Of a DNA stretch of 35,685 nt, positions 1 to 35,685 are shown one piece after another. The stretch comes from an uncultured Spartobacteria bacterium (GTDB taxonomy: Bacteria > Verrucomicrobiota > Verrucomicrobiia > Chthoniobacterales > Chthoniobacteraceae). Position 1 is the first letter of the stretch. Every line of letters begins with the position of its first letter. Made by a program: the position numbers and the translations under genes. Below the pieces are notes generated by a model. The model ran no database searches. It was given only the letters and a program-made list of their open reading frames with translations, and was not told the origin of the DNA. The DNA lies in contig CAIURC010000177.1 of assembly GCA_903901425.1 (NCBI GenBank), forward strand, positions 1-35,685, in the 5' to 3' direction.

Positions 1-156
1 GACATGGGGGGCAAGACCGTACGTTTGTTCAGTGTGCTGAGTGCCGTGTCAGGTTCCGCTAGCCAAGGCCACAGCACGGTGGGCGAAGGGACGTATGCGG
101 TTCGGGTGGTGTTCACCGACCTCACCGAGGCGGTGATCAACGTGTCTGTTCCCTGA
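1..156 (+). CDS. C-terminal end of an unknown protein (cut by window edge)
   Basis: Frame 1 is open from the first base to a TGA at 154-156, giving 51 residues that end TEAVINVSVP. The stretch is rich in beta-forming residues (V, T, S, G), as in the C-terminal strand of a secreted or Ig-like domain, but no family is recognisable from so little. The next gene, a rhomboid protease, starts only six bases after this stop, so the two are probably co-transcribed. No function is assigned. Confidence 0.5.
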   Translation, partial: DMGGKTVRLFSVLSAVSGSASQGHSTVGEGTYAVRVVFTDLTEAVINVSVP

Positions 157-161
157 TTTGC

Positions 162-1115
162 ATGCGGCTGGCCGGCAGTTTCAAAACGGAGAGGGAGGCG
201 CGTCGGTTTGCCGCTGTCTTGTTTGCGCGCGGGATTGAGAGCTTCGTGGAGCCCACCGAGCCTGAGGGTGCCGAAGTCTGGGTTCTGGACGAGGACCGGC
301 AGCCGGATGCGGCCAGGCTGCTTCAACGGTACTTGGCGTCACCGGATGCGCCTGAGTTTGCTGTGGCGCAGCAGGAGGCGGAGGCCCTGTTGCGGAGCCA
401 GGAGCGCGAGGAGTCTGGGAGACGGTTTGCGCAGTTCGATGTGGCGAGAACCCACCGCTGGGGAACGGGCTGGGTGACGGGAGTTCTGATCGGGATCAGC
501 GTGGTGCTCTCGCTGTTTTCAAGACTGGGCGAGGATCGAGGTATGCTGGCGCCCTTGATGATTTCGAATTATCACGGGGATGGATCCGGGGTGATGTACC
601 ATCTTCCCACACTGCGGAAAAATGGAGGTGTGGTTTCCCGGGAAGCAGTGCTGGAGGGGGATGGCCCCCTCCCGGAGGTGAGACAGGGGGAGGTCTGGAG
701 GCTGGTCACGCCGATCTTCGTGCACTTCGGTTTTCTCCACCTGCTTTTCAACATGATGATGTTGCGGAATCTGGGCGGAGTGATTGAGGCAAAATTCGGG
801 CCTGTGTATTTCACGGGCCTGATGGTTTTTCTGGCCGTGGGATCAAACCTCGCTCAATTGGCGTGGAGCACACCGAATTTTGGGGGGATGTCCGGGGTGG
901 ACTACGGGTTGTTCGGTTTCCTCTGGATTCGTGGCAAGTGCGACCGCTTTGCGACATGGAGTGTGACGCGCGGAACGGTCCAGATGATGCTGGCCTGGTT
1001 TTTTCTCTGCGTCCTGAACATTTTCCCGGGGGTCGCCAACGCGGCCCATGCGGGGGGACTGGGGTTGGGGATGCTGTGGGGCTGGGTTTCCGCCCGCCAC
1101 AGCACACCGGATTAA
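162..1115 (+). CDS. GlpG-like rhomboid intramembrane serine protease
   Basis: This is a 317-residue polytopic membrane protein that should cleave transmembrane substrates within the inner membrane. The catalytic serine lies in G242-M-S244-G245, and the partner histidine is H296 in the last helix (ANAAHAGG). The oxyanion-side HLLFN motif is at 193-197. The first ~65 residues (MRLAGSFKTEREARRFA...) resemble the small cytoplasmic domain that precedes GlpG-type rhomboids. The first helix is at about 102-120, followed by a long loop with the conserved WRLVTPIFVH (179-188). Both catalytic residues are present, so it is probably active. It is convergent with the lipoprotein gene, seven bases away. 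There is no clear Shine-Dalgarno site; the start was chosen because the N domain begins immediately. Its substrate is unknown. Confidence 0.88.
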   Translation: MRLAGSFKTEREARRFAAVLFARGIESFVEPTEPEGAEVWVLDEDRQPDAARLLQRYLASPDAPEFAVAQQEAEALLRSQEREESGRRFAQFDVARTHRWGTGWVTGVLIGISVVLSLFSRLGEDRGMLAPLMISNYHGDGSGVMYHLPTLRKNGGVVSREAVLEGDGPLPEVRQGEVWRLVTPIFVHFGFLHLLFNMMMLRNLGGVIEAKFGPVYFTGLMVFLAVGSNLAQLAWSTPNFGGMSGVDYGLFGFLWIRGKCDRFATWSVTRGTVQMMLAWFFLCVLNIFPGVANAAHAGGLGLGMLWGWVSARHSTPD

Positions 1116-1122
1116 CCCAGTT

Positions 1123-2553
1123 CTACTGATCCTCTTCCTCGAGGAGAGGCTCGATTTCCTGAGTGTACACAGGATTGGCCTCGGCAGCCTTTTTGAGCAG
1201 GGGTTTGGCCTGAGCTTTCTGCCCCGTTTGAACCATAAAAACGCCGAGCTGCCAGCGACGGTGTGCGGCGAGGAAGGGGGCCATGTCCTCGGGAATGAAC
1301 GACTGGGCAATCGCCACGAGGTTGGCCGGATCCAAGTCGCCCCAAGACACCGAGACCGGGGGCTGCGCCTTGAATGTCACCTGTTCGTCGTCTGCTTTGA
1401 CAACCCCGCCCGTGAGGCTGGTACCGTCCTTTTTCTTGACCGGATCCTTGTACCCCTTGGTTTTGAGGTCTTCGGCAAGGACTTCCTTGAACGTGGCCAA
1501 CCACTGCGCGCGTTTTCCGAAGGACTCCTGCTGGGTCTTGTATTTTTCGGTCTTCAGATCGGGTTTGAGGATCGCATCCTTGGCCTGTTCGAACTTCAGG
1601 TCAGCCACAAACTTCCCGTACTTCTCAAGAGCTTCAGGCCACGCTTGGGCATCAAATTTCTCTGCCGCCTCCATCTCGCCCTTCATTTTTTCGATCGCCG
1701 CAGTCGCTTCGGGTTCGATTTTGGCGATCATCGTTTCAATCTGCTCCTTGAGTTTGGGAGCAAAGCGCAGTTTCGGAAGGGCCAGTTTCGCCTTTTCCAC
1801 CGCGTCCTTTTTGTCCTCGGCAGACTTTGCAGCCTCCAGATCCTTCATCGCGATGCCAAAAGCCATCTGGCTTTCCTCAATGTTGGAGGCGAGCGTCTGA
1901 AGTTTTTTGGTTTCCATCTCGGAACCGATCCAAGTTTCCGATCCCTGGATATAGGAGGCGGAGTAGTTGCGGAGGAAAGGTTCCGCCTCTTCCATCTTGC
2001 CCAGCGCCCAGTTCTTGATTCCACAGCTCAGGATGGCAATGGACTCATGACTGGACCGATTGAACTCTTTCATGGCTTCCGGGGCGGCAGGGCCGTCCGC
2101 GCTCAAGACCCGTCCGGCTTTGCGGAAAAAATCGACCATCTTTTTCTCGCTGGGATCGTGAACCTCCCACTCGACCTCGGCCAACCTGCCGTAGGTGGCT
2201 TTTGCGTCCTCGAGTTTTCCTGAGAGCAGGAAAATCAGTCCCTGATAGAGGTCGATCCAGGACGCCAGAGGTTGCCCAACGTCTTTTCTCGTCGCCAGAG
2301 CCGTGAAACCCTCCATCGCTTCTTTCACCTTGCCGTTCAGGAACTGGGAACGCGCAGTCCGGAACCGGAGCTCCATCTGTTCTTGGGTGAGTTTTTCGAC
2401 CCGTGGGGTTTGGGGCTCCTGTTTTTTCTGTGTGGCCTCTTTCTTGCCCGCGCCGGGGAGCAGTTTGTCACAGGCGGTAAAAACAAAACTGCTGGTCAGG
2501 GACAAAACCAGAAGAGCCGGAGTGGAAGTCTGAGCAGCGAAATTTCCGCGCAT
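1123..2553 (-). CDS. Predicted lipoprotein, helical/TPR-like, unknown function
   Basis: This 476-residue protein begins with a hydrophobic signal (about residues 10-25) followed by FTAC, with cysteine 28 as the likely lipidated residue. The -3 position is Phe rather than Leu, so the lipobox is slightly atypical. A charged linker (GKKEATQKKQEPQ) follows. The rest is strongly helical, with TPR-like segments (QFLNGKVKEAMEGF, LLSGKLEDAKATYGRL) and a Lys/Glu-rich middle that is probably coiled coil. The C-terminus again looks TPR-like (FMVQTGQKAQAKPLLKKAAE). It may be an envelope scaffold protein, but no specific family is recognised. It lies 154 bp downstream of clpB on the same strand. It could belong to a clpB transcript, but no terminator or promoter between them is convincing. 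Confidence 0.72.
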   Translation of the reverse strand: MRGNFAAQTSTPALLVLSLTSSFVFTACDKLLPGAGKKEATQKKQEPQTPRVEKLTQEQMELRFRTARSQFLNGKVKEAMEGFTALATRKDVGQPLASWIDLYQGLIFLLSGKLEDAKATYGRLAEVEWEVHDPSEKKMVDFFRKAGRVLSADGPAAPEAMKEFNRSSHESIAILSCGIKNWALGKMEEAEPFLRNYSASYIQGSETWIGSEMETKKLQTLASNIEESQMAFGIAMKDLEAAKSAEDKKDAVEKAKLALPKLRFAPKLKEQIETMIAKIEPEATAAIEKMKGEMEAAEKFDAQAWPEALEKYGKFVADLKFEQAKDAILKPDLKTEKYKTQQESFGKRAQWLATFKEVLAEDLKTKGYKDPVKKKDGTSLTGGVVKADDEQVTFKAQPPVSVSWGDLDPANLVAIAQSFIPEDMAPFLAAHRRWQLGVFMVQTGQKAQAKPLLKKAAEANPVYTQEIEPLLEEEDQ

Positions 2554-2707
2554 AATGACAAAAAAACTGCAGGAACCTGGTTCAAAAATCCAGCCCTGAT
2601 CCGTGCAGACCTAGGTCAACACGGGGTGCTGGGGCGCCCGGAGGCCGGGACCCCTGCCCTGATTGTGCTTGGACCCATGCGTAGACATCGGGGGGCGTGC
2701 CACTGCT

Positions 2708-5320
2708 TCACGTCATTGGGAGCGTTCTGTCTTGGAACACCAGTTTGCCGCCCGCTTCACGGGCCTCGATCTTGTCCCCCTCCTTGAACCGGCCAGCCAG
2801 AAGTTCCATGCTCAGCGGGTCCAGCAACTCCCTCTGGATCACGCGCTTGAGGGGCCGGGCACCGTACACCGGGTCGTATCCCTCCCGGATCAGGAGCTGG
2901 CGCGCCTCGGGGGAGAGTGCCAGATGCAATTTCTGGTTTTCCAAGCGCCTGTCCAGCCTGCGGAGCTGGATATCCACGATCTGCTCCAAGTCCGGCTCGG
3001 AGAGCCGGTCGAACAGGATGGTTTCATCAATCCGGTTCAGGAACTCCGGGCGGAAATGGGCCCGGAGTGCCTCCATGACCGCTGCCTCCCGCTGTTCCGG
3101 GTTGGTGTTTTCGAGGATGTGCTGGGAGCCGAGGTTGGAGGTCATGATCACCACCGTGTTTTTGAAGTTCACGGTCCGGCCCTGCCCGTCCGTGATCCGG
3201 CCGTCGTCCAGCACCTGGAGCAGGACGTTGAACACGTCCGGATGGGCCTTTTCCACTTCGTCCAGCAAAACCACTGAGTAGGGTTTGCGCCGCACCGATT
3301 CGCTGAGTTGACCGCCCTCCTCGTACCCGACATAGCCCGGAGGCGCCCCAATGAGCCGGGCCACCGAGTGTTTTTCCATGTACTCGCTCATGTCCAGCCG
3401 GACCAAGGCCTGCTCGTCATCGAACAGAAACTCCGCGAGGGCCCGGGATAGCTCGGTTTTGCCGACCCCCGTGGGACCCAAGAACAGGAAGGAACCGATG
3501 GGGCGGCTTTCCTCCCCGAGGCCCGCCCGGGCCCGCCGTACCGCATGGCTCACCGCTGCCACGGCCCGGCGCTGGCCGATGACCCGGGCGCCCAGACGTT
3601 CCTCCATCTGCAGAAGTTTTTCCCGTTCGCCTTCCAGCATCTTGCTCACCGGGATGCCCGTCCACGCCGAAACCACCGTGGCCACGTCCTCTGCGGTCAC
3701 TTCCTCCTTGAGCATCCGTCCGCCGGGTTTGTGGGCGGCCAGCGTCTCCTGCTGGGCCTCCTGCTGGGCCTCAATCTGTCTCTGGACCTCGGGGATCCTG
3801 CCGTACTGGATCTCGCTGGCCCTGGCCAGTTCGCCCCTTCGCCGGGTCTGTTCGAGTTCGGCCCGGAGCGACTCCAGTTCCTCATTGAGTTTGCGGACCC
3901 TGTCGATCGCCTCGCGTTCGGTCTGCCACTGGGCTTTGAGGAGCGATCCCTTTTCCCGGACATCGGCCAGTTCCTTCTCGATCCGTGCCAGGCGTTCCCG
4001 GCTTCCGGGATCCGTTTCCTTCCGCAGCGCCTGGCGTTCCATCTCCAGTTGCATGGACTCGCGTTCGCACTGGTCGATTTCGGTCGGCATCGATTCCAGC
4101 TCGATCTTGAGCCGGGCTGCCGCCTCGTCCACCAGGTCCACTGCCTTGTCCGGAAGAAACCGGTCGCTGATGTAGCGGTGCGAAAGGGTGGCTGCGGCCA
4201 CCAGGGCGGCATCCTGGATCCGGATTCCGTGGTGGACCTCGTACCGTTCCTTCAGCCCACGGAGAATGGCAATGGTGTCCTCGGGCGTGGGTTCATCCAC
4301 CTGAACGGGTTGGAAGCGGCGTTCCAGCGCGGCGTCTTTTTCGACGTACTTGCGGTACTCGTCCAGGGTGGTGGCGCCAATGGTGCGCAGTTCCCCCCGG
4401 GCCAGCTGGGGCTTGAGCATGTTGGAGGCGTCCACCGCACCCTCCGAGCTGCCCGCGCCCACGATCGTATGGAGCTCATCGATGAACAGGATGATTTCCC
4501 CCTGCGAATCGGTGACCTCCTTCAGAAACGCCTTGAGCCGGTCCTCGAATTCGCCCCGGTACTTGGCTCCGGCAATCATCGCCCCGATGTCCATGGAGAT
4601 GAGCCGCTTGTTCCGGAGGGATTCCGGCACGTCGCCGGAAACAATCCGCCGGGCCAACCCTTCCACGATGGCCGTCTTGCCTGTGCCGGGTTCCCCGATG
4701 AGGACCGGGTTGTTCTTGGTGCGCCGGGAAAGGACCTGCATCACCCGGCGGATCTCGGGGTCGCGTCCGATCACCGGGTCGATCTTGCCCCGGCGCGCGG
4801 CGTCGGTCAGGTCGCGTCCGTATTTTTCCAGGGCCTGGTAGCGGGTCTCAGGGTTGGGGTCGGACACGCGCTGGGAGCCGCGCACCTGCTGGAGCGCCTG
4901 GAGGATCCGTTCCCGGACGGCGCCTGCCGCCTGGAGGAGGCGGCCGGCGGTGGTTTTCGAATCGCCCAGGGCCAGTAGGTAGTGTTCGGCGCTGAGGTAG
5001 TCGTCCTTGAGTTGGCTCATTTCACGCTCCGCGCGTTCGAGTTCGGCCCGGAGTTCCTGGCCCAGGAAAGGCTGGAGGCCGGCGCCCTGAACCGTGGCGC
5101 GTTTGGCCAGGGTTTCCTCGAGGCGGGACTGGAGCGCCTGTTGCCCGGCCGGCGCCAGACCGAGTTTTTCAAGGAGGGGCCGGGTCACGCCCTCGGGTTG
5201 CTGGAGCAGGGCCAGGAGCAGGTGTTCGTTGGCGATCTCCTGCTGGTGGCGGGAGGTGGCGACCTCCTGGGCGGCCTGCAGCGCCTCCTGCATTTTCTGG
5301 GTGAGTCGGTCGAGTCTCAT
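2708..5320 (-). CDS. clpB: ClpB disaggregase (Hsp100)
   Basis: This cytoplasmic hexameric AAA+ unfoldase resolubilises protein aggregates together with DnaK/DnaJ/GrpE. All domains are visible in its 870 residues, close to the usual length of about 860. The Clp N domain covers about 1-145. NBD1 has Walker A GEPGTGKT (209-216), Walker B ILFIDE (277-282) and YRGEFE (254-259). The M-domain coiled coil covers about 400-530. NBD2 has Walker A GPTGVGKT (615-622), VVLLDE (683-688) and the GYVGYEEGG pore loop (662-670). The start [14 protein letters not shown] matches the family N-terminus. The 256 bp between this start and the divergent TPR gene hold no gene; a GGAAGC/GCTTCC inverted repeat lies at 5401-5420. 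No CIRCE or sigma-32-type site was found, so heat control is not evident. Confidence 0.97.
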
Positions 5321-5576
5321 AGAGGTTGGGTTGGCTGGATGGAGAAAAAAGAAAGAATGAAAAAAAGTGAGCCGCGGACGATCTGGCCCTGAGGGGAGCA
5401 GGAAGCGGGCACAGGCTTCCCCATGGTCTTTACGAGGGAAGGGTGCGGGACGGATGTGTCAGAAGGTGGCATCTGGGCGGTCCGGGTGTGTCAGGCTGTC
5501 GCTGCCCGGATCCAGATCTGGAAAATGCCGGCCATGGGCTTGATGCGGCGCGGGCTTTCAAGAACAAATACCGGGG

Positions 5577-6680
5577 ATGAACCTTTTTCCGATCCCGGCT
5601 CGATCCCGTGTGCTGATCTGGTGGGGGGTTCTGTTTTGCTTGGCTGCGTCGGCCGGGGTTCTCGGGTACCGGCACCATGCGCGGAATGCATGGAGTCCGG
5701 CGTTGGCGACCCCCGAGTTGCTGCTCCAGACTCTGGGGGAAGGGGATTTGGAGGGAGGCGGACTCTACCTGAACGCGTCTGCGCAGGGATGGGTATCCAA
5801 GTTGCGGCCGCGGTGGCCGAAGCCGGATCCGGTGCGTCTGCGGGAAATGGCGCAGGCGGCGGAGGAGCCGCCGATTTTCAGGCGTCTGGACCGGGAGTCG
5901 CGTTTTCGCGGGGTGGTATTGATGGGGGATCCGAGCGAGTACCGGGAGTTGGTGAAGCATTTGCGGGGGAGCGGGGACTGGCGTTTGGAGTATTTGGACC
6001 ACATGGGGTTGGTGTTCCGGCGGGAGCAGGGCAAGGGGTGGAAGCCTGTGAATTTGGAGCGGTTGAGGGGGAGTTTTGGGGCGGACTGGGAATGGGCAGT
6101 TTGCATGGGGCAGGCGGGTCAAAAGATGCTGGCGATGGGAATGCGGGAGGCCGCTGGAGATTGGACGCGGCGGGCTGTTGAGGCGGCGCCGGGGAAAGCG
6201 GCGGTACATGCGGCCCGGGCGCACTACTGGGCGGCGTGCAGTCGCTGGGATGAGGCCCGGGCCGAGGCGCTCCGTGCGGTGGAGTTGGAAACCGACAACC
6301 TTTCGGGGTTGTCGGCATTGGTGCAGGTGCACATGGCCGGAAATCGGTTTGAGGAGGCGTACCGGGTGTCGAAGCGGTTGGTGGAGTTGCGGCCGGAGGA
6401 TCCGGCGCTGCTTTTTCATCATGCGAAGATGGCGCACCAGGTGCACGCGTACGGTTCGGAGGTGGAGGTGTTGGAGCGGTTGGTGCGGAGGGCTGAGGCG
6501 GAGGGGCGCCCGGTTTCTGGCTACCGGATTTACCTGGGCCAGGCGTATGCGGCCCAGGGGGCGGCGGTTCCTGCGGTGGAAGCATTTGAGAAGGCGTTGG
6601 CGGATCCCGGGTTGAGTCCGGAACAGCGGCAGTTTGCCCGGGAAACGATGGAGCGGATCCGGAAACGTGCCGGCCTTTGA
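5577..6680 (+). CDS. Membrane-anchored tetratricopeptide protein, unknown function
   Basis: This is a 367-residue protein. A single hydrophobic helix (about 11-30, IWWGVLFCLAASAGVLG) near the N-terminus anchors it with most of the chain probably outside the cytoplasm. Residues 40-165 form an uncharacterised globular part containing a YRELVKHLRGSGDWRLEYLDHMG stretch split by short turns. Residues 170-365 contain several TPR-like helix pairs (e.g. SRWDEARAEALRAVELE, NRFEEAYRVSKRLVELRPEDP, GAAVPAVEAFEKAL), which usually mediate protein-protein contacts. It lies 56 bp upstream of uvrB on the same strand, but there is no functional link beyond proximity. The start ATG follows CCGGGG rather than a classical ribosome site. 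It may be an envelope assembly or scaffold protein. Confidence 0.7.
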   Translation: MNLFPIPARSRVLIWWGVLFCLAASAGVLGYRHHARNAWSPALATPELLLQTLGEGDLEGGGLYLNASAQGWVSKLRPRWPKPDPVRLREMAQAAEEPPIFRRLDRESRFRGVVLMGDPSEYRELVKHLRGSGDWRLEYLDHMGLVFRREQGKGWKPVNLERLRGSFGADWEWAVCMGQAGQKMLAMGMREAAGDWTRRAVEAAPGKAAVHAARAHYWAACSRWDEARAEALRAVELETDNLSGLSALVQVHMAGNRFEEAYRVSKRLVELRPEDPALLFHHAKMAHQVHAYGSEVEVLERLVRRAEAEGRPVSGYRIYLGQAYAAQGAAVPAVEAFEKALADPGLSPEQRQFARETMERIRKRAGL

Positions 6681-6736
6681 GAGAGAAGGGTGGTGGGGAA
6701 TGACAGTTGGGTTGGGAGGTGCTAGGGGTTGGGATC

Positions 6737-8893
6737 ATGATTTTTGAGCTGAGCTCGAAGTACGCGCCGATGGGGGACCAGTCGCAGGCGATTGGGAAGC
6801 TGGTGCGTTCGGTGGGTGCGGGCAACCGGCACCAGACGCTGCTGGGGGTGACCGGGTCTGGGAAGACGTTCACGGCGGCCAATGTGATCGAGCAGGTGGG
6901 GCGGCCGACGTTGGTGGTGTCGCACAACAAGACGCTGGCTGCGCAGCTGTTTTCCGAGTTCAAACAGTTTTTTCCCCGGAACGCCGTGGAGTATTTCGTC
7001 AGCTACTTCGACTATTACCAGCCGGAGGCGTACATTCCGCGGACAGACACCTACGTGGAAAAAGATTCCTCGATCAACGAGGAGATCGAGCGGCTCCGGC
7101 TTTCGACCACGTCGGCGCTTTTGTCCCGGCGCGATGTGATTGTGGTGGCCAGTGTGTCGTGCATTTACGGGCTGGGTTCTCCGGAGGACTACCGGGAGAT
7201 GCTGCTCACGGTGAAGCTCGGGGAAACCCTGTCCCGCGAGGCGTTCCTGGGGCGTCTGGTGGACATGCTCTACGAGCGGAACGACATTGCCTTTGGGCGC
7301 GGCCAGTTCCGGGTCCGGGGGGACGTGGTGGAGGTGCAGCCGGCGTGGATGGACGAGGAGGCGGTCCGGGTCGAGTTTTTCGGGGAGGAGGTGGACCGGA
7401 TTTCGCGGGTGGATCCGCTGACCGGCCATGTCCGAGAGCCCCTCGGCCTGTTCACGTTCTATCCAGCCAAGCAGTTTGTGACCCCGCAGGAAAAACTGCG
7501 GCGCGCGCTGGGAACGATCCGGGAGGAACTCGATGCGCGGGTGGCGGAGTTTGAGTCCGCGGGCAAACTGCTGGAGGCCCAGCGGATCCGGATGCGGACG
7601 GAGAACGACTTGGAGATGATGCAGGAGATGGGGTTCTGCAACGGAATCGAGAATTATTCCCGGCACCTGACCGGGCGTCCGCCGGGATCCCGGCCGTTTA
7701 CGCTCCTGGATTTTTTCCCGCGCGACTTTCTGTTGGTGGTGGACGAGTCGCACGCGACGATCCCGCAGATTGGGGGGATGTACGAGGGGGACAGGGTCCG
7801 GAAGACGACCTTGGTGGATTACGGGTTCCGGCTGCCGAGTGCGTTGGACAACCGGCCGTTGAACTTTCCTGAGTTCATGGAGATGACGGGTCAGATGGTG
7901 TATGTGAGCGCGACGCCCGGGGAGTTTGAGTTGGCCAATTCTGTGGCGGGGAATGCGGGCTACGTTCCCACGAGCAAGACACAGGGGGCAGTGGACGGTG
8001 CCCGGCGATCCAGCGGAGTCCGGGTGTCGTCCTCGGGGGAGCCGGTGGAGGCGTTTGAAGTGGAGCGAGCGGGTGCACCTCTGGTGGTTGAGCAGATCAT
8101 CCGGCCGACCGGGTTGCTGGATCCGGAGGTGACAGTCCGGCCGCTGGCCGGGCAGATTGACGAAACGCTGGAGTTGTGTAGGGACCGGGTGGAGCGCGGG
8201 CACCGGGTGTTGATCACGACGCTGACCAAGCGCACGGCGGAGGATCTTTCGGAGTATTTGAAGGAGGTGGGGTTGCGGGTGAGGTACCTGCACAGCGACA
8301 TCGACACGATTGAACGCGTGGAGATTCTCCGGGCGCTGCGTGCGGGAGAGTTTGATGTCCTGGTGGGGATCAACCTGTTGCGGGAGGGGTTGGATCTGCC
8401 GGAGGTGGGACTGGTGTGCATTCTGGACGCAGACAAGGAGGGGTATCTGCGGTCGCAGACTTCGCTGATCCAGACTGCGGGCCGCGCGGCGCGGCATGCC
8501 GAGGGAGCGGTGGTGCTGTTTGCCGATGTGCGCACCCGGAGCATCCAGGCGCTTCTGGCAGTCACCGAGTACCGGCGTGCCCGGCAGTCCGCCTACAACG
8601 AGGCGCACGGAATTATCCCCCGGAGCGTGGTGCGCGCGGTTCAGGAAAGTCTTCAAACCGTGATTCGTGGTCAGAAAGAGCCCGTGGTGCGCGAGGGCGG
8701 TCTGGATACGGCGGAACTGCTGCGCGAACTGGAGGCGGAGATGGCGGAGGCGGCTTCCAAGCTCGAGTATGAGCGTGCGGCTCTGTTGAGGGACCAGATT
8801 GCGGAATTGAAGATGGGGACTGGCGTGGCGCCTGCCCCGGGCGGGTTGGGTCCGGTGCGGCGATCTGGAGCGAGGGGGGGGAGAAGACGTTGA
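6737..8893 (+). CDS. uvrB: Excinuclease ABC subunit B, UvrB
   Basis: UvrB is the damage-verifying DNA helicase-like subunit of nucleotide excision repair, working with UvrA and UvrC. From the ATG at 6737 it has 718 residues. Walker A is GVTGSGKT (37-44). The beta-hairpin [18 protein letters not shown] lies at about 93-110. The Walker B region has DESH (336-339). The late helicase motif [12 protein letters not shown] is present, and a C-terminal UVR domain ([18 protein letters not shown]) binds UvrA/UvrC. A TTG at 6707 could extend the protein by ten residues, but [15 protein letters not shown] matches the family start, and GGGAGG lies upstream at 6714-6719. One oddity is an insertion of about 45 residues at about 400-446, between the SATPGEFEL and [10 protein letters not shown] motifs, where most UvrBs have a few residues. 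Confidence 0.96.
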
Positions 8894-8982
8894 TGGAGGG
8901 ATGGAAAAAGTGTGTCGGTGGATCTGGGAATTGTGTAGCGGTGGCAGGCGGGCCGCTGGATGTCTGGGGGCCGCATGGAGCC

Positions 8983-9282
8983 ATGTCTGAACTCATACCG
9001 ATCGAAGCGTTGGAGGAGGCATTCAAGCGGGTGCCCGGTTGGCGGCCGTCGGGCACGGACCGGAGCCGGATGGAACGGTGCTGGGAGTTCCGCGGGTTCA
9101 GGGAGGCGGTGGAGTTTGTGTGCCGGGTGGCGGAGTTGGCGGAGAGGGAGAACCATCACCCGGATATCGATATCCGGTTTCGCCGGGTGCGTCTGGTGTT
9201 GACGACGCATGAGGCGGGCGGGTTGACGGGGCGCGACTTTGATCTTGCGGAGCAGTTGGACAGATTGGGGGAGGCGGGATGA
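8983..9282 (+). CDS. phhB: Pterin-4a-carbinolamine dehydratase
   Basis: This 99-residue protein matches the PCD/DCoH family, which dehydrates 4a-hydroxytetrahydrobiopterin so the cofactor can be recycled after aromatic amino acid hydroxylation. The signature ENHHPDIDIRF (with the HHP substrate-binding histidines) is followed by VRLVLTTHEAGGLTGRDFDLA, both near-consensus. The length is normal for the family (about 95-110). An upstream ATG in frame at 8890 would add 31 residues with no family resemblance, so the start at MSELIPIEALEE was chosen. No aromatic hydroxylase is visible in this window, so its pterin partner is unknown. Its stop overlaps the start of the next small gene (ATGA at 9279-9282), which suggests translational coupling. 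Confidence 0.92.
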   Translation: MSELIPIEALEEAFKRVPGWRPSGTDRSRMERCWEFRGFREAVEFVCRVAELAERENHHPDIDIRFRRVRLVLTTHEAGGLTGRDFDLAEQLDRLGEAG

Positions 9283-9473
9283 ACCAGAGTTGGGTGGAAA
9301 AAAGGGGATGGCCAGCATGGCTGGCTGCGGCGGCTGCGGTGGTGGTTTTCACGGGGGCGCTTTGGGCGTGGATGGGGCGGCGTGGGGCCGCTCCGGAGCC
9401 GCCTCCGCTTCCAGAGGGGATGCGTGCCGCGGGTGAGAAGGGGGCAAAGGGAGGGGGAGCGGATGGACGCTGA
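9279..9473 (+). CDS. Small single-pass membrane protein, hypothetical
   Basis: This 64-residue reading frame starts with ATGA overlapping the phhB stop and is preceded by GGGGAGGCGGG, a good ribosome site. Residues about 11-32 (WPAWLAAAAAVVVFTGALWAW) form one transmembrane helix. The tail is rich in proline, glycine and lysine (PEPPPLPEG...GEKGAKGG) and looks disordered. Its end overlaps the start of the MgtE-like gene by 11 bases. The position between two coupled genes and the clean helix argue for a real gene, possibly an accessory peptide of the transporter, but no family is recognised and composition alone could produce such a frame. Confidence 0.5.
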   Translation: MNQSWVEKRGWPAWLAAAAAVVVFTGALWAWMGRRGAAPEPPPLPEGMRAAGEKGAKGGGADGR

Positions 9474-10440
9474 ACATTTCAAGCAGCCGGTGGGTGCGTT
9501 TGCGCGGAAGGATTTTCCGCTGTTGCAGGCGGAGATGACGGTGGAGGACGCGCTCCGGTTGATCCGGGAACGGGGTGTGGGGGAGCGGATCGTTTATTTT
9601 TACGTGGTGGACGCCGACGAAAAGCTTTCCGGGGTTTTGCCGACGCGGTTGCTTTTGACGGCGCCTTTGGAACGGAAGTTGGGGGAGGTGATGAACCGGC
9701 GGGTGGTGGCCATTCCGTCCACCGCGACGCTGCTGGATGCATGCGACGTGTTCATTCTACACCGGTTTCTGGCGTTTCCCGTGGTGGACTCCAACCGGCA
9801 TGTGCTGGGGATTGTGGACATTGGGGTGTTTGCGTCCGAAGTGCTGGAATTGGAGGAACCGGAGAGGACAGACGAGGTGTTTGAGTCGCTGGGGTTCCGG
9901 GTTTCCCAGGTGCGCGGGGCATCCCCTGTGAAGGCGTTTGCGTACCGGTTTCCGTGGTTGCTGTCGACGATCGGCAGCGGGACGATTGGGGCGCTGTTGG
10001 CTGGGGTGTATGAGGAGACTTTGGAGCGGGCGATTGTGGTTTCGTTTTTTCTGGCGCTGGTGCTGGCCCTAGCGGAATCGGTGAGCATCCAGTCCATGAC
10101 CCTGACGCTTCAGGCGCTGCGCGGCACGCAGACGGGGTGGCGCTGGTTTGTGCTGGCGCTCCGGCGTGAGATGGCGCTGGCGGTTTTGCTGGGGCTGGCT
10201 TGCGGTGCGGTGGTGTTTGGGATCGTTTGGGGGTGGCGTTCGGATTTGGCCTCTGCGGGCGTGATTGGGGGGAGCGTGGCGGGTTCGGTTCTAATCGCGT
10301 GTATGGCGGGGTTGGTGGTTCCGGCAATTCTGCATGCGTTCAAGTGGGATCCGAAAATTGCTGCGGGCCCGGTGACGCTCGGGTGCACAGATGTGATGAC
10401 TTTGCTGCTTTATTTTTCGCTGGCCCGCTGGCTTCTCTGA
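9463..10440 (+). CDS. MgtE-type magnesium channel, short form (CBS pair + transmembrane domain)
   Basis: This 325-residue protein has two CBS-like segments (about 20-75 and 75-130) followed by the five-helix MgtE transmembrane domain (about 165-325). The second CBS segment contains FPVVDSNRHVLGIVD. Features of the family are the RFPWLLSTIGSG entry to the first helix, IQSMTLTLQALRG in the second, PAILHAFKWDP before the last pair, and an aspartate in the final helix (CTDVMTLLLYF), which corresponds to the pore magnesium site. Unlike full MgtE (about 450 residues), it lacks the N-terminal superhelical gating domain, and the usual GGNxGxQ motif reads AESVSIQ. It probably conducts Mg2+ or a related divalent cation with altered gating. 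The start at 9463 follows GAGGGGGAG. It overlaps the small membrane-protein gene. Confidence 0.85.
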   Translation: MDAEHFKQPVGAFARKDFPLLQAEMTVEDALRLIRERGVGERIVYFYVVDADEKLSGVLPTRLLLTAPLERKLGEVMNRRVVAIPSTATLLDACDVFILHRFLAFPVVDSNRHVLGIVDIGVFASEVLELEEPERTDEVFESLGFRVSQVRGASPVKAFAYRFPWLLSTIGSGTIGALLAGVYEETLERAIVVSFFLALVLALAESVSIQSMTLTLQALRGTQTGWRWFVLALRREMALAVLLGLACGAVVFGIVWGWRSDLASAGVIGGSVAGSVLIACMAGLVVPAILHAFKWDPKIAAGPVTLGCTDVMTLLLYFSLARWLL

Positions 10441-10561
10441 AGGGTGGTGTTGGGGGCCGAGTGTGTGCGTGGGCCGTTGGAACAAAGCGGGGCTGGGCTG
10501 GAAAAGGGTGGCGCGGGAGGTTTGACGCGGAGGGGGGCTGCATGGGAGGGTTTAGAGATCC

Positions 10562-11212
10562 ATGCACCCCGTACTCGTCGCTCCGTCGTTGCTCGCCTGT
10601 GATTTTGGACGTCTGCACCAGGAGGTGGAACGCGCGCAGGCGTGTGGTGCGGACTGGCTCCATTGCGACGTGATGGATGGTCATTTTGTGGACAATATTT
10701 CTTTTGGGCCTGCGTTTGTGGCTGCGGTGGCGCAGGTTTCCCGGGTTCCGCTGGATGTCCACCTGATGGTGGATCGCCCGGACCATTACTTTGAGCGGTT
10801 TGTGCGGGTGGCGCACAACATTACCGTGCATGTGGAAGCCCAGCACGATGTCGGTGCAACACTGGCTGCGATCCGCGCAGCCCGCTGCCGGTGCGGGATT
10901 TCCCTGCGGCCGGCGACCCCGTTCTCCGCGGTGGAACCCTATCTGGACCAGGTGGATTTGCTGCTGATCATGACTGTGGTGCCCGGCTTCGGGGGACAGG
11001 CGTTCATGCCGGAAATGCTGGAGAAGGTGCGTGCTGCCGCTGAGTGGCGGGCCCGGAGGGGTTTGCGGTATCGGATCCAGGTGGATGGCGGTATCAACGA
11101 TGCGACAGGTCCGGAATGCGTGGGGACAGGGGCGGACACGTTGGTGGTCGGTACGCACGCGTTCCGAGCAGAGGACATGGCAGGGGTGATTGGCCAACTC
11201 CGGGGTTCCTGA
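10562..11212 (+). CDS. rpe: Ribulose-phosphate 3-epimerase
   Basis: Rpe interconverts ribulose 5-phosphate and xylulose 5-phosphate in the pentose phosphate pathway and is cytoplasmic. The 216 residues form the expected TIM barrel. APSLLACDF (7-15) is the family start. HCDVMDGHFVDN (34-45) contains catalytic Asp36, and H67 in VHLMVD is a metal ligand. TVVPGFGGQAF (138-148) and the second catalytic Asp175 in QVDGGIND are present, as is the phosphate-binding GTGADTLVVGT (188-198). Length is typical. GGGAGGG lies 11 bases before the ATG. It is separated from the MgtE-like gene by 121 bp and is followed by a possible terminator. Confidence 0.95.
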   Translation: MHPVLVAPSLLACDFGRLHQEVERAQACGADWLHCDVMDGHFVDNISFGPAFVAAVAQVSRVPLDVHLMVDRPDHYFERFVRVAHNITVHVEAQHDVGATLAAIRAARCRCGISLRPATPFSAVEPYLDQVDLLLIMTVVPGFGGQAFMPEMLEKVRAAAEWRARRGLRYRIQVDGGINDATGPECVGTGADTLVVGTHAFRAEDMAGVIGQLRGS

Positions 11213-11259
11213 TTCCGGGTCGGTTGCGGGGTCGGTACCGGTGTGGATCCAGAGCCAAT

Positions 11260-11300
11260 CCCGGGGCTTGGATGAGCCGGGTGGTTTGAGCGGTTTTTTT
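11260..11300 (+). terminator. Possible rho-independent terminator after rpe
   Basis: CCC (11260-11262) and GGCT (11265-11268) pair with AGCC (11275-11278) and GGG (11279-11281) around the loop TGGATG, with a GG bulge. Seven T residues follow at 11294-11300. The hairpin is strong, but the 12-base gap before the T run is long for a canonical terminator. Confidence 0.35.
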
Positions 11301-11358
11301 GTATCTGAACCAGAACCGTGGACTGGCCAACAAGACCGGCGGTTTTGTAAGGGTGGGC

Positions 11359-12981
11359 ATGCAGTTTATCCGGGAGCTCGGGCTAAGGACAATTCTGGGG
11401 GCGGCTGCGCTGGTGTGGGGACAGCATTGTGTGGAGGCCGGTGGGATTGTTTTGCAGCATCCCTCGGAGTACCGGGTCTGTCAGAGGATTGAGCCGGATG
11501 CGGGCACGGTCTTGGTTTATGGGCGAGCGGATCTGGAGGCGGACGTTTTGGAGTACCGGTTTTTGGGGGAGTCAGCGGCTGGGCGGAGGTTGGGGGATGC
11601 TTGGTGCCAATTTCCGACGCCGCTTCAAAACGGGAAATTTGACTTCCAGACGACGGTGCCTGCCGGGGGATGGTACCGCTTGGAAGTCCGTGCCCTGAAG
11701 AGCGGCGAACCCGTGGGTCAGGCGGTGGTGGAGCATGTGGCTGTGGGGGAGGTTTTTGTGGCAGCGGGCCCGGACAGGGAGGACTCCGGTCCCCGTTCGG
11801 GTCCCGGTGCGGGCGCCGTGTTTGACGGGAAACGGTGGAATCCAGCGCCGGTAGTGTTGTCGGACAAGGCTTCCGGGTGGGTGCCGGCGTGGACGGATCA
11901 GATTGGGGTTCCGGTGGGATGGGTTCCGGTGCCGGGGGGGGAGGTGTCCGGATGGCGTTCCGAGGAGTCTGGGAGTGCGCGGAGGCGTTTGCTGGGATGT
12001 CTGGACGCCCTGGGGCCGCGGGGTGTCCGGGCGGTGCTATGGCAGGGGGGTGAGGGACGGGAATGGGCGGGGGTCTGGGAGGAACTGGCCGAGCAGGCCC
12101 GGCGGCGCATCGGGGCTGGGATGGGCTGGCTTGTTTTGGATCCCGCGGGAGCAGAGGCCCGCAGGTTATGGGAGAAAGGAGTGATCCAGAGTGGTCCGGG
12201 AGCGGTGGCGGGCTGGCCAGGGCTGGTGAAGGAATGGATGGGGGAAGCCTTCAATCCGGCGGGCTGCCCACCGAGACCGGGGTATCATCTGGTCTGGAGC
12301 GACGAGTTTGACGGGTCGAATCTGGATTTGAAAAAGTGGAAGCACAGGTACCCCGGGCCCCGGAAAAACGGGTTTAACACGCCAGAGGCGGTGCGGGTGG
12401 ACGGGAAAGGGCATCTGGAACTGAGCTGTGATCGAGCCCCGGACGGACGGTATTTGGTGGGGATGATCTGCACGGAGGGCCTGTTTGAGGCGCAATACGG
12501 GTACTTTGAAGCCCGGGTCCAATTTCAGACTCAGGAAGGATGGTGGCCCGGGTTCTGGCTGATGGGCGGCCATGTGGCGGATCCAGGCCGTGGAAAGGGC
12601 CGGGTGGATGACACCAGCCGGAATGGGACTGAAGTCGACGTGTTTGAATACCTGCGGCGGCACGGGGATGAGATTCAGCATGCGCTCCACTGGAACGGGT
12701 ACGGCTCGGACCACAAATCGCGGGGGGAGCACGTGGGCGTGCCGGGGCTGGGCAGCGGGTTCCACACCGTGGGTGTGGAATGGACGCCGGACGGGTACCG
12801 TTTTTTTGTGGATGGCCGGCTGACGTGGTCCACGCGTGAGGCGGTTTCTCAGGTGGCGGAGTACCTGATTCTGAGTGGCGAAGTGAGCGAATGGCCTGGG
12901 GACATCCGCCGGGCGCAGTTGCCGGACCGCGTGGTGTTTGACTGGGTCCGGGTCTGGCAGTTGCCGCCGGGCGAGGAGTAG
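11359..12981 (+). CDS. Secreted GH16-family glycosidase fused to a degenerate sialate O-acetylesterase-like domain
   Basis: This is a 540-residue two-domain protein. The C-terminal part (about 308-535) is a GH16 beta-jelly-roll: LVWSDEFDGSNLDLKKW (311-327), WWPGFWLMG (395-403), and the catalytic E-x-D-x-x-E motif E425-V-D427-V-F-E430, with nucleophile and acid/base intact. GH16 enzymes cleave beta-1,3/1,4-glucans, agars or carrageenans; the substrate cannot be read here. The N-terminal part (about 35-285) follows the order of secreted verrucomicrobial sialate O-acetylesterases: VAVGEVFVAAG, then PVGWVPVPGG, then LGPRGVRAVLWQGGE. The catalytic GQSN is replaced by GPDR (137-140) and the usual QGESD-type motif reads QGGEG (229-233), so it is probably a non-catalytic carbohydrate-binding remnant. 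A signal peptide is likely in residues 1-27 (LRTILGAAALVWGQHCVEA). The ATG at 11359 was preferred to an upstream TTG at 11299. Confidence 0.85.
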   Translation: MQFIRELGLRTILGAAALVWGQHCVEAGGIVLQHPSEYRVCQRIEPDAGTVLVYGRADLEADVLEYRFLGESAAGRRLGDAWCQFPTPLQNGKFDFQTTVPAGGWYRLEVRALKSGEPVGQAVVEHVAVGEVFVAAGPDREDSGPRSGPGAGAVFDGKRWNPAPVVLSDKASGWVPAWTDQIGVPVGWVPVPGGEVSGWRSEESGSARRRLLGCLDALGPRGVRAVLWQGGEGREWAGVWEELAEQARRRIGAGMGWLVLDPAGAEARRLWEKGVIQSGPGAVAGWPGLVKEWMGEAFNPAGCPPRPGYHLVWSDEFDGSNLDLKKWKHRYPGPRKNGFNTPEAVRVDGKGHLELSCDRAPDGRYLVGMICTEGLFEAQYGYFEARVQFQTQEGWWPGFWLMGGHVADPGRGKGRVDDTSRNGTEVDVFEYLRRHGDEIQHALHWNGYGSDHKSRGEHVGVPGLGSGFHTVGVEWTPDGYRFFVDGRLTWSTREAVSQVAEYLILSGEVSEWPGDIRRAQLPDRVVFDWVRVWQLPPGEE

Positions 12982-13037
12982 GCGGGGCGCCCTCGGCGGT
13001 GTGAAAAGGCCGGCTTTTTTTCCGGAGTGGCGCCGGG

Positions 13038-13295
13038 TCAGGAGGGGGAGCGCCCGTGCCGGGGGGAGTCTTCAGGTGTGCAGCAGATGGCCAGGGCAGG
13101 GCAGACGGCCTGAAGTTGGAGGGCGAGTGCGAGATCTTCGCAGGAAACCGGCTGGGCGTGGAACCGGACCCAACTGTGTTGAGGGTTCCAGGAAAGAAGC
13201 CTTTCCGCGTCAGGAAACTGGAGGCAGGCGCCGCAGGGAACGCAGCTGGAATCAACGAACCAAGAGCCGGGGACGTTGTCAGGCAGGCGGTCCAT
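13038..13295 (-). CDS. Ferredoxin-like [4Fe-4S] protein
   Basis: This 85-residue cytoplasmic electron carrier is encoded opposite the flanking genes. The sequence DNVPGSWFVDSSC matches the NVPGxxYVD start of small verrucomicrobial ferredoxins. Cysteines 18, 21 and 24 form C-x2-C-x2-C, and C65 lies in AVCPALAI, the usual distal CP motif, so one 4Fe-4S cluster is expected. Extra cysteines occur at 52, 71 and 72. The middle segment (LQFPDAERLLSWNPQHSWVRFH) is less acidic than in standard ferredoxins. The gene is convergent with the GH16 gene and has no partner enzyme in the window. The ATG is preceded by a run of eight C residues rather than a ribosome site. The alternative is a chance frame, which the four spaced cysteines and the conserved N-terminus make unlikely. 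Confidence 0.72.
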   Translation of the reverse strand: MDRLPDNVPGSWFVDSSCVPCGACLQFPDAERLLSWNPQHSWVRFHAQPVSCEDLALALQLQAVCPALAICCTPEDSPRHGRSPS

Positions 13296-13633
13296 GGGGG
13301 GGGAAGGTATTTTTGACAGGAGTCGGATCTGTTAAGCGCTGGGCTTGATTCGTATCATGAAGCGGGCTAAGGTTAACCCAAATAAATGGATGTTTTACAC
13401 TTCCCCGGGTGTGGCATCCGATGTCAGATCCTCCCCGTTCAGAAGCCCCCCCCGCCTCTCCGACGTGACGCATTTTCCGATTGTCCCTCTGTTGTCAGTT
13501 TTGAACCCAGTTTCTGTGAAAATCCGGGGGCGTTCATTCCGACGCAGGCTCTGCAACGAAGGGGCTTCCGCTGCGGGCAGTTGCGTTCCGGGAGGCAGAG
13601 AGAGAAATGTAGATTTTTGAACCCTTAAATCCG
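13296..13633. other. 338-bp intergenic region between divergent ferredoxin and giant surface-protein genes
   Basis: No gene is seen. The region must contain promoters for both neighbours. It holds a TTGACA at 13313-13318, a TTGATT-N17-TAAGGT pair (13345-13373) that only weakly resembles a sigma-70 promoter, and the palindrome GGTTAACC at 13371-13378. The last bases before the surface-protein ATG (CCCTTAAATCCG) contain no Shine-Dalgarno site. Confidence 0.5.
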
Positions 13634-16600
13634 ATGAAAATGAAAAAGACAGCGGCCATTGTGGAACCCTTGGAAAGCCGGATTGCACCGGCGACGATCG
13701 TGACGTTGGAGTACGTGGCGGCGGAGAAGAGGCTCGAAATGAGCTCGGGCGGTGGTGTGGGCGACACGGTGAATGTGGAGGTGGTGCAAGTGAGCAAGGA
13801 CACGTTCCGGGTCCGTGCGGTGGATTCCGAAACCGTGCTGCAGATTTCCGGCGATACCGGCACGGCCTCCGTGCTCGACTTCAAAGCGGCTCTGAACGGG
13901 TTGGTCTTCACGGGTAGCGATGGGGACGATCAGTTGCGCCTCTCGGGCTTGACCGGGCTGAAGTTTTTCAGGTTTGAGGGGGTCACAGACCCGGTCACTC
14001 GCGTTGAGACGCAGGTGGACGGTGAGGACAGAGTCGAACTCAACAATGTGACGGTCACTGGGGATGTGAGTTTGAAGTTTGGCGGGACGGGGCAAGATCT
14101 GGTCACGTTGGGGGGGAACTCACTGAAGGTGACCGGGAGGCTCGAGACCGTCTTCGGTGCAGACGGCGGCAATCTGCGGGTCACGGCGATGGACAGCGTC
14201 ATCGGGACACTCAATGTTTCGGGTGGCGCCGGCGCGGATCTGGTGGAGTTCTCAGGGACCCGGGCCACGGTGACGAGCGAGATCGTGTTTGCCGCAGGTG
14301 GGGGAAGCAACTCGCTGTTTGTAACGCCGGATGTCCTTTCAATTGGCAAGTCGGCAGTGCCGGCCCGGTTGAACAACTCGATAACGTTCACCTCTTCGGG
14401 AACTGGAGGTGATAGTCTGACTCTTGATTCCGGGGTGAGTGCAGTCCTCGGGGGAGCGGTTCAGGCGAGTTTGGATGGAGGAACCAACACGGTATTGTTG
14501 GCAGGGGCCAGTCTGAAGGTGGGGGCTGCTGCGGGATTCTCGCTGATTTGCGAGGGAGGCGCCGGCACCGATACCCTGACGCTGGGCGCTCTCAATGCGG
14601 CATTTTCGGGTGGGGTCCGGAGCACGCTCGGCGACGGTTCCAACTCCGTGACGGTTTCAGGCATCTCGACGACACTGGGCAGCGCCACGGGTGTCTCTTG
14701 GCTGTATCAGGGGGGGCAGAATGCGGACGGGATTTCTGTGACGAGCGAGAAGTTCACTACGAGCGGAGCCTTGAATTTGAATGGTTCTGGAGGAACCAAC
14801 ACGGTCCAGATTCTCTCGCAGACAGCGAGCGTGGGCCGGGGCACTGCCGGGGAAACCGCGGGTTTGTCGGTGAATTACGTGGGTACGGGAGGGGCAGACA
14901 CCGTCCAGATGGGCGGCACCGCCAGTTCAGTGGATTTGAAGGGGGCGGTGCGGATGGATGCCGGGGCTGGCGCCAACCAGTTGGCATTTTCCGGGGTGAG
15001 CGTGGGTCTGGGGGCTGGTGTGGGAGCGACTGCGGGTGTTTCGTTGCAGTACCTCGGCGGTCAGGACGCGGACAGCTTCTCCACCAGTGGTGGCAGATTT
15101 GTGACTGCCGGAGCCTTGAACATAAATGGATCCGGAGGAACCAACACGGTTCAGGTTTTTTCGCAGACAGCGACCTTGGGCCGGGGCACTGCCGGAGAAA
15201 CCGCAGGTTTGGCTTTCAATTACGTGGGGGAAGGCGGCACGGACACTGTCCGTTTGGGGGATGCCGCAAGCGGGTTGGATCTGAAGGGGGCGGTGCGGAT
15301 GGTTGCCGGGGCTGGCGCCAACCAGTTGGTGTTTTCCGGCGTGAGCGTGGGGTTGGGGGCAGGAGTTGGCGCGACTGCCGGGGTTTCGTTGCAGTACACA
15401 GGCGGCCAGGACGGGGACAGCATCTCCAGCAGTGGAGCACGGCTTTCGACCGCAGGGGCACTGAATGTGGATGCAGGCGCGGGAACCAACACGGTCCAGA
15501 TGGTTTCGCAATCCCTGATTCTTGGCAAAGGGACTGCGGGTGCCACGGCTGGATTGTCCTTCAATTACGTGGGCGCCGGAGGCGCTGACACGGTTCGGAT
15601 TGGCAGTACCTCAGGGGGCAGCGATCTGAAGGGTGCCGTCAAGGTGGCGGTTGGTGATGGCACCAATGAACTGAGACTGCGAGGGATCAGTCTGAAAATG
15701 GCGGCCGGCGGCCGCACAGATTTTGGCGGCTCCGTGCTCTACACGGGCGGCAGCGGGGACGATGTGTTGAGTGTTGAGGCGAAGACCGCGTCGCTGTCTG
15801 GCGCCGTATTTTTCGTTTCTGGCAACGGCGACAACCGGCTGGTTCTCACGGGAGCTTCCCTGACGGTTGGAAAATCCACTGCGGCTTTCACAGGTGAGGC
15901 CAACGCAAAGGAAATCTCCAAGTCGATCCTGTTCGTGGCGAACGGGTCCGGCCAGAGCCTTCTCAGTTCAGACTACAAGACGCTGAATCTGGGAGGATCG
16001 GTGGAACTGCTGGGAACGGGATTCACGGGGAATTCGTTGAGCCTCGACATCCAGGGAGACGCGGTAACGATCGGGAAGTCGGCGGTGCTGGGACGGTCCG
16101 TGGCGGTGTTGGGCAACGCCTCGAATGCTGCGAGTTCTGCGGAGGTGAGGCTGTCTGGCAGGAGCCTGACGCTGGCTGGCGATTTCGAGGTGGAGGGGGT
16201 TCAGAATGGGTTGACCGTGGATGTGGATTCGGACCGGTTGAGTGTTGCGGGTGCGGTGCGGGTCACGGGTGGGAACGGATCGGATTCGGTGAGCATTGAG
16301 GCAGACGGCTCCGTGGCAAAGGCCTCGGTGATTGACCTGAAGGGGGTGGACGCGATCAACCTTTCGCCCACGTTGAACGCTGCCATGCTAAATGCCGGCT
16401 TTGATGCGGCGCTCGGGCTTGATACGGTCTCTTACAGTTTCAATGCCGCCACAGACATTGCGAGTACATCGGCTGGGTTTGACGCGGCATCGCTGCTGGT
16501 GAGTTTTGATGCGTCGACGCTGGACATCAATCCGAATGTATTCGTTGCCGGGAGCGACGTGGATACGGCTCAGAGCCGGATCACTCTGCTCCAGCACGGA

Positions 16601-18589
16601 CTAACCACCGGAGATGCTGTGCTCTACAACACCAGTGTGGGTACTGCGATTGGCGGTTTGGCTTACGAGGCGGTTTATTATGTGGTGGTGATTGATGGTG
16701 ACACGGTCCAACTCGCAGCCACCAAGGCGGATGCGAAAGCAGGCACCCCTGTGGTCATCTCCCTGACCTCCACGGGCTCCGGTACTCAGGTTTTCACCAC
16801 GACAGAAAACCCGATCGCTATCACGGCCCACGGGTTTGAGACCGGGGATGCGGTGGTTTACAGGCCCGGGGCCGGAACTGAGATTGGCGGTCTGGATGCG
16901 GGTGTGACTTATTTTGTGGTGAAACTGGATGCCAACACCATCAAGTTGGCGGCGTCCAAGGCGGATGCAACGGCGTTGACTCCGGTGACCTTGGATCTGC
17001 CGACTGCTGGAACCGGGTCTCAGCAGTTCTTCAAGGCAGACGACAAGCTGACCGTCACGGCGCACGGTTTTGCGACCGGAGATTCCGTGGTTTACGTTCC
17101 CGGAGCCGGGGCAGAGGTGGGCGGGCTGGATGCCGGAACCGTCTACTACGTGGTGGCTTTGGATGCGAATACGATCCAACTCGCTTCCTCCAAGGCGAAT
17201 GCACTGGCGGTGACTCCGGTGGTTTTGGATCTGACGGATGCGGGCACCGGAACCCAAAATTTTGTAGAGGCGGCTGACCAGATTCGGATTGTTGGGCACG
17301 GGCTGAGCACGGGGGATTCGCTGGTGTACGCGCCCGGAGCGGGTGACGCGATCGGCGGACTCACCGCTGGGACCGTGTACTACGCAGTGGCTGTGGATGC
17401 TGACAATATCCGGTTGGCGTCTTCTCAGGAAAACGCCTTGGCCGGAACTCCGGTGGTTCTGGACCTGACTTTGGCGGGGACCGGCACACAGGAGTTTTTG
17501 GAAACCAGTGACCAGATCACGATCACCGGCCATGGTTTTGTCACGGGGGATTCCGTGAAGTACCTGCCGGGTGCAGGCACAGTGATCGGTGGGCTCAGTG
17601 CAAACAGCGTGTATTTCGTGGTGGTGGAGGATGCGAACACCATCCGACTGGCCAGCACCAAGGCGGATGCCGAGGCAGACATGCCGGCGACGTTGGATCT
17701 GACTTCGGAAGGAACTGGTAGCCAGGCGTTCTTCCGGAATGACAATACCCTTCAGATTGCCGGGCACGGATTCACAACGGGCCAAGCTGTGGTGTACGCC
17801 CCCGGTGCGGGTGGAGCGATCGGCGGTTTGACCGCAGGAACGGTGTACTACGCGATTGTGGACAGCGACAACGCGATCCGGCTCGCGGCATCTCCTGAGA
17901 ATGCGGATACTCAAGTGGCGTTGACCCTGACAGCTGCCGGGACGGGGACTCAGGAGTTTTTGGCGACGAACGTGTCGCCCCAGTCCGTGCAACTCCTCGG
18001 GAAGACCGGGATCAATGGCGTGGCGCTGGTGGGAGCCGGGCTGACCTTTAGGGACGCGCTTTCGGTTTCAATTGATGGCGCGGAAGCCGCGGCGAACCGG
18101 GGTCAGGCGGTGTTCCAGTCTGGCCGATCGGCACAACTGGTTGCGGCTCTCAACTCTCTGGTCGACGAGTCGGTGAGAATTGCCAATGTGCTGGTCACCA
18201 AAGACACTGTGGTGGCCCTTGGGGAAGCGGAGAGCAGGGTGGATATTGACAATCTGAATGCACGCGCTGCGTTCACCCTGAGGACCAACGGCGGGGCGGA
18301 CTCTGTGTTCCTGGAGCGGGCGTCGTTGTTTGGGAGTTCGACCATTACCGGGATCGCTCAGATCCTCCTCGGCGATGGAGACGACACGGTCCGGATTGGA
18401 GAGAACAACGAAATCAACCCCAACCCGGTTGTGGGGATCGTCAATGGGCGGAACAACCAAGTCAGCTTCGGGGCGGCGTTGACGGTGGATGGCGGTGCTG
18501 GAGACGATACAATCAATAACATCAGTAATCCCACCAACCTGTTTAAGACGGGCGTGACACCCACTTTGACCTCAGTCACCGCGGCTTGA
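13634..18589 (+). CDS. Giant repetitive surface protein with LEPR-type N-terminus
   Basis: This 1651-residue protein begins MKMKKTAAIVEPLESRIAPA, the LEPR-type N-terminal motif found on very large repetitive proteins of Verrucomicrobiota and Planctomycetota. There is no ordinary hydrophobic signal peptide. Residues about 25-960 are low-complexity G/S/T/V/N-rich beta-repeat sequence, probably a beta-helix or beta-roll stalk, including three 115-residue copies at 354-699. Residues 981-1446 are six 78-residue HGxxTGDxVxY repeats. The C-terminal ~200 residues contain GDGDDTV and GGAGDDTI, resembling RTX calcium-binding turns. No C-terminal anchor such as PEP-CTERM is seen. It is probably an adhesin, S-layer-like or sheath component. 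A strong terminator follows, so it seems to be a single-gene transcript. Function is unproven. Confidence 0.88.
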   Translation: MKMKKTAAIVEPLESRIAPATIVTLEYVAAEKRLEMSSGGGVGDTVNVEVVQVSKDTFRVRAVDSETVLQISGDTGTASVLDFKAALNGLVFTGSDGDDQLRLSGLTGLKFFRFEGVTDPVTRVETQVDGEDRVELNNVTVTGDVSLKFGGTGQDLVTLGGNSLKVTGRLETVFGADGGNLRVTAMDSVIGTLNVSGGAGADLVEFSGTRATVTSEIVFAAGGGSNSLFVTPDVLSIGKSAVPARLNNSITFTSSGTGGDSLTLDSGVSAVLGGAVQASLDGGTNTVLLAGASLKVGAAAGFSLICEGGAGTDTLTLGALNAAFSGGVRSTLGDGSNSVTVSGISTTLGSATGVSWLYQGGQNADGISVTSEKFTTSGALNLNGSGGTNTVQILSQTASVGRGTAGETAGLSVNYVGTGGADTVQMGGTASSVDLKGAVRMDAGAGANQLAFSGVSVGLGAGVGATAGVSLQYLGGQDADSFSTSGGRFVTAGALNINGSGGTNTVQVFSQTATLGRGTAGETAGLAFNYVGEGGTDTVRLGDAASGLDLKGAVRMVAGAGANQLVFSGVSVGLGAGVGATAGVSLQYTGGQDGDSISSSGARLSTAGALNVDAGAGTNTVQMVSQSLILGKGTAGATAGLSFNYVGAGGADTVRIGSTSGGSDLKGAVKVAVGDGTNELRLRGISLKMAAGGRTDFGGSVLYTGGSGDDVLSVEAKTASLSGAVFFVSGNGDNRLVLTGASLTVGKSTAAFTGEANAKEISKSILFVANGSGQSLLSSDYKTLNLGGSVELLGTGFTGNSLSLDIQGDAVTIGKSAVLGRSVAVLGNASNAASSAEVRLSGRSLTLAGDFEVEGVQNGLTVDVDSDRLSVAGAVRVTGGNGSDSVSIEADGSVAKASVIDLKGVDAINLSPTLNAAMLNAGFDAALGLDTVSYSFNAATDIASTSAGFDAASLLVSFDASTLDINPNVFVAGSDVDTAQSRITLLQHGLTTGDAVLYNTSVGTAIGGLAYEAVYYVVVIDGDTVQLAATKADAKAGTPVVISLTSTGSGTQVFTTTENPIAITAHGFETGDAVVYRPGAGTEIGGLDAGVTYFVVKLDANTIKLAASKADATALTPVTLDLPTAGTGSQQFFKADDKLTVTAHGFATGDSVVYVPGAGAEVGGLDAGTVYYVVALDANTIQLASSKANALAVTPVVLDLTDAGTGTQNFVEAADQIRIVGHGLSTGDSLVYAPGAGDAIGGLTAGTVYYAVAVDADNIRLASSQENALAGTPVVLDLTLAGTGTQEFLETSDQITITGHGFVTGDSVKYLPGAGTVIGGLSANSVYFVVVEDANTIRLASTKADAEADMPATLDLTSEGTGSQAFFRNDNTLQIAGHGFTTGQAVVYAPGAGGAIGGLTAGTVYYAIVDSDNAIRLAASPENADTQVALTLTAAGTGTQEFLATNVSPQSVQLLGKTGINGVALVGAGLTFRDALSVSIDGAEAAANRGQAVFQSGRSAQLVAALNSLVDESVRIANVLVTKDTVVALGEAESRVDIDNLNARAAFTLRTNGGADSVFLERASLFGSSTITGIAQILLGDGDDTVRIGENNEINPNPVVGIVNGRNNQVSFGAALTVDGGAGDDTINNISNPTNLFKTGVTPTLTSVTAA
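14693..15730 (+). repeat. Three tandem 345-bp coding repeats
   Basis: Units start at 14693, 15038 and 15383. The first two are exactly 345 bp (115 codons); the third is about 348 bp and the most diverged. Each encodes VSxxYxGGQ, then GTNTVQ, GRGTAGETAG or a variant, LKGAV and GVSVGLGAGVGATAG. The spacing of the AACCAACACGG block (345 bp between copies) fixes the period. A fourth, degraded start (SVLYTGG) follows. They lie within the giant surface-protein gene. Confidence 0.85.
16574..17971 (+). repeat. Six tandem 234-bp coding repeats (HGxxTGDxVxY type)
   Basis: Units begin at 16574, 16808, 17042, 17276, 17510 and 17744. The period is 234 bp (78 codons), and the last copy is six bases shorter. 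Each encodes an ITxHG-xTGD-xVxY opening, then PGAG, IGGLxAGxxYYVV, a DANTIxLA strand with KADA, and TLDLTxAGTGTQxF. The same general repeat occurs in giant bacterial adhesins and calcium-binding proteins. DNA identity is moderate, so the copies are old or under diversification. Confidence 0.88.
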
Positions 18590-18638
18590 TCGCAGAGTGT
18601 TGATGAGCCGGGGTTCCGGTTTGTCTATTGCCAATAAG

Positions 18639-18684
18639 AGTCAGGGGGCTCCGTGTCTTTAGTACGGGCCCCCTGACTTTTTTT
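18639..18684 (+). terminator. Strong rho-independent terminator after the surface-protein gene
   Basis: AGTCAGGGGGC (18639-18649) pairs perfectly over 11 bp with GCCCCCTGACT (18668-18678), with an 18-base loop, and runs directly into seven T residues (18678-18684). On the opposite strand there is no T run, so it acts mainly on the plus strand. It shields the convergent DUF1501 operon. Confidence 0.92.
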
Positions 18685-18758
18685 ATTGAAGATGCGGATG
18701 GCACCCCACGCAGGCGACCGGGTGTATTTGCCTGCCGGTGACTGGGAAGACGAACCGC

Positions 18759-20234
18759 TCAGGCGAGCAACTCAGGGATGAGTTTCCCCTCCACGTTGGT
18801 GAGCCGGCGCTGAATGCCATTGTGCTCAAAGCTGAGGGTCTCGAAATCCAGCCCCAGCAGGTGCAGGATGGTGGCGTTGAAATGGTAGAGGGGATGGATG
18901 TTTTCCACAGCCCGCTGGCCGAGGGGGTCGGTCATCCCGTGGCTGGTTCCCGCCTTCACGCCGGCTCCTGCCAGCCAGCAGGTGAACCCGTCCGGGTTGT
19001 GGTCCCGGCCTTGGGCACCCTTCTGGAAGAACGGCATCCGGCCAAACTCGGTGCACCAGACCACGAGCGTGTCTTCCAGAAGCCCGCGCTGCTTGAGGTC
19101 TTTGAGGAGACCCGCAGCGGGCTGGTCGAGAATTTCGGCATGGGTGTCGTACTGGTTTTTGAGGTTGTTGTGGCCGTCCCAGTTGAGAGCGCCCCCGCTG
19201 GCGTAGGCGCCGTTGAACAGCTGGACGAAACGCACCCCGCGCTCCAGAAGGCGCCGCGCCAGAATACAGTTTTTGGCGAAACCCGCTTTGTTGGGGTTCT
19301 GGGTGTCATTGGCCCCGTACATTTTGAGGATATGCTCGGGTTCGGTGGAAATGTCGCTGAGCTCGGGCACGGAGAGTTGCATCCGTGCGGCGAGCTCGTA
19401 GCTGGCAATGCGCGCGGCGAGTTTGGAATCTCCAGGGTTGCGTAGAAGGTGCTCGGCGTTGAGTTGCTCGAGCAGGGTGCGCGCGGCGCGGTCAGAGTTT
19501 TGGGAGACGTTGGGAGCCGCAAGATGGCGGATCGGCGAACTGGCGCTCATCGTGGTGCCCTGGAAAGCAGCGGGGAGAAATCCGGGGGCCCAGTTGTTGG
19601 AGCCCGCCTGCGGGACACCGCGCGGGTCCGGGATGGCCACATAGGCCGGCAGGTTTTGGTTTTCGCTGCCGAGCGCGTAGGTGACCCACGAGCCCATGCT
19701 GGGAAAACCGTCCAAGGTGAATCCCGTGGACAGGAAATTCTCGGCGGGACCATGGGTGTTGGACTTGCTGGTCAGGGAATGGACAAAGGCCATTTCGTCC
19801 ACCAGTTCGCCCAAGTGCGGGACCAGATCGCTGATCATCTTCCCGGACTTGCCCCGGGGCTGGAAGTTGTACTGGGGTCGCGCGAGGTTGCCGGCCGGAC
19901 CTTGGAAAGTGACTGCCGGGCCGCCGGGCAGCGGTTTTCCGTCCCATTTGATGAGCTCCGGTTTGTAATCCCAGGTTTCGAGCTGGCTGACGGCGCCGGC
20001 GCAGAAAATCACCACGACGCGTTTGGCTTTTGCAGGGAAATGGGGTGCCCGTGGCGCGTAGGGATGTGCGGGATCGATCGCGGGTTTCCAGAGGGCGGGT
20101 GCTGAGGCGAGAAGTTTTTCGCGCTGTAGCAGGGAGGAGAGTGCGATGCAGCCAAGAGCGCTGGCGCTTTGGGTGAGGAAACCGCGGCGGTCCAGGAAAC
20201 TACGGCCTGTGGAGGAGAGGATGGGTTGGTTCAT
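18759..20234 (-). CDS. DUF1501 family exported protein (alkaline-phosphatase clan)
   Basis: This 491-residue protein has a twin-arginine-type signal ([20 protein letters not shown], about residues 15-34) and so is probably exported folded. The rest matches DUF1501: [25 protein letters not shown] near the start (split by short turns), [37 protein letters not shown] and a final RLTNVEG block. DUF1501 belongs to the sulfatase/alkaline-phosphatase structural clan, but its reaction is not established. Its ATG overlaps the stop of the PSD1/DUF1553 gene (ATGA at 20231-20234), which fixes the start and shows coupling. An upstream ATG at 20276 would read into that gene and spoil the signal peptide. 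In Planctomycetota and Verrucomicrobiota the two families are regularly adjacent, often near sulfatases. Confidence 0.93.
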
Positions 20235-22984
20235 GGGATTTGGATGAATTCGTTGGTATTGAAAAGGACGCGGCACAGGCCGCTGAGGCCGTGGGTTTGA
20301 CAGAAGGCGAGGCTCTGTGAGAACTCGGAGGGATGGGGGTGCCGGCTGACCGTGAGCTGGAAGGCGGTTTGAATGGCGCTGGGAATGTCCCCGTTGTGTT
20401 GGAGTTCAAGGCGCTTGGCCATGGCTTCGGCGGCATGGAGGGTGAACGCGCTGTTGAAGAGGTTCAGGGCTTGGATCGGCGTGGTCGATTCCCGGCGCTG
20501 CGAAGTGCTCTGCGCCGCATCCGGACAGTCAAACGCCCCGAACACGACGTCCCGTTCCCGGCGGACCTTGTGCGCATAGATCATCCGGCGTTGGTTCTGA
20601 GGGGCGAAAGTTTCAACCGGTGTGAACCCCGCAAGGCCGCCCCTTTGGTGGAATAGGTTGAAACCCGGCCCGTACATTTCCGGGTTCAGGATTCCCGCTA
20701 CGGACAGGATGGAATCCCGGATGGACTCGGCCTGAAGGCGGCTTCCAGGAAACCGCCAAAGAAGGCGCGCATCGGCGTCCTTGGCTTGTGCGGCCGGCTG
20801 CGGAACAGAGCTGGACTGGCGGTAGGTGGCGGAGAGCAGGATCCGGCGGTGGAGCTTTTTGAGGGACCAGCCTTCTTGGATGAAGGTGGAGGCCAGCCAG
20901 TCGAGCAGCTCGGGATGGGAAGGTTTGATGCCGCTCCTTCCGAAGTCGCTGGGGGTCGGGACCAATCCACTTCCAAAGTGCCACTGCCAGACCCGGTTGA
21001 CCATCACGCGGGCCGTCAGTGGGTTGCGGGGGGTCGCGATCCATGCCGCCAGCGATTTGCGGCGCTCGGCCTCATCCGACGGGTTCTGGAGCTGGACAGG
21101 CTCAAAAACCGCCGGTACCCCCGGGGAAACGGCTTCCTTGGGCTGTTCTGGGTTGCCCCGGGCTAGGAGATGGATGTCGTCGGGTTTGCGGAAGGTGCCC
21201 GCAAATGCGAGCCCGGATTTCTCAAGCTGCTCGGCTTTGGCAATGAATTCCGAGCGGGTTTTCATCAGCGGACTGAACAGGTCCGAGTGGGAGTCCTGCT
21301 GTTTCTCGGGATCGAACGGTGCCCGGTCGGACGAATCGGCAACCGTGATCCATTTGCCCTTGGTGTCGAGGACCTCGATTTTGTACTGGGTGGCGAGGCG
21401 GTCCTTGAACTGGCCGGTGCGGTCCCTGCCCCAGACCACGCATTCGATGGTGGGATAGGTCTTGAACTTGAGGGTGACGGAGGAACCGGACTTCTGGTCG
21501 GCCAACCAGCTTCTGGAATTGCCATAAAGGCCGTCGGTGAGGTGGCGCGGGTCATGGCGGTCGGCCACGATGATCGAGCCGGACACCGACACCACGGCGT
21601 TTCCGAGGCTTCCAAGCGCCACGTTTCTTCCCTGGGGATCGTACACTTCAAGTTCGTCGATGCACGGCTCGAGGGTGTTGGTGTCCGTGACTGTGAGGCG
21701 GAGTTGTGAAACTTTGACGGGCGTGAACCGGTCGCAGTTCAGGTCAGGGTAGACCTGGGAGCGCTGGGGGCCCGAGAGGGCGACGGGGGACAGTTTGGCG
21801 AGTTGCTGGTTGATGTCCGCAGCCCGTTTGCGCTCAGCCTTGGCTGCAGTCCTGAGCGCCTCGGCTTCCGGAGACTGGATGGGCCTGTCCGCGTACTGGA
21901 CACCGGCGAAAAAGGACTGCATGGCGTAGTAATCGCGGTGGGAAATGGGATCGAACTTGTGGTCATGGCAGCGGGCGCATCCGACACTCAGGCCGAGGAA
22001 GGTCTGGCCCACGTTGGTCAGGATTTCGTCCAGGGAATCCTGACGGGCGAGGCGCATGGACGCTTCATCTTTGCCGATCTGACCGGGCAACAGCACTGAG
22101 GCGGTCACCAGGAACCCCGTGGCGGGATCGGCCTGAAGCGAGTCTCCGTGGATCTGTTCCCGGACAAACCGGTCGTAGGGGGTATCAGCGTTAAAGGCGC
22201 GGATCACGTAGTCCCGGTAGGGCCAGGCGTTGGGACGTTCGGTGTTCACCTCAAACCCGTGGGTGTCGGCATAGCGGACCACGTCCAGCCAGTGTTGAGC
22301 CCAGTGTTCGCCATACCGTGGGGAGGCCAGGAGACGGTCGACGACTTTGCTGTGAGAGTCCGCAGCCGGATCATTCTGAAACGCGAATGTTTCCTCGGGC
22401 GTGGGTGGAAGCCCGGTCAGATCATAGGTCACCCGGCGCAGCCACGTGGCGCGGTCGGTTTCTGGGGAGGGTGCCAGCCCCTCCTGTTCCAGTCGCGCCA
22501 GGACGAAGTGGTCGGAAGGGTCACGGGGCCAGTCCGCCCGCGTGACCGCGGGGGGCGCCGGATGACTGAGGGGTTTGAAGCTCCAGTGGTCCCGTTTGTC
22601 CTCAAGTTTCGCGGTGTCAATCCCGTCCGGCCAAGCTGCGCCTTCCTTGAGCCAGGTCTCCAGGAGCGCCTTTTCCGCAGCCGAAAGGCCCTCGCCTTTG
22701 GGCGGCATCCGCTCCTCCTTGTCTGTGCTCCGGACCAACTCCAAGAGCGGGCTTTCTTCAGGTTTGCCCGGAACCAGCGCCGCACCGTGGTTGTCGCCGC
22801 CCTTGAAGGCTGCGGCCTTGATGTCGAGCCGGAGGCCGGCTTTTTGTTTCTTCTCGCCGTGGCACTCGGTGCAGTGCTTTTCAAACAGTGGCCGGATCTG
22901 GGTGGCGAAATCCACCGGGGCGGCCTGCAGCGCGGGCGAAGCAAGGACGAAGAACAGCGGGAAAGGAGTCCGGGATTTGGGCAT
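20231..22984 (-). CDS. PSD1 / DUF1549 / DUF1553 cytochrome-type exported protein
   Basis: This 917-residue protein starts with a signal peptide (about 1-22, [14 protein letters not shown]). The planctomycete cytochrome c domain covers about 23-125, with heme motif C38-T-E-C41-H42 and a distal RMPPKG Met. DUF1549 covers about 153-370 and contains [16 protein letters not shown], with a second CxxCH at 336-340. Between 405 and 555 lies an F5/8 type C (discoidin)-like insert that may bind carbohydrate. DUF1553 covers about 635-900 ([40 protein letters not shown]). The cytochrome-like modules suggest periplasmic redox chemistry on a glycan or related substrate, but the activity is unknown. It is coupled to DUF1501 downstream and lies 50 bp after the FecR-LamG gene. 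Confidence 0.93.
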
Positions 22985-23034
22985 GGTGGGTGCGTGGTTT
23001 TGAAAACTGGGAGAAAGCAGGATGCGGCTGGCTT

Positions 23035-24495
23035 CTACCGGTACGGCGTGCCTGCCTCGTAGAGGGCTGAGATTTCGATGTCGGAAAGTGCGCGGCCGAG
23101 CAGGAGGAGTTCGTCGATCCGGCCGCTGAGTTTACGGTCCACGCGGTCCCAGTTGCCAATCTGTGCGGCTCCGAGTTTTGCGGGATGCGCCACGGCATGG
23201 AAAAACTCTCCATCTGGTTTGCCATTGAGGTAGAACCGGGTGGATTGGGTCTCGGCGTTATAGACCGTGGCGAGATGCATCCAGCGGCCCCGGTCGGGCA
23301 GGACGGAGGTCAGGGAATCTGGAAACCCGGATTTCTGTTCGCTGCCGGGCGCGGGCGTGTTGGCCCGGAGGGCGAGCCGCATGGTCATGAGGTGCGTGAC
23401 CATCCAGTGGACTTGGCCGGGCCTATCCTTTTCCCAGCCGTTGGTGTGAAGCAGGGACTGGAATAGCGCACCGAGCTGATCAATCCGGACCCAAGCCGCC
23501 AGAGTCAGTTGGGGCCAATCCCGTTCCTCGCCGAGTTCCACCTTCAAATGATGGCCCAGTTCGGAGAATTCCGGGGCTTTGGAGCCCGGCCAGCGGCCTT
23601 GGGTCATCCGGTAGTTTCCCTCAAACGCAGGTGCGCCCTCGAAATCCAAGAGCGCAATCAGTGCCGGGTCCTTCAAAATCTGGGCCCGCTGGGACTCCGC
23701 CCGTTTCTGCTGGCCGGCTGCGAGACCGGCGCTGAGGGAGGAAACTTCGCCTGGCTGAATGAACACTGAGCCCCTCAGGTCTCTGGTCTGGGTCTGGGAG
23801 GCGGAAAGGGCGAGGGCATCGCCAGTGCGCAGACTTTTCCCCGGGGCAGCCGTCGTCTTGGCGATGACTTCCCCTTGAAACACATGGATTTCTGATTCTC
23901 CGTTGTGCTGTACATCCACGCCAAACCGGGTGCCCAAGTCTACGGCCTCCCCAGTCGGCGTGATCACTGTGAACCCCTTGGCCGACGGTGGCACATCGGC
24001 AGCCACGCGCCCCCGGGACAGGTTCAGCCGGTTTCCCGGCAAAAACTGGAACCGGGCGGGCGCTTCAATCACCACCTTGGCACCCTTTGCCGTGAGGAGT
24101 TCGAGCGTACCCGAGTTCAAGTCACAGGGCTGGCCGCCTACCGGGGCCCCCGGTGCCCATTCCGGCGCAGCCGCCTCGGGACTGGTGACAGCCACCACAG
24201 TCGCAAATGGCCTCCCAAGCGGTTTGGAAAAATGGAACACGCTCAAGCAGGCGAGCAGCATGGCCGCCGCAGCGAGGCCAAAACGCCGGATCGGGAACCG
24301 CGCGATCTCACTGGGGGGCGCAATGCGCCTGGCATTTTCAGCGGCGGCCTCCGCGAGCGCGGAATCCAGATTGAGCATTTCCCGGAACTGCCGCCGCGCA
24401 GACCGGTCGGAGCGAAGCAGGGCATTGAGCTGCTGCATTTCCCCGCGGGAGATGTCACCCTGAAGATAACGCTGGAGTAGGGTGTCGAGGTTCAT
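23035..24495 (-). CDS. FecR-type transmembrane regulator with C-terminal LamG domain
   Basis: This 486-residue protein has a short helical cytoplasmic N-terminus (1-60, MNLDTLLQRYLQGDISRGEM...) that could hold the sigma factor. One transmembrane helix lies at about 72-88. A FecR-like periplasmic domain covers about 120-235 (KVVIEAPARFQF, VITPTGEAVDLGTRFGVDV, HVFQGEVIA). A concanavalin-like LamG fold covers about 280-480 (LTLAAWVRIDQL, WMHLATVYNAETQSTRFYLNG, GRIDELLLLGRALSDIEISALYEAG). FecR proteins relay outer-envelope signals to ECF sigma factors; here the LamG domain is the likely sensor, perhaps of sugars (inference). The start is the ATG at 24495, overlapping the sigma stop. The same frame stays open much further upstream, but only antisense-like composition is found there. 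Confidence 0.92.
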   Translation of the reverse strand: MNLDTLLQRYLQGDISRGEMQQLNALLRSDRSARRQFREMLNLDSALAEAAAENARRIAPPSEIARFPIRRFGLAAAAMLLACLSVFHFSKPLGRPFATVVAVTSPEAAAPEWAPGAPVGGQPCDLNSGTLELLTAKGAKVVIEAPARFQFLPGNRLNLSRGRVAADVPPSAKGFTVITPTGEAVDLGTRFGVDVQHNGESEIHVFQGEVIAKTTAAPGKSLRTGDALALSASQTQTRDLRGSVFIQPGEVSSLSAGLAAGQQKRAESQRAQILKDPALIALLDFEGAPAFEGNYRMTQGRWPGSKAPEFSELGHHLKVELGEERDWPQLTLAAWVRIDQLGALFQSLLHTNGWEKDRPGQVHWMVTHLMTMRLALRANTPAPGSEQKSGFPDSLTSVLPDRGRWMHLATVYNAETQSTRFYLNGKPDGEFFHAVAHPAKLGAAQIGNWDRVDRKLSGRIDELLLLGRALSDIEISALYEAGTPYR

Positions 24496-25052
24496 GCGAT
24501 ACGCGGTTGGCCCGCTGAAAACGCGGTCGTCTTCTGGCTGGACGCTTTTTGGATGCACTCCAGAAGAAGCCGGCGCATCCGGTGCAGCCATTGGTAGAAC
24601 CCCGTGACAGAGCGGCCGCTTTGTCCGGCCAGGGCTTCGGTGGAGGTTTCCCGGCTGTAGGCGTGGAGAATCAGGTGCCGGTTTTTTTCCGGAATCTTCT
24701 GCATGCAGGAGGCCAGCGCTTCCCGCTGGTCCTGAAGGAGCCGGTCTTCCTCCGCGGATTCCTCGGCCAGGGTGAGGGCCACGTCTTCGTCTAGAACCAG
24801 CCGGTCCCGGCTCCTGTCCCGGATCCAAGCCAGAACCTCGTACCGGGCCACTTTGAACGCCCAAGCCCGGAAATCGGTGCCGGACGCGAATGTCGGGAAT
24901 TTTTCCCAGAGAACCACAGCGATGTCCTGCAGGACATCGTCGGCATCCGAGCGTTGGGGGACCAGACGCCGCACAAAGGCGCGGAGTGCGGGTTCGTGCT
25001 CCGTGTAGGCGCGGAGAAAAAGGTGATGGGGGTTGGGGGCCTCCGGTCGCAT
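24492..25052 (-). CDS. ECF-type RNA polymerase sigma factor
   Basis: This 186-residue protein is of the Rhodopirellula/Verrucomicrobium ECF type. Region 2 covers about 15-85 (LRAFVRRLVPQRSDADDVLQDI, FRAWAFKVARYEVLAWIRD). Region 4 covers about 115-167 (MQKIPEKNRHLILHAYSRETSTEALAGQSGRS, with a helix-turn-helix). There is no region 1 or 3. It overlaps the FecR-LamG start by four bases (ATGA at 24492-24495), so the pair is co-translated. It probably directs transcription of this module and perhaps of other envelope genes, with release controlled by the FecR protein. The promoter should lie in the ~90 bp between its start and the serA terminator, but no consensus is clear. A GTGGAG about 22 bases upstream is too far to be a normal ribosome site. 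Confidence 0.93.
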   Translation of the reverse strand: MRPEAPNPHHLFLRAYTEHEPALRAFVRRLVPQRSDADDVLQDIAVVLWEKFPTFASGTDFRAWAFKVARYEVLAWIRDRSRDRLVLDEDVALTLAEESAEEDRLLQDQREALASCMQKIPEKNRHLILHAYSRETSTEALAGQSGRSVTGFYQWLHRMRRLLLECIQKASSQKTTAFSAGQPRIA

Positions 25053-25145
25053 GGCTTTTCACTGGGGCAACTCCACCCCCGCCCCCTTTTTAACACGAAA
25101 AATCAAAAAAAGTGCAGAAACCCAAAAGATTGCGGTTTTTGCCTG

Positions 25146-25180
25146 AAAAAAACCGTGCCCGGTTTTGAGGCCGGGCACGG
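25146..25180 (-). terminator. Rho-independent terminator of serA
   Basis: A perfect 10-bp stem, CCGTGCCCGG (25153-25162) with CCGGGCACGG (25171-25180), encloses an 8-base loop. On the minus strand it is followed by seven U residues (A run at 25146-25152). It lies just past the serA stop and separates serA from the sigma-factor operon. Confidence 0.93.
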
Positions 25181-25207
25181 TGTAAAACCAAATGAATGGA
25201 GGTGGGG

Positions 25208-26800
25208 CTAGAGCCGGACCACTTGGGCGGAGACGATGTCCTCCAAAGCCACGAGGGCTTTGAGAATGTCTTCACCGGGCACGGAGTCGAGGTTGAGCAC
25301 GGTGAGCGCCTGGCCGCCGACTTCGTTCCGGCTCAGGGACATGCCGGCGATGTTGACGCCGTGCTGGCCTAGGAGGGTGCCCACGCGACCAACGATTCCG
25401 GGCACGTCGCGGTTTTCAAGCAGCAGCACAATCCCCTCCGGCTTGGCTTCCACGTGCCGCCCGTTGATCTTCACAATCCTCGGGATGCTCCCAAAGAACG
25501 TGCCTGCCACCGATACCCAGCCGGTTTCGCCGGCGGCCGTCAGTTCGATGAGTTCCGCGAAATCGCCAAGAGCGCTTTCCCGGGATTCAGTCACTTTGAG
25601 TCCGAGGTTTTCGGCAAAAGCGGGCGCATTGACGATGTTGACTTCGCCCCCGCCGGCCTGCCGGAGAAACCCGGTGAGGATGGACCGCGTGATGGCGGTC
25701 GTGTCCGCTTCGCTGATTTTCCCGCTGAAATTGATGTTGAGTCCGTCGCAGCGTTTGGCGGCGATCTGGGACAGGAATTCGCCCAGCTTTTCACCGAGCT
25801 GCAGGTATGGCCCCACGATCGCCAGAGTCTTGGAATCGATGCTCGGCATGTTGACCGCGTTCCGGATCTCGCCGTCCAAGAGGTAAGCGCGGATCTGCTG
25901 GGCTACTTCGATTCCGACGCCCTCCTGGGCTTCCGCCGTGGAGGCACCCAGGTGCGGGGTGAAGATCAGGTTCGGAGCCGAACGCAGCGGGGAGTCCGCC
26001 GGGAGAGGTTCCTGCTCAAACACGTCGAGAGCGGCGGCTGCGATGTGCTTGTTTTTGAGGAACTCCACCAGGGCATTTTCGTCGATGAGACCGCCCCGGG
26101 CGCAGTTCACGATCCGGGCCCCCTTCTTGGTGATCGCAAGCCGGGGGGCGTTGATCATGTGCTTGGTTTCCGGGGTAAGCGGCATGTGCATCGTGATGAA
26201 GTCCGCCTGGGGCAGAATGTCATCGAGCTTTTCCACCAGTTCCACCTGCATGGACCGGGCCCGGGCCGCCGAGAGATAGGGGTCGTAGGCCAGCACACGC
26301 ATCCCGAACGCATGGGCGCGTTTGGCGATTTCCGTGCCGATCCGGCCCATGCCGAGAATCGCGAGCGTCTTCCCGTAGAGTTCGACGCCGACAAATGCTT
26401 TGCGCTCCCATTTGCCGCCTTTGACGGAGGCATCGGCCTGCGGGATATTCCGGGCGGTCGACACCAGCAGAGAGAAGGCGTGTTCGGCGGTGGACACCGT
26501 GTTGCCGCCGGGCGTGTTCATCACCACGATCCCGCGCCGGGTGGCGGCATCGCCGTCCACGTTGTCGACGCCTACGCCGGCCCGGCCCACCACGCGGAGC
26601 TGCGGGGCCGCCTCAATCACCCGCGCATTCACCTTGGTCTCGCTCCGGACCACCAATCCGGAGTACTCGCCGATGATCGCCAGCAGTTCCTCTTCCTTCA
26701 GTCCCGTTTGAACGGTGACATCCAAGGAACCCCCAAATTTGAGTTCCTGAATTCCGCGTTCCGCAATCGGGTCGGCAACCAAAACCTTCGGTTTGTTCAT
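25208..26800 (-). CDS. serA: D-3-phosphoglycerate dehydrogenase
   Basis: SerA oxidises 3-phosphoglycerate to 3-phosphohydroxypyruvate with NAD+, the first step of serine synthesis. The 530-residue protein is the long bacterial form. The Rossmann motif is GMGRIG (150-155), with Asp173 for NAD+ ribose. Catalytic Arg235 is in NCARGG, Glu264 in FEQEPL and His283 in PHLGAS. The allosteric substrate-binding domain covers about 320-450, and a C-terminal ACT domain (about 455-530, ENRDVPGIVGRVGTLLGQHG) usually mediates serine feedback. It has its own terminator. There is no Shine-Dalgarno site before the ATG. The 170-bp gap upstream contains a small 10-bp repeat and the NHL gene's 3' end. Confidence 0.97.
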   Translation of the reverse strand: MNKPKVLVADPIAERGIQELKFGGSLDVTVQTGLKEEELLAIIGEYSGLVVRSETKVNARVIEAAPQLRVVGRAGVGVDNVDGDAATRRGIVVMNTPGGNTVSTAEHAFSLLVSTARNIPQADASVKGGKWERKAFVGVELYGKTLAILGMGRIGTEIAKRAHAFGMRVLAYDPYLSAARARSMQVELVEKLDDILPQADFITMHMPLTPETKHMINAPRLAITKKGARIVNCARGGLIDENALVEFLKNKHIAAAALDVFEQEPLPADSPLRSAPNLIFTPHLGASTAEAQEGVGIEVAQQIRAYLLDGEIRNAVNMPSIDSKTLAIVGPYLQLGEKLGEFLSQIAAKRCDGLNINFSGKISEADTTAITRSILTGFLRQAGGGEVNIVNAPAFAENLGLKVTESRESALGDFAELIELTAAGETGWVSVAGTFFGSIPRIVKINGRHVEAKPEGIVLLLENRDVPGIVGRVGTLLGQHGVNIAGMSLSRNEVGGQALTVLNLDSVPGEDILKALVALEDIVSAQVVRL

Positions 26801-26893
26801 AGGTGAAAAGCCCCCAAGTTCTCAGGTGGGCCCGCCAAAGCGCAATGGAAAAAATCGGAGGCGGTTGACCTGCTGCCGGTTCGCAGGGGGGAT

Positions 26894-26923
26894 CGGAGGC
26901 AAACGGAGGCAAACGGGGGCAGT
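26894..26923. repeat. Short 10-bp tandem repeat upstream of serA
   Basis: CGGAGGCAAA occurs twice in direct succession (26894-26913), followed by a diverged third unit CGGGGGCAGT (26914-26923). It lies between the NHL-gene stop and the serA start. No function is evident. Confidence 0.5.
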
Positions 26924-26970
26924 GATGCCCGGGGGCGTGGGGAAGCCCGCTGGAACCGGTTTCGGAACAG

Positions 26971-28032
26971 CTACGGGTGCAGGGCGCGGATCTTGTGGGC
27001 TTCGCTGTCTCCAATGTACACGGTGCCGTCTTTGTCCACCCAGATCCCGTGGAGCCGGGCCATCCGGCACTGGAGCGGGTCCCCGTCCGGCCCGTCGCCT
27101 TTCTCCCCTGTGCCAGCCACCAGCTCCAGAGTGCCGCTCTTCACATCAATCCGGCGCACAGAATGACTTTCGGTGTCGGCGAGGTAGATGCTCCCGTCGG
27201 GAGCCACGGCAATCCCTTTCGGGCCCGAAAGGGTGGCTTCCCGTGCGGGACCGCCGTTTCCGCCAAATCCCTTTTTGCCGCTACCCGCCCGGTGCCGGAT
27301 GACACCGGCGGCGAGGTCGAACTCAAAGACTTGGTTGCCTTCGCGGGTGGCCAGCCAGAGGTTGCCGGCTGCATCAAAGTCCAGGGAACGTGGTCCGTTC
27401 AGAGGCGTGCCGGCGATGGGCGCGCCGTCCGGGGTCGGGCCGGGTTTGCCGGTGCCGGCAAACGTGGAAATGACGCCGGTCCGGTCGATGCGCCGGATGA
27501 CGTGGTTGCCGATGTCGCACACGAACAGGTCCCCGGCGGGGCCAAACTGGATGCTGTGCGGTTGCTTGAGCTGGGCGGAAGCGGCCGGGCCGCCGTCCCC
27601 GGTGTACCCCGGGGTGCCGGTGCCTGCGAGGGTCCGGATCAGGCCGGTGTTTTTGTCGATGCGGCGCACTACGTGGTTGGCCATGTCCACGACGTGGAGG
27701 TTGCCTTCGGAATCAAACCGGATTTCGTGCGGGAGATTGAAGCTGGCTTCCAACGCCGGACCATTGTCGCCTGAAAACCCTTTTTTTCCGGTGCCAGCCA
27801 CGGTCTGGATCCTGCCGTCGGGCAGGATTTTCCGGATCCGTTGCCCGGTGTATTCGCAGAACCACAGGCAGCCATCGGGGCCGCGCGTGACGCCAAAGGG
27901 GTTGTCGAGCTGTGCGGCAAGGGCGGGTCCGCCGTCCCCGGAAAAACCTTGGGTGCCGGTCCCGGCCACGGTGCGGATTTCGGCGGAAAATGCGAGCGGT
28001 GAGAACAGGGCGAGGAGTGCAAGGATGCGCAT
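26971..28032 (-). CDS. Secreted NHL-repeat beta-propeller protein
   Basis: This 353-residue protein has a clean signal peptide (MRILALLALFSPLAFSA). After it come six copies, each about 55-57 residues, of an AGTGxxGFSGDGGPA block followed by a P-x-G-[IV]-x-x-x-x-x-G turn and a strand with NHVVRRID or similar. This gives a six-bladed NHL propeller. The fourth copy is the most diverged (FAGTGKPGPTPDGAP). Such exported propellers usually bind proteins or sugars and have no enzyme activity of their own. The start at 28032 was chosen over the upstream ATG at 28071 because the signal peptide begins there. It is divergent from the sulfatase gene, with 114 bp between the two starts, so the two may share a control region. 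Its ligand is unknown. Confidence 0.9.
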   Translation of the reverse strand: MRILALLALFSPLAFSAEIRTVAGTGTQGFSGDGGPALAAQLDNPFGVTRGPDGCLWFCEYTGQRIRKILPDGRIQTVAGTGKKGFSGDNGPALEASFNLPHEIRFDSEGNLHVVDMANHVVRRIDKNTGLIRTLAGTGTPGYTGDGGPAASAQLKQPHSIQFGPAGDLFVCDIGNHVIRRIDRTGVISTFAGTGKPGPTPDGAPIAGTPLNGPRSLDFDAAGNLWLATREGNQVFEFDLAAGVIRHRAGSGKKGFGGNGGPAREATLSGPKGIAVAPDGSIYLADTESHSVRRIDVKSGTLELVAGTGEKGDGPDGDPLQCRMARLHGIWVDKDGTVYIGDSEAHKIRALHP

Positions 28033-28146
28033 GGGTTGGGATATCGGAGCAGGTGGGGGGTGGGCTGCCAAGAGCAGGATTGCGGGGGAAGTTTCGAGGT
28101 CAGGGTGGACTGCAACTTCGAGCGCGCGGCGGGGTTTTTCCGAGGT

Positions 28147-29745
28147 ATGTCAGAAGCAAATATCTGGAGAAAAAAAGCCGGTGTTCTTGGGATCTGCTGG
28201 GCGTTGTGCTGGGCGTTTGCCGCAGAGGCTCAGGCGGCGCCGAATGTGGTGGTGATTTTGGTGGATGACATGGGTTACTCGGACCTGGGGTGTTACGGGT
28301 CGGAGATCCCGACACCGAGCCTGGATGGCTTGGCGGCAGGCGGGGTCCGGTTCACCAGTTTTTACAATACGGGCCGGTGTTGTCCGACCCGGGCGGCGTT
28401 GTTGACGGGCCTGTACCCGCATCAGGCCGGCGTGGGGCATATGATGGAGGACAAAGGGGTGCCCGGGTACCGGGGCCGGTTGAACGATTCCGCCGCGACC
28501 ATTGCCGAGGTGCTCAAAGGGGCGGGGTATTTCACCGCCATGACCGGCAAATGGCATGTCGGACAGCATGCCGGGGTTGCCCCGTGGACCCGAGGCTTTG
28601 ACCGGAGCCTGAACGCAGCTGCAGGCGGTTTTTATTTTGCCGAACACCCGAGGGCCGAGCTGTTTCTCAACGGGGAGCACGTCCAGAATGGTGATCCGCG
28701 CCTTCCCGCCAAGTGGTATAGCACCGACCTATGGACGGACTATGGACTCCGGTTCGTCGACGAGGCGCTCGCAGCAGGAAAACCGTTCTACCTGCATCTC
28801 TGCCACAATGCGCCGCACTTCTCGCTGCAGGCGCCGGCCGAGGACATTGCCCGGTTTCGCGGGAAATACCGGGCCGGATTTGACGCGGTCCGGGCAGAGC
28901 GATTCCGGCGCCAGAAAGAACTGGGGATTGTGGGGGCCGGCTGCGAACTTGCGCCGCGCCCGGATCAGGTGAAGGCCTGGGAGTCCTGTTCGGAGGAAGA
29001 AAAAGACCGGTTTGACCACATCATGGCCGTGTACGCCGCCGTGGTGTACCGGATGGACCGCGCAGTGGGGGATCTGGTGGACGGCCTGAAAAAGCGCGGG
29101 GTCTTGGACGACACCCTTATCCTTTTCATGAGCGACAACGGCGGGAATGCAGAGGCGGGTCCGGAGGGTCGGACCGTGGGCGACCCTTCCGAGGGCCGGA
29201 GCGACTGGTTCTCCGGGATGAGCTGGGCGTACGTCCAGAACACGCCGTACCGGCTGTTCAAGCACTACAACCATGAAGGGGGAATCGGCACCCCGCTCAT
29301 TGCCCACTGGCCTCGCGGGATTGCCGCCCGCAACGAGCTCCGGGCCCAGCCCGCGCATCTGGTGGATATCATGGCCACCTGCGTCGAGGTGTCGGGGGCT
29401 ACTTATCCGAAGACGATCCGGGGCGAGGCGGTTCCGCCCATGGAGGGAAAAAGTCTGGTGGGCGCATTTGCCAACCAGTCCATCGATCGGGAGGCGTTGT
29501 ATTGGGAGCACGAGGGCAATGCTGCCGTGCGCGCCGGGGACTTGAAACTCGTCCGCAACGGCCAGAAAGGAAAGTGGGAGCTTTATGACCTCGGTCAGGA
29601 TCGCACTGAGCTCCGGGATCTGGCGGCGGACCGTCCATCCGACGTCAGCCGTCTCTCGGCGCTCTGGGAGGCGTGGGCGGTACGGATCCATGTCCTGCCG
29701 GCTCCGGAGCCCGGTAAGCCTGTAAAAAAGGCGGGAAAGAAATAG
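28147..29745 (+). CDS. Exported type I sulfatase (arylsulfatase family)
   Basis: This 532-residue protein has a signal peptide (about 1-30, ending AFAAEAQA). The S1 sulfatase core has metal-binding Asp40 and Asp41 (VDDMGYSDLGCYG) and the formylglycine motif C78-C-P80-T-R82 followed by AALLTG. TGKWHVG and the late metal-binding FMSDNGGNAE are also present. The cysteine must be converted to formylglycine by FGE or an anaerobic maturase, neither of which is in this window. It hydrolyses sulfate esters, probably on sulfated polysaccharides, but the exact substrate cannot be read. The start at 28147 gives the signal peptide; GAGG lies only two bases upstream. It is convergent with trpD (two bases between the stops). 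The nearby DUF1501/DUF1553 module supports a polysaccharide role. Confidence 0.94.
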   Translation: MSEANIWRKKAGVLGICWALCWAFAAEAQAAPNVVVILVDDMGYSDLGCYGSEIPTPSLDGLAAGGVRFTSFYNTGRCCPTRAALLTGLYPHQAGVGHMMEDKGVPGYRGRLNDSAATIAEVLKGAGYFTAMTGKWHVGQHAGVAPWTRGFDRSLNAAAGGFYFAEHPRAELFLNGEHVQNGDPRLPAKWYSTDLWTDYGLRFVDEALAAGKPFYLHLCHNAPHFSLQAPAEDIARFRGKYRAGFDAVRAERFRRQKELGIVGAGCELAPRPDQVKAWESCSEEEKDRFDHIMAVYAAVVYRMDRAVGDLVDGLKKRGVLDDTLILFMSDNGGNAEAGPEGRTVGDPSEGRSDWFSGMSWAYVQNTPYRLFKHYNHEGGIGTPLIAHWPRGIAARNELRAQPAHLVDIMATCVEVSGATYPKTIRGEAVPPMEGKSLVGAFANQSIDREALYWEHEGNAAVRAGDLKLVRNGQKGKWELYDLGQDRTELRDLAADRPSDVSRLSALWEAWAVRIHVLPAPEPGKPVKKAGKK

Positions 29746-29747
29746 GG

Positions 29748-30770
29748 TCAGGGCCGGAAACTGCGGAGCGCTTCAAGTTTTGCAGCGGCGCGTCCCGAGC
29801 GGATCTGTTCCCGCGCGTATTCGAGGCCGGAGGCGAGGTCCGGCTGGACGCCGGTGATGACAAATCCCGCGGCGGCATTGAGGAGGACCACGTCGGTGCG
29901 GGGTCCGGTTTCCGTGCCGTTCAGGATGCGCGTCAGGATTTCAGCGTTGCGCCGGCGATCGCCTCCCTTGAGGTGTTCGGCTTGGGCGAGCGGAAGGCCG
30001 AGCGTGGCGGGGTCCAGGGTAAAATGAGAGGAGCCTGCCGGGGTGGTTTCGTAGACGGAGGAGGGGCCTGTGGTGGAGAGTTCGTCGGTGCCGTCTCCGT
30101 GCAGGGCCCATGCCCGGGTTCTGCCGAGGAGGGCGAGGGCATCGCGGTAAACGGGAAGGAGGGTGGGAGAAAAAATGCCGACCAGCTGGAACGGGGGGGC
30201 CGCTGGATTGAGCAGGGGGCCGAGGAGGTTGAAAATGGTGGGGCAGCCCTCGGCGGCGAGTTGTTTGCGCAGCGGGGCCAAGGTTTTGAACGCCGGATGA
30301 TAGAGGGGGGCAAAGACAAACCCGAGTCCGTGGCGACCGATGCAGTCCGCGAGGTTGGCCGGGGAAAGCTCGATACAGACGCCGAGTTCCTCAAGCACAT
30401 CCGCACCCCCGCACTGGGAGGTGATGGCCCGGTTGCCATGTTTGACCACGCAGACGCCTCCTGCGGCCAGAACGAACATGCTGGTGGTGGAGATGTTGAA
30501 AAAGTCGAGCCGGTCCCCGCCGGTCCCACAGACATCCAGAAGGGGCCCGGGGAAGGACTGGAGCGGGATGGGCACGGCTTCTGCCAGGAGGCCGCGGGCG
30601 AACGCGGCAATTTCGGAGGCGGACTCCCCTTTTTTTCTGAGGGCCTTGAGAAACTCGGTTTTTTCGGTGGCGGGGGTTTGGGGCTGGAGCAGGGCGTGGA
30701 GGGCTTCCAGGGACTGGGCGTGGGAGAGGTGCTGGGAGAGGAGGAGGCACGCGGTGAGGTCAGGGAGCAT
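29748..30770 (-). CDS. trpD: Anthranilate phosphoribosyltransferase
   Basis: TrpD joins anthranilate to PRPP, the second step of tryptophan synthesis. From the ATG at 30770 it has 340 residues, the usual length. It contains the PRPP-binding GTGGD (82-86), FNIST (91-95), KHGNRAITSQCGGADVLE (110-127) and a later metal-binding DELSTTGPS. An in-frame ATG at 30848 would add 26 residues without family likeness. The chosen start follows six C residues and has no Shine-Dalgarno site. No other trp genes are in the window except a probable trpS at the far end, which is a charging enzyme and not part of the pathway. It is transcribed away from the tmRNA gene. Confidence 0.93.
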   Translation of the reverse strand: MLPDLTACLLLSQHLSHAQSLEALHALLQPQTPATEKTEFLKALRKKGESASEIAAFARGLLAEAVPIPLQSFPGPLLDVCGTGGDRLDFFNISTTSMFVLAAGGVCVVKHGNRAITSQCGGADVLEELGVCIELSPANLADCIGRHGLGFVFAPLYHPAFKTLAPLRKQLAAEGCPTIFNLLGPLLNPAAPPFQLVGIFSPTLLPVYRDALALLGRTRAWALHGDGTDELSTTGPSSVYETTPAGSSHFTLDPATLGLPLAQAEHLKGGDRRRNAEILTRILNGTETGPRTDVVLLNAAAGFVITGVQPDLASGLEYAREQIRSGRAAAKLEALRSFRP

Positions 30771-30890
30771 GGGGGGAAAGATGGCTTGGGTGGTGGGCAG
30801 CGGCAAGGTGGAGCTGAGGATTTGCTTTCCCGGATTTCTGTGCGACACTCATGGAAGGCAAGTGCACCGGGCACCGCCGGGGAATCGGGG

Positions 30891-30965
30891 CTTAAAGAGC
30901 TTAAAGAGCTTTAAAAGCTTAGAAAGACCATGGACTCTATGGACTCTATGGACGGGATGGACTCA
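30891..30965. repeat. Nine-base-periodic double tandem repeat (4 + 4 units)
   Basis: Four units related to CTTAAAGAG (30891-30926: two exact copies, then CTTTAAAAG and CTTAGAAAG) are followed by ACC and then four units related to ATGGACTCT (30930-30965: two exact copies, ATGGACGGG and ATGGACTCA). Both families have a 9-bp period although their sequences are unrelated. The tract lies between trpD and the tmRNA gene and does not belong to a convincing gene. Confidence 0.85.
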
Positions 30966-31025
30966 AAGTCCTAGATTTTCCGGAGGGGTTCCGAGGGGTG
31001 CTTGTGATGTTCTTTTGAAATTTTG

Positions 31026-31406
31026 GGGCCTGACATGGTTTCGATCGGGAGATTGTTTCCTGCAGGGCTGCATGCGGCGGAGGCTCCTTGTTCCGCCTTA
31101 TCAACAGGGGCAAAAATCAAACGCCAACAACATTGTTGACGCGAGCGACGCCTTCACGGGCGGAGAGCTCGCTCTGGCCGCCTAAACCGCGGACAGAGAT
31201 CGCCCCTCTGGCAGACGCCTGCTAGCCGGAGGGTACCAGCAGGCAAAGCGGTTACCGCCTCAACCCAGCGTTTCTGGGAAAGGGGCTCGCTTGGGGTAGG
31301 AAGTCTCGATTGGATCTGACACCCCGGTTAAAAAAAGACCCAGTCTAAGCATGTAGAAGCTCGCGGTAGATTTCCCGGGACCCGGGTTCGATTCCCGGCA
31401 GGTCCA
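31026..31406 (+). ncRNA. ssrA: Transfer-messenger RNA (tmRNA)
   Basis: tmRNA rescues stalled ribosomes with SmpB and tags the incomplete peptide for proteolysis. The 5' end GGGCCTG (31026-31032) pairs with CAGGTCC (31399-31405), including one G-U pair, to form the acceptor stem. It is followed by the D-loop-like ACATGGTTTCGATCGGGAG typical of tmRNAs. The 3' end has a T arm with CCGGG, TTCGATT and CCCGG, then the acceptor strand and A31406. CCA is not encoded. The tag frame lies in the middle, and GC-rich pseudoknot-forming segments follow it. Six T residues (31407-31412) directly after may assist termination. It appears to be one-piece, not permuted. The exact 5' end could differ by one base. 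Confidence 0.95.
31123..31185 (+). other. tmRNA proteolysis-tag reading frame
   Basis: The frame ends LALAA followed by TAA at 31183-31185. If the resume codon is the GCC at 31123, the tag is ANNIVDASDAFTGGELALAA (20 residues). The preceding AAC could instead be the resume codon. The ALAA end is the classical ClpXP-recognised degron. The tag is longer than the 10-residue coded part in E. coli. Confidence 0.8.
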
Positions 31407-31450
31407 TTTTTTCATCTTCTCCGGCAACTTGGCTTCAACCCATCCAGGGA

Positions 31451-32239
31451 TCACGGCTGGAGGCCGAAGTTAAGAGGGGGTGGAAGCGTCCGCTCCGGCC
31501 GTGGAAGCAGGGCAGAGGCTGGGCAGAGGGTTTGAAGTTCGCAGGAGGCGCAGTCGGGTTTGCGGGCGGTGCACCGCCTTCTTCCGTGCCAGATCAGCCA
31601 GTGGCTGAACAGGGTCCAAGACTCCCGGGGGACGAGCGGAAGGAGGTCGGCCTCAATTTTGGTGGGGTCAGAGTGGTGGCTGAGTCCGAGTCGCTGGGAG
31701 AGTCGTCGGACATGGGTGTCCACGACGATGCCGACATTCAGGTGGTATGCGTTTCCGAGCACGACATTGGCGGTCTTGCGCCCGACTCCAGCCAGGGCGG
31801 TGAGTTCCTCCATGGAGCGGGGCACCTCGCCCCCATGGCGTTCAAGCAGTGCGGCGGCACAGGCCTTCAGGTTCCGCGCTTTGGCCCGGAAAAAACCGGT
31901 GGATTCAATGAGGGCCTCCAGTTCCGGAGTGGGGATGGACGCGTAGTCGGCGGCGGATCGGCACCGTTTGAACAATTCGCGCGTGACAAGGTTCACGCGT
32001 TTGTCCGTGCACTGGGCAGAGAGGATGGTGGCCATCAGAAGCTCCAAGGGACTGGAGTGTTCCAGTTCGCAATGGGCCTCCGGATAGGTCGCCGAGAGGA
32101 TCTCCAGGATTTTCAGGACAGAATCAGGGCTGCGATTCTGGAGCTTATTTTTTCTGGGTGGGCGGTTTGAGGGCTTCGAGCCGGAGTTTGGCTTCCGCGG
32201 CGTACGGGGAGTCTGGGTAGTCTTTGACGATCTGGCCAT
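31451..32239 (-). CDS. nth: Endonuclease III (DNA glycosylase/AP lyase)
   Basis: Nth removes oxidised pyrimidines and nicks the abasic site. The catalytic domain has the helix-hairpin-helix LTALAGVGRKTANVV with Lys155, Asp174 in VVDTHVRRL, and the C-terminal [4Fe-4S] motif C223-x6-C230-x2-C233-x5-C239. With the ATG at 32239 the protein has 262 residues. The first ~36 (ARSSKTTQTPRTPRKPNSG...) are basic, low in complexity and overlap the upstream lipoprotein gene by 95 bases, so they may not be real. The family's usual start would fall near residue 38, but there is no ATG, GTG or TTG there. The start is therefore uncertain. It is the last gene of the operon with the TPR protein and small lipoprotein. 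Confidence 0.93.
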   Translation of the reverse strand: MARSSKTTQTPRTPRKPNSGSKPSNRPPRKNKLQNRSPDSVLKILEILSATYPEAHCELEHSSPLELLMATILSAQCTDKRVNLVTRELFKRCRSAADYASIPTPELEALIESTGFFRAKARNLKACAAALLERHGGEVPRSMEELTALAGVGRKTANVVLGNAYHLNVGIVVDTHVRRLSQRLGLSHHSDPTKIEADLLPLVPRESWTLFSHWLIWHGRRRCTARKPDCASCELQTLCPASALLPRPERTLPPPLNFGLQP

Positions 32240-32387
32240 AGGCCTTGGCGGCGTTTTGACGGAGTTTTTCCTTCTGGTCAGGAGTCAGTTCACCGGGCTT
32301 GGCTTCCACCTTTTTCTTTTCCTTACAACCTGGGGTTGCGAGGGACAAGGCGAGGGCGACAAAGAGGAAAGCGAGGGGGAGGCGCAT
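32145..32387 (-). CDS. Small lipoprotein with TPR-like helix pair
   Basis: This 80-residue protein has a signal peptide (MRLPLAFLFVALALSLATPG) with cysteine 21 as the likely lipid site; the -2 Pro makes the lipobox unusual. A charged linker (KEKKKVEAKPGELTPDQ) is followed by one TPR-like helix pair (AAKAYGQIVKDYPDSPYAAEAKLRLEAL), resembling a fragment of BamD/YbgF-type outer-membrane-associated proteins. It starts six bases after the stop of the large TPR gene, so the two are co-transcribed and may act together in the envelope. Its 3' end overlaps the predicted nth start region. The function is unknown. Confidence 0.72.
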   Translation of the reverse strand: MRLPLAFLFVALALSLATPGCKEKKKVEAKPGELTPDQKEKLRQNAAKAYGQIVKDYPDSPYAAEAKLRLEALKPPTQKK

Positions 32388-32393
32388 GACGAG

Positions 32394-35300
32394 TTATTTC
32401 TTAGCGGCCGGGGCTGCTTTTGCGGGGGCCTTTGGGTCGGCAGGTTTACCAGTTGTGGCAGCTGCGGCAGGTGTAGCGGCCGGGGTCTGCGGGATACTGA
32501 TGGCGCCGTTCATTTTCTTCTCAATGAGTTGTGCACCGCGCCACAGGCCTTCCGGTGCAAGTTCGGTTTCCGCCGGGAACAAGGCGCCGACTTTGATGTA
32601 GTTGTTGATGGCGCTGTCAAGGTCGCCGCGCTTGTGGGAGATGTCGCCGATGAGGAGCATGGCTCTGGCCCTGAGGTTGGTGGCAGCGGTGGTGGATTTT
32701 GCAACTGTGCCAAGACGTTTGAGGGCCTCGTCGTAGTTCTGGAATTCCACCTCGTTCTCGGCGATCCCGTACTCAGCTTCCAGAAGTTTGGAGGAGAACG
32801 GGTAGTTGGTTTTGAGTTCCTCGAACTGCTTGGCCGCCTCCACTTTTTTGCCTTGGCCCTGAAGCACCTTCCCGATCCCGTACGTTGCAATGGACTGGGC
32901 ATCGGCAATCATCCGGGAGGCTTTGGCCGGTTGGACTTTTGGAGGAAGCGGGTAGTCTTTCGCCAGTTTTTCAAAGACTTTCCTCGCCTCATCCCATGCC
33001 TTCCGTTTGAGCAGAAGGCCACCGTACAAGTCGAGGTCTGCTGGCGCGTAGAGTAGCTTTGCCTGATACGCGCTCTTCATCACCTCGAACGATTTGGGCT
33101 CGTTCTTTTCAGACAGAAGCCCGGCGTATGCGAACAGGATTTTGCTCCGGGTGGGCGGGTTGGAATCAAACTGCTTGGCGAATTCTTGGAAGTAGGTATC
33201 CACGTCCTGCTCGGTTTTGAGCTTCACCCGTTGCACGATTTTCTGGCACCCCAGCAGGGTTTGCAGCGCCCTTGAAACTTCTGCGGACTCTGGAAATCCG
33301 GTGATCACTTTTTCAGAGTCTGAAACGGCCCTGTCGATGTACCGGCGCCAGTCTTCACGCTGGGACTCGTTGAGCGAAAGGTAGACGCCCATTTCATCGG
33401 CAAGTTTTTTGGCGTGCTCGCCTGAACGCACCAAAGCCTTGGAGCCGTCTTCCTCTTTGGGGCGTTTTTCCAAGTATTCCGCGTAGGTGGCGATTGCGCC
33501 GGCCAGATTGCGTTCGCTCACCTGAATCTGGGCAACGTAATCGTAGGCCGTGTAAAGCTGAGGGGAATCCGGGTAATTCTGAATGAACTGCTGCATCAGC
33601 CCCTTCACTTCCTCCAGTTTTCCTTCCCGTTGGAGAATGCCTGCCCGCTGGAAATAACTTGGGGGCGCCTGATCCGATTTCGGAAATTTTTCAGCAACTG
33701 TTTGGAAACTCTTCGATGCACCCGCCGGGTCGCCATTCGCGACCTGAGCCTGTCCGAGCACGAGGAGAGCCGCAGATTCCAAGGGGTTGCCGGGATAGGT
33801 TTTGAGGAAAAGCTCCGCTGCGGCCTGGGAACCTTTGGGATCCCCGCCCAACAGGGCGAGCTGGCTAACCCAGAATGCTGCCTGACCGCCTTCCACCGAG
33901 CCCGGAAATTTGTCCCGCACTTCCGTGTACGTCTTCAGTGCGTCCTGATTTTTATTGGTTTTCTGGTGGATGGTGGCGATCCCGAGAAGTGCGGCGCGGG
34001 CCTGATCCTCGGGCGGGTTTCCGGACACGAATTTATTGAGGACGGCCAGAGCGTCATCGTAGCGTTCCAGCGGAATGAGGGAGAGGGCTTCGTTGAGCGT
34101 GGCGCTGCCTGTCAGCGTGCTCTTGGGATACAGATCGGATTGTTCCCGGAAATATTTTGCCGCCTTTTCGGGCTGGTTGAGAGCCGTGAAAGCCGCGCCC
34201 AGAACGATGGGGAGGTTCTCCGCGATGGGATCCCCCTTGTACTCCGCCATGAACTTGTCATACGCGGGCACGGCCTTGTCGACGATGTGCTGCGCTGCGT
34301 ACGTGAGGGCCATGTAGTAGGCCACTTGTTTCTTCTGCTCCGGATCCTCCACCTGCGGTTCGATGTGCCGGAGAATCACGCGGCAGGCGTCCCATTTCGA
34401 GAGAGCAACAAACAACTGCGCGGACTTGAGCCGGCAAGTCAGGCTCTGGTCAGCTTGGTCCTCAAGGTTCTGGGCCTTTTCGCGTTCCCGCTCCAGAAAA
34501 CGCTGCGTGCTCTTAAACCGGTCCGGAGGCATCCCCCCCCGTGCCAGCACCCCCTGAATCAACGCAATCCGCTCCCTCTGGATTTTCACCACAGTTTCTT
34601 TGGGAAGCACCGCGCGGTATGCGCTCAGGGCTAGATTGAGAAGCTGGGCCTTGCGGTCCCCAGTTTCCAGCAGGCCGCGGGACGCCTGCATCTCAGCCAG
34701 TTGAAAACGCGCGCTGTTTGCGAGCGCCATGTCCCCGCGCTGCAGGATGATCTCGCCCAAGTACTTGCTGGCTTCATCAAATGATTTTGCAAGTTCCGGG
34801 TCAGCCGCGTTGGCTTTGGCTGTACCCACAGTCCCTTTTGTCCCCAGCGCAACCGCCATCATGAACTTGGTGTCGAGCGCCGACTGGCTCTGGGGGAACT
34901 TCTGCAGATTGGTCCGGAGCGCCGCGATCGCCTCATCGTACATTTCAATCCCGTAAAAGGCGCGCGATTTTCCGTAGTTGGCGGCCTCCACTTCCTCGCT
35001 GGCCGGGTACTTCTCGATGAATGCGTCAAATTCCTTGATCGTCGCAAGAAATGCTTCTTTCCGGCCCGGGTCGTTCAGTTGGAGTTTGCTGGCCTTCGCA
35101 TTGAGGATTTTCGGCACCAGACTGTACACCATTTCAAGCAACTCGGGTGGCGAGTTCCTCACCTCAGACGCCTTCCGGACCGTACCGACTGCGCGGTCGT
35201 AGTCGCCGAGCATGAAAAGGCAGTACCCCAGCCGGAAGGTCGCCTCCGGGATCATGGGCGAGGTCGGGTACTTCTGCGGAACTCCTTCAAAAAGCTTGGC

Positions 35301-35468
35301 TGCCTCCTCGAAGTTTCCTTCGTTAAACAGTCGCAACCCCTGCTGCGTGTCTTGGATATCCAAGCCCACCGGCGCTTGCCCAGAAACCGAGCTCACGAGT
35401 GCAGTGGTCGCCGATCCGAAGAGGACAGCGAGGGTTCGGACGGAGTGGGGGCTGCGAAATGGCGTCAT
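32394..35468 (-). CDS. Exported giant TPR protein, unknown function
   Basis: This 1024-residue protein has a signal peptide (about 1-32, RTLAVLFGSATTALVSSVSGQA). The rest consists of many TPR/Sel1-like helix pairs, e.g. GLRLFNEGNFEEAAKLFEGV, RLGYCLFMLGDYDRAVGTV, FPQSQSALDTKFMMAVALG and NLAGAIATYAEYLEKRP. The YPDSP/YPxS spacing recalls BamD/YbgF/PgaA-type periplasmic proteins. The C-terminal ~40 residues are Ala/Pro/Lys-rich and disordered. It may be a periplasmic scaffold for outer-membrane or polysaccharide export machinery (inference). The start at 35468 was chosen for the signal peptide; upstream codons in the same frame have no sense. It follows six C residues with no Shine-Dalgarno site. 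It leads the operon with the small lipoprotein and nth, and is divergent from a probable trpS. Confidence 0.82.
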   Translation of the reverse strand: MTPFRSPHSVRTLAVLFGSATTALVSSVSGQAPVGLDIQDTQQGLRLFNEGNFEEAAKLFEGVPQKYPTSPMIPEATFRLGYCLFMLGDYDRAVGTVRKASEVRNSPPELLEMVYSLVPKILNAKASKLQLNDPGRKEAFLATIKEFDAFIEKYPASEEVEAANYGKSRAFYGIEMYDEAIAALRTNLQKFPQSQSALDTKFMMAVALGTKGTVGTAKANAADPELAKSFDEASKYLGEIILQRGDMALANSARFQLAEMQASRGLLETGDRKAQLLNLALSAYRAVLPKETVVKIQRERIALIQGVLARGGMPPDRFKSTQRFLEREREKAQNLEDQADQSLTCRLKSAQLFVALSKWDACRVILRHIEPQVEDPEQKKQVAYYMALTYAAQHIVDKAVPAYDKFMAEYKGDPIAENLPIVLGAAFTALNQPEKAAKYFREQSDLYPKSTLTGSATLNEALSLIPLERYDDALAVLNKFVSGNPPEDQARAALLGIATIHQKTNKNQDALKTYTEVRDKFPGSVEGGQAAFWVSQLALLGGDPKGSQAAAELFLKTYPGNPLESAALLVLGQAQVANGDPAGASKSFQTVAEKFPKSDQAPPSYFQRAGILQREGKLEEVKGLMQQFIQNYPDSPQLYTAYDYVAQIQVSERNLAGAIATYAEYLEKRPKEEDGSKALVRSGEHAKKLADEMGVYLSLNESQREDWRRYIDRAVSDSEKVITGFPESAEVSRALQTLLGCQKIVQRVKLKTEQDVDTYFQEFAKQFDSNPPTRSKILFAYAGLLSEKNEPKSFEVMKSAYQAKLLYAPADLDLYGGLLLKRKAWDEARKVFEKLAKDYPLPPKVQPAKASRMIADAQSIATYGIGKVLQGQGKKVEAAKQFEELKTNYPFSSKLLEAEYGIAENEVEFQNYDEALKRLGTVAKSTTAATNLRARAMLLIGDISHKRGDLDSAINNYIKVGALFPAETELAPEGLWRGAQLIEKKMNGAISIPQTPAATPAAAATTGKPADPKAPAKAAPAAKK

Positions 35469-35649
35469 GGGGGGAAGAATAAAAAAGGAATAACGGACGA
35501 CCGGAAACCTTGCCACGCATTTTCTTAGAAGAATAGGAAAGGAAAAACAAAGGAAATGGTTCTTTTGGACGGATGAGGGCCATCTTGAGGTCTGGCGCCG
35601 CGCTTGACACCGATACACCGGATGCAAATGGTGCCCTCCCACTCAAGCC

Positions 35650-35685
35650 ATGGAAAAGCCCCGCATTGTTTCCGGAATCAAGCCC
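35650..35685 (+). CDS. trpS: Probable tryptophanyl-tRNA synthetase, first 12 codons only
   Basis: The ATG at 35650 opens MEKPRIVSGIKP and runs off the window. RIxSGxxP is the characteristic first strand of bacterial TrpRS, just before the ATP-binding HLGN motif, which would lie beyond the edge. It is divergent from the TPR operon. A TTGACA at 35604-35609 may be part of its promoter, but no good -10 box is seen at the proper distance. The identification rests on a dozen residues. Confidence 0.55.
   Translation, partial: MEKPRIVSGIKP

Follow-up and report, generated by a model that had tools for sequence, protein, structure and literature searches.

Results

The gene and its domains

The window analysed here, a stretch of 35,685 nucleotides of DNA from an uncultured Spartobacteria bacterium, carries on its forward strand a gene (11359-12981) for a predicted secreted protein of 540 amino acids plus stop, supported by full-length alignment to five orthologues, in which a pseudo-esterase of the sialate O-acetylesterase (SASA) type is fused to a GH16 glycosidase. 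The longest open frame starts with a TTG at 11299, and we prefer the ATG at 11359, from which residues are numbered throughout; the 540-codon frame has a normal GC3 (0.72) and runs without stops. The protein begins with a signal-peptide-like segment (residues 1-24, 11359-11430), recognised from its sequence and from an N-terminal helix predicted by AlphaFold at residues 2-22, and continues with the N-terminal beta-sandwich of a SASA-type esterase (residues 25-127, 11431-11739; family profiles and AlphaFold strands), an eroded SGNH esterase core (residues 128-300, 11740-12258; alignment and profile scores) and a GH16 catalytic domain (residues 301-535, 12259-12963; Pfam match at 343-530). The region singled out in the initial annotation, 11740-12213, corresponds to residues 128-285 and takes in most of the SGNH core, the remnant of which extends to about residue 300 (12258); the strings by which the domain had been recognised lie at residues 127 (VAVGEVFVAAG), 218 (LGPRGVRAVLW) and 229 (QGGEG).

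The GH16 half matches PF00722 (E 7e-16), shows the beta-jelly-roll fold (Z about 27 to GH16 structures) and keeps the catalytic E-x-D-x-x-E motif intact as E425-V-D-V-F-E430 (12631-12648), with the numbering first reported for it and at the same place as in the orthologues. When the full-length model was compared with Foldseek and VIA-align, GH16 filled both match lists. The nearest solved sequences are beta-1,3-glucanases/laminarinases (E 5e-20 to 1e-16), and 3ATG, 2HYK and 9VOQ share sequence, fold and the ExDxxE motif with this domain, which, unlike these enzymes, has a former esterase attached at its N-terminus. These matches suggest that the window GH16 is a beta-1,3-glucanase/laminarinase, and we infer that it is probably still active as a glycanase.

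Neither shared neighbours nor a polysaccharide-utilisation locus were seen around the window gene or around the orthologues looked at. Downstream on the same strand (13634-18589) lies the gene for a 1651-amino-acid repetitive protein, which starts MKMKKTAAIVEPLESRIAPA and has no Pfam match; it is probably a repeat protein that is secreted or exposed on the surface.

Loss of the esterase site

A search for other GH16 proteins with the same N-terminal domain, as had been proposed, found SASA-GH16 fusions in five sister-genus genomes (L004/L045, L005/L046, L006/L047, L033/L048 and L007/L049). These fusions (L045-L049) have the architecture and domain order of the window protein, which aligns with them end to end at 44-47% identity and has the same beta-sandwich, and the two that were scanned match Pfam SASA (PF03629) at E 4e-21 and 2e-20; the family profile in turn finds 1ZMB, 2APJ, SIAE (8F9O) and the carbohydrate esterase 9H4U. 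The assignment of the N-terminal half to the SASA/SGNH type is thereby borne out, and as judged from the alignment the window protein shares common descent with the SASA proteins. Outside the sister genus, the window and one further contig (L050/G101), no SASA-GH16 fusion was found in 213 order-level and 384 class-level genomes.

All five sister-genus orthologues possess an intact esterase site, with GQSN, HQGESD and a His-bearing segment that reads GVHF, GIHF or QIHF...GL(Q/R)KHG; in the same columns the window protein has GPDR, QGGE and a gap. GPDR (residues 137-140, 11767-11778) occupies the place of the catalytic GQSN of block I, and QGGE (residues 229-232, 12043-12054) that of the HQGESD of block III, with 17 residues deleted directly after it, so that both replacements noted in the initial annotation (GPDR for GQSN and QGGEG for a QGESD-type motif) agree with the orthologue columns. 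The extent of the loss is larger than had been noted: the block V-type catalytic His motif is gone with the whole 21-residue segment that runs GVHF...GLQKHG in orthologues (junction at 12208-12213), and about 90 residues are missing from the SGNH core, in about 10 deletions that are all in frame, alongside dozens of substitutions. Residues 128-300 contain no His and no Tyr at all.

The oxyanion hole of SASA enzymes is formed by the Gln adjacent to the catalytic Ser, with HQGE positioning it (PMC9487903), so the nucleophile, the oxyanion hole and the His have all been lost from the window protein, which would be expected to have no esterase activity. Unlike the members of its family, it has none of the segments that bear GQS, HQGE and the His, and the Pfam profile no longer recognises it: the whole protein has no SASA match at E<=10, its N-terminal half hits none of the Pfam families at E<=1, and Pfam and NCBIfam scans find no esterase domain in it. 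Some 50 other homologues that combine this beta-sandwich with an SGNH core keep a GQS motif; the window protein is the sole full-length loss. The initial annotation had held that orthologues with an intact GQSN would point to a one-off mutation or to faulty sequencing; such orthologues do exist, but what their columns indicate is a lineage-specific erosion of the whole esterase active site and not an isolated mutation or sequencing slip.

Relaxed constraint is limited to the SGNH core

How evenly has the protein changed? In the beta-sandwich, the window protein is 41-50% identical to the orthologues, which are 43-70% identical to one another, and the corresponding figures are 65-70% versus 74-83% for GH16 and 35-39% versus 61-78% for the SGNH core. 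Columns that are invariant among the orthologues are kept by the window protein at 26 of 32 positions (81%) in the beta-sandwich, at 128 of 147 (87%) in GH16 and at 43 of 130 (33%) in the SGNH core, where 50 of the 130 are deleted. Gaps in the core amount to 92 residues in 11 events, versus none between orthologues, and the beta-sandwich has no indel against four of the five orthologues and a single-residue one against the fifth. Scored against profiles built from intact relatives, the beta-sandwich reaches 81-122 bits and the SGNH remnant only 14-19, compared with a maximum of 7-10 among 2000 shuffled sequences.

A codon model with shared branch lengths, in which omega on the window branch was set against the background separately for each domain, gives 0.157 versus 0.057 for the SGNH core (2.8 times; 2ΔlnL = 40), 0.07 versus 0.084 for the beta-sandwich, where it is not raised, and 0.043 versus 0.034 for GH16, where it is little raised, the values on the window branch being relative only because synonymous divergence between the window gene and the orthologues has reached saturation. 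Omega = 1 fits the SGNH core worse (2ΔlnL = 37), which would be expected from a recent loss on a long branch and is also compatible with partial constraint. Composition has shifted in the SGNH core only, with a GC content at second codon positions of 0.60 in the window versus 0.50-0.53 in orthologues and a Gly+Ala+Arg+Pro fraction of 0.47 versus 0.32-0.37. As measured on these alignments, the relaxation of constraint is limited to the SGNH core, and the beta-sandwich and GH16 evolve normally.

The remnant may keep some features of its fold. AlphaFold predicts a trimmed alpha/beta core with pLDDT mostly 62-85, versus mostly 80-95 in an intact orthologue, a prediction biased toward that core because the input alignment consists of intact homologues. 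The hydrophobic class is retained at 17 of the 23 aligned invariant hydrophobic columns of the core, and the deletions lean to loops, not significantly (P = 0.10). Partial folding, or even binding, may persist, but no positive evidence points to a retained role in binding, and the part of the esterase that has been kept is the beta-sandwich. Tryptophans have been gained at five positions in the remnant (W174, W178, W188, W236 and W240), at one in GH16 and at none in the beta-sandwich; all five codons in the remnant are TGG, and fourfold sites of the gene are about 58% G. Between 9000 and 15500 of the window, the forward strand has a strong excess of G over C (skew mostly 0.15-0.39 per 500 bases).

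Decay in related fusions and esterases in the same genome

Halves of this fusion have decayed elsewhere too. The orthologue in genome G057 (L034; L095 1-1600, G057:C70) is a mirror image of the window gene, with its SASA domain intact and its GH16 frame broken by frameshifts and a large deletion, and in L050/L071 (L050 1-1539) it is again the esterase that is intact, a stretch of 351 bases flanked by short repeats having dropped out of the GH16 core. L049 (371-2254), which is 98-99% identical to L050 over the gene, keeps GH16, but its signal-peptide region is interrupted by a stop codon. Single events of this kind could be errors, since these are metagenome assemblies; the pattern of separate half-decay points to a fusion that can often be dispensed with.

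The genome of the window also encodes an 868-amino-acid tandem-SASA protein (L092 358-2964, reverse strand; G000:C156), both domains of which carry GQSN and (H/Y)QGES, and a SASA esterase pseudogene with an internal deletion and a frameshift (L093 1041-1818; G000:C114), so esterase activity can be redundant there. Among relatives, the beta-sandwich almost always comes together with an SGNH core. At the edge of a Clostridia contig (L065 2-379) the same beta-sandwich meets a stop codon soon after VGVG and has no SGNH core, and in L054 (1454-3565) an intact SASA domain of the same family is fused to a GH18 chitinase-like domain (SGVDYDWE, read by eye).

Discussion

The window protein is very probably a GH16 beta-glucanase that carries an eroding former esterase half as a spacer. 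Its ancestor would have been a bifunctional secreted enzyme in which an SGNH/SASA-type carbohydrate acetylesterase was fused to a GH16 endo-beta-glucanase. In the lineage of the window, the nucleophile (GQSN to GPDR) and the oxyanion-positioning motif (HQGE to QGGE) have been lost, together with the entire His segment, and the SGNH core is eroding under relaxed selection. Why is the reading frame still open? Production and secretion of the downstream GH16 presumably still depend on it, and the role left to the remnant may be chiefly that of a spacer or folding scaffold following the conserved beta-sandwich.

The initial annotation proposed instead that the pseudo-esterase may have survived as a module for glycan binding; in that case the SGNH core would bind substrate and target GH16. 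A precedent is found in CtCel5C-CE2 (Montanier et al. 2009, PMC2661963), where an SGNH esterase module likewise sits on a glycanase and its active site also binds glycan, in that case cellulose, non-catalytically, and the tryptophans gained mainly in the remnant and the conserved beta-sandwich could be read in the same direction. CtCE2, however, retains its catalytic Ser-His and its activity, belongs to family CE2 and not to SASA, and is a C-terminal module on a cellulase, whereas the window protein has lost both residues and had its active-site loops deleted. Drift can explain the tryptophans, as all are TGG in a locally G-rich strand, and it is in the SGNH core, not in the beta-sandwich, that constraint has dropped. 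Relaxed constraint, drifting composition and a domain that barely matches its own family thus speak against the proposal, which we consider improbable; that the remnant, the five new tryptophans and the conserved beta-sandwich together form a new type of carbohydrate-binding module targeting GH16 seems to us a little less probable again. A further possibility, which would refine the spacer reading, is that the useful part is the beta-sandwich alone, as an accessory or binding module, with the SGNH remnant as its linker to GH16. This would account for a domain with at most a one-residue indel, most of its invariant columns and a strong family score while the adjoining core decays, yet folding or secretion may be reason enough to keep the beta-sandwich, a sequence search with its profile against solved structures gave no match at E<=1, and relatives nearly always have it together with an SGNH core; we offer the idea tentatively and lean against it.

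Two other accounts carry far less weight. The eroded form comes from one genome only, a metagenome-type assembly of 224 contigs, as might be expected of a sequencing or assembly artefact, but an artefact would have to produce about 10 separate in-frame deletions and dozens of substitutions inside an open, stop-free frame with an ordinary GC3, and is very improbable. A change of the SGNH core to a new catalytic activity has the open frame and the predicted alpha/beta core in its favour and nothing else; with His and Tyr absent from the core, and all motif blocks gone along with the loops that bore them, we give it the least credence of all.

Parts of this picture are already known. The fusion of an SASA esterase with a glycosyl hydrolase is not unprecedented, since a 2022 review of SGNH enzymes mentions glycosyl hydrolase domains in a small share of the SASA proteins of bacteria (PMC9487903), and an esterase that doubles as a binding module is established for CtCE2 (PMC2661963). 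We found no description of an inactive SASA domain fused to GH16 in the open-licence literature.

The window gene captures, at good resolution, a bifunctional enzyme in the course of losing one of its halves within a frame that stays open. An automatic annotation that called its product a sialate O-acetylesterase on the strength of its overall resemblance to relatives would be mistaken. Here the esterase is eroded and GH16 kept, and in two related genomes the reverse is seen, which suggests that deacetylation and backbone cutting are separately dispensable in these bacteria.

Follow-up and report, generated by a model that had tools for sequence, protein, structure and literature searches.

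An ATGGAC array beside ssrA in a Spartobacteria genome belongs to a class of 9-bp-phased repeats that accompanies genes of the TIGR04258 four-helix-bundle family

The window analysed here, a stretch of 35,685 nt from an uncultured Spartobacteria bacterium, carries two adjacent tandem blocks in the gap between ssrA, the tmRNA gene, and an oppositely oriented ORF (Table 1), for which the listed GTG may be too far upstream to be the real start. A sequence-only reading had described four units, a three-base joint and four further units, all with a 9-bp period and 60 bp upstream of ssrA, and this is what we found at 30891–30965. The left block consists of CTTAAAGAG (30891), CTTAAAGAG (30900), CTTTAAAAG (30909) and CTTAGAAAG (30918), and the right block of ATGGACTCT (30930), ATGGACTCT (30939), ATGGACGGG (30948) and ATGGACTCA (30957), so the imperfect units are the third and fourth in both. 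TRF reported period 9 for both arrays (30890–30921, score 50; 30930–30964, score 49). With up to three mismatches, ATGGACNNN ×3 matched the window three times, where 100 shuffles averaged 0.01, and CTTAAAGAG ×2 twice against a shuffled mean of 0.00. The array is single-sided, having no convergent partner at this locus, and the folded stretch as a whole gave a modest value (z −1.62). Elsewhere in the window, at 14764–15633, TRF found about two copies of a 345-bp tandem repeat (score 928), perhaps within a long coding region.

Table 1. Positions of the two blocks and of neighbouring features in the window
Feature	Position	Strand	Basis or remark
Opposite-strand ORF flanking the gap, resembling TrpD by eye	29748..30848	-	ORF listing
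Left block: 9-bp units ×4 resembling CTTAAAGAG, the first two exact and the others imperfect	30891..30926	+	sequence, TRF, shuffles
Joint ACC, three bases	30927..30929		sequence
Right block: four ATGGAC-headed units, member of the genome-wide ATGGACNNN array class	30930..30965	+	sequence, TRF, genome scan, shuffles
GGACTCAAAGTCC: last unit, then one inverted GTCC; 5-bp hairpin in single-strand fold	30959..30971	+	folding
tmRNA gene (ssrA), neighbour	31026..31409	+	array not assigned to it

A single 9-bp frame accommodates both blocks (AAAGAG.CTT ... ATGGAC.TCT; 30894 to 30930 is 36 bases). This is no more than a hint and weak evidence on its own, since any phase could have been chosen for the left block. 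With up to two mismatches, CTTAAAGAG ×2 had no copy in the genome (G000) beyond the window locus. Across genomes G000 to G003 the search at two mismatches returned only the window and one two-mismatch match in G003, and the reversed control gave 1, 2, 1 and 2 matches respectively. The recurrence of CTTAAAGAG and ATGGACTCT blocks as a pair, which the sequence-only reading had proposed to look for, was therefore not borne out in this genome. We discarded TTAAAGNNN ×3 as the pattern of a second array class; it had no match in the genome and would miss even the block in the window. Other tandem runs, of assorted motifs and periods, numbered 8 in 6960 bases within 120 bp of ATGGAC arrays versus 5 in 66061 bases more than 400 bp away, a comparison biased by the probably richer coding content of the far stretches. 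Because CTTAAAGAG is a one-off and tandem runs are denser near ATGGAC arrays, the shared 9-bp period probably reflects two tracts in a repeat-prone gap, and our preferred reading of the left block is an independent tract, born of slippage in such an array-prone place. At one gene locus of the family described below (L262), three near-identical AAAGAC/AAAGTC hairpin modules surround a single gene (at −494, +197 and +1587 from its suffix domain), and one of them has CTTAAAG in common with the left block.

The right block has a different distribution. In the 5.1 Mb genome (224 contigs), ATGGACNNN ×3 gave 165 matches versus none for the reversed pattern. The idea of a scattered, uncharacterised repeat class thus holds for the ATGGAC half of the tract and fails for the CTTAAAGAG half, and a chance expansion lacking other copies and absent from relatives does not describe the ATGGAC arrays, which occur in relatives as well. 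A pattern for array starts, which misses arrays having A nine bases upstream (the window's included), matched 40 places versus 2 for the control. The arrays that we read occur on both strands and share an invariant ATGGAC hexamer, whereas the three trailing bases vary between arrays; within arrays, 81 of 98 neighbouring spacers are equal. By a codon-usage score, which discriminates weakly, none of 31 arrays lay inside genes versus 80 of 560 random places. Open-frame length had been discarded for this purpose, being uninformative in a G+C-rich genome.

Across one genome per species, ATGGACNNN ×4 matched at least 112 stretches, and the matches listed include Hydrogenedentota, Lentisphaerae, Sumerlaeota/BRC1, Cloacimonadota, Chlamydiae, Chlorobiaceae, Phycisphaerae, Desulfomicrobium and others. 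Among these matches, 148 of 389 neighbouring spacers are equal, a count that, like the pair counts below, still includes matches (e.g. in streptomycetes) resembling coding repeats by eye. Spacers elsewhere are thus often unequal, and what is conserved is the hexamer with its 9-bp step rather than the 9-mer. The sequence-only reading had found slippage from one seed hard to reconcile with the tract. For many genomes we agree, since spacers that differ from unit to unit make simple slippage inadequate; slippage nevertheless acts, as the equal spacers of the own genome attest. Adjacent arrays no more than 80 bp apart were convergent in 27 cases, divergent in 2 and on the same strand in 12 (104 loci among the matches listed, omitting eight linked to the protein gene), and the convergent to divergent counts obtained among the matches listed were 24:2 and 27:2. 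Two of three paired arrays tried gave strong folds as DNA (z about −10), and complementary spacers occurred in 9 of 67 pairs among the matches listed. Viral contigs with the pattern (38 stretches) were not counted as arrays, many resembling in-frame coding repeats by eye. In the contigs L158–L192, many ATGGACNNN or GTCCATNNN runs look by eye like coding repeats in frame, either acidic Met-Asp or collagen-like Gly-Pro.

One array of the own genome, at C12:35606–35735, lies in the open frame of a 'four helix bundle suffix' protein (TIGR04258), the gene for which occupies about 35.4–36.2 kb of contig C12. The protein (L011) and a relative (L111) scored 66.4 and 57.5 bits for TIGR04258 (NCBIfam cut-off 40), 28.3 and 32.9 bits for TIGR02436 (cut-off 24) and, below the cut-off of 33.8, 26.3 and 30.8 bits for PF05635. 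A bundle domain is followed by a linker, encoded by inverted ATGGAC/GTCCAT arrays, and then by the suffix domain. Related proteins with arrays inside or nearby were found at L068, L111, L128, L135, L137 and L152, loci that had been collected for their ATGGAC arrays.

Loci gathered by the protein alone gave a comparable picture. In a sample of the phylum, TIGR04258 matched in 207 of 387 genomes (202 over the cut-off), and 108 gene loci (L194–L301) were gathered in this way. Period-9 runs were present in 93 of them, versus 13–30 at periods 7, 8, 10 and 11 and 56 at period 12. In 78 of the 95 parsable loci such runs lay just upstream of the gene, in the linker or just downstream, and the same test at periods 8, 10, 11 and 12 gave 2, 8, 5 and 8 loci. 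The most frequent 4-mer at distance 9 was GGAC/GTCC (292 pairs in 59 of the 108 loci); at distances 6, 12 and 15 this pair occurred 5, 8 and 6 times.

We then compared the presence of gene and arrays by genome. Among 38 relatives (own genome included), TIGR04258 was present in 12 and ATGGAC ×3 in 8; seven had both, G006 had arrays alone (7 matches) and five (G018, G023, G024, G028 and G037) had the protein without ATGGAC arrays. The five with an ATGGAC-clade protein, as placed by a tree, had 165, 122, 92, 30 and 13 matches, those at the gene itself included, and the other 33 had 0–7. A matrix of 67 genomes comprised 47 chosen for a gene locus with a recognizable word and 20 without the gene. 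TCRGAC, ATGGAC and GATCNGNCN, each ×3, matched 22, 14 and 27 of the 67, and none of the three matched in any of the 20 gene-free genomes; by our count from the tables, 39 of the 47 gene-bearing genomes had at least one. Nine genomes had 13 or more ATGGAC matches. Six of these have an ATGGAC-clade protein placed by the tree, and the other three (G146, G153 and G357) carry 4helix_suffix genes (L340, L309 and L306) that are close to the clade by eye. Congener G001 had 90 GATC-type (both strands) and 16 TCRGAC matches and no matching gene was found in its assembly, which is 86% complete. Outside the gene, matches were few or absent in several TCGGAC-type genomes, and some genomes of a cognate clade had almost none (G339, 0; G181, 1; G330, 1); dispersal is accordingly a variable trait.

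The word varies with the protein. At gene loci we found ATGGAC (ATGGACNNN as array pattern), TCGGAC (TCGGACNNN), AGGGAC (AGGGACNNN), TAGGAC, TGGGAC and a GATC type. A fixed rule assigned a word to 50 of the 108 loci; the other 58 had no clear word, though many of them show other period-9 runs. On a tree of 48 labelled loci (two were too short), the words require 12 changes versus a shuffled mean of 32.2, and none of 200 shuffles was as low; the TGGGAC label alone is unclustered (5 changes, with 107 of 500 shuffles at least as low). After removal of the linker, protein identity correlated with array-word similarity in a Mantel test restricted to pairs under 80% identical (61 of 148 genes usable; r 0.273, 0 of 2000 permutations as high). 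Paralogues within one genome (G199) differ as their clades do, with AGGGAC at L259, TCGGAC at L302 and the GATC type at L303. Within g28, a genus of this class whose genomes were picked from the phylum-wide TIGR04258 search, the word is retained among related genes (e.g. downstream arrays of GTCCACCCA in L331, L332 and L334 and of ATAGGGGTG in L323, L326, L330 and L335), and unit number ranges from a few to more than 20; in three g28 genomes no gene was found. Unit number, which the sequence-only reading had proposed to compare between strains, thus varies between related genomes, and we conclude that slippage resizes arrays while the word persists. Ahead of the gene at L280 (G118), about 45–50 bp composed of GTCC units recur in tandem several times, which looks like the duplication of an entire array module. 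By eye, proteins of the GATC-type clade (L207, L208, L203, L210 and others) have a C-terminal, zinc-ribbon-like CxxC...C tail that was not seen in the ATGGAC clade.

An AlphaFold2 model of the L128 protein (mean pLDDT 86.2) has seven helices. The solved structures closest to it are 2gsc (TM by target 0.80, E 8e-3) and 2rld (S23 family); no solved structure matched at E 1e-3, and sequence searches of PDB and PHROGs gave no match. According to PMC10053308, PF05635 is related to Avd and to 23S IVS proteins, and 2gsc, described in a reference title as five four-helix bundles, is aligned there with Avd. Because 2gsc and 2rld are the best matches and 2gsc is described as five such bundles, a reasonable guess is an oligomer that would read one 9-bp unit per protomer. 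No conserved neighbour gene or partner was found in most gene loci, and the largest neighbour cluster (82 loci) was set aside, its members apparently being, by eye, other reading frames over the gene itself. No domain catalysing mobility was found among the gene neighbours. The only other recurrent neighbours identified were Type I restriction-modification genes (HsdM, HsdS or HsdR homologues by Pfam); of 128 gene loci, 20 had such a homologue in the stretch, e.g. L259, L261, L273 and L213.

Taken together, each protein clade tends to pair with its own hexamer, often of the form XYGGAC, every 9 bp at the gene, and some genomes also carry dozens of hexamer arrays away from it. We consider the ATGGAC block of the window to be, probably, a dispersed cognate site of the TIGR04258 protein encoded elsewhere in the genome; binding and mobility of the arrays we infer from sequence association. 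An S23/Avd-like oligomer would recognize the 9-bp-phased words, one protomer per unit, either in duplex DNA or in a hairpin formed by convergent arrays. This interaction would keep the words while spacers drift and might let copies of the array spread as a non-autonomous, REPIN-like element, the unit number of which polymerase slippage could afterwards alter while evening out the spacers. There is about an even chance that such pairs form a class of protein-repeat systems, selfish or domesticated and linked to none of the known transposases, in which each four-helix-bundle suffix protein would read a private hexamer every 9 bp, keep arrays in and around its gene and spread or maintain them genome-wide in Verrucomicrobiota/Lentisphaerota and several other phyla.

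The position of the block 60 bp upstream of ssrA might point to a cis element of that gene, such as a promoter or processing site. In congener G002, a trpD-like gene and ssrA are adjacent with no array in the gap (read by eye), its ssrA being 88% identical to that of the own genome and preceded by the same gene. Because the same genes meet there without an array, a role in ssrA function is unlikely, and with the ATGGAC class being genome-wide, we give a dedicated cis element hardly any credence. Congener G001 has a 9-bp array built on another word, ATGGGACCT, on the other side of ssrA, close to its 3′ end (L042, about 40–110). Plain microsatellites, i.e. ATGGAC tracts born by slippage with no protein partner, would account for the uniform spacers within arrays of the own genome and for unit numbers that differ among related genomes. 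We nevertheless regard them as very improbable, given one hexamer at dozens of loci with differing spacers, the unequal spacers of other genomes, the co-variation of word and protein clade and the lack of arrays in the 20 gene-free genomes.

Two further explanations grant the protein a part. It could be a global DNA- or RNA-binding regulator, with autoregulatory arrays at its own gene and an immobile regulon elsewhere, and the way in which arrays hug the start and end of the gene, together with their position outside genes by the weak codon-usage score, is compatible with this. The dispersed arrays, however, occur on both strands, and genomes of one family have anything between 0 and 165 matches, where a regulon would vary less, and the ssrA site is empty in G002; operators are therefore unlikely in our view. 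Alternatively, arrays might be transcribed and bound as RNA hairpins by the S23/Avd-like protein, for example in stabilizing or processing transcripts. The convergent polarity among the matches listed, the strong DNA folds of paired arrays and the kinship that links PF05635 with Avd and 23S IVS proteins (PMC10053308) argue for such a function; the scarcity of complementary spacer pairs among the matches listed and the many single-sided arrays, the window's included, argue against it and make it distinctly unlikely.

The statistically well-supported association between protein and repeat is undescribed in the open-licence PMC literature, our search of which gave no account of these arrays or of the role of TIGR04258. 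The term 'nonanucleotide' in PMC13055324 was dismissed as a prior description because it denotes an unrelated G homopolymer. Our results provide candidate partner DNA for a widespread uncharacterized family, and the correspondence of protein clade and DNA word suggests a code between them. If binding is true, the family would represent a new kind of sequence-reading protein and the arrays a new class of bacterial repeats, and repeats might be able to spread by a novel route that needs none of the known transposases. To our knowledge, no DNA reader of this four-helix fold has been described.

Cyanobacterial STRR sequences are heptanucleotide repeats in several families, the short tandem units of which are dispersed between genes, and we know of no partner protein for them. 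Their units are exact and 7 bp long, whereas the arrays reported here have period 9, with six fixed and three free bases, and a co-varying protein. The 23S rRNA IVS (S23) proteins and Avd of diversity-generating retroelements (DGR) are similar in fold, 2gsc and 2rld being the best solved matches, and TIGR02436 scores over its cut-off whereas PF05635 stays below its own; they differ by lacking the suffix domain of TIGR04258 and the array-coded linker, and around the genes described here no reverse transcriptase was noticed among the largest neighbour clusters, nor was an rRNA context seen. Type I restriction-modification genes are likely a preferred neighbourhood and not a component, most gene loci being without them. 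The REPIN/RAYT system, in which REP doublets occur with a REP-associated tyrosine transposase, is treated in PMC3116915. Here a non-palindromic hexamer recurs in 9-bp phase, unlike the single REP palindrome of about 20–40 bp; the partner found is a four-helix-bundle protein and not a Y1 transposase, and arrays also lie within the coding sequence of the gene. Inverted doublets are represented by the convergent pairs among the matches listed (27 versus 2 divergent) and not by the array of the window. Common to both systems are short extragenic repeats, inverted doublets capable of forming hairpins, a dedicated gene beside the same repeats and distinct repeat groups tied to distinct protein groups (PMC3116915).
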